Positions 1-64,000 of a stretch of 64,000 nt of DNA are shown here, piece by piece. Within the stretch, counting starts at the first letter, position 1, and the number at the start of each line of letters is the position of its first letter. Position numbers and translations under genes: made by a program. Below the pieces are notes generated by a model, which searched no databases, was not told the DNA's origin, and was given only the letters and a program-made list of their open reading frames with translations. This DNA is from Tetramitus jugosus (taxonomy: Eukaryota > Heterolobosea > Eutetramitea > Acrasida > Vahlkampfiidae): assembly GCA_937625935.1 (NCBI GenBank), contig OW569391.1, positions 124,001-188,000 of the forward strand, given 5' to 3'.

Positions 1-236
1 GATGGTGGTGATGAAGCAATTGTTCAAAATCAGATTCGAAACGATAACTACTGATCATTGAATGGTTGATGGCCGATGATGGATCATCAATCATGCGCTT
101 TCTTTTCAACGATTGGATAAAAGACTTGTTCATTTGTGACACGTGCAATCCGTGCACATGGAATTTTTTAGTGAGGATGTTGTTGATGTGTTTTTCAGGT
201 GTTGTAAAATTCAAATTTTTTCTGGAAAGGAAGGTT
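1..236. other. Window edge, no gene recognised
   Basis: This stretch lies 3' of the minus-strand RhoGAP gene. It holds no open frame with recognisable protein character and no RNA gene that I can see. It is probably 3' untranslated and intergenic sequence, though a gene outside the window could end here. Confidence 0.4.
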
Positions 237-1265
237 TTATTGGTCGACCAACTCTTCTCTCAAGAATTCATATTCTCTGATCAACAAGAGCATGACCGAG
301 TTGACACGATAGAAGTCCAGATTGACAGAAGTTCCATCATCTTCTGGATCTTTCAAGATATTCATCCCCAATATAAAGCTGAGGTTAGTGTCAGTCATGA
401 GTGATGTATTTACATTGGGTGGAGTGCTAATGTCGTGAAGCAGCTCCAAAAGCCTCATGAGCAAAATTTTATGGTACAGTGGCAATCTATGGTAAAGGGT
501 GAGTAATTTTTGTCTCCTGTGCCGAAAATCTTCCTCAGAGATCGGCTTAGTGAGGGTCAACGCGATCCATTCCCTGAATCGATTCTTCGGTATCAACGGC
601 TCAGGCAATTCTCGTAAGTATCGTTTCAAAAGTGAAGCTACTGTGTGAATTGATATCGTATCAAACATATGGGGATTGAACGAGTTCTTATGTATCATGG
701 ATATTACATTGTCGACCTCCAAAATGTTGCCTGGTATCCGAAAGACACCTTCCACATGAGCAAAAAAATGGAGCTTCTTGAAGCACAAATCCACAAAGAA
801 TGGCACACCAGTTGTGTTTTGTGGGAGTTCTTTCTGCATTCTATCTGATAAATCTATCCCAAACAACAAGAATTTCTCCTCATTGTGGTCACCTATCGCT
901 TTCCTAAAACCCTTGCGATAATTTCTCCTCGGGGTAAGTGTGAAATGGTGATTCGGCCCCCATCTCTTCTTCTCGGAAGTAAAAGCAGGCGATTTTTCAC
1001 ATGAAATTTTCAAGGGACCATCACCATCTTCCAATTCTTTGCTGGAAAACCTCACAAGAGACATATGCTTGCTCTTTGAGACGATCGTTGGACCGTCATG
1101 ATCGTTCTCTCCTCTTGGCGGAAATTCTCTTTGGTTGTTTGAATCTTGTTGGTTTTCGTATTTGTTCCTCACCAGCTCACGTGAGGAATGTCTTCGCCTG
1201 CTCGTTCTCGAAGGTGGTTGTTGGTTATCCCGTCCCTTAAATATCCTATGTATAATGTTTAACAT
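237..1265 (-). CDS. RhoGAP domain protein
   Basis: A 342-residue protein with a basic, low-complexity N-terminal third and a RhoGAP domain from about residue 130 to the end. The domain shows the FGIDL opening, the arginine-finger motif FRIPG (family consensus GIFRxSG), a LLKRYLRELPEPLIP segment typical of helix F, and the NL.FILGMN region. RhoGAPs stimulate GTP hydrolysis by Rho/Rac GTPases, which control actin in amoebae. The start is a real ATG. The domain runs almost to the C-terminus, with no lipid-binding or membrane domain, so targeting probably depends on the basic N-terminal region. The exact Rho partner cannot be read from sequence. It is divergently placed to the GMD gene, with under 300 bp between the two starts. 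Confidence 0.85.
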   Translation of the reverse strand: MLNIIHRIFKGRDNQQPPSRTSRRRHSSRELVRNKYENQQDSNNQREFPPRGENDHDGPTIVSKSKHMSLVRFSSKELEDGDGPLKISCEKSPAFTSEKKRWGPNHHFTLTPRRNYRKGFRKAIGDHNEEKFLLFGIDLSDRMQKELPQNTTGVPFFVDLCFKKLHFFAHVEGVFRIPGNILEVDNVISMIHKNSFNPHMFDTISIHTVASLLKRYLRELPEPLIPKNRFREWIALTLTKPISEEDFRHRRQKLLTLYHRLPLYHKILLMRLLELLHDISTPPNVNTSLMTDTNLSFILGMNILKDPEDDGTSVNLDFYRVNSVMLLLIREYEFLREELVDQ

Positions 1266-1550
1266 TCCGGGTTAGATGTTATCTGTTGAGACCAGCTTGG
1301 AATCGATGTTGGAGCGAACTCACACAGTAGAGATTGATCGTTCGCACGCGCAGAATAATCAATTACAGTAGACTCTTGAGCGCCATGGAGACGTTGCCAA
1401 AATCGGCGGGATTATTTTTTCGAAGAAGCGAAGAAGGTGCCTTGAGCATCGAAGTGTGTGGCCGAAAACTCTCAGTACGCCATCACAAAAAAAGTAAAAA
1501 CAAAGGTACACCAACCCAACCCCAACAACAATCACAAACAAACAAACAGC

Positions 1551-2803
<1,253 letters not shown>

Positions 2804-3359
2804 ATAAAGATTTTTTGTTTGAGAAAAAAGAAGCAAGATGTGGGTCGATCAAAAAACATCAGAATCCATACACAAGTGTTAATCATCCACAATACTGTGA
2901 ATTCTCGGTTACAAGCAACACTTTCGTGCTTCAACACGCCACATTGCTTGTATACAAAAACACACTTGGATGATGAGTCATCCACACGTTGTCATTAAAC
3001 AAGTTCTGAGTCAAAGATGCAATACTTGGTAGAGTTTCATATTGGAGTCTCCTCCAGTAGATGATTTCGGTTGTTGTGTGTATTGGTTCAGAGGATGGAC
3101 GATGGACGTTTTCTTTCAAGACGCGAGATTGAACCACCCAAGAAGAAATAAAGCATTTGCCAAACGAGTAACGTCATCTTTCTGTTGTCTAAATCTCAGT
3201 TTCCTCTAAGCTGCGGAATTGGTGCAGTTGTAAAAATTTCCGTTGAGACTGTCTTTACAACGGCAACGGCCATCTTCCTCGGTTTAAAAAGCGCTGTCTT
3301 TTTCGCTGTTTGATTCAACTCACACATCAAATACAACACACAACAAATACAATAACATT
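2804..3359. promoter_or_regulatory. Fanzor upstream region
   Basis: About 550 bp between the GMD stop and the Fanzor start. I see no credible coding frame on either strand. The last 60 bases are a CA-rich leader (repeated ACAAC/ATACAA) like the 5' leaders of other genes here, with a TTTAAAAAG element near 3280 that may be part of a core promoter. If the 13-bp repeat marks the element ends, this is its left end and carries its promoter. No clear terminal inverted repeat was found. Confidence 0.35.
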
Positions 3360-5279
3360 ATGCCACGAGGCGTGCCTAAGGACGGCAAGAGAAAGAGAAA
3401 GAGAGAGACTGTCAAAAAGGATGAATACTCATCACATTACGTGGTCAAGGTCGGTCTGAAGTCTCTATTGTTGCATCATCCGACTTTGCTACCGATCATA
3501 CAAACTCGTGCTCTGGATATGACGAAGGTTGCTCTTAGAATCACTCGATTCATAAATGTGTTCGTGTTGAGATACTTGGAGAACGATAGCAACATTCCTC
3601 CATTGGATCAAGGATTTATTCAACGGATTGGCTCTGTCTTGTTTGGACCAAAATCAGAAACAAGAGACGGTAATGTTGCCAATGAATCTGTTAATATGGA
3701 TGATGTCATAGTCAAACTCAGAAAGCTTTATGAGAATTTTTCCACATCCATCAATTACGTTGCAAAGTCTCTCAAGGTCAACATCTCCAACATGCTCAAG
3801 TTCACGCTTGAACAAAGACTGAGAAAGTATCTGATAGTCAGAATGAGTCAATTGTGTTCGGATCCATCTATCCCAAGATCCGAATACAGAAGGGTCGTTG
3901 AATACATTATCAGAAGGTTGACATTCAAAACTCCAGTCTATGACTTCATCAAACTGCCTCCTAGGGGGTTGATTGAAGTCATTCCTGTATTAATTCATGA
4001 GGTCAAAACACTTGCTGCTGTTGGAACCGATGAAGTTATTGATGAATCTTTTGTGGATAACAACACTAACAATATGCTGAAGTTTTACTGGCATGTACAA
4101 CAATTTCTGACAAACAATGGTACAAAATCATTTGCTCTGCTTCCGTTGTCTCGCTTCAAATGCAGATGCATGGAGATTGGGACAGAAGAATTAGTTAAGA
4201 TGCTCCAACGGGCAACATATCCAAATAGAAGAAAGAAAAATGACATTCGTGAACCGATAGAATTCAAATACAATCTGAAGTGTTTGAACACCGGCGAAAA
4301 GATGATTCAGATTGATTCTATCAGAACTGACGGTATTCAAGCCTCTGTTGTTATCAGACATCAACTCATTGGCAATCACAAGAACAATAAGGCAGAGAAA
4401 TCTAAAGGCGAGAAACAAGCAAAGAAGATGAAGAAAGAAACAACTATTGTTGATCAAGATGCAGATTACTTGATTGGTATCGATCCTGGTATTGTCACAT
4501 TGATGAGTTGTGCTGATTCAGATGGTAAAAAGTGGGAGTTCTCCAATAAGGCATACAGACGACTGTCTCATCATTCACAGAACACCAAACGTTTGTTGAA
4601 ATACAAAGCAAAATGGAACACGAAAACTGGAAAAGATTTAGATGAACTCCATAACTCGATCAAACAAGCCAGTGTATCGACAAGTGATCTGTTTATCGAA
4701 CACATTGATTCTGTTTTGAAAGTCGAAGATGACTTGCTTGGTTTTTATTGCACTCCAAAGGTGAAGAGACTGAATTGGGACAGCTATATTATGAGAGACA
4801 AAACAATTGCTGGAGTAATGAATGATTTTCACAAAAGAGCAAATGGAAGAAAGATGGTCATTGGCATGGGCAATGCTGGTTTCAAAAATAGTTACAGAGG
4901 ACATGCTTCAACGCCCAAGGGCAAACTGTTGAAGAAACTGAATGAACGATTTGAAGTGAAAATGATTGACGAATTCATGACCAGCCAAAAATGTTGTGCT
5001 TGCCATTCCCATTTGAAGCCAGTCAAGCACAAACGAATGGACAAGAAAGGTGTATCGGCAATCTCTATTGTACGAGGAGTTAAACAGTGTGCAACCACTA
5101 AATGTTTAGTGACTCACAATAGAGACATCAATGCGGCCAAGAACATGCTCCATCTACTGAGAACAGAAATGGATGGACAGTCACGTCCCGATGCCTTCAA
5201 GAGGAAGAAAAAGGTCGCAAAAGAATTAATCAAAATGGTGGAACACCTCCAAGGCTCACTCCATCAAGCTGCTATGTAA
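3360..5279 (+). CDS. Fanzor (eukaryotic TnpB-like RNA-guided nuclease)
   Basis: A 639-residue, intronless protein of the TnpB/Fanzor superfamily (RuvC-like nucleases directed by a guide RNA encoded next to the gene). The N-terminus has a nuclear-localisation-like basic run (about residues 9-16). Residues 30-330 are helical with no obvious motif. The C-terminal RuvC/zinc part shows the first catalytic Asp in GIDPG (D375), the VIGMGNAGF segment, then VKMIDEFMTSQKC with a Glu at 538, a CxxC (C545/C548), a second Cys pair (C577 and C582), and the last catalytic Asp in NRDINAAKN (D589). The GMGNAGF block lacks the usual RuvC-II Glu, so the Glu in MIDEF is the likely substitute; a relocated Glu is known in Fanzors and some TnpBs. 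All key residues appear present, so the enzyme looks intact. No transposase gene lies beside it. It starts with ATG after a CA-rich leader. Confidence 0.92.
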   Translation: MPRGVPKDGKRKRKRETVKKDEYSSHYVVKVGLKSLLLHHPTLLPIIQTRALDMTKVALRITRFINVFVLRYLENDSNIPPLDQGFIQRIGSVLFGPKSETRDGNVANESVNMDDVIVKLRKLYENFSTSINYVAKSLKVNISNMLKFTLEQRLRKYLIVRMSQLCSDPSIPRSEYRRVVEYIIRRLTFKTPVYDFIKLPPRGLIEVIPVLIHEVKTLAAVGTDEVIDESFVDNNTNNMLKFYWHVQQFLTNNGTKSFALLPLSRFKCRCMEIGTEELVKMLQRATYPNRRKKNDIREPIEFKYNLKCLNTGEKMIQIDSIRTDGIQASVVIRHQLIGNHKNNKAEKSKGEKQAKKMKKETTIVDQDADYLIGIDPGIVTLMSCADSDGKKWEFSNKAYRRLSHHSQNTKRLLKYKAKWNTKTGKDLDELHNSIKQASVSTSDLFIEHIDSVLKVEDDLLGFYCTPKVKRLNWDSYIMRDKTIAGVMNDFHKRANGRKMVIGMGNAGFKNSYRGHASTPKGKLLKKLNERFEVKMIDEFMTSQKCCACHSHLKPVKHKRMDKKGVSAISIVRGVKQCATTKCLVTHNRDINAAKNMLHLLRTEMDGQSRPDAFKRKKKVAKELIKMVEHLQGSLHQAAM

Positions 5280-5368
5280 ATCCCGATTTTGTAGGAGCGT
5301 TAAGGTGTCTTATCGGGAAACCATAATTTTTTTATTATGGCTTGATCGACAGTAGACCGCCACCTTAA
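5270..5368 (+). ncRNA. Putative Fanzor guide-RNA scaffold (fRNA/omega-RNA)
   Basis: Immediately after the Fanzor stop codon the sequence can fold compactly. A 7-bp stem forms between 5281-5287 and 5312-5318. A 7-bp hairpin with a six-T loop forms between 5321-5327 and 5334-5340. An 8-bp pairing links 5300-5307, inside the first stem's loop, with 5361-5368. The last pairing crosses the first stem, so it is a pseudoknot, the hallmark of TnpB omega-RNAs, which lie at the 3' end of the gene and run into the flanking DNA that acts as guide. All pairings are perfect Watson-Crick. By analogy the guide would begin near 5369. Transcription is not shown; the position and topology are the evidence. Confidence 0.65.
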
Positions 5369-5377
5369 GTGTTGCGT
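5365..5377 (+). repeat. Right copy of 13-bp direct repeat flanking Fanzor
   Basis: Identical to 2791-2803. Its first four bases (TTAA) form part of the pseudoknot strand of the putative guide RNA. The remaining nine would be the first bases of the guide if the scaffold ends at 5368. Confidence 0.5.
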
Positions 5378-5459
5378 TGTTTGATAAAATTATTTTACTG
5401 GTCCTGAGTTTTTTCGGCGCCAACTCAAAACTACAGACAAACAGAATCACAAACAGCGA

Positions 5460-8237
5460 ATGCAACAGTTTGAGGTATTCTCAGAATGGGAAGGTGGGAG
5501 AGTGAGCAGTATGGCTCACTATGAGGACAACCTGTACATGGGAAGTAGTGATGGAAAGTTGTACAGATACCACGTCAAAGAAGAAGCCAGTGTAAGTGAA
5601 CAGATTTTAAGTGTTCTGTTTACTTAGATCGGACGACTAACTGGTTCACACAAGTCTTTCTCAACACTGTTGATGGCAAAAACAACTATTCGGAGCTCTA
5701 AACCAATCCTGAGTATTCAATGTGATCCTACGCAGAAGAAACTATTTGTATTGATCGATCAGATGATCCTGGTTCACAATTGGAATAATCTAGAGCACTT
5801 GTCAACTTTATCAAACTACAAGGGTTGCACGAGTTTCGCAATCAACAAGAACTATTCTCATGACTTATGCTTAGTTCTACAAAAGAAGAAGATCGTTTTT
5901 ATCGATTATACATCCGATTATGACGCTATCCGGGAGATAAAGTCTCCTCTAAACGATTTTATAGTTGATATTGAGTTTATGAAGAATTCTATCTGTTTGG
6001 CATATGCAAAGCAAAAGTGTTTGATTATCAATACAAGAACTGGAGAGATGAACAACCAACTGAAAAGGATGAACATAGCTAGCATATTGAATCAAGAGTT
6101 TTCAGAATATTTGTGTTTTGTGAGATTGATCGCATTGAGAGCTGTCCTTTTGCAAGTGAATGAAGATAATTACACCTACAGCGATGAAATACAATGGATG
6201 GATAAAAAAGAAAACATGCATTCTGTCGGAGTCTGCTTTCCTTATCTGTGTGGAATTGGCCAACAAGGTGTAGAAATTTATAGTCTTTATGAAAAGGCAA
6301 TAACTGAATCAGTAGTTAACCAAAGCTCAGATAAGAGTACGGGCATTATCTCCGAAGGTTCCAAGCAACTCTTTGTAGCGAGAGGTTCATCAGTCTCAGT
6401 ATTCTCCCGTTTGTCCATAGATGAACAAATTTCTTCTCTAATTCAACAGATGAGAGTGGAAGATGCATTGACCATCTTTGATAAGACTTGGAATGGATCT
6501 AAAAAGGATAAAGAAATTCAATATAGATGTTATTGTGAACAAGCAGGCTTCATCTTTCTCTTCTCAGCTCGATTTCAAGAAGCATTCGAGCAACTGTTCA
6601 GATCAGAGATCGATTCCAGAGAAGTCTTACACTATTATGAGGACTTAAAGAGCCCCCTTCTCCCATACAAACCAAAAACAAATCGAGGAGATATGAGAGA
6701 TTTAATCAAAGAACATACAGATGATTCTATGGGAGTTGCTGTTGACATCCGGGTGAAATGTTCTCGGAAGTACCTGTTAGAATACTTACTGAAAGTGAAG
6801 CGGCAACGATTTGGGTTGTTAGAACAAGACCAACTTAAGGCAGTGGACTACGCTATCATGAAGTTGTATTTAGATGATCTGAACAAGTACTCTAGTGAGT
6901 TGAAACAATTACTCAGAGGACATACTCTTCTGGTTTGGAACATTATTTGCGAGACCTTACAGTATCAACCTGTCCTTGCATCCTTCTTTTTGCTGGGCAG
7001 AGGAGATGTGTATGGGGCACTAAAAATGTTGAAAGAACGTTCCGAGCAACCGGTCATTGATTCTTCTCAACTCGAGGTGTGTCTTGTAGAAGGAATATCT
7101 GTTTTGCAGAGTGTCGACGAAGCAAGAGTTGTTTTGGACTATGCTCCTTGGATTTTAGATAAGAGGGGCAGTTCGGGTGTTTCTATCTTTTCGAACAAAG
7201 TTCGAAAAGTGCCTTTGCCTATCCAAGATGTGATTAATTTCCTTCAGAACTATCCACCTCAATTCATGCAAGTGTATCTTGAGGATTTGATCTACGAACA
7301 GGACAATGATGAAGAACAGTATCATACTCGACTTGTACAGTGTTACATTGATGAGCTGCATCCATCTTCGACTATAGATGCCGAGAGAGCGAAAATGATC
7401 AAACACAAACTTAGCCAACTCATGGAGGATTCTGACTGTTATGATCTAAGTCTCGCAGGGGAATATCTCGAACAGACAGAACTGTATGAACAGAGATTGA
7501 TTATTTATAAGAAATTGAACAAGCATGATAAGGCACTCAGTCTCTTGCTATATAAGATGAAAGATGTTGAATGGGCTGAGCGATACTGTGTAGAAGCCTA
7601 TACGACTCTAGAAGAGGACAGTTCTGTTGTCGCTACGTCTAATGATTCAAGCGGGAGACAGAGGAGAAGAAAGCTCATGAACAAGGAGTCGAAAAGAGAA
7701 AAGACAAAATCAGGTCCTTACAATTCTCTGTTGATTTTACTAGCTCGATTGTGTCTCTATCCTGAACAAGATGGAGTCGAGCCTCAGGAAGACTTAGTAA
7801 TTAAAATTTTCACGGCTCATGCCAAGAGGATCAATCCCGTTGAAGCAATAGACTTGATTCCTGAAATTATTGCCTTGGATAAGGTGAGTGTATTGCTTGA
7901 AAGAATGTTGAGGTCGAGTCAGCATGAGAAGCGGCAGAGCATGATGCTCTACAACTTGGCCAAGGCTCAATACCGAAAAACAAATGCAAGTAGAGCGAAA
8001 GGGGAATCAAGAAGGGTGACAATCAAGGAGCACACGAGATGTCCTGTGTGCAAGGATGTATTCGATGCCCAAACCATAGCAGTGTTGCCCGATTTGACCA
8101 TTGTTCACTTCAAGTGTATGGACAGCAAATCAATGCACAAGAATCCCATCACAGGCACCGACTACTCTCTGTTTCCAGAGGCAATTGAACAGCAAATTGA
8201 CTCTGACACGATTCTTCACCCTCCCTTCTTGTTCTAA
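5460..8237 (+). CDS. VPS39: Vam6/Vps39-like HOPS subunit
   Basis: Exon 1 is 5460-5591 and exon 2 is 5628-8237, separated by a 36-nt intron (GTAAGT...TTAG), giving 913 residues. The N-terminal third is a citron-homology-type beta-propeller (repeated short strands such as ILSIQCDPTQKKLFVLID). The middle is a helical clathrin-repeat-like solenoid, and the C-terminus carries the Vps39 pattern: an alpha-solenoid with LIPEIIALDKVSVLLERML, then a treble-clef zinc motif (CPVC, then HFKC). Vps39 is the HOPS subunit that binds Rab7/Ypt7 and tethers late endosomes and lysosomes. The exon 1 start is only 180 bp after the Fanzor stop, so its promoter overlaps the putative Fanzor RNA. TGFBRAP1/Vps3 is the main alternative. 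Confidence 0.8.
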
Positions 8238-8318
8238 CAATAACATGCAAGTTGCAAACAACAAAGCGAATCTGAGTATCATCAGAAAGAAAAAAACAAA
8301 TCAACAAACAAGAAGCAC

Positions 8319-8954
8319 ATGGTACTAGACGGAATCATCATTACAGAGCGCAAAAAGCACGAAAGAGTCATCTACACGAGACAAAATCCAGGATCACTCG
8401 CATCCACACTGCTCTCCTTCCAACAAAGACTTCAAAACGAGAGTGCCACAGTAGATAACATTGACAATGACCTGTTCAATCTGCCTCAACAACGAGTAAC
8501 AAGCACCGGGAACAGCAGTGTTGCAAGCAACAGCATCACTGCACAACTAGCGTCCAGTCTCAGCTCAGACTACCTCAATTTGAATGTTCCATGGGCCGAA
8601 AACATTATTCACTACATGAAACAGGTGAACAAGGGATGTTTGCCCATATTCGATGGTCAATACCTCGTTTCAAGCTTCATGAATCAACGATTGATTGTGT
8701 TTACAGTGGTTGGACCCATTTGTTTCTATGTGATTGGTGATGAGACGCACGGTGAAATGTTTTTAAAGGATATTTGTAGGCGTGTCGTGGAGGGAGCTCG
8801 TGCTGCATGCAAGAGAAACCCTGATGATGTAGAGATTCTATTAAAGAATTATGCTCGGTTGACCATTGTGTTGGATCGTGTGTTGATGGACGAAGTGGAA
8901 TCGGAGACTGGCGATAGTGGAGGTCTTCGGTTCATTGCTGATATGACGGATTAA
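8319..8954 (+). CDS. Longin-type small adaptor subunit (zeta/sigma-like)
   Basis: A 211-residue protein. The C-terminal half reads like the longin fold of adaptor small chains: a hydrophobic strand (LIVFTVVGPICFYVIG), a helix beginning with a Glu-rich turn, a helix with LLKNYARLTIVLD, then a Leu-Asp-Glu-type end as in zeta-COP (consensus LDEIVDGG). The N-terminal half holds a long Ser/Asn-rich insertion (about residues 40-85) that ordinary sigma or zeta chains lack. Candidates are zeta-COP, an AP sigma chain, or the sigma-like subunit of TSET, which Naegleria is known to retain. I cannot choose among them by eye. Such subunits act in coated-vesicle formation. It follows Vps39 by 81 bp on the same strand. 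Confidence 0.5.
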   Translation: MVLDGIIITERKKHERVIYTRQNPGSLASTLLSFQQRLQNESATVDNIDNDLFNLPQQRVTSTGNSSVASNSITAQLASSLSSDYLNLNVPWAENIIHYMKQVNKGCLPIFDGQYLVSSFMNQRLIVFTVVGPICFYVIGDETHGEMFLKDICRRVVEGARAACKRNPDDVEILLKNYARLTIVLDRVLMDEVESETGDSGGLRFIADMTD

Positions 8955-9294
8955 AAGAAGAAGAACAAGAAACCTCAAGATGTGTAATTGATGGTGTGAT
9001 CGAATTGGTACTGTACTCTTTGCTAGGTGGAATAATGTCGCCTTGGAAGAAAGTCTCAGAGGTTGTTTGCTTACTCGACATTCAACCTCGAAAATAAAAT
9101 GAGAATATTGTAGATGTAAATGAAGCCTGATCAACAAATCTGGCTGAGCACACTGTGATAGGATGGATGACCTTCCTTTCGAAATGCTTCCTTCCACATC
9201 CAGAATTGCACCACCCAAAAAAAAGCGTCACCATTTTTCCACACAACAACAACAAAAAACCAACAGCAACATCAAATCAACAACAACAACAAAC
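8955..9294. other. Intergenic, nothing recognised
   Basis: About 340 bp between the longin-subunit stop and the chosen eIF2B-beta start. The last 60 bases are a CAACAA-rich leader. An in-frame ATG at 9163 would extend eIF2B-beta by 44 low-complexity residues. No RNA gene or conserved protein is visible. Confidence 0.4.
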
Positions 9295-10592
9295 ATGATC
9301 TCTCAAAAGGAAATTGAAAACTTGTGCAACGTTCTCATCACAAGCATACAACGAAAAAAAATCAGTGGTACCTATACGATTGGTAAGGAAACCACTGCTC
9401 TTCTCAGAGGCATCATTGTAACCATGAAAAAGAATGATACAGTGCAGTCCTTGTTGGATGCGTGTCGTCAATTTGGTAGCATCGTACAGAAGGCTCTCCC
9501 TACAATGCACGTCATTGGAAATATTGTGAGAAGAGTGTTGTTTGTCATTAGAGATGAGTACGTTCGTTCGAGAAGACGATTTTTAAGCTCCACATCATCA
9601 ACTGCTACGACTACTACACCTACTACAGCTACAGCTACTAAATCAACAACAGCAGCAACAAAAGCAAATAGTCAAGAAGATGAACAATCACTGGTTCATC
9701 AATTGAATTTGGCCAATTTGTTGGAAACGAGTGGAGAAGTCAATTATACGCATCAAGTGAGTGGTGATTTCAAGGCACATGTCATTGAAGGTGTCAATGA
9801 ATTGATTAACGAGTTGGATGACATACGAACGAATATTGGAGATCAAGCTACGGAGCACATTCATACGAACGAAGTCATTTTGACTATTGGAAAATCACAC
9901 ACTGTTGAAGATTTTTTGATTGATGCAAAGAAGAAGAGAAATTTTGAGGTGATTGTGACGGAGCATGCACCACAGTATGATGGACACGAGATGGTGATGC
10001 GATTGAAGAAGGAGGGAATCAATTGTCATTTGATTTCTGATGCTGCTGCCTATGCAGTCATGTCTAGTGTGAGCAAAGTTCTTGTTGGAACTCATGCAGG
10101 TACGGAATGATGATTGTTTTTTTGCTTGTTGTTTGTTTTTCATTAAGATTGTTTATTGGTGGTGGTGTTTTTGTACGGTTTGCTAATGATTCATGTGGTT
10201 TGTTGTTCTTCTGGTTGCTTGTTCTTGTGATTGCTGATTTCATCTTTTCAGTGATGGCCAATGGTGGTTTGATTGCCTCTTCTAGTACTCACTTGGTCGC
10301 ACTGGCTGCAAAGGAGAAGAGTGTTCCTGTTGTTGTGTGCTGTGGTCTCTACAAGCTGACACCTCTCTATCCGTTGGATCAAGACTCGTTCAATGATCGG
10401 TATGCACCATCGGACATTTTGGGTTACGAGGGAAGTTTGATGAAGTCTGTCCATGCGTATAATCCGGCATTTGACTACGTGCCTCCTGAGTTGGTCGCCA
10501 TGTTCATTACAAACGACCGCACCCACAATCCAACATACATTTATAGACTATTGGCAGAGTATTACAATTCTGCTGACTACTCCCTGGATTAG
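9295..10592 (+). CDS. EIF2B2: eIF2B subunit beta
   Basis: Exons 9295-10099 and 10252-10592 join as THAG|VMANGG through a 152-nt intron; the protein is 381 residues. The C-terminal Rossmann-like domain is diagnostic: VIVTEHAPQYDGHEM, INCHLISDAAAYAVM, SKVLVGTHAVMANGGLIASSSTH and VPVVVCCGLYKLTPLYP. The N-terminal helical domain shows VIGNIVRRVLFVIRDEY. eIF2B is the guanine nucleotide exchange factor for eIF2; the beta subunit is part of its regulatory core, which senses phosphorylated eIF2-alpha. A Thr/Ala-rich insertion (about residues 100-125, ACTACA-type repeats) separates helices and is probably a lineage-specific loop. The ATG at 9295 was chosen because the residues before it are Gln/Asn/Thr leader without family similarity; 9163 remains possible. 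Confidence 0.92.
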
Positions 10593-10841
10593 AGACGCAT
10601 GAGCGTGTTAAAAACGAATCTTAGCTTGAATAAAGATCAAAAATGCGAAAAGGATCATATAGAATCGGAATATGCAATCTTTGTTGTTCAGCACATAATC
10701 TTATGTAGAGGACAAGAAGTTCAAATCATTTCGTGCAAAGTTAGCTGCCAGAAGAAAATATGGACAATGCGAGAAAAAGCATCAGTCAGATTGCATGTGG
10801 GACTATTTCACCTCCCGGAAAAATAGGATTGACCATAAAAA

Positions 10842-10959
10842 GCCTACATTACTGAGGGTTCTCGAGTAGTCTCCTATCTCAATACTAACTCAGCCAGATG
10901 GTGCTTAACTTCTCTATTCGAAATGGGAAGAGGTGGTCCACCATTGTATGAACGTAGAC
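10842..10959 (-). rRNA. 5S ribosomal RNA
   Basis: The minus strand reads as a complete 118-nt 5S rRNA. It starts GTCTACGTTCATAC and ends AATGTAGGC, so the 5' GTCTAC pairs with the 3' GTAGGC as helix I. The conserved internal segments are present: AAGTTAAGCA (loop B/helix III, part of the box A promoter) and TTAGTA...GGAGAC (box C region). A run of five T on the transcribed strand at 10837-10841 follows at once, as expected for an RNA polymerase III terminator. It stands alone here rather than in a visible 5S array. An unclassified repetitive element begins within about 25 bp of its 5' end. Confidence 0.9.
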
Positions 10960-10982
10960 ACCTCTATTGCCAAAATAGAGCT

Positions 10983-11124
10983 ATTTCCTGGTTATTAAAC
11001 GCAGAAAAAACGGAATCACATGTCTGGTGATTCAACAAAATTGGTGAAGGAATACGGCAACAGCCGTTATGCACTGCACGGAAAGGCTCTGCGCCAAGTG
11101 ACAGAGAGGTCGTCATTACTGGCA
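10983..11124 (+). repeat. Left imperfect direct repeat of unclassified element
   Basis: Four blocks recur in the same order at 12288-12369: ATTTCCTGGTTATT, ATTGGTGAAGGA, GCGCCAAGTGACAGAG and GTCGTCATTACTGGCA. The left copy is longer because extra sequence lies between the blocks. The two copies bracket an ORF of about 1 kb. They could be degenerate terminal repeats or remains of two element copies, one truncated. Confidence 0.6.
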
Positions 11125-12157
11125 ACGGTAATGGTGTCTCTCAGTCATCTTTGGCAAGAAAGATAGGAGAGGAGTTTGGCGACTGGCTCAACCGAGTCCA
11201 AGTCATCAAGAGGAAAGGTCAGCAACGCTTTGTTGCATGGGTGACGGTCAAGGGTGACCGCATCTATGAGTTTGTTGAGTTCTTCAACAAAGAGAGGAGG
11301 ACTGGCAACAGCACTGCTGCACCCAAGCGCAGTGTTGATTGCACAAGAAAGGTGGTCGTCCACGGCATGAAGAACATGTCAGTGGACGACATCAAGAAGC
11401 TGCTGGGTCCTGAGAAGGTTGCCAGTGTGCTCAAGAAGCGTGACACTGCATTCGTGGTCATGGGTGATGAAACCTATGCGCGAGCAGTGCTCAGTGGAGA
11501 GAACAAGGTAAAGGCCACGGTCACTCGAAACGTCGAGAGACCACATGATCCTCTCAAGGCTGTCAACAAGAGGTTGACCAAGATGTACGAGGAGCTGCTG
11601 ACAGTGGTTGACGGACTGCGTCGACAGGTCACAGAACTCACCAAGGAATTAGGAAAGACAAAGGGTCAAGGGGGCAACAAACCGGTTCCAATGCCGGAAC
11701 AAGAAGTTGCCCAAGCCACTGCTAGGATGGAGACTACTCCTGAGCTAGTGGAGGCAGAAGATCACCACTGCCATCAGTGCCTGTTGTACAGCTCAGTGCT
11801 GAGAACCGGCAAATTCTGGAGCAAGTGAATGCCACTTCTCCAGTGTTCGCCAGAGTGAAAAAGGAAATTGCTGCATTGGCGCTGGCTGCTGCACGCAAAA
11901 GGTATGGTTTGACTGAGGACGAACCAGTCATTGTGGATGTGGATGATGACTCCGAAAAGGAGATTCAGAGTCCACAACTCAATGACTACAAGAAGAGGAG
12001 TGCTAGGATCACACTGGGTGATCTGATGAGCAACAAGGCCCAAAACAAGAAAACAACAACAGATGGCTCTGTGCCCATCGACGGTCCTACTACAAGGTTA
12101 CACCCTTTGATGAAGGGCATCAACCAAAACACTCACCAGAGTGATTCCAACCTGTAG
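11031..12157 (+). pseudogene. Frameshifted ORF of unclassified element (ORF1-like)
   Basis: Open sequence runs in one frame from 11031 to 11828 and continues in a second frame, overlapping near 11735-11780, to 12157. No ATG opens the first part near its 5' end; the first frame is open from just after a TGA at 11028. The product is basic and Lys-rich, with a small alpha/beta-looking module (KVVVHGMKNMSVDDIKKLLG...FVVMGDETYARAVL), then a coiled-coil-like heptad stretch (LKAVNKRLTKMYEELLTVVDGLRRQV), then an acidic/basic C-terminal part. This order is reminiscent of ORF1 proteins of non-LTR retroelements, but I recognise no family. Base composition is visibly more GC-rich than neighbouring genes. 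The frame change may be an indel, an unrecognised intron, or programmed. Confidence 0.45.
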
Positions 12158-12189
12158 ATGCACCGTCGGGGACAACAAGAGAGGAAGAG

Positions 12190-12266
12190 TGAATGACGCC
12201 CTACGGGTCGTCACTCACAAAACAAGTCAACAAATGAGCAATCGTGTGCTTGCTGCGTAAGCACAC
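12190..12266 (+). other. Two hairpins in element 3' region
   Basis: After the second ORF frame, an interrupted hairpin (12190 to about 12220: GAGTGA..GACGCCC, loop TAC, GGG.CGTCACTC) is followed by a perfect 8-bp stem pairing 12244-12251 with 12259-12266. Structured 3' ends are common in retroelements and in histone-type mRNAs; here they may serve the element's copying. This is inference from sequence only. Confidence 0.4.
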
Positions 12267-12287
12267 ATGGTTGTATGGAAAAAAAAA

Positions 12288-12369
12288 ATTTCCTGGTTAT
12301 TTACACAAGATTGGTGAAGGAGTACGGAAAAAAGGCTGCGCCAAGTGACAGAGGTCGTCATTACTGGCA
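12288..12369 (+). repeat. Right imperfect direct repeat of unclassified element
   Basis: A shorter copy of the 10983-11124 blocks, in the same order and orientation, preceded by a run of A. The intervening pieces present in the left copy are missing here. The following 140 bp to the F-box/SPRY gene hold nothing recognisable. Confidence 0.6.
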
Positions 12370-12512
12370 TCTCTCCAAACACATTCAACCGTCACAACAT
12401 ACTAGGTACCTTGTACACAGAGAAACAACAAAGAATAAACAGTGCAACCATCGGTTGTCAGCAGATAGGAACTGAAATGGTTGTATTTTTATACGATGTT
12501 TGATTTAAGTTC

Positions 12513-13469
12513 TCATGCGATCGGATTGTTGTTCAGCATTGATGGATTCTTCATTCCAATAGACACCCACTGATGACCTATGACAGATATGGCAGGATAG
12601 TACATGATTCCTTGCGTTGGAATGTCTTCTATTTTTTGAAAGTACTCATTATTCTTGAAAAGATACATAGAAGCTGTCTCTGAACTCAAATTCCTCAAGT
12701 CGAGCATCATAGCAATTGTGTCACCAGTTTTGAACTTCTCCCGCAGAGAATCATTGGCATGTTCGCTATGTGAAGCGTTTCTTTGAACAGAATGTTGACC
12801 GATATTGTAACTGATACCGTGTGTGTTATATCCTATAATATTGTTGAAGTTATGTTCAGTAAACACAAAAGTACTAATCTCTATTCCAACGAACATTCTG
12901 AAAGCGTTGTAACTTCCATTATCGTGGTCGTCCAGAGTGTATTCCCAACAATGCACCTTTCCCATATCAAGCTTTCTATTGGCTCTGATAGTGTACCAAC
13001 GACTATCTTTCTCGCATGATATTGTCTTGTTACGATTATGCATTTTAATGTCAGAATCTGGTGTTCTTGTATGGGGATCCCAATGGATCATATTCGAACA
13101 AACCAATGCCCTCCATATGCAACCGTTGAATAAAGGACTATTTTTTTCGCTGTTGGTCACAGCAGCTTGTTGTTCGTTCTTGCTCTTCTCCTGCTCTTCA
13201 ATGTGATCTCCAACACCTAGGAGACGACTGGCTATCAATTTCCACACATACTCATCAGTATCTGGACTCAACACCAAGTACGATCCATGTTGGCAACTCA
13301 ACGACACACGATACAGATCGTTTATTGTCAAGAATGTTAAAATGAACAGTTGCAAGTCACATGGCAACAATCCAAAAATATTGAGAGTCAATAGTTCTTC
13401 TTCTGTGTGCAGTTCATCCTCAATGATCCTATTGTTCGTTGAAACCTCTTGAATTTGCTTGGAGGTCAT
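12513..13469 (-). CDS. F-box-like/SPRY domain protein
   Basis: A 318-residue protein from the first ATG (13467-13469); the open frame extends upstream only to a GTG. An F-box-like helix set lies near residues 30-80 (LPCDLQLFILTFLTINDLYRVSLSC). After an acidic/Gln linker comes a B30.2/SPRY-like domain from about residue 125 (WEYTLDDHDNGSYNAFRMFVGIE ... GYNTHGISYN ... FKTGDTIAMMLDLRN ... ASMYLFKNNEYFQKI). SPRY domains bind peptide targets, and an F-box would couple them to an SCF ubiquitin ligase through Skp1. Similar F-box/SPRY proteins (FBXO45 type) have this order. The substrate is unknown. A further upstream exon cannot be excluded. Confidence 0.65.
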   Translation of the reverse strand: MTSKQIQEVSTNNRIIEDELHTEEELLTLNIFGLLPCDLQLFILTFLTINDLYRVSLSCQHGSYLVLSPDTDEYVWKLIASRLLGVGDHIEEQEKSKNEQQAAVTNSEKNSPLFNGCIWRALVCSNMIHWDPHTRTPDSDIKMHNRNKTISCEKDSRWYTIRANRKLDMGKVHCWEYTLDDHDNGSYNAFRMFVGIEISTFVFTEHNFNNIIGYNTHGISYNIGQHSVQRNASHSEHANDSLREKFKTGDTIAMMLDLRNLSSETASMYLFKNNEYFQKIEDIPTQGIMYYPAISVIGHQWVSIGMKNPSMLNNNPIA

Positions 13470-14218
13470 GTGTGCGTTTTTTGATGAAGAGTTCTCGCAC
13501 TTGAAAAAGTAAGTTCTTCCAGCAACTTGAAGCACAGAGCAATTTATGGTTTTGAAGGAGATTGTTACTCGAGTTCATTTTTTGTAGAACAAGAACTTTC
13601 ATGTTCGATCATTTACCAGAACCACAATGGAACGAGAGGATTAAGAAAAATACAATGGAATAGGTGGCCCACCATCATTGCTGTCGAGGAACAGAGAAGA
13701 CTTCCAGCAACCAATTGGTTCAATTGAACACCATGCTCAAGCTCTTCCGATCCAGGTCATGTCTTCTGCCGTTCCTCAGACCTGGTAGGGAGGGTGCGAG
13801 TTTTTTGTTTCTACACCAGTTGTACCCTTGGTTCAGATAACGTCTTTCCTGGAAGACCCATGTTGAAGGATCATGAAGAGTTGCATGCAGAATCCAACCC
13901 GCGAACACAATAGTCGAACCTTCTAAATTGCAAGTCCCTGCAAACTTTGCTCCGAAGGAAGATGTGGCCGAAAAAACCACAAAAAAAACCTCGGGGCAGA
14001 AAAAGACCAAAAAACTCTCATCTCAACCACTCAGCGGAGAACGAACATCACCAATAAGAGAGACACAACCAACAACAACCAACACAACAACAACATTCAT
14101 TGTCAATCGTTCATTCATCAACAAACGAGTTTTTTCTTCTTCCCACTTGTACAAAAATCAACAACACATCAACAACAACAACAACAACAATAAGAACTAC
14201 TATATCTAAAGAGACAAA
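13470..14218. other. Intergenic, nothing recognised
   Basis: About 750 bp between the divergent F-box/SPRY and Vps4 starts. One minus-strand open frame of 96 codons lies here but has no protein-like features. The last 200 bases are the CAACAA-rich leader of Vps4. An RNA gene is possible but none could be recognised. Confidence 0.35.
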
Positions 14219-15878
14219 ATGTCATATGTAGATTTCGTAACGCCAGCGATTCAATTCGCAAAGGAAGCAACCATACTAGATGAAAACAAGGACTATGATA
14301 AAGCAAGTAAAATGTACTTGAAATCGATTGAACATTTCTTAACAGCTTTGAAACGTATGTGTGTGATATCGTGTCTTTTTATTCTTGTCATGATCACATG
14401 TGATCTCTCTCGTTCAGTGGGTTGGTTGGTTGGCCAACTCGTTTTTTTTAATGGTTTTTTTTATGTGATGATGAATTTTTTTGTTGTTGGTCATTCATCG
14501 TCATTGCTTGATGCTGCTGTTCCGGTATTAACAACAACTTGCATATCGTCTCTATACTACTCTATTCTATTCCATACACTCGTCGGTTTTCAGATGAAAC
14601 ACAAGAGAAAAAAAAGGAGATGCTCAAGCGAAAGGTAGAAGAGTTGTTTGAACGTGCTGAAACCATCAAAAAATACCTTAATGAACAAAAGGCCAACGAA
14701 TCTGGTAACAATGGAACAGAGGGCGGCAACGGAGGATCCAGATCAAGCAGTGCAGCCAGTCGCACCAAAAACAAGAACAATGGAAACAATAAGGAAAAGG
14801 ATGAAGAAGCAGAGTTGGCCGGATCACTCGAGAGTGCCATTATTGCTGAGAAGCCTGATGTCAAGTGGGATGATGTAGCTGGATTGGAGGGTGCAAAGGA
14901 AGCACTCAAGGAAGCTGTTATTCTACCGCTGAGATTCCCCCAATTGTTTACTGGTAAGAGAACACCATGGGCCGGTATTTTGCTGTATGGACCACCTGGT
15001 ACTGGAAAGGTAATCTATTCATTTTCATTCATTTGTTGTTTTTTTACATTTCGTTTGTTGCAAAAACTAAACAAATACAAATTTAGAGTTATTTGGCAAA
15101 GGCTGTAGCTAGTGAAGCCAATTCGACCTTTATCTCCATTTCCTCATCGGACATCATGTCCAAGTGGCAAGGTGAGTCTGAGAAGTTGGTGAGACAATTG
15201 TTCAAGATTGCACGAGAGAGGAAACCATCCATTATCTTTATTGATGAAATTGATTCTCTAGTGAGCACAAGAAGTGATAATGAAAATGAGTCGAGCAGGC
15301 GTATTAAGACTGAATTCCTGGTCCAAATGCAGGGAGTGGGCAAGGATGCTGGTGGTATCTTGGTTCTCGGTGCAACGAATATCCCATGGGGACTCGACTC
15401 TGCCATCAGAAGAAGATTTGAGAGACGTATCTATATTCCACTACCTGATTTGCCAGCAAGACGTGTCATGTTCAAGATTCACATTGGAAAAACGCCTCAT
15501 TCTCTGCAAAAGCAAGACTTTGAAGAGTTGGCAAAGTTGACCGAGGGATACTCTGGTTCCGATATCTCTATTCTCGTCAGAAATGCACTGATGGAACCTG
15601 TAAGAACATGTCAAATTGCAACTCATTTCAAGAGAGTGAGAGGTCCTTCAATCGAGGATCCTGATCTGATATCTGATGACATGCTGACTCCTTGCTCTCC
15701 TGGTGCACCTGGTGCTCAAGAGATGAGTCTAACACAAGTCGATCCAAAGAAGCTGTTACCTCCAATTGTGTCATTCAAAGATTTCTTGAAAGCACTGAAA
15801 ACTGCGAGACCTTCTGTGAGTCAGAGTGACTTGCACGAGTATGTTAAGTTCACAGAGGATTTTGGTCAAGAGGGATAA
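14219..15878 (+). CDS. VPS4: Vps4 AAA ATPase
   Basis: Three exons (14219-14354, 14594-15009, 15087-15878) give 447 residues, the usual Vps4 length. Order: an N-terminal MIT domain ([37 protein letters not shown]...), a Gly/Ser/Asn linker, then one AAA domain with [17 protein letters not shown], Walker A GPPGTGKSYLAK (interrupted by intron 2 after the Lys), the pore-loop region [13 protein letters not shown], Walker [11 protein letters not shown], sensor VLGATNIPW and arginine fingers in IRRRFERR. A beta-domain/C-terminal helix follows, ending in the Vps4-type FTEDFGQEG tail. Vps4 disassembles ESCRT-III filaments in multivesicular body formation, cytokinesis and membrane repair. Vps37A, an ESCRT-I subunit, lies 4 kb away. 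Confidence 0.95.
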
Positions 15879-15986
15879 AGACATTAATTTTGAGTGCATC
15901 GGCCCAGATCCGGATCGATTGTTGTAGACTAGAGATTTCAGTAAATAGTAATAAATCAAAACAATATTCATTTTCGAACTCATTGA

Positions 15987-17396
15987 CTAATGACTGCTCT
16001 TTCTTATGAGACCTATCCCATCGGCTTGAGAGTCCAAGATCACAACTCCCCACTGGTCTGTACTATCAGTGCCCCATTGGAAACCTCCATCAAATCCTTG
16101 ACTTTCCTCCTTCACCAATAGATCGCCATCCAGATCACCTCCAATCGCAGATAGCGATAGCAAATGAGCAGAACATGTGCAGCTCAATCTGCTCGAGACC
16201 ATGCACCCAAACCAAATCTTCAAGTCATGTTGCATGGCAACTGCAGCACCATGCAGAACACCACGTACACCACCAGCCTTCTCCAGCTTAAAATTGACAC
16301 CATGAACAAACTCCTTGATCAAGTCAATATTCTTATAAGTGCTTACACTTTCATCGGCAAATATCAAGATTCCTTGTTTTCCTGCTTCTTGCTTGACACG
16401 AATCCATTTGGATCGAAGGTCGGAATCAGCAACAACCTGTGACAAGCAGTCCACTGGGAATGGTTGTTCAATCATATACATGCATTGCTTGATAGTAGGA
16501 TGCTTTTCTAACTCTTCCAAAAATTGGATTGTCAATTCAGGAGTCCATGCAGCATTGGCATCTACGGACCATTGACAAACGGGTAGGTTCGTTGTCGTAT
16601 AAATATCATGTACTATTTTACAGAGTTTGATGCTCTTTGGTACATCTCCATCCAATTTCAACTTGAGATGCTTTGAATATTTCAGACCAAACTCAACAGA
16701 TTTTCGATACTCTTGTTCGTCTTCATTCAACCCCACAGTATAAAATGCAAACTTATCTTTTGGATAAGAAAGGCCAATTGCCTGATGCAAAGATTGCTTG
16801 TTCAACTTGCACCAGAGATCCAAAATGGCCATCTCAACTCCACACTGTGCAGCTAAACGATACTCCAATGGTTGTTCATTCTCATCCAAGTACTGGCAAG
16901 TGTCCAAAACCTTGAACAACAGATAAGGAAGTGCTCCAAACACTGTTAGTGTAGCTGAAGCAGAATCAGCTCTAAGCAACTCAAAATAGGCAACATCAGA
17001 GCTTTGCTTTCTTAGTGTCTCAAATGGATCATACAATGAACTCACAGATATCTGCTGATCTAAGCTATCATATTGAGACAATTCTCTGTTCACGTGAGCG
17101 CAGAAAATTTGGAAAAAGTGTGCGACATCCTCGTAGTTTGCCAAATAACATCCCTTCTTTTTTGGCGGCAAACCAACTTCACCATAACCATGCCACAAAG
17201 CATCTCTGCCACTTCCAGTGCCATCAACCTCAGTGCAAGAGCTTCCACTTCCATCATAAACACTTATAGTGATGAGAGCATTTGTTCGTACAGTGGTAGA
17301 GGAATGACTCGTACCAAATGCACTTCTTAACTCTAGTGAGTATGGCTCGCAGGAGAGAACTAAATTTCCATTGAAAAGATTGGTCGTCTCTGTCAT
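15987..17396 (-). CDS. Enolase-superfamily enzyme, probable dipeptide epimerase
   Basis: A 469-residue protein with the enolase-superfamily layout: an N-terminal capping domain, then a TIM barrel. Catalytic features visible are KLKLDG (KxK, general base), metal ligands in WSVDANAAW (Asp), MIEQPF (Glu) and FADES (Asp), and the opposite-face Lys in NFKLEKAGG. This set matches the muconate-lactonising/Ala-Glu epimerase subgroup, which epimerises dipeptides released from bacterial peptidoglycan, a reasonable role in a bacterivorous amoeba. The substrate is inferred, not shown. The N-terminal domain has extra Gly/Ser-rich insertions. The family is mainly bacterial, so ancient transfer is plausible, but codon use looks like the neighbours. 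It is divergent from the SMYD gene with a short shared promoter. Confidence 0.8.
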   Translation of the reverse strand: MTETTNLFNGNLVLSCEPYSLELRSAFGTSHSSTTVRTNALITISVYDGSGSSCTEVDGTGSGRDALWHGYGEVGLPPKKKGCYLANYEDVAHFFQIFCAHVNRELSQYDSLDQQISVSSLYDPFETLRKQSSDVAYFELLRADSASATLTVFGALPYLLFKVLDTCQYLDENEQPLEYRLAAQCGVEMAILDLWCKLNKQSLHQAIGLSYPKDKFAFYTVGLNEDEQEYRKSVEFGLKYSKHLKLKLDGDVPKSIKLCKIVHDIYTTTNLPVCQWSVDANAAWTPELTIQFLEELEKHPTIKQCMYMIEQPFPVDCLSQVVADSDLRSKWIRVKQEAGKQGILIFADESVSTYKNIDLIKEFVHGVNFKLEKAGGVRGVLHGAAVAMQHDLKIWFGCMVSSRLSCTCSAHLLSLSAIGGDLDGDLLVKEESQGFDGGFQWGTDSTDQWGVVILDSQADGIGLIRKSSH

Positions 17397-17529
17397 CTTC
17401 TGTTTGCTTTGGGTTTTGTCAACGGAGTAACATCACAATAACACCGACTTTTCTGTCGGAGCCTGCTCTCAAATTTTCACACGACAAAACGAAAACGAAC
17501 AAACGAGCTCGAAGACAACGATAGATAGA

Positions 17530-19088
17530 ATGTCAGTGCCATTGCTCAAGGATACGAAACCATTGGATAACCCTGCTTCCCAACTCTATTATGAAAATTT
17601 GGCCAAAATTGTCTCCAATAACAACAACACCAATGAAGAAGCAAGAGACGCAATTGTGACCGTTCGTCAAATCAATGAACAAAAGGGAAAGGGACTATTT
17701 GGAACAGTTGCTTTTCAGAAGGGCACAGTGATTTTTGCAGAGAAACCACACGTTGCTCTTCAAGAGGCTCACAGCAGAGTGTCTGCTCATGTCTGTGCTC
17801 ATTGTTTCATGTTTTTGGGGTCGTTGGAAGATCAAATGAATCGACATGAACAAATGCTTGATGAAATTGAGGAGCAAGAAGCGGAGGAAGAAGGCGTAGA
17901 ATATAGAAAAAAGTCCTCTTCGAAAAAGGGCGCCATTCATTTACCACAGGCAAAGACATTGGTAAAGACACATTTGGAATGCTTCGAATGCTTTAATATG
18001 TGCGGTGAGGTGTATTGCAGTGAACAGTGTAGAGTGACTGCTTATGCTAACCATCATCGATTGTTGTGTGTTGGTCAAGTGGAAGATGAGTCTCATCCGT
18101 TGTGTATGTGTGTGCTTTCTCTTTGGTTTGGAGGTGTTTATCTCGACTGACACTCAATTTCTATTTGTTGTTTTACGATCTAGTCTTGTTCAAGGAACAC
18201 GCAGTGATGAACAATGAGCTCTTTTTGATTGCTGCGCAATTCATTACCACTATTATTTCGGAATGGGAAAATAATGGAAAGGACTTGGATAGAGCTATGC
18301 AACCATTCCTTAATCTTCACAAGAGATACTACTGGGATGCAATTGACCTGACCATTAATGAAGGAGTTTCAAAAGAAACCCTTATGAATGTCCTGGGAGA
18401 GTCATTAAAGTATTTGCGCAATGCATTGTCAGACTATTTGAAACAAGCAGAGGGAGGTCAAGAGCTGATGGAGCGATTGCTCGATTTTGATTTTTATTCA
18501 TTGGTTTGTGGTGTGTTGGAGAACAATGATCAAAGCATTGATATCAAGTCACCATTGCAACTCTACCTAGAGAAATTGAACACGTTGTCTGAAGCTGACC
18601 GAGAGAAAGCATGGAATATATTAAAGCCATTGACCAACCGAATTGTGGAAATGCAACGCGAGATGGAAGACGAAGGCGATGATGAAATGATGAATATGGA
18701 TGGTGGAGAGCAAGAGGAGGAAGAGGAAGAAGAAGGCATTGAGGATGTGGAAGATGATGAACCAGTAGAGAGAGAAACACAAGATGAACTTGTTGGAGAA
18801 CTTGACTTGGAAGCAGCCATTGTGTATCAACCATATGTGTTCCCTTCGTGTCAAGGATTGGGAATGTTCGCATTGGAAGCAACAACGAACCACTCCTGCC
18901 AACCAAATTGCATTGTCAAATACGAGTCCGACAATTCAATGAAACTCATTGCTTTGAGAGATATAGAAGCAGGAGAGGAACTAACACACAGCTATATTGA
19001 AGAATCTGCACCTCTGAAAGAACGACAAGAGGAACTTAAGTCATATGGATTTGTTTGCGATTGTCCAAAATGCATCCAGGAATCATAA
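17530..19088 (+). CDS. SET/MYND protein, SMYD5-like
   Basis: Exons 17530-18103 and 18184-19088 join through an 80-nt GTATGT...CTAG intron; 492 residues. The first part opens a split SET domain (GKGLFGTVAFQKGTVIFAEKPHVAL), which is interrupted by a Cys/His zinc region (CAHC ... CFECFNMCGEVYCSEQCR ... HHRLLC) resembling MYND. A helical insert and a strongly acidic stretch (Glu-rich, about residues 340-370) follow. The SET core completes with GLGMFALEATTNHSCQPNC, RDIEAGEELTHSYIE and the post-SET cysteines FVCDCPKC. The NHSCxPN motif is the SAM/active-site core. SMYD5-type enzymes methylate lysines on histones and ribosomal proteins; the substrate here is unknown. Confidence 0.82.
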
Positions 19089-19125
19089 ACAGTTTTTGTT
19101 TCGCAATTTTACCATTGTGTTCATC

Positions 19126-19803
19126 CTACAGGATGTCTTTAATGTTATTCAAGTCTTCCTTCTTTTGTTCATTCGAGGAGAATGATCCGAATATCTTACG
19201 TGTTTGCTTTTGTTGTTTTGGTTTCTGTTCCTCCATTTTGACCTTATCCACATCTTCTGCTACGTCATCGTCGCAGCTCATGTTCTCATCTCGAACTAGT
19301 CTCACAATTGCCTGGAAACTCTCGTCGATATTGAACTTTGATTTTGCACTGGCCTCAAAGAACTGACACCGTGGACCAAATGTTCGTACGACGCTCAATG
19401 CTTCTTCTCTCGACACTGCCTTTTCTCGTTCAGGCAAGTCAGTTTTATTTCCAATCACAACAATAGGGTATGGATCACCCGGCTCCAAATCCTTGCTCCT
19501 AATCAACTGCTCATAAATCTCTTTCACTTCGTACAGAGATGACAGTTCATCCATGGCATAAACAAGAACAAATCCCTCTCCGTCTCTCATGTACTGATCT
19601 CTCATGGCAGTGTATTCTTCTTGTCCGGCAGTGTCCAGAATGTGGAGCTTAAGGGCGCGATCATCGACCACAAATTGTTTCGTGTACGCTTCTTCAATCG
19701 TTGGATTGTATCGTGTGTCGAATTGACTCTTGACGAACTGAAGAGTGATAGAAGTTTTGCCAATGCCTCCAGATCCGAGTATAACAATTTTGTACTCCTC
19801 CAT
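19126..19803 (-). CDS. Ras-family small GTPase lacking a CAAX box
   Basis: A 225-residue Ras/Rap-type GTPase starting at the ATG of MEEYK. G1 is GSGGIGKTS, the effector/G2 region is YNPTIEEAY, G3 is DTAGQEEY (with the Ras-type catalytic Gln), G4 is GNKTDL and G5 is EASAK. Catalytic elements are therefore intact. The C-terminus extends about 45 residues past the G domain, is charged and Gln/Lys-rich, and ends ...NNIKDIL with no cysteine, so it cannot be prenylated as encoded. Either the protein is soluble or basic-tail anchored, or a spliced C-terminal exon is missing. It ends only 37 bp from the stop of the convergent SMYD gene. Confidence 0.88.
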   Translation of the reverse strand: MEEYKIVILGSGGIGKTSITLQFVKSQFDTRYNPTIEEAYTKQFVVDDRALKLHILDTAGQEEYTAMRDQYMRDGEGFVLVYAMDELSSLYEVKEIYEQLIRSKDLEPGDPYPIVVIGNKTDLPEREKAVSREEALSVVRTFGPRCQFFEASAKSKFNIDESFQAIVRLVRDENMSCDDDVAEDVDKVKMEEQKPKQQKQTRKIFGSFSSNEQKKEDLNNIKDIL

Positions 19804-20077
19804 GTTGTTGTGTCTTTGTTTCTTCTTGTTTGTGACAAAACATGCCACAGAAAGTGTTCATCCTCTCTGTGCCAATCTGAACTATGTGAAAGTTCGCTCG
19901 AACGCTCCAACAATTTCTACGAAACTACAAATTTTACCGCGATCCAATTTGTCTTCTTCAGAAGGAGATCCAGCTCGCACTTGGAAACATCGATTGACAA
20001 CAATCGGGGAAAGTCGAAACAAAAAAAACGAAGACACCAGCAGAAAAACCTATCTATATCAATCTTCCTACTTTATC

Positions 20078-21438
20078 ATGTACAGACCCAATAATTATAT
20101 GCAACCTTCGGCTTCCCCGACAAATGAACAATACAGAATGTACGTTTATACTCATCATTGGATCACACTTCACAACAAACGAACCGAAAAACTAAACAAT
20201 TTTTTTCGCTTATTTTTTGAAACACTTTAGACGAGAGTATCACATCAACAACCTTTTGCAACGATATCCAAATGCGAGAATCGTAGCAGCTGATAAGACC
20301 ATGGTCGATGTTCCTCTTCGGTTGAACAATGGTCAATATTTGAACTTTAGAGTGTATGTTTTTTGTAAAAAAACTCCTTTCGCGCCAAAAAAATTTCAAC
20401 GCCGATGCTGACTCCCGCTCTTTTTGTAATAATTGGATACACAGAAATTTACAACCTTCATTTCCGCAGCTACCTCCAGTGATACAGTTGCTCGCAACAG
20501 CAGCAGAGCATCGCTTCTTGGAAAAAAATCAATTGGTTGTTCATGAGCGGTTGCGCATGTGGCATCCCAATGATCACTTGGGTGAAGCTCTCTTCCAAGT
20601 GTTTCAAGACTTTCTCAACTTCCCTCCAAGGATCATAAGCTATGCTGTTGTCAATCCTACTAGTAACAGGACCACTCCACAACCTCAACAACCTCAACAG
20701 CAGCAACCACCCATGTATCAACAACCTCCACCAACCTATGCTATGCTACCTCAACAACAGCAACAACAGCAACAACAGCAACAACAGCAACAACAGCAAC
20801 AACAACAACCGATGTATCAACCACCTCAAGCTTCTCCATCTCCACCAGTCTCCTCTGCTTCCTCCTCATCTGCAGCAATGAACAACAATAGATTATCACA
20901 AATGGATTCTCCAATGATGGGTCGAGTGACTATTCCACCTCAACCCACCACTTTTCCTGAAATTGAAAAATTGTCCAACAATCCATCTGAGATTACACAA
21001 TTGTTGGAATCAGAGTACCAGTACAAGCAATGGTTGGAACAGTTGGAATATATTAAGACTGCGAAACAATTGTTTGATGAATTGAGAACAAAGAACATGG
21101 ATAAGGCAAAGGACAATATTAAGCGAAACAAGGAATTGGAAGAGAGAACAGCCGAGTACAACAAACTGAAGGAAGAAGTTCAACAACTCAAGTTGAGCGT
21201 TCAGGAGAAGACGTTGAAGCAAAAGGAGATCAATGAGAGATATCAACCACAGAATGTGCTCAAAGTGTTGAATCAAAAGATTGAACAGATTGAAACAGAG
21301 ACTGAGCAAATGGGTGACAATTTTGCGCTAAACGGAGGCAATTGGGACGAGTTTATGAAGGAATACATGGAAAAGCGATCTCTGTATCATTTGAGACAGG
21401 AGAAGAAGATGCGTTTCAAGTCAACCTATGTCAAGTAG
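20078..21438 (+). CDS. VPS37A: Vps37A-like ESCRT-I subunit
   Basis: Three exons (20078-20139, 20231-20353, 20445-21438) give 392 residues. Exons 1-2 and the start of exon 3 form a UEV-like module (YHINNLLQRYPNARI ... VPLRLNNGQYLNFRV|NLQPSFPQLPPVIQLL ... DHLGEALFQVFQDF) without the catalytic Cys of E2 enzymes. A Pro/Gln-rich linker follows, with over twenty consecutive Gln encoded mainly by CAA/CAG (about 20752-20807). The C-terminal Mod(r) coiled coil (LLESEYQYKQWLEQLEYIKTAKQLFDELR ... MKEYMEKRSLYHLRQEKK) is the Vps37 signature. UEV plus Mod(r) is the human VPS37A arrangement, which sorts ubiquitinated cargo with TSG101 and Vps28. TSG101 itself is less likely because the C-terminus is Mod(r), not a steadiness box. 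Confidence 0.8.
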
Positions 21439-21526
21439 AAATCATTTGACACGTTGCTTTCATTCATACAATAATCAATACACGCATAATAGTTATTTTT
21501 CAATTTATCTGAAGATTTTTCTTGTT

Positions 21527-22798
21527 TTACAATTCGTCGTGAGCTGGCTTCTTGAAATCCTCATATGAATTAAACTTCAATCCGCCACGCACTCTCTCGA
21601 AATAGTGTGATGCATTTGAGCGACTCACATTGTTGGTTGAATACTTGTTCTTTCCAGCACGCAAGACAACCAATGGGACAGTCAACTCAGCAGAGACGAG
21701 TTCCTCGATCTCAAAAGTATCCTTGACCAACTGTGCGTCAGATCCCTCGTAGGTGGCAAACTTTAGCTTTTCCTTCTTTGCATATTGTTGTGCCAGCTCG
21801 TTCACAAGTTGTCTCTGCTCTTGTACACTGGTCTCGTCCAACACTGCCAAAATGCACATTCTGTCACAATACTTTTTCAAATCCTCAATATTGCTAATCT
21901 TTTCGACAATTACTTGATTCTTGCGTTTTTCTTCCTCAGCCTTCTTCTCTGCTCTCACCTTTTCCTTGTGCACATCTGTTCCAGCCACATGACTGCTCAC
22001 AAACTTGAGTATTTGATCCTTCTTCATCTTTCCTTCATAGAACAGTGGTTCGGAGGAAGCAACTGATTTGCCTTCAGGGTACAACAACAGTGCAGGAGCT
22101 TTGATCTTATTGATCCATTCACCGCTGTCAGGAACAACGACGGCAATAGCGTCCTTCATCGATTGGAGAGACGATTGAGGAACGAATGCAAGCTTTACAT
22201 TGTTATTGGATCTCATTTCCACTGCAATTGACTTGAAAAGGTTTGGATTGGAGTCCTTGGAGCTAATGAGCACTGCTCTCACAGATGAATCATCACTCAA
22301 AAACTGATTCAATTGATCAGGAGTGCTCAATCGCTTCACTGGATCAGGCAAAGCTCGAAACTTTTCCAACAGTGTATTCACAATGGCACCAGCGGTTCGC
22401 TGATATTGATAATCATCCGGCGATTTCTTGTAATCTTTTCCAGCGCCAAAAATTTTGATCGTTGGAAAACCGCGAATTCCATATCGTTGCGCCAATTCTT
22501 TTTCGTCATCGCAGTTGATGCGACCCATGTTTACAACACCTCCCAGGCTCTCAGCTGCCTTGTCATACTCTGGATGAAGGCTTTTACAATGACCGCACCA
22601 TGGTGCCACAAAGGCAACCATCCAGATACCTTCACTCTGAAGAACAGTTCTATCAAAGTTGGACGAAGTGAGATCGACGACTGCTGCAGATCCATGCACA
22701 AAGGATGAAGAGGCAAGGACTGCAACAAGTGTAAACAGGAGAATTCCAATAGAGATGGCTAGTGTTGGTTTGTTATTTGGGTAAGTGCCTACCGACAT
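21527..22798 (-). CDS. ER protein disulfide isomerase (single CGHC, HDEL)
   Basis: A 423-residue secretory protein. A signal peptide (hydrophobic core ISIGILLFTLVAVLA) precedes one thioredoxin domain with the active site APWCGHCKSLHPEY and the cis-Pro in GFPTIKIF. Two redox-inactive thioredoxin-like regions seem to follow, with a charged segment between them (KVRAEKKAEEEKRK). The last four residues are HDEL, the ER retrieval signal. A PDIA6/P5-type or short PDI assignment fits; family members usually have two active domains, so the single CGHC is notable. Role: disulfide formation and rearrangement in the ER lumen. The ATG at 22796-22798 was chosen because it places the signal peptide near the N-terminus; an ATG 30 codons upstream also exists. 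Confidence 0.85.
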   Translation of the reverse strand: MSVGTYPNNKPTLAISIGILLFTLVAVLASSSFVHGSAAVVDLTSSNFDRTVLQSEGIWMVAFVAPWCGHCKSLHPEYDKAAESLGGVVNMGRINCDDEKELAQRYGIRGFPTIKIFGAGKDYKKSPDDYQYQRTAGAIVNTLLEKFRALPDPVKRLSTPDQLNQFLSDDSSVRAVLISSKDSNPNLFKSIAVEMRSNNNVKLAFVPQSSLQSMKDAIAVVVPDSGEWINKIKAPALLLYPEGKSVASSEPLFYEGKMKKDQILKFVSSHVAGTDVHKEKVRAEKKAEEEKRKNQVIVEKISNIEDLKKYCDRMCILAVLDETSVQEQRQLVNELAQQYAKKEKLKFATYEGSDAQLVKDTFEIEELVSAELTVPLVVLRAGKNKYSTNNVSRSNASHYFERVRGGLKFNSYEDFKKPAHDEL

Positions 22799-23005
22799 TG
22801 ATTTTGTTTTGGTTTTTGAGCTCAAAGGTAAGGTGATTTGGTTTTTGGCTTGAAAAACACCACGTGTCCTCGTTGAAGGTTCCTGCATAATTCTCCGTCG
22901 AAATTGACCATAACCAAAAAATTTTGGTTATTTTACTTTTGCCTTTTTTTTTTTTTTTTTTCCATACAACAGTTGTTGGCACTTTATTCAATACACTACT
23001 ATGAG

Positions 23006-23090
23006 ACATGTCGTTGCTCAGAACCGCAGGTTCTGAGCTATTGTGCAGGTCTCTTCGCTAGCGAGTCTTTCCAGACTTTGTACATTCGTT
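23006..23090. other. Cluster of hairpins upstream of tRNA-Pro
   Basis: Three strong potential hairpins stand close together: a perfect 10-bp stem with a 3-nt loop (23016-23025 with 23029-23038), a 10-bp palindrome TCGCTAGCGA near 23055-23064, and AGTCT/AGACT around a 4-nt loop near 23065-23078. No coding frame covers them well. They could be a small structured RNA, an RNA polymerase III-linked element, or relics. No class was recognised. Confidence 0.35.
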
Positions 23091-23175
23091 TGATGCAAGA
23101 TCTTTTCATTGCATTTACCAATCTTTTCACTTATTTTACTTTTGCCAACTAAAATTTGATTAATTATGATATGAA

Positions 23176-23247
23176 GGGACAATGGTCTAGTGGTATGATT
23201 CTCGCTTTGGGTGCGAGAGGTCCGGAGTTCGATTCTCCGTTGTCCCC
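23176..23247 (+). tRNA. tRNA-Pro (UGG)
   Basis: A complete 72-nt cloverleaf. The acceptor GGGACAA pairs with TTGTCCC. The D-arm is GGTCTAGTGG. The anticodon stem CTCGC/GCGAG encloses the loop TTTGGGT with anticodon TGG at 23208-23210. The T-arm has GTTCGATTC. The discriminator base is C. There is no intron. CCA is not encoded, as expected in a eukaryote. Confidence 0.95.
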
Positions 23248-23479
23248 TGTTTTGCCAATTCTTGTGGTGTGGTTTGCTTAGTTGACGAATGCTCCTTTTT
23301 CAGTGGAAAAATCAACTTAAGGAAATGACAGCAAAATTTCATCTTGTAACCCTGGGTTGACTTCGTCTAGTTTGAGGAGATACTCATTGTTCAATGTTCT
23401 TTGAAGTTGGGTCAGCTCTCCGACCTTCCGTAAAAGATGGTTTGAATTTCCAGACTTTGAATCTACAGTAAAAACCAAA

Positions 23480-26400
23480 ATGACTTCCAAGAACATTGCA
23501 ACGAGCCACCAAAATTTGGTATCTCCCTCTACAAAGTACAGTGAGAAGAATGTCCATCATTTTCGAATTGCCAATGAACCATCGATTGGTGCCAATCAAC
23601 CACTTCCTCCAAACAAAGTAGTTCAGACCATCACATCACCAAGACGAGTGGTAAGATCCATTCAATCAACATTTAATTCTAATTTGACCAACAAGTCAAA
23701 CCCTAGTTCAACAAAGGCCCAACGAAAGCTTTCATTCTCCGCCATTGAACAACCACAAAGCGTAAGTATTTTTTGGCGCCAATTCCACTGTTTCCTGGAA
23801 ACTCAAACTTTTTTTGAACAAATGCAGCTCCTGACTGACAAGGAAGAGCAAAGAAGGAAGCGCTCTTGGGATCGGCTGACAAGTTTGTTGAAGAGAGCAA
23901 TAGATGATGTTTACATGGAATGTGAAGCTGAATGCACAACTGGACAAGACAGAAGCACGAATTTGATGTTTGAAACAGTGCTGGGTGCACATGCTTATAG
24001 TGAAATGTGTCAAGAAGTTGTTGATATTCTCGAAAAGGGTCTCAAGGATTTCATTGAGCTCAAACGAAGAGTTGATTTGGTGAATTCTCAGGATTTGAAC
24101 ATTGCGTGGACAGTAAGACCGACCTCCAATATCAAGAATGAAGTTATGGATGAAACTTTTCCACGAGAAAAAAGCAATGTCGATGCCAACGCAAAAGAAA
24201 TGTCATTTGAAGAACAATATGAGCAGTTGTTTGGTGAGAATAGTCCTTATGCCACACATGGAAAATCCTGGGCTGATTTGAGTGAATCTCCTCAAAAAGC
24301 AAGATCTTCTTCCTCAAGATCTACCTCTCCAATGGTCGAAACAACTGGAAATGCTTGGGGCTTAAACTCACCCACAAAAAGCAGTCAACAATATCAACTG
24401 CATCAGAAGCTTTCATCACCCACAAGAAGAAAACTATCTTCGAATGATATTAGAGACAGACAAGAAGAGAAGCTCGCACGAGCAGAATGGAACAGAAACT
24501 CAAAGCAAATACAAAATCAGTTGAAAGCTCAACGAGAAGCAGAAAGAACACAGCAAGTAACAGAACGCAAAGCGGAGCAGATAGCAATGAAGAAGGAACA
24601 GTCCGAAGAAAAAGTCCAAAGAGCACAAAAGAATCACTCAAACATTTTAAAGAAGAAAAGCGAAGATGCCAAGATGGAGAACATGAAAGTCGATGAAATT
24701 CGCTTTATCCAGAAAATGAACACAGAGGACACGAAGTTTCAACTGAACAAGAAATTAGCTGAGAGTAAGTTAAAAAGAGACAAAATCTTAACCGAACGAA
24801 AAGAGAAAATTAAAGAAGAATCAGTAAAGGAAGCAGCCGCAAAGAAGAAGAGAGAGGAAATCGAGATGCAACGCTTACTCGCACTTGAATCTCAACTAAA
24901 AATGAAGAAGGAGAAAGAAGAGCGCCTACAGGAAGAAAAGAGAAAGAAGAGTGCAGAACGACAATCAAAAACAATGCAATATGAGCACAAACTTCAAAAA
25001 ACTAAGGAAACGAAGATAAACGAACTAGAACAGATGAAGAATGATTACGAAAAGAGAATGGAAGCGAGTGCAGTGCGGAAAAGTCAAAGTTTAGAAATGA
25101 AGAGAGAAAAGGCAGCAGCCGAAGTGCAGAAGGTGAAAGATGTAAATACAAGGAAAACGGCTGAAAAGGATGAACTCTCCTTCAAGACAACATACAACAT
25201 TGACGACAAAACAAAGCGAGCGATTAAGAAGAGAACAAAAAAGATTAGACATAGACTAATGGGACAGAAAAAGAAACTTGATGTACTACCAAGTATCATA
25301 TCCACTGATGCAGTTGTAAAACCTAGATCAACCAAAATAAGGAAAAATATTATCGATCTTTATAGTCAAATTGCGGAAGATATATCGAAGATATCCATTG
25401 AAACAATAACTTCATTGAAAAGGAATATTGATTTTAGAGTAACACAGGACATCAAATATGTAATTCACGAAAATGTAGCTTATTGGTTGATTAAGATTTT
25501 GGAAGCGAACACTGATACTGTTGTTGAATCTTGCGTTGATGTTTTGGCCGAATTGTGTCAAAGCTCTGAAATCTGCTCGTTAATAATATCGAATCTCGAT
25601 CTCATACCTCTAATCGAACTATTGTCACAACAATTGTGCTTAGATATTACGAGCCAAGAGTCGCCAATCACACACAATCTCTGTACAATCATCTCTCAGT
25701 GCTTATCTAGTGAGGTAGTTGTGAAAGATCGAGCGATAGAACATACCATCCGAGAAGAAATCATCAATTACATTGTTGCGCTTGAAACAATCGATCAAAT
25801 GAAAGAACACTTTTTATTTGTTATTAGCACAAAGATAGGAGTAACGAGGAAAATTGTGGATTTCATATCATTGCTTCATGTAATCACCTCTCACTTTTCT
25901 CGAGTCGGTAAATTGCAGAGTGTATTCTTAAAGAAAGAGATACTGGGTTGCTCTACATTATTAAAGGCAGTAAAAGATTCTGCCCTCGCTGCAATTCCTC
26001 CTCTCCTGGTATGGACCCTTCTAGGCAACGGAGGAAACCAAAGCAATGTCAGTAGCACGATTGGGCAAAATGAACTGCAAGTTGTCTGTCACGCCGTAAA
26101 GGTATTGAATAATATTGCCTGTATTGATCTTGCTCTCGTCCAAGAATCACTAGGAGAAACCTTTCAGTCAGAACTGTTTCATATTGGACTGTCTATTTTA
26201 TCCCTCTGTACAACCGACCAAGAAGGAGCTAGTTCAATGAACCAAGAAGATCTCTATCAGATTCTCAATGATTTAATTCTATTGCTCGGCTTCTTCAGCA
26301 TGGAACATCCAAAGAATCAAGAAATGCTCCGTTTCAACAACGGAAACGACATTCTATTGCAGAGATTATGCTCTCTCCCTATTCGCTTCTTTACGGACCC

Positions 26401-26623
26401 TGCTTTGAAATCGGTCCTCATACCCACTTTGGTGTCTATTTGTGATAATAATGAACCAAATAAGCAGATTCTGGAACAACAACTCTCGACACAACTCATT
26501 ACATCATTCATGGAATCTATATCCACCCTTCCTAGACCAAATCCCTTGTCCAACCTCATGTACAGTCCTAAGTTCAGATTTTCCGAACAAAAGATCAAAG
26601 AGTGCGTGCAATTCCTATCGTAA
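23480..26623 (+). CDS. SCAPER-like coiled-coil/armadillo protein
   Basis: Read as exons 23480-23761 and 23828-26623 (1025 residues). The continuous frame hides a 66-nt, in-frame segment with perfect intron ends (GTAAGT...ATGCAG). After it comes a module (RRKRSWDRLTSLLKRAIDDVYMECEAEC ... EVVDILEKGLKDFIELKRRVD) resembling the SCAPER N-terminal domain, where a Trp-containing helix precedes VDEIY.xCE and DF..LI. The middle (about residues 320-560) is a highly charged Lys/Glu coiled coil, and the last 400 residues form helical, armadillo-like repeats (SCVDVLAELCQ, VVCHAVKVLNNIACID). SCAPER is an ER-associated cyclin-A-binding protein also linked to translation-dependent mRNA decay and cilia. Assignment is by pattern only. 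Confidence 0.55.
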   Translation: MTSKNIATSHQNLVSPSTKYSEKNVHHFRIANEPSIGANQPLPPNKVVQTITSPRRVVRSIQSTFNSNLTNKSNPSSTKAQRKLSFSAIEQPQSVSIFWRQFHCFLETQTFFEQMQLLTDKEEQRRKRSWDRLTSLLKRAIDDVYMECEAECTTGQDRSTNLMFETVLGAHAYSEMCQEVVDILEKGLKDFIELKRRVDLVNSQDLNIAWTVRPTSNIKNEVMDETFPREKSNVDANAKEMSFEEQYEQLFGENSPYATHGKSWADLSESPQKARSSSSRSTSPMVETTGNAWGLNSPTKSSQQYQLHQKLSSPTRRKLSSNDIRDRQEEKLARAEWNRNSKQIQNQLKAQREAERTQQVTERKAEQIAMKKEQSEEKVQRAQKNHSNILKKKSEDAKMENMKVDEIRFIQKMNTEDTKFQLNKKLAESKLKRDKILTERKEKIKEESVKEAAAKKKREEIEMQRLLALESQLKMKKEKEERLQEEKRKKSAERQSKTMQYEHKLQKTKETKINELEQMKNDYEKRMEASAVRKSQSLEMKREKAAAEVQKVKDVNTRKTAEKDELSFKTTYNIDDKTKRAIKKRTKKIRHRLMGQKKKLDVLPSIISTDAVVKPRSTKIRKNIIDLYSQIAEDISKISIETITSLKRNIDFRVTQDIKYVIHENVAYWLIKILEANTDTVVESCVDVLAELCQSSEICSLIISNLDLIPLIELLSQQLCLDITSQESPITHNLCTIISQCLSSEVVVKDRAIEHTIREEIINYIVALETIDQMKEHFLFVISTKIGVTRKIVDFISLLHVITSHFSRVGKLQSVFLKKEILGCSTLLKAVKDSALAAIPPLLVWTLLGNGGNQSNVSSTIGQNELQVVCHAVKVLNNIACIDLALVQESLGETFQSELFHIGLSILSLCTTDQEGASSMNQEDLYQILNDLILLLGFFSMEHPKNQEMLRFNNGNDILLQRLCSLPIRFFTDPALKSVLIPTLVSICDNNEPNKQILEQQLSTQLITSFMESISTLPRPNPLSNLMYSPKFRFSEQKIKECVQFLS

Positions 26624-26774
26624 TATGACACATGACAGGACACTTTGCTCATAACTGTCACCGCTAATTGAAGACGAAACACGAAATGAAAAATTAAAAC
26701 CAGATACTGATGAAGTTAGGGATACAAGATCATCTATTCCTATATATTGATGCCTAACATGTGATCTTATTCGT

Positions 26775-27797
26775 TTACATGCTTGAGATATGAATGAGGA
26801 GTGCCAGAATAAATATGAGTACGAAATGCAGAAAATTATATGTTCGATCATTGGTACTCATGGTTACTTTAGCTGACTTATGTTGATGATTGTTCGTATT
26901 GTCAGACTTCTCCTCCCTTTCATTCTGTTTTTTCTTCAACCGCATTGCCTTTTGACTATTCTCGATGCTTACTAATCGTTGTTCCATTCTGGAAACATTC
27001 TGATAGATTTGTTCCACGGTACTTGTTTTTACGGAGATATAATCCATATTATTCTTCGATTGTTTCTTCTCTTGATTAGACAACGTCTTGCTTACTGTTT
27101 CAATCTGACATCGTAATGAGGTGGTTAAACGTTGAACTTCACCTCGACTCTTCTTGGTCTCACCCTTCATGCTAGCCACCTCTTGTATCAGCTCTTGGTG
27201 CTCTTTCGCTTTGCGTTGCATCTTGATTGATTGCTTCTCAAGATCCTTCCTCAAATGCTCAATCTCCTTCTCTTGATCTCTGTGCCTAAGTTCGTATTGA
27301 TCTTTCATCATGTTCATTTGTTCATTGGTTGTTTGAATCTGCTGTATCAAATTCTTCACAACAGACTCGAGCCGCTCCACTGCATCGAGAGCTTTCGCAG
27401 CATCAGAGGTCACCTTGTTGTCAATTGAATCACTTGAAGGCTCTAAAATCTGTACAGTACTTTTGAGAGGTGTGAATTGATCAAACTGTGCACTTTTGAC
27501 AAATTGTTCATCAGCCTGCTCCTTGGCTTGTTGTTGCTGTTCTACTTGTTGTTGGGGCAAGAGAAAGGTCAACCAGTGGAAAACATGCACGAGAACACCT
27601 TGAAGTAAACTAAATCTGAGAAAATCAAAACTGAATTTATCTTCCTGATCTGATGTAGCAAACAGTGGCTGGACATTACTGCCCTTTTCCAGGCGAAGAA
27701 GAATGGGCGAATCCAATCGAGCAGCACTGGAGTCATGGAACTTTCGCTTTGGTAGGGGACTGCTCATTGGCGATGAAGGAGTGGTTATTATATTCAT
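26775..27797 (-). CDS. Tail-anchored coiled-coil protein
   Basis: A 340-residue protein of unknown family, starting at the first ATG (27795-27797); the frame upstream opens at TTG only. The N-terminal 100 residues are Ser/Pro-rich with a hydrophobic patch (FSLLQGVLVHVFHWLTFLLP). Residues 110-290 form a long coiled coil (VERLESVVKNLIQQIQ ... RDQEKEIEHLRKDLEKQ ... VSRMEQRLVSIENSQ). The extreme C-terminus is a single hydrophobic helix (FLHFVLIFILALLIHI) followed by three residues, the layout of a tail-anchored membrane protein. It could be an organelle tether or golgin-like protein. It shares a short promoter region with the divergent F-box/pseudo-GTPase gene. Confidence 0.6.
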   Translation of the reverse strand: MNIITTPSSPMSSPLPKRKFHDSSAARLDSPILLRLEKGSNVQPLFATSDQEDKFSFDFLRFSLLQGVLVHVFHWLTFLLPQQQVEQQQQAKEQADEQFVKSAQFDQFTPLKSTVQILEPSSDSIDNKVTSDAAKALDAVERLESVVKNLIQQIQTTNEQMNMMKDQYELRHRDQEKEIEHLRKDLEKQSIKMQRKAKEHQELIQEVASMKGETKKSRGEVQRLTTSLRCQIETVSKTLSNQEKKQSKNNMDYISVKTSTVEQIYQNVSRMEQRLVSIENSQKAMRLKKKQNEREEKSDNTNNHQHKSAKVTMSTNDRTYNFLHFVLIFILALLIHISSM

Positions 27798-27980
27798 ACT
27801 GTATCTATAGTGTACCAGGATGCCTTTACGCAGATCTGTCTTCAATTGGTTACTCAAGAATCTATGTTTTCCATTCTTGAATTCCTGTTATCTTTGAAAC
27901 GACATTTTTTTGGCGGCTTAAAATTAGTTCTTTTGGCGGCAAAATCCAGACCTCCAAACAAAACAAGACGTTGGTTATTT

Positions 27981-29018
27981 ATGCAGACTGACAGTGAAGA
28001 GATTATTGTTTACGGGGATGAAAGCTCCAATGATGTTTCTGCCATTATTTGGTATGAAGATTTGGCAGATGACCTGTGGATCCATATTCTGACCTTTCTG
28101 AGCACTGAAGAGCTCACGAAGCGAGTCCGTCTCACAAGCAAGAGAATCTTTGGGCCGTTATTGAAGAGTATCGCCCTGTGGAATCGTCTGTTGGCCAGAG
28201 ATTTCACCACGGTGACAACAGAATCATTGATTGATGATAAGCATCATCAACTTGTTCTAACGTCACAAAACGCGAACAATGAGCATTTGATGGAGCGATA
28301 TCGGCAATTGTACTACGACGCGATGTTTCCGTACGATCTGGAAAGAGTCTCCGTTCCTTTGGTCATGCCCTACTTTGTTTCCAATGTCTGGCTGGTCGGC
28401 AGTTGTCTGGGATATGGACCTGCATTAGCAGAGTCGCTTCGCCATGGTGTATTGCGACGATTGGAGCTTCAACGTCACGAACTATCACCTCCACCATCTA
28501 CAAACTACTATCTTCATCATTTTAAAAGTGGAATGTGGTCTCAGAAGACGCAATTGTGGCTCAGTTGTGGTCCTTCTCGATTTCAAGCTTGCTCAAGTCA
28601 TCTGAATCTGAGTTCGTGCGATTGTATCGTGTCATTGTTTGATTTGGACGATGACACGAATCAAATCGGTACCGATCGCAGTTCGTTATCCGTTGCGTTA
28701 TCCTATCTCACAAGATTGCTACGTGGGAAGCAATACCCAGCCATACTGGCCGGCATATCCATGTCCGCTAGGAATGATCATTTGACATCTGAGCAAGTAT
28801 CCACTCATGATATTCATGAATGGTGTTCAGAGAGAGGCATATACTATATTCAAGTACGATCTAGCGATCCAGACTCACTCTTTGAATTGATAAGACACAT
28901 AGCAGTGCACAACTCGAGCAGTGTTCGACACAGGAAAACAATGCGATGTATTCCCTCCAACAAACCACAGCCTGAGAATACAAGAGCAGGCACGAAATCC
29001 AATTGTATTCTGAGCTGA
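27981..29018 (+). CDS. F-box protein fused to a degenerate Rab/Ras-like domain, CAAX end
   Basis: A 345-residue protein from the ATG at 27981. Residues 24-70 form an F-box (LADDLWIHILTFLSTEELTKRVRLTSKRIF ... LWNRLLAR). From about residue 132 the sequence follows the small-GTPase fold strand by strand, but with its nucleotide motifs lost: the P-loop is VGSCLGYGPAL (no GKS/T), the G3 site after QLWLSC lacks DTAGQ, G4 is AGISMSARN instead of NKxD, and G5 is QVRSS. The hydrophobic pattern CDCIVSLFDLD matches GVILVYDVTD. The last four residues are CILS, a CAAX-like prenylation motif. The inferred role is a membrane-anchored F-box adaptor whose pseudo-GTPase domain binds a target. I know of no established family with this order. 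Confidence 0.65.
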   Translation: MQTDSEEIIVYGDESSNDVSAIIWYEDLADDLWIHILTFLSTEELTKRVRLTSKRIFGPLLKSIALWNRLLARDFTTVTTESLIDDKHHQLVLTSQNANNEHLMERYRQLYYDAMFPYDLERVSVPLVMPYFVSNVWLVGSCLGYGPALAESLRHGVLRRLELQRHELSPPPSTNYYLHHFKSGMWSQKTQLWLSCGPSRFQACSSHLNLSSCDCIVSLFDLDDDTNQIGTDRSSLSVALSYLTRLLRGKQYPAILAGISMSARNDHLTSEQVSTHDIHEWCSERGIYYIQVRSSDPDSLFELIRHIAVHNSSSVRHRKTMRCIPSNKPQPENTRAGTKSNCILS

Positions 29019-29490
29019 GCGTGTCGTGAAGAGCTCCAAGTATACCCAAAGTTTCCAATTCATCTCCAAACTATTTTTCCGTGAATCAACTTTCGTGATG
29101 CAGCGGAGAAAAAGAATTCGTGTTTTCCTTGGCAGCACGGAGCTTTTTTCGTGCCACCTTCAAAAAAATCTCGCCTCCCAAAAAAAAGAAATCACAAAAA
29201 CCACTTTTTTGAAACTAAAAGGACAAGAGCTTCCCTCTTTCAACTTTATCTCTTTACAAAGGTCATTCCCACAGCCATCACTTTTTGTAACGAATAACAA
29301 CACCCTTGATTAAACAACAGCGACAATTCAGTTCATTACCAGAGACGCTTGTTCGATACACCATTTTCGGTTGTTACTCCCCACACTTTCCACAATTTTG
29401 ACCATTAGTACCTTTACACTGCTTGTAAATTTCATTGGAACACTTAACCATTCGCTGCTATAGCCCCAAGACGAAACACTGTTAAAAAAA
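29019..29490. other. Antizyme 5' region, nothing else recognised
   Basis: About 470 bp between the F-box/pseudo-GTPase stop and the antizyme ATG. It lacks convincing coding frames and RNA genes. Part is probably a long 5' untranslated leader for antizyme. Confidence 0.4.
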
Positions 29491-30532
29491 ATGCTGACCC
29501 ACACAACCTCACATGAGATTAATCATACTATGAGTAATAGTAGTATGATGACGGAACAGAGTCGTGCTGACTCCTCCTCCAGTTCTATGATGATTGAGAT
29601 TCCCTCATGCTTTTTCTCATCATACACCAAGCAGCACGACACCAATTCCGGTCGAGAACAAATTTGCTTCTTCAACCACGGTAGAAAGGGCGGGTACCGC
29701 TTTTAGCGTCGATGTCAATACCCCAACAAACAACTCAAAGGTTCACCACCGTACCAGCAACATCAACAATCGCAATGCTGCTGCTGCTACAGTGAATCAT
29801 ACAAACAACAACAACAACAATAACAAATCTCAGAGTATCACTTGTCAATTGGCTCAAGATGCTGACAAGATTATGAACGTTATGACTGGTCGATTGAAGG
29901 ATTTGGATTATGTGTGGAGACCTGTTGAGATTTCACTCTTGACTAGTACCACCAACAACAACAATGCTGCACAATTACAACAACAACAACAACAGGAACA
30001 GCAGCATTTGAAGAATCTGAATCAACAATTGAAACAGTCCAATGCATTTGTCAAGCACGTGACTCTCACTCTCAAGAAAAAGTTGGCTACTGAGCCAGGA
30101 GATGCCGTTCATTGCTTCACCATGATGTACAATGTCATTGCCAGTGCTAGAGCTGCTGCTGATAATCCAGCTGTCGCCAATGAGCATGACTTTGACTATG
30201 AAGACGACGATGAGGAGGAAGAGTCCTCTGCTGCTCAATGGACCAGTGTCGTTGCTGTCGTCATGGACGAAGATGGACAAGTCAAGAAGAGTGTCATGGT
30301 TCTGCAGGCACCTGATTCCTCTGCTCAATTCTCTCGCGAGTCACTCATCAATATTCTTGATGTGGCAGAGGTCTTGGGCTGTGAGAACGTGTACGTCGCA
30401 GTGAACAAGTGCATGTCACCAGCCACTGAACGAGTTCATATTACCAAGGGCTTCATGAACGTTGGTTTCCAGATGCAACACCCTAGAGTGTTGTCTGTGG
30501 ACGGTCATGTCGTTCTAGGATACGAGTTTTGA
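29491..30532 (+). CDS. OAZ: Ornithine decarboxylase antizyme (+1 frameshift gene)
   Basis: Two overlapping frames encode one protein. ORF1 runs from ATG 29491 to a TAG at 29704-29706 (71 codons, Ser/Met-rich, similar in size to animal antizyme ORF1). ORF2 is in the +1 frame and is open to 30532; reading AGC at 29705 after TTT gives a joined protein of about 346 residues. The C-terminus matches the antizyme domain: SRESLINILDVAEVLGCENVYVAVNKCM ... HITKGFMNVGFQMQHPRV ... VVLGYEF follows the family pattern S.(D/E)S...LLEFAEE.L....VFICF.K.R.DR..L...F.F.GFE...P.HP...........Y.F. Antizyme binds ornithine decarboxylase, directs it to the proteasome and blocks polyamine uptake; polyamines induce the frameshift. 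ORF2 carries Asn/Gln tracts and an acidic insert (about 30190-30225) that animal proteins lack. Confidence 0.85.
29698..29708 (+). promoter_or_regulatory. Putative +1 ribosomal frameshift site (CGC-TTT-TAG-C)
   Basis: ORF1 of antizyme ends CGC TTT TAG. Skipping the T at 29704 lets translation continue with AGC GTC GAT in ORF2. A slow stop codon after a slippery P-site codon is the antizyme rule; UCC-UGA is the usual animal site. The stop here is TAG rather than TGA. A small CGC/GCG inverted repeat surrounds the site. No convincing 3' pseudoknot was recognised. Confidence 0.7.
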
Positions 30533-31125
30533 GATTGTTTTCATCATGCATGTGATGATACTGTTGTATGAAGGGGAAATACCATAGAAAGATTCGCGGT
30601 CTGACATTGTTCAGCGTATGCCTTTGTAAGGTCGTTGCGATAGGAGTCAAAGTATATTGATAACATGATAAGCGTGGTGTTTGTTGATTGATATTGGGAG
30701 TGTTCCATCCTGATTGAAAATCGTGTGAGCATCTGTGAAGCTTTGACAAATCTGTACTTTATTCCTTTGTTGCGATGGCTTGAAAGGTTGTCTGATTGCA
30801 TGACGACTGCTTGAGTTTGGTGGTGAGTACCCAAAACTACGAACCTTTACCATTTGTTTAATAACCCACTTAACTAACGAGTTGCATTGGGCAATTTGGA
30901 ACCTGTTCCCTGAAGGAAGAATCTTCGTCAGATTTTTCATTTCGAACGGATTCCATTTTTAGTGACAAAACACCGACAATCAAAAAGACGCAGAACAGCG
31001 AACTGAAAAAACAACAAAACAATTGAGTTTATTCGCCATCTCACCACCATAGTCACAAGAAATTCAATTAAAAAAAACCAACAAGAACAACAACAGAACA
31101 CATAGAAACAAAACACATTTTGAAA
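30533..31125. other. Intergenic, nothing recognised
   Basis: About 590 bp between the antizyme stop and the SNARE start. Three overlapping minus-strand frames of under 100 codons exist, but they have mixed composition and no motif, and look like chance. The final 120 bp are a CAACAA-type leader. Confidence 0.4.
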
Positions 31126-32151
31126 ATGTCATCATCACTGGATCCATTTGATACCGCAAAGGAAGAAGTCGTTCAAAAGCTAAACGTTGTCACCGCACTA
31201 TATGAACTTTTTCATGAACAAAAACAGGATGGAACGGGTGACCGTGCACTGAGTGACCTCATAAAAGAATTGAAAAAGAATTGTAAATCTGTTGATTTTT
31301 ACCTCAAGGATTTGGAGGCAACTGTGAAAATTGTAGAAAAGCATGTTATCATTGTCACACATAGTTATAGTTGTTGATTCCAAACGAAAGTCGAACTAAC
31401 CATTTTTTTTGCGTGTCTGTCTATAGACAACCAGCCAGATTCGGAATCAGTCAAAAAGAACTACAGAACAGAGTACAGTTTATTCAACAAACGAAAAATC
31501 AAGTGGCAGGCATTAAGAAGGTATGTGGAGGAACAATCATTATTCATTTTGTTATTGTTATTGTGGAAAAACAGTGAAAGCTAAACAATATTTTTATTCT
31601 CAAATTGAAATCATATGATTGGATGATTGGATAATTGTGTGAATCATGGATGATGAAAATAATCAATTGAATGAATGAACAAAAATTCACATGATGATGA
31701 ACTTGGCCAATGACAGGATATTGATTCGGCTGGATCACGAAGAGCGCGAAAAGAAGATCGTAAAAATTTGTTGGACCATGATCAATTCGAAGACCCGATT
31801 CAAACGGCTTACAATCGTCAAGTCGAACGAACCAATCAAGAATATATCAATGAACAAATGCTGCAGCAACAGCAGATTCGTAGAGACCAGGATCAAGGCA
31901 TTGATCAAGCCCTTGCAGCCACCAATCGAATTTATACGATTGCAAGTGAACTCGGTGAAGAATTGGACAACCAAAACAAGGAATTAGAGGAGATGGAGCA
32001 CGAAGTCGACCAAACAAACAGTTTATTGAAACGTACATCGCACAAGATGGAAAAGTTGATGAATGTGGGCGGTGATGTGGGAAAGATTATTTGTATTATT
32101 GTTTTGGTCGTTATTATTGCGTTGATGGTTGTGCTGCTGTTTGGTATTTAA
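31126..32151 (+). CDS. Qc-SNARE, syntaxin 6-like
   Basis: Three exons (31126-31340, 31427-31520, 31717-32151) encode 247 residues. The N-terminal part is a syntaxin-6-type three-helix domain (DPFDTAKEEVVQKL ... LSDLIKELKKNCKSVDFYLKDLEATVKIVEK|QPARFGISQKELQNRVQFIQQTKNQVAGIKK). Then comes a Qc SNARE motif (DQALAATNRIYTIASELGEELDNQNKELEEMEHEVDQT) with the zero-layer Gln in DNQNKEL, and a C-terminal transmembrane helix (IICIIVLVVIIALMVVLLF). The family acts in TGN/endosome fusion. Protein continuity requires the first intron to begin GCATGT rather than GTATGT, a GC-AG intron. Confidence 0.85.
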
Positions 32152-32268
32152 CTCATGTTATTTTGTATAAAAACTTTACAACACACCGACGTCTTCCTTC
32201 CTTTGAACTCTCAACCAAATTTCTCCGCCTGAAAACAAAACTCAACAGAAAAAATTCATTCACAACAA

Positions 32269-34137
32269 ATGCAATCATCCATGTTGTTGTTATCGTCGCT
32301 GCGACGAGGAGCAAGAACAATAACGACCAACAACAACAACAAGCATACTGTGCGTATATTGACTTGTCCACAACAACGACTCCATAGCAGCAACAACAAT
32401 CATTTTCCCCAATTTATTCCATATGAACAACAACAACAACAATCACACGAAGAACAACAGGAACATCGCCATCATGACTTGTTCATGTCAGACATGGACG
32501 AACATCAAACCAACCAACATCACTACCATCACCGTCACAACCATCAACATGATGATGATGATGAAATGAACTATAGTGGTGGTCATAGTGGTCGTGTTCA
32601 CATGAACAGTCGTCCCAAATGGGAAGAATGGAGCATTGAACAATTTTTGTCACCATTGTTGACTCGTGAAGAATTTGATCAATTGACTCGATCCATGACA
32701 GAATCATCATTTGCTTCTACACAGGCACTATCATCGTCGTCATTGTCATCTACTCATGACAATCATCAGAAGAATCGGAGAAATCAAATGTCGGCGACAG
32801 CGGTGAAAAATTTTACAGTGACCACGACAAATGTCATGCTCATGATTGGAGGCAAGGTCACATGGTCCACTATTCTTCAAATGATGCAATCTTGTTTTAT
32901 GATTGAGAGGCCTGATTTGGCAGAGAAAATATTTTTGCACTTGGATTCGAGTGAAGAGTACAGTCAGTGTCTACAAGCGTTTCACTATGGAGCGTTGATT
33001 GATGTTGCGATTCGTTATTCTCCGCGGTTTGATTGTGCGCAGTTGTTTCATTGCATTTTGGCGGGAGCAGAGAAGAATGAGTCAGTGAAGACAATGGATC
33101 AAGCACAGTTGTTTATGTTGTTGAGACTGGTGGTGTTTGAGGATAAAGTCACGTGGAAAATGTTTCCTGCGATGAAACGGTTGACTCATTGGCAAATGTC
33201 GCGATCGTATGATGACATGTCGACTATTGATTTTATGCGAGTCATGATTTTGTTTAAGAGGTGGAAGATTTCGGGACAGAAGAATGGTGCATCGAAACGA
33301 GCCTTTATTCTGCATTATTTAACGAGTTTGAAGCAAATGATTATTCATAATGGAGGATTAAGTGAACGAGAAGTGAATTTTCATTCCAAGTTAGTGATCC
33401 AAGTATTGGAATTGTTATATTATTTGAAAGATGAGAAAGAAAGTAAAGAATGGCAAGAAATGGCGCGACAGTATAGTATTGAGTTAAATTATCCATTGAT
33501 CGTGAATACGCTCAACGCAGGAACGAAAAAGCGCGGATTCAATTACGGTTATCAATTCTTAAAAGACTCAGAAAATTATTTTGCCCTGAAACCTGATATT
33601 ACACTATTTAATGTTGTGCTGACGCAGGCCAAAACAATTGCACAAGTGCATTCGTTGTTGAATGAGATGAATAATCAAAATATATCGCCTAATGTTAGTG
33701 CATTTATTCATATTATTCGATTACTTGTGTCACAAAATCGGATAGATCAGGCCAAGATGTTTTATGAACAAATGCAAGTGCATTGTGGAACTGATGAATT
33801 GAACTCTGTAGATTTATTCTTACTGGTGTCTGCGTTTGGTCCAGGCCCAGAAACAGAAGGAATTGTGAACATGTTACAACTGAGGAGTCTGTCAAATTTA
33901 ACGCCGAAACTCATTGGTTTATTGTGGAACTTCTCCAAGAGCTTCCGGTTATGGATGTTTGAGGAGATTACTCAACCTCATTTCAGTATATTAGCACCAA
34001 CGCATCGAGACGCGATCCATGCTCTACTTCGGTTCTTGGAACACAATGATCCATCGAATTACGACAAGGTACATGCCATTGTAACTCGGCAGCAACAAAC
34101 GACAAGATACCCTGATCCGCACCAAATGAACAACTAG
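32269..34137 (+). CDS. Pentatricopeptide-repeat (PPR) protein
   Basis: A 622-residue protein. The N-terminus is short, Ser/Leu/Arg-rich and without acidic residues (LLLSSLRRGARTI), consistent with a mitochondrial presequence. An Asn/His/Gln-rich low-complexity region runs to about residue 110. The C-terminal half contains degenerate PPR-like helical pairs, for example ITLFNVVLTQAKTIAQVHSLLNEMNNQNISPNVSAFIHIIRLLVSQNRIDQAKMFYEQM, which has the typical N(V/A)xxY/F...AxxxxxxM..GxxP pattern. PPR proteins bind specific organelle RNAs; heterolobosean mitochondria use C-to-U editing and carry DYW-class PPRs, but no DYW domain is visible here. Confidence 0.65.
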   Translation: MQSSMLLLSSLRRGARTITTNNNNKHTVRILTCPQQRLHSSNNNHFPQFIPYEQQQQQSHEEQQEHRHHDLFMSDMDEHQTNQHHYHHRHNHQHDDDDEMNYSGGHSGRVHMNSRPKWEEWSIEQFLSPLLTREEFDQLTRSMTESSFASTQALSSSSLSSTHDNHQKNRRNQMSATAVKNFTVTTTNVMLMIGGKVTWSTILQMMQSCFMIERPDLAEKIFLHLDSSEEYSQCLQAFHYGALIDVAIRYSPRFDCAQLFHCILAGAEKNESVKTMDQAQLFMLLRLVVFEDKVTWKMFPAMKRLTHWQMSRSYDDMSTIDFMRVMILFKRWKISGQKNGASKRAFILHYLTSLKQMIIHNGGLSEREVNFHSKLVIQVLELLYYLKDEKESKEWQEMARQYSIELNYPLIVNTLNAGTKKRGFNYGYQFLKDSENYFALKPDITLFNVVLTQAKTIAQVHSLLNEMNNQNISPNVSAFIHIIRLLVSQNRIDQAKMFYEQMQVHCGTDELNSVDLFLLVSAFGPGPETEGIVNMLQLRSLSNLTPKLIGLLWNFSKSFRLWMFEEITQPHFSILAPTHRDAIHALLRFLEHNDPSNYDKVHAIVTRQQQTTRYPDPHQMNN

Positions 34138-34162
34138 ATTAGATAAACGTTAACTACTCTTC

Positions 34163-35083
34163 TTAGAGAGGAATATTTATGATTTGCTTTGCTCTTAATT
34201 GAATCATGGGAATGAGTCTCTGAGGATCGTCCATGGCTGCTGGATCTCTTACAAACAGTGCATTCTTCTTGGCAATGTCTTCCCATGAACTCTCATGCCA
34301 ACTGAACTCTCTGACGACCACCTTTGATTGGAAGTCATGGTAGAGACGTGTGTCAATAATACGCACACAAACACCATCGACTCTCATAAAGAACCGCAAC
34401 AGACAAAAGAATCCATGACTCATCACTCTTGTTTTTACATTGATCCTGCTCTCGCCATGATCATGAAGCTCATCCTGATACAACAAAATGTCATCATAAA
34501 ACAGAATGTCATCATGTTGCATCAATCGTTCAAAATTAATGTTTTCCAATGGATGTCCCTTCTGTAACCACTGATCATGGCTCTCTTGTATCTCTTGTTC
34601 AGTGAGCTTTGTGCCATTGTGTTCAATTGTGCCTCTGTACAAGGTTGTAAACGTCCAATCAATATTGTCTTGGCGCTCTTCAATTTTTTCTCCGACCACG
34701 GGATCGGAAGATTTTGTCGGCACAGAAGTTGGCGCCAAAGTAGCTTGAGTCGCAAATTGGTTCGACAATTCACTCGAAGTACTTGGCGGCAAAATTTTAT
34801 CGCTCCATGCACAACCAACCTTTACGTTCGGAATTTTGTGGGCATTGAGAATGTGAGATTTGGCAGCTTCCAATGCATCATACGCATTGAACGACAAACA
34901 AAAACCATTATCTCCATTGGCAAAAGTCAAATGAGAGTTAAAAACCATCTCTGGCATAGCAAACACTTGAAGACGCTCAGTAAAGTCATCCAATTCTTGT
35001 GCGTTGAGAATGGGAGTTGTTACACTGGACATTTTCCATCCCTTCAGATCATAGTTTTTTGTTTTGTTTGGTACTGATGTCAT
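34163..35083 (-). CDS. TIPRL: TIP41-like protein (PP2A/TOR signalling)
   Basis: A 306-residue protein from the ATG at 35081-35083; the frame extends upstream without another supported start. Family features: the opening LKGWKM, LQVFAMPEMVFNSHLTF, the FCLSFNAYDAL segment, DWTFTTLYRGT, a Glu/Asp-rich stretch with ILFYDDILLYQDELHDHG, and the core SHGFFCLLRFFMRVDGVCVRIIDTRLYHDF (consensus FFLRVDGVL.R..DTR.YHEF) followed by VVREFSWHE. TIP41/TIPRL binds PP2A-family catalytic subunits and tunes TOR signalling. A Ser/Thr/Ala-rich insertion (about residues 100-135) is specific to this protein. It is divergent from the SELENOF homologue, with starts 113 bp apart. Confidence 0.9.
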   Translation of the reverse strand: MTSVPNKTKNYDLKGWKMSSVTTPILNAQELDDFTERLQVFAMPEMVFNSHLTFANGDNGFCLSFNAYDALEAAKSHILNAHKIPNVKVGCAWSDKILPPSTSSELSNQFATQATLAPTSVPTKSSDPVVGEKIEERQDNIDWTFTTLYRGTIEHNGTKLTEQEIQESHDQWLQKGHPLENINFERLMQHDDILFYDDILLYQDELHDHGESRINVKTRVMSHGFFCLLRFFMRVDGVCVRIIDTRLYHDFQSKVVVREFSWHESSWEDIAKKNALFVRDPAAMDDPQRLIPMIQLRAKQIINIPL

Positions 35084-35196
35084 GATGGTGATATTTGTTT
35101 GTTTACACGCGTTCTGGTTGTTTGCTTTTGCTTTTTTTTGTTTGTTTTTCGGTGGCAGAGCTTTTCGGAGAATCAACAAGAAAATCAAACAAGATC

Positions 35197-35685
35197 ATGC
35201 GCGCCTTTTCTTATGTGCTACTGTTGTTGATTGGAGCTTTGCTCTCGATATCAGTGTTGCTTGTGCAGGCGAATGAGCAACAACAACCAGAACAAGAAAG
35301 ATTGACTCCAGAGCAATGTCAAAGCTATGGTTTCGTCTCAGAAGAGTTACCTTGTGGTGTCTGTAAAGCCTTTAGTACGTTTGTGAGCGATAGCACATTG
35401 ATTTCGCAGTGTAATGCCTGTTGTACAACTTCCTTGGACGGTCAGAAAAAGTACAAGAAGGCTTTGCTCGAAGTTTGTCATATGAGGCTTCAAACTCTGC
35501 CTGAGCTACAACATTTCATTTCCAAGAGAGCAAACTTGTTCAAGAACTTGAGAATCAGTTACAAGTACAATGCTAATCCTAGCTTATCAATGGAGCAGAC
35601 GAACAGTGCTAAGGTTGATAAGATGCCGATCGATAAGTGGTCGAACGATGACATTTTCAATTATTTATCACAATCCATTAATTAA
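35197..35685 (+). CDS. SELENOF (Sep15) homologue with Met at the Sec position
   Basis: A 162-residue ER-lumen protein: a signal peptide (YVLLLLIGALLSISVLL), then the UGGT-binding cysteine region CGVC (C53, C56) and CNACC (C72, C75, C76), then the thioredoxin-like domain. The family redox motif is CGU/CxC in LEVCGUKLGRFPQVQAF; here the equivalent is LEVCHMRLQTLPELQHF. The first Cys (C94) is kept and the Sec/Cys position is Met96 (ATG at 35482-35484). Downstream landmarks LFKNLRISYKYNANPSL and KWSNDDIFNYLSQSI match the family end. SELENOF assists glycoprotein quality control with UGGT; loss of the second redox residue suggests a binding rather than oxidoreductase role. Confidence 0.85.
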   Translation: MRAFSYVLLLLIGALLSISVLLVQANEQQQPEQERLTPEQCQSYGFVSEELPCGVCKAFSTFVSDSTLISQCNACCTTSLDGQKKYKKALLEVCHMRLQTLPELQHFISKRANLFKNLRISYKYNANPSLSMEQTNSAKVDKMPIDKWSNDDIFNYLSQSIN

Positions 35686-35745
35686 AGTCCCTTGCGTTTG
35701 TTGATTGTATTAATCGTTGTCCATCTGTGTGCCTGACAATCTAGT

Positions 35746-36921
35746 TTATTGCTGATGATTTGTAAAGAACAAACATAAGAAGAGACTCACAGTTGCCATT
35801 AAGGGAGCTGATAGAGTCAGGAGAAGTGATGGGCTAGTGGGTAGAGATCCTCCTGATACAATGTCTTTCATGAGTCGAGTAGCCACGATATCTGGCGAGG
35901 GAATGCCATGCTGATCTGGCGAGTTACCAATCAGTGAGTGTTGTACAGAATTAAGTTCAATTATTTGTGGTTCAAATAATTCTGGCTCTAGCAATGACAG
36001 TATAAGGAGAGGATCGTAGGGATACGAGATATTGTTCATACTATCGAACCACTTATCCTTTGTTTGGTGTTCTTCTGGTATCTTATAGATTCGATAGAGC
36101 AGATCGGGGGCACTATCCCACATGGATTCAAGAGCCTTTCGTAGATAGCTCAAGATATGTATCGGCGCTCCATTGGAGTCACTCAATGATTCGAATAAGC
36201 TCTTGGGTATTGGAACACGATAGGCAGCATATTTTCCCAAACTAACAAACGGAACCTTGTGATTTTGGAGATTACTAAACACTACACGAGATGCAAATTG
36301 GTCTTCTCTCATATTATAACTATTCTGTACATCAGGTTCCAATCGATCGCCAATAGGAACTACAATCTGTCCTTGGATATACAAACGCCGTATATTTCTT
36401 GCAAAGTATGGATCTTTCATGATAGCATTAGACAATGGTGTTAACGGACCAATGATCATTACATTCACCATTCCTGCATTCTTATTTACAGTGTCAATAA
36501 TGAATTGAGAGGCATCTTCATCAACTTGTTGTTGCTCAGTACTCCTCTCCCATTCAGGAATCAACTCATCTGGCATTGAAAACTCATGGCTTGACCGTAT
36601 ATTTTCATCTCCACTTGGTGCAATGACTCGAATCAGTTTCTGTACATCACGACCGGAGTCACCCATCAACCTTTGAAGGAGTTGTCGAGTCAGAAAAGCC
36701 CGCTTAGCATGCACTCCACCACAAACGACAATGCCTAACAAGTCCACCTTCTTATTTAGATGAGCCAACAGTAAGTACAATGCCAGTACGTCATCAATGT
36801 CTCCACCAATATCTGTGATCAGCAAGACTTTGGATGCAGCATGCTGTTCGTTCATGATGAGAACCAGTTTTTTTGTGCTTTTGGAACTTCTAATACGGAG
36901 ATCTTTCTCCGTTCCATCCAT
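35746..36921 (-). CDS. Nucleoside hydrolase-like protein, membrane-anchored
   Basis: A 391-residue protein from the first ATG (36919-36921). The N-terminal motif VLLITDIGGDIDDVLAL is the DTDxGxDDxxA calcium site of inosine-uridine-preferring nucleoside hydrolases, followed by GIVVCGGVHAKRA, VMIIGPLTPLSNAI and PYDPLLIL. These enzymes split ribonucleosides into base and ribose for purine/pyrimidine salvage. The C-terminus ends with a hydrophobic segment (LLLTLSAPLMATVSLFLCLFF), suggesting a tail or GPI anchor. The same open frame continues 5' of the ATG with a very hydrophobic stretch (LLLNCLFLETGILFLSLIL) that looks like a signal peptide but has no ATG. A short upstream exon may therefore be missing, and the true protein may be secreted or on the cell surface. 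Confidence 0.75.
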   Translation of the reverse strand: MDGTEKDLRIRSSKSTKKLVLIMNEQHAASKVLLITDIGGDIDDVLALYLLLAHLNKKVDLLGIVVCGGVHAKRAFLTRQLLQRLMGDSGRDVQKLIRVIAPSGDENIRSSHEFSMPDELIPEWERSTEQQQVDEDASQFIIDTVNKNAGMVNVMIIGPLTPLSNAIMKDPYFARNIRRLYIQGQIVVPIGDRLEPDVQNSYNMREDQFASRVVFSNLQNHKVPFVSLGKYAAYRVPIPKSLFESLSDSNGAPIHILSYLRKALESMWDSAPDLLYRIYKIPEEHQTKDKWFDSMNNISYPYDPLLILSLLEPELFEPQIIELNSVQHSLIGNSPDQHGIPSPDIVATRLMKDIVSGGSLPTSPSLLLTLSAPLMATVSLFLCLFFTNHQQ

Positions 36922-37020
36922 TTCTTGACACCCGTCGGACAATATCAACGAAAGAAATAAAATTCCAGTTTCCAAAAACAAACAATTCAAGAGCAAACAC
37001 AAGATCCTCTTGAATCAATA

Positions 37021-38226
37021 TTGATGATAAAGTTGATTGATATGAAGAAACAAAGTCGTTTAAGTACCTACCTCAGTTTATTCATTCTCTTTTCACTGTA
37101 TGCTTGTATCTCCGCTTCAAACGGAGAAACATTACAAAATGATAATATCATGGCGCCAAAAGCTACTGTAAAGCTCATGAATGATGAGCTATTAGGGAGG
37201 AGACAACAGCACGAAAAAGTATTGAGATTCATACGGCTCAACAACCAAAAACTCATTGACAAGATCAACAATGATCCAACATCATCGTGGAAGGCCCAAA
37301 GCTATGATCAATTTGAGAACAAGACTCTGTATGACGTGCAATTCTTGTTTGATGCGTTCCAACAATTTAAATATGAAGACGAAAGTCACAATACCAAGCC
37401 AAAAGCAATGGTCGTTGCGACACCATATGCACAAGACTATTTTGCAAAGGTGTTGCCTACGCATTTTGATGCGAGAACGAGGTGGCCACAGTGCATTCAC
37501 CCGATAAGAAGTCAGGGACAATGTGCTTCTTGCTATGCCTTTAGTTCCTCTGGTGTGTTGGGTGATCGTTTTTGTATTGTGTCGAATGGATCTGTGAATG
37601 TTATATTGTCTCCTCAGTATCTAAGTATGTTTTGGAAGAAGAGATTACTGTATCTTTTTGTTGTAATGTTTTTGTAATGGTTGGTTAACTTTTTTATTGA
37701 TTTTTTGTAAACAGTTTCGTGCGACGATAGAAATTTTGGTTGTAATGGTGGAGTGCCCGACACTGCCTGGCAATTCTTGGCCAATACCGGCACATGCTCC
37801 GAGCAATGCTTCCCATATTCATCTGGTTCAGGTAGCGTGCCTGAGTGCAGAGGAAATTGTGTGAATCACTCATCAATGAAAAGATATCGTGCAGATCTTC
37901 GTTCGATTAAGCACTTTAGAGGTGATTTGAATGCAATCATGTACGATATTGCAACTAACGGTCCCGTTCAATCTGGGATGAGAATCTATGAAGACTTCTT
38001 CCAGTACTCCTCTGGTGTTTATAGACATCAGTGGGGAAGTTACGCAGGTGGACACGCCATAAAGATTATCGGTTGGGGTGTCGACAGTTACTCTGGATTG
38101 GATTATTGGATTGTGGCCAATAGTTGGGGCACGGACTGGGGAATGAATGGGTACTATTGGATTGTTAAGGGTCGAGATGAGTGCGAGATTGAGGCGTGCT
38201 GTCTGTCTGGACAACCTCTCTATTAA
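37021..38226 (+). CDS. Papain-family (C1A) cysteine protease, cathepsin B-like
   Basis: Exons 37021-37624 and 37715-38226 join as QYLI|SCDDRNFGCNGG through a 90-nt intron; 371 residues. A signal peptide (LSLFILFSLYACISA) and propeptide precede the mature enzyme. Active-site features: oxyanion Gln and catalytic Cys in SQGQCASCYAF (family QGxCGSCWAF, so Gly to Ala and Trp to Tyr changes), CNGG, catalytic His in GGHAIKIIGWG, and Asn in VANSWGTDWG. The end (KGRDECEIEACCLSG) resembles cathepsin B. The occluding loop is short or altered. Function: lysosomal or secreted proteolysis; such proteases are numerous in Naegleria. It is divergent from the nucleoside hydrolase gene. Confidence 0.9.
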
Positions 38227-38427
38227 GGATGAGACGGTTGTGAAGAGATTGGCCTTTCTTTCCTATAATCACATGTGATTGTTTGTGCACATTGTCAAAT
38301 GTCGCAACCGGTATTCGGACGTTGTGCTGTTCGTTGGCAGTAAGTCAGTTGTGAACAATTGAACAACTGTTTGTCGACTCGATTTCAATAAGTGTTGTTG
38401 ACGTCAATACAATTAGCATAAATAGTT

Positions 38428-40215
38428 TTATTCTACGTAGAAGCAGTCCGTGTCACTTCGAAGAACCTTGTTTTTTTCAATTTGGCTCTTGGTTGCGATG
38501 GTTAACTCAGTCATAGATGCTACCACTTCAGACAGCATGGAGAAGTTGAGTCGCCCAACATCAGGAGTTTTCTTTAAGCACCTTCCATCGATTTGATACA
38601 CTCGATATTCGATTTCATTGGCGTTGGATTGTGTGTACTGGCGAAGATCAGTGATTCTTGCAATGGTTGTTTTTTCTCCCACTGTGTGTATTCTTACATA
38701 ACTCTTCTTCGAGAATGGTTTACCTTGGAAGAGGAAGCAATCGTACTCTGCCATTGTGGATGTTTTCATTGTTGGTTGTATCCACATGAATTGGATATGC
38801 TCCAAAGAAGCAGATGCATTGGTACTCGACTGTGTTTGATGAGCAGTAGTTATTGTAGCATATGTTGTCTCTTCGTTCCATACTTGTTCAGCTTGTGTCA
38901 GAGGCACTAACTTATTACCAACAATTTTATCAAGACAAATCGCTTGCATTGTGTTATAATCTTCCTTGCTAATATACACAGCCACCTTTTTGTCAATTAA
39001 GTGAATTGGAAGTTCTTCCTTGTACTTTGCATACACACGAGCAAGTTTTTCACCACTAAATTCTCTAAAGACAAACATCATTGCGTTTTCTGTTTGCCTA
39101 AACTCACATATGTGTACAATTTGCTTGTTCACCAGTTTGACAGTGTCACCTAGTCTGAAAATAACAGTCTTCCTCTGTGTAAATGACAAGTTGCTTGTTC
39201 TTCGGAATCCTGTTATGATTTGACACTGTTTCTCCTTCAGATCATATATCCACTCCTCGTTAAACGAGGAACTTGAAGAAGAGTTGGAGTTAGTGCTAGA
39301 TTGACTGTTGGCTACATGTTCGACAATCTCTTGACTGGACTGTTCAACTGCGATTTGTTCTTCTTGTTGCTCTTGCTCTGTTGGCTCTTCAGGTACAGCC
39401 AACAATGTATCAATGTTTGGCGAGAATGCTTTTGTAATCTCAACCACTTGTCCCTCAATTACACATGATTGAATATAGAGCTGGTTAACGATAAAGATAG
39501 AGAGATGATTTGCTCTGTCTAGCACTGATTGATACTTTTCATCTCGTGAAGTGTCATCATATAATATCAGTTTTGTTGTTTCTGTATCGGGTTCTGTGTG
39601 CTCTGGCACAATGACACCACCACCAACAATGATCATTTTCTCAATCAATTGATTCCTGGCCACTTCTGATGAATATAAATGTACCTCAAAACTCAACCCA
39701 GCAAATACTCGAATGTTTTGTTGCATAATGTGCAGCGTCGTGGGTATCTCTTGTCTCACATAATTTGAAGACAAAACACCACGAGGCAACAAAAATCGTT
39801 CAATTTCGCAATTGTCAACAATTGGTATCAAGTGTTGATGTATTGCACATTCTCTCACAAAATTGACATGCAATCTCGGTATCTCATACAGATTGGCAAG
39901 AAAGTAATTCTCAGTCTTGTGAAATGCATCAGACAAGAATAGTATTTGCTTATCACTCAAATTATCTTGTGTCTGAAACTCTATTACTTTGCCTCCATGA
40001 GATACAATCGTCTGGTGCACTTCAGAGTACACATTGGGCGCTACTCCACTGACTACAAAGTTCAATCCGGCGAAAATTTGAGGTACTTTTGTTCTGTTTT
40101 TTCTCCTGGTTGTTCTGCCCTTTCTGCTGACGATGGGAGTCCGTGGTTCCATGGGCTCGATCAGCTCCATTGGCTCATCCTCATTCTCTTGGGTCATCGG
40201 TAGTGACAAATCCAT
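38428..40215 (-). CDS. BRCT-domain protein
   Basis: A 595-residue protein beginning at the ATG in MDLSLP (40213-40215). After a basic segment come two BRCT-like domains: one at about residues 48-140 (IFAGLNFVVSGVAPN ... VHQTIVSHGGKVIEF ... HVNFVRECAIHQHLI) and one at about 165-260 (VFAGLSFEVHLY ... LIEKMIIVGGGVIV ... FIVNQLYIQSCVIEGQVV). A Glu/Gln/Ser-rich linker leads to a beta-rich C-terminal part (VIFRLGDTVKLVNKQIVHICEFRQ ... CFLFQGKPFSKKSYVRIHTV) that resembles BAH or Tudor-like chromatin modules. BRCT pairs bind phosphoproteins in DNA repair and checkpoint pathways. The combination suggests a chromatin-linked repair adaptor, by inference. Confidence 0.7.
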   Translation of the reverse strand: MDLSLPMTQENEDEPMELIEPMEPRTPIVSRKGRTTRRKNRTKVPQIFAGLNFVVSGVAPNVYSEVHQTIVSHGGKVIEFQTQDNLSDKQILFLSDAFHKTENYFLANLYEIPRLHVNFVRECAIHQHLIPIVDNCEIERFLLPRGVLSSNYVRQEIPTTLHIMQQNIRVFAGLSFEVHLYSSEVARNQLIEKMIIVGGGVIVPEHTEPDTETTKLILYDDTSRDEKYQSVLDRANHLSIFIVNQLYIQSCVIEGQVVEITKAFSPNIDTLLAVPEEPTEQEQQEEQIAVEQSSQEIVEHVANSQSSTNSNSSSSSSFNEEWIYDLKEKQCQIITGFRRTSNLSFTQRKTVIFRLGDTVKLVNKQIVHICEFRQTENAMMFVFREFSGEKLARVYAKYKEELPIHLIDKKVAVYISKEDYNTMQAICLDKIVGNKLVPLTQAEQVWNEETTYATITTAHQTQSSTNASASLEHIQFMWIQPTMKTSTMAEYDCFLFQGKPFSKKSYVRIHTVGEKTTIARITDLRQYTQSNANEIEYRVYQIDGRCLKKTPDVGRLNFSMLSEVVASMTELTIATKSQIEKNKVLRSDTDCFYVE

Positions 40216-40356
40216 GTTTCCTTTGTTCCTTTTGTTTTTGTTCAAAAATTGAAACGTTACCAGATTTTGGCGCGCAAAACTTTCGCGGTTAGTTCAAGCA
40301 ATTGCTCGAACCCACAACGCTCAAACAAAAACGAAGAGAAACAAGCAAAAATCAAC

Positions 40357-42498
40357 ATGTTGTCATCACCAAACCGAACCAAGCGAAAACAAGCTGTTCC
40401 CCAACCGCTCCATCACACAACTCTCACATCACAACACCCACCTTCATCCTCTTCTCAACACAAAACATCATCTCATTTCATTCGCAATCATCCTAGTAGT
40501 AGTCGGAGTAATCACAACAACAACAAATTGTACAAAAATAATAATACACAAAATAATACACAATTTCATCATCATTCATCCAAACGAAAACGTACCATTG
40601 ATCTCAATCGCTCTTACGATGAAGAAGACGATGAGGATGATGATGATGATAACTACTTTACTACTCCTATTACTACTACTACCACTACTATCAATCATAA
40701 TCACACCAACAATAATAATAGTAGTAGTAAAAATATGAATCAATCAATTGATGAACTATACTACAGTAGTGATGAATATTATCCCAATCCCAATCTTATT
40801 TTTCCACAACAACATGAACGCATCAATAACAATCACACTAGTAGTCATAGTAATAGTAATAGTAGTAATAGATTACATCATCTTTGGAATCATCAAGAAC
40901 AACAATCAATACAAAAACGACAAAGAAGAACAATGAATGATGCATCATTGTCAACGTCATCATCACCTCGATCATCACCTCATCATCATCATTTTTCACT
41001 TCTCATGAAAGAATTTGAAAATCAATGGTCTGCTCAAGAATCTCTCCTGTTATTGAAAGATGACTTGTTTAGTGATGCACTCGATTATTTTCAACAAGAA
41101 CAACAACAATCAGTACAACAACATGAACAACAACATGAACCAGTACAAAAATATCAAAAATCGATTCAATGTTTCGAAAAGGCAATTGACATTGCCAAAA
41201 AGTGTTTACAAAAGTTGATGCATTTGCAAGGAAGAATGAGCACTTTTCTCAAATCATCATATGATCGTCGCAATCATCATGCGCATCATCAGTCAATGAA
41301 TCAACAACAGAAACAACAACAACAACAACAGAAGCAAAAAGTGATAAAATTGTTGAGAAGAGTCAATCAACAAATCAAGGCCATCAACGCTTCCATGGCT
41401 CAAATTTATAACAATTTGGGTCTCGTTTATGAATCGACAGAGCAACCAGAGAATGCGAATAGAGCGATAGAGAGTCTAAGAAGAGCGATTGCACTAGAAC
41501 CACAAAACGTGCGATTTTGGCACAATTTAGGAGTGAGTTATATGAATCAGAAGGAACCATTGAAAGCAATTCATGTGTTTTATCGTGTGATACAGTTGGA
41601 TGCAAATTTTGTAGAATCATATGTCAAGCTGGCAAGTGTGTTGGCCGATCAGAAACAAGTGGAACCGGCGCTTGAAATTTTGAGGAGTGTGAGTGATGAA
41701 GTACCGGATCATCCATTGATTCATCACGAGATGGCACTCATTTATTCAGAGTTGAATGATGTGAAGAGTGCAATGAGACATTATCGCTTGTCTATACGCA
41801 ATAATGATCAATTGCCCGATTCGTACATTAATCTAGGTTCTCTGTGTTTTCAATTGAGAGAGTACGAGGAGGCTGGGAGATTGTTGAAGCGAGCACTGGA
41901 GTTGGATGATCAAAAGTTTGTGAGCTTGTTTGCGATGAGTCAGGTGGAGTTCAAGAGAGGCAATTGGTTGCAGAGTGTAGAGTACTGTGAACGTGCATTG
42001 AAGCTCGAACCATCGAATGCAAACGTATTCTTTCATTTGGGTACATTGAACATGAAGTTGAAGCGATATGATTGTGCCATTAATCATTTTCAGTCTGCGA
42101 TTGAATGTGATCCCAAGTATGCAAGTGCTTTTACTCGAATTGGATGGATAAAGGCGTCAATTTATAACAAGCAGAATGAAGCGGCCAAGTATTACTCTCA
42201 GGCGCTCAGACTGAATCCAGGAGATTTCGAAGCAAAATTGAAACTTGCATTGCTCTGTCTCTCAACAGATTCAGATATTCAAGAAGCGCTCGGTTATTGC
42301 TCTCAGGCAATTAACACCAATCCCTTTAATGAAGAGTGTTACTACGTGCTAGGTGTCATTTATGAAAAGTCATCTGACATTGCACGTGCTGCTTCAAACT
42401 ATGCGATCGTACTAGGTAGGGACCCAACCCACGAAGAAGCAAAAGCAGGATTGTTACGCCTCCGCGCCATGATTAATCAAAATGATACACCAAAATAA
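40357..42498 (+). CDS. TPR-repeat protein
   Basis: A 713-residue protein. The first 300 residues are low-complexity (Asn, Ser, His, Gln runs and an Asp-rich stretch), encoded by AAC/AAT/CAA repeats. From about residue 345 there are at least nine tetratricopeptide repeats, with the W-LG-Y-A-F-A-P pattern visible, e.g. VRFWHNLGVSYMNQKEPLKAIHVFYRVIQLDANFVESY and ANVFFHLGTLNMKLKRYDCAINHFQSAIECDPKYASAF. It resembles superhelical TPR scaffolds (O-GlcNAc transferase-type or Ssn6/Cyc8), but no catalytic domain follows. The start is the ATG at 40357; the frame upstream opens at TTG. Confidence 0.75.
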   Translation: MLSSPNRTKRKQAVPQPLHHTTLTSQHPPSSSSQHKTSSHFIRNHPSSSRSNHNNNKLYKNNNTQNNTQFHHHSSKRKRTIDLNRSYDEEDDEDDDDDNYFTTPITTTTTTINHNHTNNNNSSSKNMNQSIDELYYSSDEYYPNPNLIFPQQHERINNNHTSSHSNSNSSNRLHHLWNHQEQQSIQKRQRRTMNDASLSTSSSPRSSPHHHHFSLLMKEFENQWSAQESLLLLKDDLFSDALDYFQQEQQQSVQQHEQQHEPVQKYQKSIQCFEKAIDIAKKCLQKLMHLQGRMSTFLKSSYDRRNHHAHHQSMNQQQKQQQQQQKQKVIKLLRRVNQQIKAINASMAQIYNNLGLVYESTEQPENANRAIESLRRAIALEPQNVRFWHNLGVSYMNQKEPLKAIHVFYRVIQLDANFVESYVKLASVLADQKQVEPALEILRSVSDEVPDHPLIHHEMALIYSELNDVKSAMRHYRLSIRNNDQLPDSYINLGSLCFQLREYEEAGRLLKRALELDDQKFVSLFAMSQVEFKRGNWLQSVEYCERALKLEPSNANVFFHLGTLNMKLKRYDCAINHFQSAIECDPKYASAFTRIGWIKASIYNKQNEAAKYYSQALRLNPGDFEAKLKLALLCLSTDSDIQEALGYCSQAINTNPFNEECYYVLGVIYEKSSDIARAASNYAIVLGRDPTHEEAKAGLLRLRAMINQNDTPK

Positions 42499-42509
42499 AG
42501 TTGGTGTAA

Positions 42510-44357
42510 TCACAACTTTTCGATAGTAATATTCCAATTTCCTCTCTCAAAGTGTGACGAAACAACGCGACACTGCTCTACGTGTGAAAGCAATTCTTCC
42601 AACTCTCCCTGTTTGTACACGTGACAATACCTTTGAAGGACAGTTTCTGACTCTTCCTTGGGTTGTGATGTCGAAGCTGCGGACTTTGATTCGGCAGACT
42701 CCGATTTGTTGAAACGCGAGTGGAAGTGCCAAGGGACCATCGTGTCCTGCTTTTCAAATTTCTTTCTTTCCTGTTCTCCCTGTTCGAGAGCCCAAGCCAC
42801 GACTAGCACCTGACCACCAGGTCTACAGATTCGAATCAACTCACGCAAGAGCTGCAATCGTCGAGCATAACTTGATATGTGATGCATCACGGCAATATTT
42901 ATGACAGCATCAAATACATTGGACCTGTAGGGAAGATAGGTAGCATCTGCCACTCCAACGTCATATCCATACTTTTCGCTGCACACTTCTGCTAGTTTCT
43001 CACTTCGATCCGATGCAACATAATAACAATTGTGCTCCTCGATAACCCTGAGATATTTTCCATTGCCACAACCTACATCAGCAAACAACGACTGTTCAGG
43101 CTGATCGGATATGAATTTGCTTACAGAAGGCCATGGAGAATGTCGTGTATGATCCCAATGCACAGCTACTGTATCATAAAATTTGACCACATACTCATTC
43201 TCAAGTACACTTGGCTTAATATCAGTCTTGTAAGGCAAGAATACAAGTGAGGAATCGCTTTGGGAATCACAATACTTTGGCCACTGGCACTGACATGGAG
43301 GAAACATTTTTGCAATATCTGCAGCAGTCGTAGTAGTCGAGGATTGAGCAGCCTCAATCATTGATGCAATTGGTGTTCGAATTTTTCTAAAGGTAAGCGA
43401 TACTCTCTTGCTTCTGTTCAGCACTCTGCCATCGCTCAGCTCATCACATTTTCGACAATGAATACCATGCCTCCACAAATAACGACTCTCACCAGTCATG
43501 ATCACCAAGGATCGTCTATCAGCGAGAACATGCTTCTTCTCATTGGTCTCAGGGTTGGTAAAATTCATTACAATATCGGATAGGAGACTCAATGAACAGA
43601 TACCATCCTCAAACGGTGAATGAGTATCGATATGTGGCTTGATTCCTTGACCAGGCAAGTACTCATTGATTGTCAACTGATCAGGCACAAACAATTGACA
43701 GTCATTGGCAATTTTTTGAGACAACTCAAGTGTCCATTCAGGCAACTTCTCAATTGGCTTCAGTGGATTGATACGCCTCGTGTTATAATCAAACTCAAAA
43801 CCATAGTGTTTCACTTGTCTGCTCTTCAAGTTATCATTGTACGTGACTTGGTTAGCTATGCAATCCAGGAGATGAGCTTCTTGCTGTTCTGTGATGAAAT
43901 CCTTGATGAGAATGAGGCCTGGAACCACTGATGCCTCTGATAGCTCAATGTGCTCATTCTTGCCGCCACCACTGTCGCTTGCTTCCTCTTGAGGTGCAAC
44001 CGTAAACGCGGCGTTCACACTTGTTGGCGCCATTGTATCCTTCGCGCCAATCAAAGCTTGTTTCACCGCCGAAGCTAATTTTTCCGATTCAAATTGCACA
44101 GCGAACTGGTTCATAAATTTTTGTTGCTGAGGCAGGTCAGAGATGAACACGTCTAGTAACTTGATTTGATCCACTGTGATCTCATCATGGTCACCATTTG
44201 TGAAAAAAGTGGACAAAAATGCAATGACAGATCCTTTGTTCGTTGTGGTCAATGACAGTGCATTGGGTGACTTGGTTGTGAAGAAGAGGCAATCTGTTTC
44301 CTTGTTCACAGGTGCCTTCTTGTACCGCTTAATTTGTTGCTTGTATTTGTTTGACAT
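42510..44357 (-). CDS. ALKBH8: ALKBH8-like tRNA hydroxylase/methyltransferase
   Basis: A 615-residue two-enzyme protein. The AlkB dioxygenase domain (about residues 140-330) has GLILIKDFITEQQE, HYGFEFDYNTRRI, the iron ligands HxD in IKPHIDTHSPFEDG, the third His in LWRHGI, and the 2-oxoglutarate Arg in RSKRVSLTFRK. The C-terminal TRM9-type methyltransferase shows FADVGCGNGKYL (SAM loop), YVASDRS, VADATYLPYRSNVFDAVINIAVMHHIS and RICRPGGQVLVVAWA. Together they make mcm5U and hydroxylated forms in wobble uridines of tRNAs. The N-terminal 130 residues do not show clear RNP motifs, although animal ALKBH8 carries an RRM there. The ATG at 44355-44357 was chosen; the frame upstream starts at TTG. Confidence 0.9.
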   Translation of the reverse strand: MSNKYKQQIKRYKKAPVNKETDCLFFTTKSPNALSLTTTNKGSVIAFLSTFFTNGDHDEITVDQIKLLDVFISDLPQQQKFMNQFAVQFESEKLASAVKQALIGAKDTMAPTSVNAAFTVAPQEEASDSGGGKNEHIELSEASVVPGLILIKDFITEQQEAHLLDCIANQVTYNDNLKSRQVKHYGFEFDYNTRRINPLKPIEKLPEWTLELSQKIANDCQLFVPDQLTINEYLPGQGIKPHIDTHSPFEDGICSLSLLSDIVMNFTNPETNEKKHVLADRRSLVIMTGESRYLWRHGIHCRKCDELSDGRVLNRSKRVSLTFRKIRTPIASMIEAAQSSTTTTAADIAKMFPPCQCQWPKYCDSQSDSSLVFLPYKTDIKPSVLENEYVVKFYDTVAVHWDHTRHSPWPSVSKFISDQPEQSLFADVGCGNGKYLRVIEEHNCYYVASDRSEKLAEVCSEKYGYDVGVADATYLPYRSNVFDAVINIAVMHHISSYARRLQLLRELIRICRPGGQVLVVAWALEQGEQERKKFEKQDTMVPWHFHSRFNKSESAESKSAASTSQPKEESETVLQRYCHVYKQGELEELLSHVEQCRVVSSHFERGNWNITIEKL

Positions 44358-44436
44358 GTTGTTTTTGCGTTTTGGTTTATTTTGCAAAGGAACAAGTAAA
44401 ATGCGAAGAAGAAAGTGACTCCCTAAATGTAAGAGT

Positions 44437-47006
44437 TTACCTCTTGAGTTTCTTTATTGCCTGTGAAATGAAACCGAGATCAGCAACACCTGAACCCACA
44501 TCTGCCTTCTCTTCTTCGTCGTTTTCTTCACGCTTTCTCTTGTTCGAGCCAATATTGGCAAACAAATCAACAGTGACTAACTTGTTCTTTGCAGTCTTCT
44601 TGTTCTTTGAGGACGCTAAAAGTGGATCCACTGGAGCAACAGGTTTCTTACTTTGAGGCTTTGCTTTCTCTGTCGGTTTTGGCGCTTGTTCCTCTGTTTT
44701 ATCTTCAATGATATCCTTAAACATGTCTCTTCGCTTTTCGTTTTGGTCTTCGACACTCAACCACCTTTCAGCATCTTGCTTGAACTTTGACAGGTAACAC
44801 TTATTCCAAATAATGATACCATGCTTGCAATTTCGCATATTCTTCTCATCGGCAACCAACTCTGCAGCAATGTCCTTTTTCCGCTTAGCTTCACAAACAA
44901 ACATGCACTTTTCAATCACGTGACTGCCGAACATGTCCTTTGCCAGTCTGGCATAATTTCCCTTCAATTTCTTGATAATGTTGTACTTTGATTTACTACC
45001 GACTGCTTGCTTGCTCATGACGAGTGATTCGGCCACTTTGCTACCAAACTTGTCGCAACACATATCAGCAAACAATCTATCGTCCAATGCCAGGAATCCC
45101 TCCAACAAGATTTGCAGCTGTTGAGCATCGAATTTAAACATTGTTGATAGCAATTGGCAACCAAATCGATCCAACATTGGATTTGGAGGAGGAGTTGAGC
45201 TATTAAACAGGAGCGTGTTGATCAATTTCTGGCGCTCAGAGGAATGATACTGATTTGCGTTGAATGACGCCATCATCTCCTTGATAAACTCCTTTTGTTT
45301 GGTATTAAATTGGATACAGCCTTCTGCGAGAGCAGTGATTACGTTTCTAGTCCTTGTCTCCCATATCTTGCCAAGAACAGGCTCAAGCTCCTTCATCATT
45401 AGTTCAAACTGTTCCTTGTGTGTCGCGTTTTTGATCAAATCTTCAACAATGTAGCACTGGAATCGATCGACACTCATATCAGCCAACTTATTACGGAACA
45501 CAAACGTGTACATGTCATTTCTCAAGTCTTCACTTGAACTCTTGATCACTGCTTGTAACAAGTGAATCGTAGAGTTGTTCTCCATCAACCAGAGAATGCT
45601 CTGCTTGACCTTGGCGTCCGAAAAGTTGAGCTTGGATACACTCGTGTCAATTCCAAACACAAACTTGATCACATTTTCATATGCTTGATGCGTGTTGGGT
45701 ATGATTTCCAAGAAGGATACCAAGCAAGCAATACCAGTCTCATATGGCAACCATTCTCTGAACGTTGTGCCTCTCAAGATTTCATCAACCACTGAAATCA
45801 GCAATCTACGATACTATTATAGTGGAACGAACAACAACAACAACAATAACAAAATCGTTAAAATCCAGGTCAGCTTAACTCACACATAAGACATAAAACA
45901 CTTGAAAAAAAACATACTCTGTTCGATAGTTTCTCATTTGTCAATTCGCACAATGCACGAACATACTCTCTCACAAAGAATGTTGCCTGTGGATGAATAA
46001 CCATTTCACTCAACAAATCCTTGAGGTACTCTCTCAACTTTTTCAACAAGTCAATCATGAGCACTGAAGATGACTCTTCTGCTGCCAATACCTCTCCTTC
46101 TTCTTCCTCATCCTCCGATAGTAACTTATTCTTGACTTCTTCTTGACAAATCATTGGCGCTCTCTTCATGATTGCATCAAGAACAAAGCTACTGAAACGA
46201 CCAGTTGCAACCCACTTGATCCTCTTCAAGAAATGCTTAAAGAATGCAATTAAATGTGCAGGTGCAGCCACTTCACACAATGACTGAATAATACGACTGC
46301 TCTGCGGATAATTCAACACTGTTAAAAACTCTTTTTCAGCTTCTTTTTGCAGCTTGTTCATTTTTTCAGAGTCAACTTTTTTGCGCTTGGTTTTTGTGGT
46401 GCCTTCCTTTGATTCCTCATCATCTTCATCGTCCTGCTCTTCGATTGCAATCAGCGCATTCACAGTTTCTCTCAACACTGATTCAATAAAAAGACTCCGC
46501 TCGTGATCATCGGGGAATTGATCCTGTTGCATTGCTTTTTGAGAGCGCATAAAATAGCTCTTCATTTCACTTGGTATCTCAATCGTGTTTTTTCCTTCGT
46601 GATCCCAAGTGAAAGCTTCTGATGATTTGGAGTTGTTCTTTTTAGCAGTGTTGGTGTTGTTGTTGGTAACTTGTGATGCTTCTTCAGTTGCATCAGCAGC
46701 ATACTGTTGATGATAATTATTATTATAGTTGTTATAGTTGTTATAGTCGCTATTGTTGTTGTTATTGTTGTATGATGAGTAGGAAGAGTATGATGATTGC
46801 TGTTGGTTGTTATTATTGTTGTAGCGATTGTTATTGTCATACTTGTTGTTTTCATAACTGTTGTAATTGTTGGTATTGTAATTACTCTTGTAACTATTGT
46901 TGTTATTGTTGTTGTGACGCTTGTTATTGTTGTTGTCGTACGACCTGTTGTTGTTGTCGTTGGAATAGTTTTGTTGTTGGCGAGGTTGCCTTCTGTTGAC
47001 AAACAT
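44437..47006 (-). CDS. NOP9: NOP9-like Pumilio-repeat nucleolar protein
   Basis: Two exons, 47006-45918 and 45813-44437, join as LSNR|YRRLLI through a 104-nt GTATGT...ATAATAG intron; 821 residues. The first 120 residues are an Arg/Asn/Tyr/Gln-rich low-complexity region encoded largely by AAC/AAT repeats. Then come divergent Pumilio-like helical repeats across both exons (YPQSSRIIQSLCEVA, SSFVLDAIMKRA, LDRFGCQLLSTMF, FGSKVAESLVM, FGSHVIEKCMFVCEAKRKKDIAAELV, CKHGIIIWNKCYLSKFKQD). The last block and the Lys-rich C-terminus match NOP9, which binds pre-rRNA and is needed for 40S subunit maturation. Confidence 0.8.
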
Positions 47007-47202
47007 GGTTGTGGTGATGGTGTTTGTTGTGAAATTGTTTTTTGGTTTGTTCAAAAATCTGAATGAATGAAACTGGCTCGTTTGTTGAATGTTCAATGGA
47101 AATGTGTCGGGTTAAATTTGTCCGCCCAATCGCTCGTGGATCAATACAACGACCAATCTGTTCTACACTGACGTCCTTACAGTAGATCCCCATCGTGTGA
47201 CA

Positions 47203-48678
47203 ATGATTGATCGTGAACCAATCATACTACCAGAATTCACTGCCAGTACACTTCAATTGAATCTCGCCGAACAAGAATCCATGTTCGTAAAAACAAAGCA
47301 AAGAGAACCAAGAGTTGACGTGAGTGAAGAAACGAGCTGTGAATTAGATGACATGACCAACAGTTTCACAGTTGAAATTTGTTCTGCACTTTGCAGAGAC
47401 ACATGGTCGAAAATCATTGAATTTTGTGACACTCGAGAATGGTTGCAATTGAGTTACACTTGCAAAGGAATCAACCAATTCAAATTCAATCGATTATTCA
47501 TGTCCAACAAGACCAGAACTCTAATATTCTGTTTACTTGGTCAACAAATTGAATACTGGTTTCGATTGGGAAAAGGAACACTGTTCAATGTTGACTTGAC
47601 AAAGAGTCTTTATGTGATTGACGAGCATTTCAAATTCTTGGAAGGTATTCACACACTTAATATGACTGGATGCAAGATTATCACAGATCAAGCCTTTTCT
47701 CATTTGATTGGCATCCACAGCCTCAACATGAGTCGTTGTACTAAAGTCACTGATGATGCATTTTATCACTTGAGAGGTATTCACACCCTCAATATGAGTT
47801 ATTGCCATCAAATCAGTGATGGTGCCTTTTCTCACTTGACTGGCATTCATACGCTCGACGTGAGTGCTTGCTATGAAATCACAGATGATGCGTTTTCTTA
47901 TTTGACTGGCATTCATACTCTGAGTATGAGTTGTTGCAAGTACATTACAGACGATGCATTTCGTCATTTGATTGGTATTCACACCCTTGATATGAGTGAT
48001 TGTAATCAAATCTCAGATGAAGCTTTTGTTCATTTGAGGGGTATTCATACACTTGATATCAGTCACTCCTGTCAAATTACAGACAACGCTTTTCATCATT
48101 TGGTTGGCATTCACACACTCAACATGAGTGGATGCAATCAGATCACAGATCAAGCTTTTGCTTATTTGACTGGCATTCATTCTCTCAACATGGGTGGTTG
48201 TACGACAATTACATGCAATGCATTTCATCATCTGGCTGGCATCCAGACACTCAAAATGAGTTTTTGTACGACAATTACCGACAACGCTTTTACTCATGTG
48301 TCGGGTGTTCATACATTATGTGTGGCCTTTTGCGATCAAATCACAGATAATGCGTTTTCCCATTTGTCTGGTGTTCATACCCTCAACATGAGTGGGTGTA
48401 AGGCCGTCACTGACAATGCATTCCATCACTTGGAAGGTACTCATACACTTGATATCAGTTTTTGCCCTCAAATAACAGATCAAGCTTTTGTCCATTTAAC
48501 TGATATCCGTTCACTCCAGATGAACGGATGCTCCCAAGAATCTATCACAGAGAAAGCACTACTTCATTTGAAGAGTCTTCAGAAACTCTCTTGGCCTAAT
48601 AGCAAGCGCGATAGTAGCTTCATTGAGAAGGTTGTTCAACATTGTGAATCAAATTCGATAACTCTCTTATTGGAATGA
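47203..48678 (+). CDS. F-box-like/LRR protein, tandem copy 1
   Basis: A 491-residue protein (ATG at 47203). Residues 55-110 form an F-box-like helix pair (SALCRDTWSKIIEFCDTREWLQLSYTCKGINQFKFNRLF). Then about sixteen leucine-rich repeats follow with period close to 23, consensus HLTGIHTLxMSxCxxITDxAFx, a variant of the cysteine-containing LRR class found in F-box proteins. A cap (ESITEKALLHLKSLQKLSW ... KVVQHCESNSITLLLE) closes it. SCF-type substrate recognition is the inferred role. The repeats are so alike at DNA level that unequal exchange is likely. The 3' flank resembles that of copy 2. Confidence 0.8.
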   Translation: MIDREPIILPEFTASTLQLNLAEQESMFVKTKQREPRVDVSEETSCELDDMTNSFTVEICSALCRDTWSKIIEFCDTREWLQLSYTCKGINQFKFNRLFMSNKTRTLIFCLLGQQIEYWFRLGKGTLFNVDLTKSLYVIDEHFKFLEGIHTLNMTGCKIITDQAFSHLIGIHSLNMSRCTKVTDDAFYHLRGIHTLNMSYCHQISDGAFSHLTGIHTLDVSACYEITDDAFSYLTGIHTLSMSCCKYITDDAFRHLIGIHTLDMSDCNQISDEAFVHLRGIHTLDISHSCQITDNAFHHLVGIHTLNMSGCNQITDQAFAYLTGIHSLNMGGCTTITCNAFHHLAGIQTLKMSFCTTITDNAFTHVSGVHTLCVAFCDQITDNAFSHLSGVHTLNMSGCKAVTDNAFHHLEGTHTLDISFCPQITDQAFVHLTDIRSLQMNGCSQESITEKALLHLKSLQKLSWPNSKRDSSFIEKVVQHCESNSITLLLE

Positions 48679-49035
48679 CGAGATACGTGACAATAAGGAA
48701 GAATGTTTAAAACTGTAATTTATCAAGCTCTCAAAGAATGTCAATAATTGTAAGCGCAAGTTTGCCATCGACAGTAACTGTAAACAGATCGGCTACTCGA
48801 TTCCAAACTCTCCTCCGACACTGTTAGTTTTACATCCACACCGAACAAACCATCTATCAATCTTTTTTAAATACTTCTTCTTGTCTTCAACGTAGTCAAT
48901 GTAAGGATGAATACAATTCCCTTTTCTCCGTGTTGGTAGTAATCACTCTTTCTCCATGTTCGTAACTCCCCGGGGATTGAACGTTGTTCCCACCCACAGG
49001 GCATCTGTGAAGTTCCTCGAACAAAAAACAAAAGA
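48679..49035. other. Spacer between LRR copies 1 and 2
   Basis: The first 100 bases after the stop (TGGAATGACGAGAT..., TTATCAAG, TCTCAAAGAATGTCA.TAATTGTAAG) recur after copy 2 from 50023, so the duplicated unit includes 3' flank. The rest holds nothing recognisable. Confidence 0.5.
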
Positions 49036-50025
49036 ATGAAAGGACGTTTCGAGAACAATGATGATAACGGGAATGCAGCAATCAATGAAAATTTCATCAC
49101 CAACAATTTAACAGTTGGAATTGATTCAGCTCTTTGCAGAGACACATGGTCAAGAATCATTGAATTTTGTGACACTCGAGAATGGTTGCAATTGAGTTAC
49201 ACTTGCAGAGGAATCAATCAATTCAAATTCAATCGATTATTCATGTCCAATAAGACCAGAACTCTTAAAGACTCTTTGGATAGTCAACAAATTGAACACT
49301 GGTTTCGATTGGGAAAAGGAACACTGTTTAATGTCGACATGAAAGGGAGTCTGAGTGTCGCAGATGATCACTTCCAATACTTGCTTGGGATTCACACTCT
49401 CATCATGAGTGAGTGCGATCAGATCACAGACCAAGCCTTCGCTCATTTGACTGGCATTCAAATCCTCAAAATGAGCTGTTGTACCGCAATTACAGGCAAT
49501 GCATTCGCTCATTTGTCCGGTATTCACACGATCTATATGTCATATTGCTATCAGGTCACAAATGATGCATTTTCCCATTTGAAGGGTATTCACACACTCT
49601 GTATCATTGGTTGCGATCAACTTACAGACCAAGCCTTTTCTCATTTGTCTGGAATTCACACCCTTGATATGAGTTGTTGTACTCAAATCACAGACGGTGC
49701 ATTTTCTCATTTGAAAGGCATTCATACACTCGATATCAGTTATTGTTCTCAAATTACAGATCTGGCCTTCTCTCATTTGGCTCATATCCACACACTTGAA
49801 ATGACCAAGTGTCACCAAATCACAGACGAAGCTTTTTCTCATTTGGCTGATATTCACTCCCTCTCTTTGAATGGATGCGATCAAGAATCGATCACAGAGA
49901 AAGCATTACTTCATATGAAACGTCTCCAGAAACTCTCTTGGTCTTATAGTCTGCGCGACGTTAGTTTCATGGAAAAGGTTGTTCAACATTGTGAATCAAA
50001 TTCAATAACTCTCTTATTGGAATGA
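49036..50025 (+). CDS. F-box-like/LRR protein, tandem copy 2
   Basis: A 329-residue paralogue with the same N-terminal module, nearly identical to copy 1 over about 65 residues (CRDTWSRIIEFCDTREWLQLSYTC.GINQFKFNRLFMSNKTRTL), but only about nine repeats before the same C-terminal cap. The 30 residues before the F-box-like part differ between copies. It is the shortest copy; loss or gain of whole repeats explains the difference from its neighbours. The likely role is as for copy 1. Confidence 0.8.
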   Translation: MKGRFENNDDNGNAAINENFITNNLTVGIDSALCRDTWSRIIEFCDTREWLQLSYTCRGINQFKFNRLFMSNKTRTLKDSLDSQQIEHWFRLGKGTLFNVDMKGSLSVADDHFQYLLGIHTLIMSECDQITDQAFAHLTGIQILKMSCCTAITGNAFAHLSGIHTIYMSYCYQVTNDAFSHLKGIHTLCIIGCDQLTDQAFSHLSGIHTLDMSCCTQITDGAFSHLKGIHTLDISYCSQITDLAFSHLAHIHTLEMTKCHQITDEAFSHLADIHSLSLNGCDQESITEKALLHMKRLQKLSWSYSLRDVSFMEKVVQHCESNSITLLLE

Positions 50026-50161
50026 CGAGATGCAATCTGCAGTTGTAACGATAAGGTAGAATATTTTCAACTGTAACTTATCAAGGCTCTCTCAAAGAAT
50101 GTCAGTAATTGTAAGCTATCACTGTTAGTTTGCCATCGTCGCGCCACTTCAAAAATCAACG

Positions 50162-51523
50162 TTGAGAGTACCAAAAAGTTCCGAATTAGATGTCACCGTA
50201 GACAGTTTCACAATTGAAATTTGTTCAGCTCTTTGCAGAGACACATGGTCAAGAATCATTGAATTTTGTGACACTCGAGAATGGTTGCAATTGAGTTACA
50301 CTTGCAAAGGAATCAATCAATTCAAAGTCAATCAATTGTTTGTGTTCAACAAGAAGAGAACACTAAAACGAACCTTGGACGATAAAGAAATTGAACATTG
50401 GCTTCGATTGAGCAAAGGAACACTGTTTAATGTTGACTTTAATGGGAGTCCGAATGTGAGAGATGAACATTTCCAGTATTTGCTTGGTATTCACACACTC
50501 GACATGGGTGGGTGCGATCAGCTCACAGATCGAGCTGTTCCTCATTTGACTGGCATTCATACTCTCCAAATGAGTGGCTGCACGAGAATTTCATTCAATG
50601 AATTTCATCATTTGACTGGCATTCACACACTCAAAATGAGTTCTTGCAAGGCAATTACAGACGATTCATTGACTCATTTGACCGGCATTCACACGCTTCA
50701 TTTGTCTTATTGCTATGGGATCACAGATGATGCATTTTCCCATTTGAAGGGTATTCACACACTCTGTATCATTGGTTGCAAGCAGATTACTAACCGTGCC
50801 TTCTCCCATTTGACTGGTATTCACACCCTTGATATGAGTTGTTGTACTCAAATCACAGACGGTGCGTTTTGTCATTTGAAGGGTGTTCATACACTTGATA
50901 TCAGTTATTGTTCTCAAATTACAGATCTGGCCTTTTCTCATTTGACGGGTATCCACACCCTTGATATGAGTGATTGCAATCAAATCACAGATGAAGCATT
51001 TGTTCATTTGAGGGGTATTCATACACTTGATATCAGTCGCTCCTGTCAAATTACAGACAACGCTTTTCATCATTTGGTTGGCATTCACACACTCAACATG
51101 AGTGGATGTAAGCAGATCACAGATCAAGCTTTTGCTTATTTGACTGGCATTCACTCTCTCAACATGAGTTTTTGTACGACAATTACATGCAACGCGTTTC
51201 CTCATCTGACTGGCATCCACACTCTCAAAATGAATGGTTGCAAGACCATTTCAAACAATGCATTTCCTCATTTGACAGGTATTCATACTCTTGATATCAG
51301 CTACTGTTCTCAAATCACAGATGAAGCCTTTCCTCATTTGACTGACATTCGTTCGCTCTCTATGAACGGATGCTCCCAAGAATCGATCACAGAGAAAGCA
51401 CTACTTCATTTGAAGAACCTTCGCAAACTCTCTTGGTATCGTAGTCTGCGCGATAAAAGTTTCATCGAGAAGGTCATTCAACATTGCGAATCAAATTCAA
51501 TAACACTTAGGGAAATGAAGTGA
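50162..51523 (+). CDS. F-box-like/LRR protein, tandem copy 3 (start unresolved)
   Basis: A third paralogue, up to 453 codons, with about fifteen repeats. Several are identical in protein sequence to copy 1 repeats (the run with TDEAFVHLRGIHTLDIS) and others to copy 2. The conserved F-box-like part has no ATG before it: the frame is open from a TAG at 50126 but begins with TTG at 50162, and the first in-frame ATG falls inside the repeats. Either a 5' exon is missed (a GTAG just before the conserved block could be an acceptor) or the copy has lost its start. The C-terminus ends LREMK instead of LLLE. Confidence 0.6.
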   Translation: MRVPKSSELDVTVDSFTIEICSALCRDTWSRIIEFCDTREWLQLSYTCKGINQFKVNQLFVFNKKRTLKRTLDDKEIEHWLRLSKGTLFNVDFNGSPNVRDEHFQYLLGIHTLDMGGCDQLTDRAVPHLTGIHTLQMSGCTRISFNEFHHLTGIHTLKMSSCKAITDDSLTHLTGIHTLHLSYCYGITDDAFSHLKGIHTLCIIGCKQITNRAFSHLTGIHTLDMSCCTQITDGAFCHLKGVHTLDISYCSQITDLAFSHLTGIHTLDMSDCNQITDEAFVHLRGIHTLDISRSCQITDNAFHHLVGIHTLNMSGCKQITDQAFAYLTGIHSLNMSFCTTITCNAFPHLTGIHTLKMNGCKTISNNAFPHLTGIHTLDISYCSQITDEAFPHLTDIRSLSMNGCSQESITEKALLHLKNLRKLSWYRSLRDKSFIEKVIQHCESNSITLREMK

Positions 51524-51662
51524 TAGCTACCAGCTCTCTTAGCACCCTGTCCATATTCTTCCGAAGAAGTTGTCAGCACTCGTGATGGATTGGAGTTCAA
51601 CACCAAGCAGGCAATACCTTTCAATCAAAACAAGTAAGCTAAAATCTTATCTACGAAGGCAC

Positions 51663-52328
51663 TTAGTGATATTTTTTATAAATATTATCCAATGCGACTC
51701 TCTTTTGCATTCTAAACCAATAGTCCATTAAATCAGGAATTGGCAACGAATACAGCAAACTGGTTCTTATCCTGTAATACGGAGAGGCTGCAATAGGTGC
51801 AAAACATGGGAAAAATTCACGCTCAAAAATCTCCTTGCATTCCTGATCTTGTTCCGATGTTTCACCATCATCAGAGTCACTCTTTCTTGTCGCAGCAGCC
51901 AATGTGCAATCCTGCCACTTGTTCAGTTGCTTACCACACGGAGAATGCATACCATGCAAATAACACAGTGCACACTTGATATGCGCATTGACCAGTGACC
52001 AATCCATCAAGTCTTGTGCATCAAGAATAGGATACTTTACTTTTACACTTGTTTCTTGAATTGCATCATCAGAAGAAGAAGAGCTTTCATCTGATGATGA
52101 TGATGATGACGGGACTCTTAGTTTTGGCATTGGAGGAATCTCAATTTCACATTGATTGTCAAGAACAGTGTCTTCAATGGAAGCCAAGAACTTTCTTGCT
52201 TTGAGAGTGTCTTTTGGGTTGTTTAGGATGGTTCTAGTGAAGACGGATGGTTTTTCCTTGGTGATGCTCGATTGAACATTGATCACATCATCGTTGTTAT
52301 CATTGCCATTGTTGTTGTTCGTCGTCAT
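51663..52328 (-). CDS. GCK-domain (cysteine-helix) protein
   Basis: A 221-residue protein from the ATG in MTTNNN. The N-terminal half is Asn/Ser/Asp-rich, with a poly-Ser/Asp tract. The C-terminal half carries CALCYLHGMHSPCGKQLNKWQDC and, after an acidic insert, ECKEIFEREFFPCFAPIAASPYY. This spacing (CxxC, CX9C, then a C...C..YY end) resembles the GCK domain, known mostly from plants and protists and related in shape to CHCH proteins of the mitochondrial intermembrane space. The acidic insert between the Cys helices is unusual. Function unknown. It is separated by 228 bp from the SIP5-type gene, with both on the minus strand. Confidence 0.6.
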   Translation of the reverse strand: MTTNNNNGNDNNDDVINVQSSITKEKPSVFTRTILNNPKDTLKARKFLASIEDTVLDNQCEIEIPPMPKLRVPSSSSSSDESSSSSDDAIQETSVKVKYPILDAQDLMDWSLVNAHIKCALCYLHGMHSPCGKQLNKWQDCTLAAATRKSDSDDGETSEQDQECKEIFEREFFPCFAPIAASPYYRIRTSLLYSLPIPDLMDYWFRMQKRVALDNIYKKYH

Positions 52329-52556
52329 TTTTTGTTGTGTTGTTTTTTGAAGCGGATAAATTACACACAGCATCGTGAATTCATGAATATTCTCTGAGCA
52401 GAGGTCTGAGATAGGCAGATGCAGTACAAACATGCCATTTGGTGCATGCTTGGACAAATAATTTATAAAAAGTAGTTTTTGGTTGGTGATTCGGAGTGGT
52501 GGAGGTCGCTTTGCTTTGGTGTTGAGAATAGCAACACCAAAGTACGACAACGATTG

Positions 52557-53885
52557 TCATATTCCATCCGACAGTTCTTCTTCTTCTTCATTCATTCCAC
52601 TTAGACTTAACTCCTTTTGGTATAGAGCTTCTTCTTCAAGAGCTGTTAAATCCTCTTGACTCATATTATGTACAGCAGTTCTCGTTAGCACATCTTCGCA
52701 TTCATCTGATGATATTGGATTCGGATCCATGAACGTTATTTCGAGATCATCTCCTTCATCACCATTGTTTGTCACTCGAGGAGTAAATGCACGAATAAAT
52801 ACATTGTCCAGTGAAACACCAACATCTTCTTCGCCGTCTTCTTCAAGATGAATACTAAAATGTTGTTCTTGATCACTGCTCGTATCGTTCAATTGAACGT
52901 CTCTGGTGCTTCCAGATACTTCATTTTCATGATTCCTAGTCTCTCTCATCTCTTCTTGTTCCCCGTGTTGCGCCTGTCGATCCACAACATCATGACTCCT
53001 CCTTCGAGTGACAGTAGTCTCTCTATGCGCCAATTGTAATTGATCCAAAATCTCCTGCTGTCTATTCACTTCTTCTTCTTGTTCGCGCAAAGAGAGTGCA
53101 ATCGCTCTTTCGAGCATCAATGTGTCAATATCTTCGTTTGTAGTAATCTGATCAGCTACATCACTCGGCACAAAATCATTCAACAATTCTCTTGCTTCCT
53201 GAGCAAGCCTCGATGTAGTTCTTGTTATCGTTGTTGTCGTTGCTTCTTGGGCATGACTCGACGAGTTGTTTGTTTGTTCTTCTTCCTGCTCTGTTATTAT
53301 ACGCTGTTGATTGGACAATAAGAATCGAGTCGTTCGATCATTGTCATTATAATCATAGTTATGACTACTGTTCAAACTATTGGCGCCATTTCGATCCTCT
53401 GCTTGATTGTCCGAAATTTCCCGTTGGTTCTGTAACTCTGCTTGTTCTCTTTGCATTTGTAAACGTAGCTCAATTACCTTTTGTTCTTCGATCCGTTCCT
53501 TCAACAGCTCATCCTCTGTTTTGGGACCTCTATAGATGACATGATATGGCTTAGTGTTACAAAAGGGACACAATGACTGGTTGGCCGCCGCACCACCTCC
53601 ACCACTGCTCTTCTTTGAAGGTTTCTTTACCTGAAAAAAACATTCGGAACAAATCGGTTGACCACAGCATGCAGAACGGTTGAGACCACCAAAATAAAAC
53701 ATCATACAAATGGGGCACTCATCTGTTCTTTCCACTTGATTCTCTAGTGGTGGAAAGAAGGGTGAAACTTTTTTGGAGAGGACCATGCGACGAAGTGTGT
53801 GAGCGTCCCATGCACAATGTGCATAAACACCGTGTGGTGCGAGAAGTTTTGGGTCAATCGTCTCTCTACTGTGATTCCTGCCCAT
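52557..53885 (-). CDS. SIP5-type RING/UIM protein
   Basis: A 442-residue protein. It opens MGRNHSRE, a possible N-myristoylation context (Gly2). Residues 17-45 (LLAPHGVYAHCAWDAHTLRRMVLSKKVSPFFPPL) and the zinc module (ECPICMMFY ... LNRSACCGQPICSECFFQV ... LCPFC) match yeast Sip5 and plant DA2-like RING proteins. A Glu/Gln coiled coil follows, then a ubiquitin-interacting motif (LERAIALSLREQEEEV) and acidic tails. The probable role is ubiquitin ligation or ubiquitin binding; Sip5 links Snf1 kinase with Reg1/Glc7 phosphatase. A second UIM-like helix (SQEDLTALEEEALYQKELSLS) lies near the end. Confidence 0.75.
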   Translation of the reverse strand: MGRNHSRETIDPKLLAPHGVYAHCAWDAHTLRRMVLSKKVSPFFPPLENQVERTDECPICMMFYFGGLNRSACCGQPICSECFFQVKKPSKKSSGGGGAAANQSLCPFCNTKPYHVIYRGPKTEDELLKERIEEQKVIELRLQMQREQAELQNQREISDNQAEDRNGANSLNSSHNYDYNDNDRTTRFLLSNQQRIITEQEEEQTNNSSSHAQEATTTTITRTTSRLAQEARELLNDFVPSDVADQITTNEDIDTLMLERAIALSLREQEEEVNRQQEILDQLQLAHRETTVTRRRSHDVVDRQAQHGEQEEMRETRNHENEVSGSTRDVQLNDTSSDQEQHFSIHLEEDGEEDVGVSLDNVFIRAFTPRVTNNGDEGDDLEITFMDPNPISSDECEDVLTRTAVHNMSQEDLTALEEEALYQKELSLSGMNEEEEELSDGI

Positions 53886-54212
53886 TGTTACTGTTGTTGT
53901 TGTTGTTTTTGTGTTTTGTTGTTGTGGTGCGGATGTTTTTTTCCGTCTTGAGTTAATTATTTGAAGGTGGGGGATTGTTTTGCTGATTGTGGAACAATGT
54001 CGTGAGAGTCACAAGGTTTGTGCAATTAGTTCAATATTCACTCACTTGCTCTTGTTGTGTTTTTTTGCGCCCCATCGGGTCGTGAGTTGGTGATCCTTTA
54101 AAAAAAACAGAGATGGCAAGTGAGAGCTTGACCGTCTTTGCCATTTTAAGAATACGAAATGAAGTGAAGTATTGTTAACTTTTATCGTGTGAAAAAGGTT
54201 CCAAGCAAACGA
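53886..54212. other. Intergenic, nothing recognised
   Basis: About 325 bp containing the SIP5-type leader (TTGTTG-rich on this strand) and the 3' end region of the GATA/F-box gene. No further feature is visible. Confidence 0.4.
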
Positions 54213-56977
54213 TTAACTGGACGATTGTATATCTTGTGTCAGTGACGTTGTTGCCTGTTGAGTTGATTCAAGAGTAGTTGGAGGAGTGGACGAAGGAGGC
54301 TGTTTCTGCCATTCATGTGCTACCTTGTCCATGACACAGACAAGCATCTTGGGATTCTTCTCCACGACATAAAATTTGAACATGAACTCAGCCTGTTGAA
54401 TATCATTAAAGTCTGTAATGTGGCGCCGCGCCTGGAACAGCTTTTTCCAATTCAATTGACTCTCGGAACACATGGTTCCTTGGGTGTATGTCTTTAGATT
54501 GTCGCGATGAATTCCCCATTGCTTATCGTACAGATTCATCCACAGTCGATGATCATTGGTCAATTGATTCCACTTTTTACAGACAGACATGCAAGAATAA
54601 AGACTCTTCACATCTAGGAACATCATCAGATAAGCCATTGTGTCAGGTGCTAAAAATTGATGAATTGGATGAGCGTCACGACTCGTCATCATCAAAGACC
54701 GAACACCACCATCTTGCGGGTACAAGTGCTTTGATCGATCCATTTTCAATATCTGACACTGGACCAATGCATTTTCCTGATCCATCTTTTGTCTCTTATT
54801 GGCCTCATCATCTCCACTCTTTGAACCATCGTCCAATTGTGATTGACTTCGCTTCAATGAAGCGCGATCACTACCAAATATCCGATGAAACAACTCATCC
54901 GACTGAGAAGAGTAGTCTGATCCTGGTTCTCTCACATCCGTCACTTGTTTCGCATAATACGATCCAAAGAATCCTGTTCGACGCTCCACTTCATCATCCA
55001 AATCGTCTTCCATTGAGTCCTTTCGATAGGAATGATCATGACGCATCAATTTTTTGCCTGTTGCGCCCTGGTGAGAACGAGAAACAGAAGCACCTACATT
55101 CTTTGGCACAGATCTCGACTTGGTGGACAACCGTGGTGATTTTTTGCCCTTTTTAGACACTGAACCTCTCCGTGGCGTCGTTGGTGGCTTTTTCGATGAT
55201 GATACCGACCGATGTTGAAGCTCTGACGACACATGAAACACAGTTTCCGTAGACTTGGACGGAACCGCGCCTTTTCTTACTCCGCCCTTTTTATTTCCCC
55301 GCCGTCGGCCCGCCAATTCATCCGTTTCGTTTGGGTGTATTGCATCGAAATCAAATTCGCCATTCACATCATCGTCATCATCATGATAATCATCATCTCC
55401 TTCGTCATGTGCGTCTCCTGATATACTTGCGTCCTGTGATGCTCCTCCGACTCCACAACGCGTTGTCATCACGCATGAAGAAGAAAACAATGATTGTTGT
55501 TGTGACAATTCATCACTCATGTCATCACTCTCCTCGTCAGTGGAGCTCTCTTCAGTGTCGGACACAATCTCTAGAAAACTTTGTTTGCCTGGTACTGCAC
55601 CAGTCTCAGGATCCAGTGTGATCGTTCCCAGAGAGTACTTTAAACCACATGCATTACAAAGTGTTCCTGTTCCCAATGGTCCTTTTCTCCACACCGGAGT
55701 TTTGATTACTCCGCAGTTGGAACAAATCTTTCGACCGGTTTTGCCGCTCTTTTTGAGTCGAAGTGGCTTACCATGAGAGATTGGTTCTTCAGTTGAGGCA
55801 TGAGAAGATGAAATGGATGATTTTCCTGATGATTTTCGCTTATTTGCTTGTTGTTGTTGTTTGCTTGTAGGTGTAGTAATGGTAGGGTGCTGTTGTTGTG
55901 GTGCGATGAGATTGGAACTTGTTGTTTGTAAAGCATTTGTTGCTATTGTATTCATATTCATATGGTTACTAGTATTTGTATTGTTGTTGTTGTTGTTGAT
56001 TGAGAATGGTGTTGCTACAGTCACACTTGTATTCAATGTTGGTAGTTGTTGTTGTTTTTGTATTGTTTCAGTTAAAACATGGCTCATATTGTCATTATTG
56101 TGCACTGTTGTTGTTGGTGTATGATGTGTGAGCACAGGAGCTATTACTGTGGTAGAGGTACTCGTAGTAGTGGTAGTGTCTGCAGCAGTGGTGGTTGTCG
56201 CTGTTGCTGGTAATATTGGCTGCTGTTGTAGTGCGTAATTTTGTGTGGATAGGAGAATAGTCGGAGAAAATGACGAGGAGGGAAGAGAAGGGCTCGTTGG
56301 GTGTGTTGTTGCGGTGGAGCTTGTTGTTGTAGTAGCCATTGCTGGTCGTTGTTCTTGTTGCTGTTGCGGTTGTACAATTGAACTTGGTGTTGTTGGCTGC
56401 AACTGTGCTTGTTGTTGTTGTTGGAGCGCAGGGGAAGGAGTCGTTGCTAGGAGCTGTTTGCCTCTGTTATCTAAAAGCATTTTCCCCTGCGACCATTTGA
56501 GACCGCAGGCGTTGCAAAGCGTCTATGTTCATACCAGGGAAAAGTTTTTACACACAATACAAAAAAAACCACGTGTAACGCAGCGTTCGGTGTGAGTCAT
56601 CATCGGAGTTTAACAACAATAAAAAAACCAAAACGAATTCCCGACAGAAAGCTTTTTGGCGGTGAGCTAAATAGCAAAAAACAACATACCTTTGGTCCAG
56701 CTGGTCCTCTGCGCCAAACAGGTGAAGTTCTCACCGCACAATTCGTGCATCCTTGTTGTACATGATGATCTTCTTTTGCTAATACAGTTGTTGTTGTGGT
56801 AAAAACTTGGCTACTGCGACTGACTGAAGTTGCTGCTGTAGCTATTGCTTCTTCTTTTGTTGATGATGATATCATTTGTTGTTGTAGTTGCTGTTGTGTT
56901 TGTTGTTGTTGCAGCAGTGGTGAGAATTCTTTTCTGCTGTGGTTTGCGCCCATTTCGGCCGTGTCTGACGATACCAT
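54213..56977 (-). CDS. Double GATA zinc finger/F-box fusion protein
   Basis: Exons 56977-56690 and 56522-54213 join inside the first zinc finger ([13 protein letters not shown]), with a 167-nt intron; 865 residues. Finger 1 is [35 protein letters not shown]-type and finger 2 [33 protein letters not shown]-type, both CX2C-(17 or 18)-CX2C GATA fingers. Between them lie about 250 residues of Gln/Thr-rich low complexity. An acidic then basic region follows, and near the C-terminus an F-box (LAPDTMAYLMMFLDVKSLYSCMSVCKKWNQLTNDHRLWMNLY). GATA fingers bind DNA; the F-box implies Skp1 recruitment, suggesting targeted ubiquitination at chromatin. Splicing is required to make finger 1. N-terminal MGANHSRK at residue 9 is an internal alternative start. 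Confidence 0.8.
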
Positions 56978-58024
56978 GACTACTATTTGCTTTTTCTTTT
57001 TATGGTGTTATTGTAAGTTGGTTGTTATTGGTTCGTTTTGTTATTATTGTACAGTTGGGAATATAGTACAAAAATCTCTCTCTGTGTGTATTGAAGGTTG
57101 TTGTATAATGTGACACAAAATGGTTGTTGTTTGTTTGTGTGGTGGGGTTGCAGGTATGAAATTGTGTTGTTCTTCTGTTTCTTTGAACAAAAAAATTTTT
57201 CTTGTTCCAGAGGAATTCGAATGATCTTGGCAGATTTGTGGTTGGAGCCACGCGTCTCCTTTCGCACCTGGAGGTCTATTTTTTGCATCCAAGATTCTTC
57301 TATTTTGGATTGGGTAATGAATGAATACAACCACAGAGCTCTACCAATTTCAAAGTGATCACATCCATCATAAGTGACTCACTTTCAAATGGTCCATGAT
57401 GCTTGGCAGTTAGGTCCAGCCGCTGAATGTTACAATTTGGCGCCAAATTCCCTCTACGGAAAAAAAATCCACTTTTTCAGAATGAGCCAAATAAATTCGC
57501 TTCCCTCAGTCTCTCTTCCATATTCTGTAAGAAGGTTTCTTAACACCGATGATAAAGATTGAAATCCAAAATGAGTCAGACATTTTTTCCCACGACATAT
57601 CTTACACCTATTGCAGAATCGATCAAACCTGTCCACTCACTGCATCCCAAAGTTGTAATGGTGGAATATTGAGGGAATGATCCTCTTACTACTTTCCACA
57701 ATCTCTTGAACACACACATTAGAGACGAAGTTACAAGTTCGATTGTCAAAAATGACCCTACGAAGATATTGTCGAAACAATTTTGAGAACTCAACAGCGT
57801 GCAATGTAATCTGGAGGCCTACTTGCCTACCGATATCCAATTCATCTCAGACGATGAATTGTTATCAAAGTGGAGTGTGTTGGTCTTATATTCAGAGGCT
57901 TTAATAGGGCCGTCAGAATTTTCTTTTCAACATGGATTCTAGAAAGAGAATTGAATGCAAAAGATATTACATTGGATGGATTTATTCATCAAGGAACTCG
58001 ATGTTTTTTGTATGAGTCCTGTAG
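56978..58024. other. Intergenic to mobile-element edge, nothing firm
   Basis: About 1 kb with only short open frames on either strand, none with protein-like motifs. The right part (from about 57850) gives interrupted coding-like fragments in shifting frames (e.g. GFIHQGTRCFLYESC) just upstream of the transposase relic, and may be its decayed N-terminal zinc-binding region. The left edge of the element could not be fixed; no terminal inverted repeat was recognised. Confidence 0.3.
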
Positions 58025-59826
58025 TTGACCCAAAAACTCCGGCTGTCGGGTCACACAGTCATTGTCAGAGTACACATAAACAAACTCGCAAAGAAACACT
58101 TCAATAAGAAAGGCAAGTGCACCGTAGCAAAGCACAATCGCCATCCTAGGTTTCTCTCACCAAGAACCAATTATTGTATGTATGGCAGTCATGCAAAGAT
58201 ACAGTGCAAGACAAGTACACCAAAGACTACCTACGGAAAAGCGCCAAGAAATTAGAGAGAAAATTACATCATCATCAGTATTGCCTAAACAGATTTACGA
58301 TTGCTATCTGAATGATGTTGATATAACAAAGCTTGATGATGAAGTTGGAAAATTGATAAATGTTCCCTCTCTTAAAGCAATACAAAATGTTAAGAAATCG
58401 GTAGATAATAGCCATGAACAATATGAACTAATGATTTCTGAGATGATTAAGCAACACAAGGGTGATAGAAAATTTATGAGAGGAATTAATCTCGGACCTG
58501 ATTCAATATTATTCTCTGTTCGGAATGATGACTCAAACTTGAAAAAGAGAGAGTAACGGTTGAATACGATACGACATTTGAGTTGGGAGACCCTTACTTC
58601 AGCTATATCACCCTACCTAATATTTTTACTACCAATCATCCCAATTTTTATGGACCAGCCATCATTCATACAACCAAAACAGGTTTATGCCACTCACAAT
58701 TCTTCTTGGCTCTCAAAAGTCTGAACGCTAAAATTTTTTCAATTGGTACTGACCAAGAGCAAGCAATTTGTTCTTCCATAACATCAGAGTTCCCACATGC
58801 ATTGCATTTGGTATGTTGGAGACATTTTCAAGATAATATCCAAAGAAAACTAAAAGAATTGAAGGTCGATAACGAAAAGATAGAGTCAGTTGTAACTTTG
58901 TTATTAGGAAGGGGTGATGATAAAGGAATTTTAGAGTGCTCTACAAAGCAGGAATTGACCACAGCCTGGCCTAAATTTGAGGTCATTCAGAACCACATGC
59001 TTCACACCAGAAAATTGGTGAAGGTGTCATTGGCAGAAGAGTTGGAGGATGAATCAAACTGCGAAGAAGAATCCAATTTAACTGTTCAAATGGCTCTGAC
59101 TGATGATTTTAAACAAGAATTGAAGAATGAAACAAAAATGAATTCTGTGATCATTGAGCGCGTACGCCAAACAGCAAATTTTGTCAAATCACAGTGAAAC
59201 TGTAGAAATTGGTTCTTCAAAATCCAAAAGTTCTTGGATGGTTCCAGACTTGAATGGTGATCACTCAAGACAAGTCATTGAAAAGGACTATGCACTCAAA
59301 TGTCTTGGTGTTAATTGTAAAGATTGGAAGTTATGTGGTGATGTGGTTGCTGTCGCCTTCAAGTATGATAAGATGAGCAAAATCAAAGCAATGTTTCGAA
59401 AGCGAAGAAATATGATGCAAGTATTACATGGTACTCCTTCAACTTGCACTGTTGATCATGTTAAGTCAGGGAAGAAGAAAGGTTCAAAAAAGAAAAAACA
59501 GAACGAACTACCTTCCAGAAAAAGAACAAGAAGTGATGGATGAATTCCTTGAAACAAAGAAAAAAACAAATGAAGTGGAGAATAATCAAGTTGAAGGTGT
59601 TGAGGAAAATGAAGGAAATATACAGAAATTACGGAGATCAAAAAGAAACAGAAAAGCTACAATACATCGTTATCGTGATTATGTTGAAAATGGGATGGTA
59701 GCAAAACCTCATCACAGAAGATGAATTAGATGATCAAGAATGTGATGTCTGCGGTAATGTTGGAATGTTAGTTATTTGTGATGGATGTGGTAAAGGATAT
59801 CATGGACGATGTCATACCTCGGATTG
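58025..59826 (+). pseudogene. Decayed MULE-like transposase with PHD finger
   Basis: Pieces of one protein lie in different frames: about 58182-58556, 58583-59197, 59200-59543, 59500-59724 and 59724-59826, with stops and frame changes between them. The central piece has IGTDQEQAICSSITSEFPHALHLVCWRHFQDNIQRKL, the D...H...C.wH pattern of MULE-type DDE transposases. Next comes a basic, Lys-rich linker. The last piece encodes ECDVCGNVGMLVICDGCGKGYHGRCH, a PHD-type zinc finger ended by TGA. Some gaps could be introns, but the density of breaks favours a pseudogene. No other copy is in this window. Confidence 0.65.
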
Positions 59827-59879
59827 ATTCTGTTCCTGAAGGATTGGTTTTGTCAAAAATGTTAATAAAAAAATCAACG

Positions 59880-60720
59880 TTCATCAATTCCAACATGGAA
59901 TTCCATCCCGTTGATTAGGATCACCCATATTGAGTGCCGCCCCTTTGTCCAGTCTATCGAAGTAGAGACTAAGTCAGGAAGGCCTCAAACAAAAGAACAA
60001 GAAAGTGTAGTTCGAGACTACTCCAATGTCACCTTTGGTCCAAGCAAGATGGTTTCCAATTCCAAGGTTATTCATTGGGCAGATGAGTCATTCCACGAAT
60101 GACTCTGATCCCAGGGTTAGAAAGATCTCGGTGGTGGGTTCCGAGGAGTAATTTGTTTGTGGGTATGAAGTACTTGGTGAACCTGAATCGGTTATGCTCG
60201 GGTCAACAGTGTCTTGACCCGTCGACAAAATTGTAGATGTCGAAAAGTTCAACAATTATGCTGATGCAAGGAGTTTTATTCATGAAATATCGTCCTCTGC
60301 TGGTTCTACTGTCACCACCATCACAGGCGTTTCAACTCCAGTATCGACTGATGATGTTTCGACTGCTCTTGTCTCTGATTCTACGATCCTTAAAGCGACG
60401 GACAGTGGTTCTAATGAACAATCAATCCTCCTACAGTGACTGTCGATCACATCAAGTACATCAAAGGTGAATGTAATTGTATTGGATTGTCGGTCCTTTC
60501 AACCAGAGAGTACAATTCTTTGAAAGGATCCTCTTCACGTTTGTCTGAATTTGAAAGGCAGGTCTGTAAGAACCAATAAAAGTTCTATCGACTCTTGACT
60601 TCTCTGTGATCGGAAGATCTGTTGATCTTCTACAACGAAAAGAGGTACACTCTAACAAAGTCACAAGACCAACAGTTGAATTTGAATCAACTAGCAAAGG
60701 CGGTCACTCTAGGCAAGTCG
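59880..60720 (+). pseudogene. Coding-like relics of unknown origin
   Basis: Short coding-like fragments in shifting frames with no common start: 59911-60102; about 60234-60440, which reads in the GTA GAT GTC GAA frame as a Ser/Thr/Val-rich peptide; about 60431-60580, reading VTVDHIKYIKGECNCIGLSVL; and a further stretch near 60610-60720. They probably come from a mobile element, perhaps the same one as the transposase relic, but I recognise no family. Confidence 0.35.
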
Positions 60721-61095
60721 ACGCTCCTTGGGAGGAGGAGAGACGTCTGGTTCTTGGTTGATCTAACTTGAATCAAATGACCTCTTAGCCCAGAGCTGCT
60801 TTGGACCAGATTCTTGTTGCGCACTGTTCAGATGTGATTTGATTTCATCCATCTTCTTACCTCGAAGACAAGAAACGTGCTCTCTTGCACATGGATAAAT
60901 GGCATCACCATGGATTGCGACAGCTTCTTTCTGTCCCATGACTGGTACGCTGGCAGACAGTATGCGTACTTTTGAAAATCAATGCCATCTGCAAAGTTGA
61001 CTGTAATATTGCAACGGCAAAAGTTATTTGACTGATTTTTATTCGGGAATTGACATCCTTCTTGAATCTCATGACTCCACAATACGACAGTAAGT
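60721..61095. other. Intergenic, nothing recognised
   Basis: Sequence between the relic zone and the convergent kinase gene. No frame or RNA gene stands out. Confidence 0.35.
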
Positions 61096-63891
61096 TTAGA
61101 CCGAGATCTTGACGCTGTCTTTGTTGTTGAGGAAAACATTATACTTAATGACAGCTGCTTCCTCTCCAATAGCTTCCTGTTCTATTTCTAACGTCGATGA
61201 CGTTAGTATTCTGCAATTCTGACCTCGATAGACTTGGACTGCAATGTTTGCCAAGTTTCCAACAAATCCATTGTCAAGGAACTTTGCCACCGTGGAGTTA
61301 TAGCAAACCAGAACGCCAGCTCCTAAACTATTCTCAACACTATTCAAACTTATCTCAACAGCTTGACTATGATGACCGATGAGTATAGCTGGAGAGTCAC
61401 AATCCATGTGAAACGCAATCTTGTTACCCCTTAGTTCACTCTTCGTCTTGGCTCTCTCGAGTATCAGGCAACTTCCATTCTTCTGACTCTGAATTTCATT
61501 GAAAAAAATCTTACTCTGACAGTTGACTGTTTTGACACCATACAATTCATTGTGTGTCAATGTATTGTTTTCAATCACACCACAACAATCCATCATGAGT
61601 ATGACTCCTCCAGCATTTTGACAGAATTCATTGAGCTTCAATGAAAAAGAAGTCTTTGCTCCACATATACCGACCGCAGGGCACTCCTTAAAGTTTTCTA
61701 AAATTGAATTCTGGGTTACTTCAGCATGTGAATCAGAGATACATAATGACATTGTGTTGGAGCGGATGGTGTTTCCTTGCAGTTTAATTCGTCCCATATT
61801 GCCCACATATATCGCGACTTGTTCATGAAGGTAAAGAGTGTTACTTTCCATTGTTACATTAGAACAATTGATAACTACTCCCTTTTTGTTGCTATGTATA
61901 GTGTTATCTGTAAGTATTGCTCTAGAGTTGGCAATGTAAAGAGCATTGAAATTTCCATTAATTGTGTTTGATTTCACAACAATGTTGGTATCCTCGCATA
62001 TGTATAGTGCAATACCTTGTCCCTTAAGGTGATTAGATAGAGTGTTCTCACTGATAATTCCCCCAGATTTTGCGTAAACACCGATACCATTTGTTGAGTT
62101 GTTATGAACCCTATTACCTACAATATGAGCAGTGGAGGACACGAGAGAGATGGCATCCTCTGCTTGATGAGAGCCACTATCAACCTCGAATACTTTGCGA
62201 TTCCCACATATTTCATTTTTCTTGATAATAGGAGTACCATTTGAGCAATTAGTCATACAAATTCGTCCCTCTACAACACAGTTCTGAATAATAACATCGC
62301 AATCTATTATTTCCAAGATGAAGGGATGTTGAAGTTTTGAGATAAAACGAATTCCAGAGAACACGATACCCAATTGAGAGATGACAATTTTGTCGCCACG
62401 AACGATCGTTTGATTTTCGACACCACAGAACCGTATATTAGGACGAAGTACATGATAATTGTCACAAATTGGAAAAACACCTTCAGATAAATAGATCGTC
62501 ACGCTCTTTGCTTTCACATAATAATTCACAACTTGTAATGCATCTTCCAAGCAATGGAAAGTATTCTCAGCTTTTTCTTTGTACCCTATCATGTCCATCA
62601 AGAAAGTTCGCTTCTTCGGAGTCACATACAAGACAACATCATCCGTTGTTTCGTAGATAATAGGAGATGAAGAGTAAGTTGTTCCTCCAGGTGTTGAAGG
62701 TTCTCGAGGAGAACTGAGATAATATCCTATCTTTGGAGATGAAGACAGCTTACTCCCCCTTGGTGATGTTACGGAAACTTCCTTACAGGGCTGGATATCT
62801 CTCTTTTTCCCTACACTAATTGTCAGTCTCGGCGATCTTACTCGTGCTCCCTCATTCTCGGGTGTTCTGATTTCTTGGGAGTGAATCACTTGGTAGCAAA
62901 TCTTTTTGATTTGGTTCGCTGTGGGCCTTCTCTCTGCATGAAGGCTTAGCATCTTCGTTACTACAACAACTAATGTTTGATGATACGATTGTCGAGTGTT
63001 CTGGATCTCCTTAGCGAGTTGATCAAAAGTCCTCTTTTCACCACAACCATTTAACTCCCAAGCTATGTTTCGAGTCATACACAATGTCATCATCATGTAC
63101 GCAATACAGCCTAGAGAGAATATATCAACCTTAAAACCATACTTCTCCCTCATGTACATTTCTGGTGCCATCGTGTTTAAACTACCCACAAAAGAATGTC
63201 TCTTACTAACACTCTCTATTGTCTTGCTCAATCCGAAATCACCAATGACAACTTTAAGAGTCGATTCTGCTGTTGCCACAAAAATATTGGGCGGTTTCAA
63301 ATCTCTATGGGCCATCTTTTGAGAGTGAATGTATGATAGAGCATCACTAATATCGTATAGCACTTGGTATATTTGCTCCTGAGAAAAGAATCTCTTCTGG
63401 AAACGATACTGCGAGATGAGAATTGATAAATCGCCTAAAGTGTAAAGATCCATCGTGAAATAGAGGATATATTCTTCCTTCTCCTCCGAGATGTGCTCAT
63501 AGATATCATGAACTTTAACAACAGAAGGATGATCCAATTTCAAGCAGTTTTCTACCTCTCTTTTCGCTTGTCGCATTTCTTCCATGTCTTGGGCACAGAC
63601 TCGCTTCAATGCAAAATCAGTGTTGGTTTCTTCATGAACCACATGATACACATTGCCCTGAGCTCCATTTCCGAGCTTTCGTTTGACTGCGAATTGCTTG
63701 ACCAGCTCTTCATTTTGATAAACCAAGATTAATGGTCCCTGGAAATGAACGCTAGCCGTATAACTGGCAGGTTCAGGCTGATACTGAGAGGAAGAAACGG
63801 CGACAAGGCCGTTACTAGGTAGATGTAACGTTTTATTGTACATTCGCATTTTTTTGTTGGCAAAGCTTTTGTGTTGTTCACTGACCTTCAT
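61096..63891 (-). CDS. Protein kinase fused to right-handed beta-helix domain
   Basis: A 931-residue protein. The kinase domain (about residues 68-335) is complete: glycine loop GNGAQGNVY, ALKR lysine, HRDLKPPN catalytic loop, GDFG, and APEMY. It looks like a NEK/ULK-type Ser/Thr kinase. A Ser/Pro linker (phosphorylation-site rich, repeated SPR) leads to a C-terminal half of about 480 residues. That half is built from short repeats such as NxVHNNSTNGIGVYAKSGGIISENTLSNHLKGQGIALYICEDTNIVVKSNTI, the parallel beta-helix (PbH1/NosD-like, FBXO11-like) pattern. Such helices usually bind carbohydrate or substrate proteins. The role is unknown; kinase plus beta-helix is an uncommon architecture and seems intact here. 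The ATG is at 63889-63891. Confidence 0.85.
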   Translation of the reverse strand: MKVSEQHKSFANKKMRMYNKTLHLPSNGLVAVSSSQYQPEPASYTASVHFQGPLILVYQNEELVKQFAVKRKLGNGAQGNVYHVVHEETNTDFALKRVCAQDMEEMRQAKREVENCLKLDHPSVVKVHDIYEHISEEKEEYILYFTMDLYTLGDLSILISQYRFQKRFFSQEQIYQVLYDISDALSYIHSQKMAHRDLKPPNIFVATAESTLKVVIGDFGLSKTIESVSKRHSFVGSLNTMAPEMYMREKYGFKVDIFSLGCIAYMMMTLCMTRNIAWELNGCGEKRTFDQLAKEIQNTRQSYHQTLVVVVTKMLSLHAERRPTANQIKKICYQVIHSQEIRTPENEGARVRSPRLTISVGKKRDIQPCKEVSVTSPRGSKLSSSPKIGYYLSSPREPSTPGGTTYSSSPIIYETTDDVVLYVTPKKRTFLMDMIGYKEKAENTFHCLEDALQVVNYYVKAKSVTIYLSEGVFPICDNYHVLRPNIRFCGVENQTIVRGDKIVISQLGIVFSGIRFISKLQHPFILEIIDCDVIIQNCVVEGRICMTNCSNGTPIIKKNEICGNRKVFEVDSGSHQAEDAISLVSSTAHIVGNRVHNNSTNGIGVYAKSGGIISENTLSNHLKGQGIALYICEDTNIVVKSNTINGNFNALYIANSRAILTDNTIHSNKKGVVINCSNVTMESNTLYLHEQVAIYVGNMGRIKLQGNTIRSNTMSLCISDSHAEVTQNSILENFKECPAVGICGAKTSFSLKLNEFCQNAGGVILMMDCCGVIENNTLTHNELYGVKTVNCQSKIFFNEIQSQKNGSCLILERAKTKSELRGNKIAFHMDCDSPAILIGHHSQAVEISLNSVENSLGAGVLVCYNSTVAKFLDNGFVGNLANIAVQVYRGQNCRILTSSTLEIEQEAIGEEAAVIKYNVFLNNKDSVKISV

Positions 63892-64000
63892 GGTGAAGTA
63901 CTACTGGACACTTGACACACCGATCAAAACCAAAAAACAAAATTACTCGTCTTTTGTTTGATCAAGAACATTGGAGGATTCATCCTGTGGCGATCGTTCA
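63892..64000. other. 5' flank of kinase gene
   Basis: Presumed promoter and leader of the minus-strand kinase/beta-helix gene, cut by the window edge. No other feature is visible. Confidence 0.4.

Follow-up and report, generated by a model that had tools for sequence, protein, structure and literature searches.

The Fanzor gene

The window, the stretch of 64,000 nucleotides of Tetramitus jugosus DNA that was analysed here, contains an open reading frame encoding a protein of 639 aa at 3360-5279 (this and all other coordinates refer to the + strand). An earlier interpretation, made from the letters without database searches (the sequence-only reading), had taken it for an intact Fanzor with the RuvC acidic residues D375 and D589, the candidate E538 and two cysteine pairs. 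The frame was indeed open and each residue was found at the position given: D375 in DPG, E538 in DEFMTSQKC, D589 in NRD, and the cysteine pairs at 545/548 and 577/582. The three catalytic residues and the four zinc finger cysteines (C545, C548, C577 and C582) were identical in all six aligned sequences, which comprise the window Fanzor and five homologues (one fragmentary). Invariant in the same alignment was the RuvC I motif DPG (D375-P376-G377), used as a criterion for Fanzors in the part of PMC10711439 drawn on here, and six residues separate the alternative glutamate E538 from C545. The TNB domain PF07282 was matched with 39.1 bits (cut-off 26.3), and a C4 zinc finger and the RD motif (D589) are present. 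The score for PF01385 was under its cut-off, as was the 39 bits obtained with the NCBIfam model of bacterial TnpB, guided_TnpB (curated cut-off 100).

The sole significant match in the PDB was SpuFz1 (residues 128-616; E 4e-15 in the single-sequence search and 1.5e-22 with a profile); a match to LaTranC had an E of 0.07 over 28 residues. Based on this match the protein is provisionally called Fanzor1-like. As far as could be tested, the enzyme is distinct from the characterised Naegleria enzyme NlovFz2, from which it is set apart by description. Protein databases yielded five and then eight homologues, labelled 'hypothetical protein' or 'transposase' or nameless, and the search of viral contigs for relatives gave none. 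An AlphaFold2 model built from 6 sequences had a mean pLDDT of 43 and was too poor for use. The dN/dS was 0.15-0.17 against 18 of the 19 other full-length copies in the genome and 0.28 against the remaining one (L032), which supports purifying selection on the protein.

Ends of the element and its copies

The sequence-only reading did not include the ends of the transposon, its other copies or the repeat at the left junction, and its span for the locus misses the left part of the element (2801-3359) and part of the guide. The window holds one copy of a TTAA-flanked element with terminal inverted repeats, which carries the Fanzor1-like protein, a predicted RNA-guided nuclease, as cargo. Intact copies of type A have the structure TTAA-GGTGGC...GCCACC-TTAA and those of type B TTAA-GGATGTAG...CATCC-TTAA, so that they combine a TTAA duplication of the target with terminal inverted repeats, as piggyBac-type elements do. 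The right end of the window copy is GACCGCCACC + TTAA (5355-5368), of which intact type A copies carry the exact inverse as their left end; 5365-5368 is the right copy of the TTAA duplication. On the left, homology to the element begins at window position 2801 (position 4852 of L029). The 5' region of the element runs from 2804 to 3359, and blastn alignments to L010, L018 and other intact copies begin at element position 44; the first ~43 nt of intact copies, including the left terminal repeat, are missing.

Genome-wide, TTAAGGTGGCGGTC had 34 exact sites and 10 with one mismatch, versus 4 control matches. Four of these 44 type A end-pattern matches (L063-L066) showed no homology to the elements and were excluded from the end counts. 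The data read did not extend to the left end of L048. Of 41 loci, chosen by TNB, scaffold or end matches, 40 had the right end, and a matching left end accompanied 12 of 28 type A right ends. At 3 of 17 sites, joining the flanks over one TTAA created a long ORF across the junction (366, 297 and 348 codons; a raw count).

The candidate RNA scaffold

A minimal candidate omega-RNA (reRNA) scaffold can be placed at 5277-5368 by its position, stems and pairing, although its true 5' end may fall within the CDS. The two stems and the crossing 8-bp pairing that had been proposed directly 3' of the CDS were reproduced at exactly the same coordinates. In stem 1, 5281-5287 pairs with 5312-5318; stem 2 is a hairpin at 5321-5340 (5321-5327 with 5334-5340). 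The candidate 5' strand of the pseudoknot, TTAAGGTG at 5300-5307, lies in the loop of stem 1, has the core TTAAGG and can pair with CACCTTAA at 5361-5368, which is the right terminal repeat plus the TTAA target duplication. The claim of an adjacent RNA gained support: the scaffold-like region adjoins the CDS and stops exactly at the boundary of the transposon, and a copy-specific guide made of flanking DNA comes next, the arrangement of an omega-RNA. Partial matches included, the scaffold was found 36 times in the genome.

When the 81-nt stretch was shuffled with its dinucleotides preserved, 42 of 20,000 shuffles contained an 8-mer complementary to CACCTTAA at any position, and 995 of 20,000 a 6-mer complement. 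The fold energy of 5277-5360 alone was ordinary (z -1.05; 26 of 200 shuffles folded equally well), and Rfam contained no family matching 5200-5450 at E up to 1. Ten scaffold rows, out of 30 distinct, were compared. The core TTAAGG/CCTTAA was invariant; six of the pseudoknot pairs never varied and the outer two deviated by unpaired cells only. Compensatory changes amounted to one cell over the whole scaffold, located in stem 1 and matched by 93 of 500 shuffles. Because the core is invariant and the terminal repeat and the TTAA already dictate the right-hand strand, covariation is uninformative on the pseudoknot. Some copies do without it: in L009, a copy with both ends and an ORF of 637 aa, most of the 5' strand is gone; L013 has neither this strand nor stem 1, and in L047 the strand is altered. 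The pseudoknot is thus an unproven candidate with an invariant core in the rows compared.

The crossing pairing might instead be a repeated transposase-binding motif, with TTAAGGTG copied inside the end and an omega-RNA that folds without a pseudoknot. Such a fold would agree with the RNA of SpuFz1, which is described in PMC10432273 as lacking a pseudoknot, with the view of Yoon et al. (PMC10711439), in the portion used here, that the pseudoknot was lost in Fanzor1, with the uninformative covariation and with the three deviating copies. However, type B copies end in TTAAGGATG and yet carry the internal TTAAGGTG, so the internal motif is independent of the end; the core TTAAGG is still present in the diverged copies L034 and L035, and its place in the loop of stem 1 agrees with the TnpB pseudoknot of PMC10711439. 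We regard the binding-motif explanation as a serious but somewhat improbable one. It concerns the RNA only and is compatible with guided homing.

The guide and the base before TTAA

Following the invariant right end, the predicted guide GTGTTGCGTTGTTTGATAAAAT (5369-5390) has a clear start and a less clear end. It consists of host DNA from between a GDP-mannose dehydratase gene and one encoding CNH, Clathrin and Vps39 zinc-finger domains. Guides vary from copy to copy, except in the pair L052/L053, and no second perfect match to the window TTAA plus the first 15 nt of the guide was found in the genome.

The base before the left TTAA was A or T at all 28 sites read (background 0.60, p 7e-7), versus 13 of 26 for the base after the right TTAA; the A/T rule is therefore one-sided. 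In the window the left side, corresponding to the empty site, reads ATTAA (2790-2794), the presumed TAM (A)TTAA, and overlaps the end of the GDP-mannose dehydratase gene, whose stop codon lies within it (CAT TAA; PF16363, E 1.6e-97). At the right end the base before TTAA is a C (5364), as it is in all 38 counted right ends finishing in TTAA. Since TTAA lies on both sides, the element would need this difference between C and A/T (W) to avoid cutting itself, and the C at 5364 is predicted to protect the RNA gene of the element itself from being targeted.

Repeats and polarity at the left junctions

The truncated left junction of the window copy carries a direct repeat of 13 nt, TTAA plus the first 9 nt of its own guide (2791-2803), identical to 5365-5377. 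Its last three bases, CGT (2801-2803), form a microhomology common to target and element. A TTAA-anchored repeat of the own guide was present in 5 of 16 left-truncated copies, with 9-22 guide bases kept: TTAA+9 in the window copy, TTAA+12 in L025, TTAA+11 in L046, TTAA+20 with 2 mismatches in L040 and, with one base deleted, TTAA+22 of the target in L051. An exact anchored match of 12 nt was seen in none of 240 mismatched left/right pairs, where the maximum was 8 (Fisher p 5e-7). Scars anchored at motif and guide are what repair at a homing element would leave. No retained guide extended beyond about 22 nt; according to the data drawn from PMC10432273, the cuts made by published Fanzors lie 9-21 nt away from the motif. 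The other 11 of the 16 copies had no anchored repeat. Two further matches were left out: one of 13 nt (TTAA plus guide) in L021, which by aligned sequence sits within the element, and a 9-nt repeat in L047, ACATGTCCA, which starts 16 nt into the guide and was no better than mismatched pairs. Insertion of the LINE type is disfavoured, as each of the five repeats begins precisely with TTAA and no poly-A was observed.

Truncation was polar. Among type A ends, 14 copies were right-only and 0 left-only (p 1.2e-4); with type B added, and leaving out the relics L052/L053, 16 were right-only versus 2 left-only (p 0.0013), p-values that treat insertions as independent. The left-only copies are L061 and L062, and the right junction of L062 begins exactly at TTAA.

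Discussion

Based on these junctions, we propose that the Fanzor cuts the empty allele at WTTAA plus guide and that the break is repaired by copying the element from its right side, a process that sometimes stays incomplete; we estimate the probability of this explanation at roughly two in three. The 3' part of the element would be transcribed as an omega-RNA, with a scaffold finishing in the right terminal repeat and TTAA and with the host DNA flanking the right end as its guide portion. The ribonucleoprotein would recognise WTTAA plus guide, a site that should be complete only in DNA lacking the element (the empty allele or sister), and cleave about 20 nt from the motif. The filled chromosome would then serve as template for repair. 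Copying is expected to begin at the right break end, because this end shares full homology with the donor sequence to the right of the element, and to run leftwards through the RNA gene and then the nuclease gene. If it stopped early, the new strand would be end-joined to the left break end, still bearing TTAA and 9-22 nt of target, and the resulting copy would lack its left end and carry there a TTAA-anchored repeat of its own guide, as the window copy does. The data cover one allele of one strain, in which the empty target and the donor do not appear. Two observations count against homing: the model must assume further trimming of the left end for the 11 of 16 truncated copies without an anchored repeat, and two copies are left-only.

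An ordinary cut-and-paste TTAA element of the piggyBac or Sola type, with the Fanzor as a passenger, could have produced the insertions by its transposase and the truncations by abortive gap repair, leaving no trace of the Fanzor. TTAA duplications and short inverted repeats suit such a transposase, the genome has 12 PF13843 matches, and the left-only copy L062, with its right junction exactly at TTAA, is as expected from repair of a transposase break. However, such a break would leave TTAA at the left end and not TTAA plus 9-22 nt of downstream target, and neither the absence of a right-end bias nor the symmetric base preference around TTAA that this mechanism predicts was observed. The PF13843 search of the genome revealed no transposase with the ends of the element: TTAA-flanked inverted repeats were lacking at the 4 of 12 places read, and none of the 12 positions coincides with matches of the two end-pattern searches. 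We consider this origin unlikely.

Target-primed reverse transcription classically leaves copies that are truncated on the left and target duplications that vary in length. A transcript of guide, scaffold and ORF could have been reverse-transcribed from the strand cut by the Fanzor, with left truncation and target duplication as the outcome, as in LINE or group II retrohoming, the cut 3' end being placed on the transcript by guide pairing. Three features make this RNA-templated route very improbable: the window copy starts at a TATA-like stretch ~44 nt inside the left end, which a transcript is unlikely to reach; the right junctions examined have no poly-A tract; and a matching left end occurs with the 12 of 28 type A right ends mentioned above.

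Several known systems share features with this family. The Spu-1 elements of Spizellomyces punctatus, which encode SpuFz1, likewise have many copies flanked by inverted repeats, an RNA directly after the stop codon and loci with the RNA but without the Fanzor gene (Saito et al. 2023, PMC10432273). They differ in their TAM (CATA), in repeats of 30 nt and in an RNA without pseudoknot, where the window family has TTAA ends and a candidate pseudoknot; the sections of that paper used here report no junction footprints for them. GtFz1 of Guillardia theta is a Fanzor1 with the TAM TTAA(N) (PMC10432273, PMC11423790), similar to the TTAA motif inferred here; in the text drawn from PMC11423790 two TAMs are once given in the other order, and elsewhere TTAA is named as that of GtFz1. 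Unlike the window family, it is reportedly without inverted repeats and has N for the third catalytic D, whereas the window Fanzor keeps D589. NlovFz2 of Naegleria lovaniensis is described in PMC10432273 as an Fz2 with the TAM CCG, a blunt cut after nt 19 and a disordered N-terminus of 96 aa, with no inverted repeats or transposase seen in the account used here; the window Fanzor matches SpuFz1 and sits in a TTAA-flanked element. A similar logic underlies the retention of IS200/IS605 elements by TnpB ('cut-and-copy') and the plasmid gene drive, in which the guide is likewise the own flank, the target is the empty site and the nuclease favours the occupied state (PMC11870625, as far as drawn on here). 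Those elements are bacterial and use a single-strand transposase, whereas the window element has TTAA on both sides. With piggyBac-type elements the family shares the TTAA duplication and short inverted repeats, but no PF13843 match lies within the Fanzor copies or at their ends.

In the parts of Saito et al. (PMC10432273) considered here, the role of Fanzor nuclease activity is called unknown, and a TnpB-like help to transposons is only proposed. The Fanzor family itself is known; for scars such as the guide repeats at left junctions, no report was found among the portions of openly licensed PMC papers that were searched. We lean towards regarding the family as a natural case of RNA-guided, gene-drive-like homing in a eukaryotic nuclear genome. 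The guide would be re-programmed at each new TTAA insertion, the element-free allele cut at WTTAA plus guide and the element copied from its right end, with the C before the right TTAA sparing its own RNA gene and with one-sided repair also yielding copies that are truncated on the left and reduced to the RNA end. From the scars follow predictions for the motif, the cut position and a rule of self-protection, and they would be direct historical evidence of a eukaryotic RNA-guided nuclease cutting the empty version of its own site.

The transposon family and its ends

Searching the T. jugosus genome (one collapsed assembly of one species' DNA, 26.3 Mb in 56 contigs) with the TNB domain gave at least 27 places, and all 27 were fetched with their flanks; 20 contain a Fanzor ORF longer than 600 aa. 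Individual copies carry L numbers, the window copy being L029. In type A copies with both ends, TTAA is followed by GGTGGCGGTC or GGTGGCCGTC on the left, and GACCGCCACC is followed by TTAA on the right. The corresponding type B copies read TTAA and GGATGTAGTTCG on the left, and CATCC and TTAA on the right. These are terminal inverted repeats with TTAA duplication. Rejoining the flanks over one TTAA, without a control, gave spanning ORFs at 17 sites: three are long (366, 297 and 348 codons), and the other 14 have 29 to 168 codons.

The guide starts at 5369 with host DNA that differs among the copies read, save for the pair L052/L053. These right-end relics lie on different contigs in nearly the same flanking DNA, so a single insertion was probably duplicated along with host sequence. 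C is scarce at guide position 1 (1 of 39 right ends; G 16, T 12, A 10). The TTAA target contains the stop codon of an upstream reading frame in the window (2790-2794, CAT TAA) and likewise at copy L051 (with L072), the latter judged by eye, so that coding sequence was spared in both cases. In long versions of the element, part of the retromer gene VPS35 (PF03635) has been captured between left end and Fanzor gene (L009:5211-5957, minus strand, E 1.7e-51; L027:2442-3086, E 2.4e-44).

The genome has 12 matches to the piggyBac-type transposase PF13843 (C7, C18, C30, C34 and others), and TTAA-flanked inverted repeats were absent at the 4 of these 12 places that were read. Some Sola elements duplicate TTAA, which makes a Sola-type carrier of this family possible. 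In the available portion of Bao and Jurka (PMC3627910), the Fanzor1 carriers named are Helitron, Mariner, IS4, Sola and MuDr, and TTAA goes unmentioned.

Some left junctions repeat the guide

The window copy has no left repeat; its element sequence begins at 2801, roughly 44 nt in from where intact copies have their left end. At 2791-2803, TTAAGTGTTGCGT is identical to TTAA plus the first nine bases of the copy's own guide (5365-5377). Sixteen copies with a right end and no left end could be traced to their left junction (L019, L021, L024, L025, L029, L030, L031, L032, L040, L042, L043, L044, L046, L047, L050 and L051); the relics L052 and L053, with untraced left junctions, were excluded. In five of the 16, a repeat of the copy's own guide, anchored at TTAA, stands at the junction or up to 7 nt away: L025 (TTAA+12), L046 (TTAA+11), the window (TTAA+9), L040 (TTAA+20, two mismatches, 9 exact) and L051 (TTAA+22 of the target, with a one-base deletion after 8 exact bases). 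The remaining 11 have none. When left and right flanks of different copies were paired (240 mismatched pairs), no anchored match was longer than 8; without anchoring, matches between such flanks (313 by up to 304 nt) were at most 12 long. The bases CGT, common to target and element, form microhomology at the window junction, as GTC does in L046; the L025 junction holds six filler bases.

Loss of ends is polar. The type A end pattern, which is blind to left versus right, gave 44 matches at up to one mismatch against 4 for the control; four of the 44 were discarded for want of homology to the elements. Each of the 12 type A left ends has its right end. The 28 right ends comprise 12 paired, 14 without a left end and 2 (L034, L045) with a changed or damaged left end, so that right-only copies outnumber left-only copies 14 to 0 (p 1.2e-4). 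For types A and B together, relics excluded, there are 16 right-only copies against 2 left-only ones, L061 and L062 (p 0.0013, two-sided binomial).

A proposed guided break at the empty allele

From these sequences we infer the following cleavage, motif and repair route as the simplest chain of events. The Fanzor would cut the empty allele inside the target, at most about 22 nt from the motif, and the left break end would keep TTAA and part of the target. The right break end, alone fully homologous, would invade the filled copy, and copying would run leftwards from it; sometimes early release would be followed by end joining with microhomology (window, L046) or filler (L025). The five junctions with TTAA plus target bases match such an in-target break, whereas TTAA would be expected at the ends of a transposase break. 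At the left-only copy L062 the right junction, near position 2567, begins exactly at TTAA, the mirror picture expected from a transposase break; both kinds of break, guided and transposase, may thus be recorded in the junctions. Published cut distances are 9-21 nt from the motif (SpuFz1 16-21, GtFz1 14-17, NlovFz2 19, MmeFz2 9-18; PMC10432273).

Genome-wide, no second perfect site for the window guide (TTAA + 15 nt) was found, so the empty allele at its own locus would be the natural target. Allowing up to three mismatches gave 17 matches against 31 for a control pattern, and all but the guide's own site have three.

Of the 28 left TTAA sites read, 18 are preceded by T and 10 by A. Outside the element, A/T precedes 60% of 160 TTAA sites in the window (both strands pooled) and 61% of 213 flank sites. 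The preference is one-sided, since A/T follows the right TTAA in 13 of 26 elements. C precedes TTAA in all 38 counted right ends terminating in TTAA; that of L048 has TTGG instead. This fits a motif WTTAA, present at the empty site and absent from the element's own right end. GtFz1 has a TTAA motif, according to the available parts of PMC10432273 and PMC11423790. Unlike the Fanzor1-like window protein with its predicted motif, the characterised Naegleria enzyme NlovFz2 is an Fz2, with the motif CCG and without repeats.

Mosaic copies

Identity was measured for ten copy pairs in 150-column bins. It was 86-100% in the last two bins before the right end, which cover the RNA region and roughly 200 nt of the Fanzor gene, and only three terminal bins there, all involving the type B copy L012, fell below 95%; inner coding bins ranged from 59 to 100%. 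The right-end identity is read as repeated exchange starting from the right end, to which constraint on the RNA could contribute. The last ~300 nt (window 5070-5368) are almost identical in L010, L012, L023, L027 and the window, whose coding sequences diverge locally by as much as 41%. Several pairs are also near-alike just upstream of the start codon, a mosaic with concerted ends. L012, L013, L016, L017 and L022, set against L010 and L026, show that type A and type B repeats each accompany related Fanzor genes and nearly identical RNA stems; between the types, ~26 nt at the 3' end of the scaffold are swapped as one block, with CCTTAA retained.

The Fanzor protein

The window ORF (3360-5279) encodes 639 aa, and its TNB zinc-finger domain scores over the Pfam cut-off; the NCBIfam TnpB model falls far short (39 bits, cut-off 100). 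D375 (in DPG), E538, D589 and the two cysteine pairs lie where the sequence-only reading had placed them, and these residues are invariant in an alignment of six sequences that includes one fragment. E538 stands six residues ahead of the first zinc-finger cysteine, matching the 'alternative glutamate' that PMC10711439 describes as a Fanzor signature. By those tests that could be run on its sequence, the protein is a Fanzor. Its putative Fanzor1 status rests on SpuFz1, the sole significant solved relative (residues 129-616, E 4e-15; profile search, residues 128-616, E 1.5e-22). The dN/dS of the gene was 0.15-0.17 (dS 0.40-1.78) in comparisons with 18 of the 19 other full-length copies and 0.28 with the close copy L032.

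The RNA region and a candidate pseudoknot

Two stems and a crossing pairing (5300-5307 with 5361-5368), proposed earlier as a pseudoknot, are exact at the positions stated for the RNA region. When the region was shuffled 20,000 times, an 8-nt complement of the pairing's 3' strand, CACCTTAA, arose in 42 of the shuffles, so the pairing exceeds what chance readily gives; without it, the fold energy is not unusual. Because copies end in terminal repeat plus TTAA, CACCTTAA is the right terminal repeat together with the duplicated target. Fanzor1 scaffolds including both are already known (PMC10711439, available part).

Type B copies, with their end altered to TTAAGGATG, retain the internal TTAAGGTG, and the diverged L034 and L035 still have the core TTAAGG; both observations speak for a pairing of six to eight bases. 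Three copies speak against it: L009 (both ends, 637-aa ORF), where most of the 5' strand is gone, L013, where that strand is missing together with stem 1, and L047, which has TTAAGTAT in its place. A covariation count on 10 of the 30 distinct scaffolds favours neither the pairing nor its absence. The SpuFz1 RNA, unlike that of the window with its candidate, reportedly has no pseudoknot, and Yoon et al. inferred its loss in Fanzor1. If the pairing is real, the window RNA would retain a TnpB-like feature.
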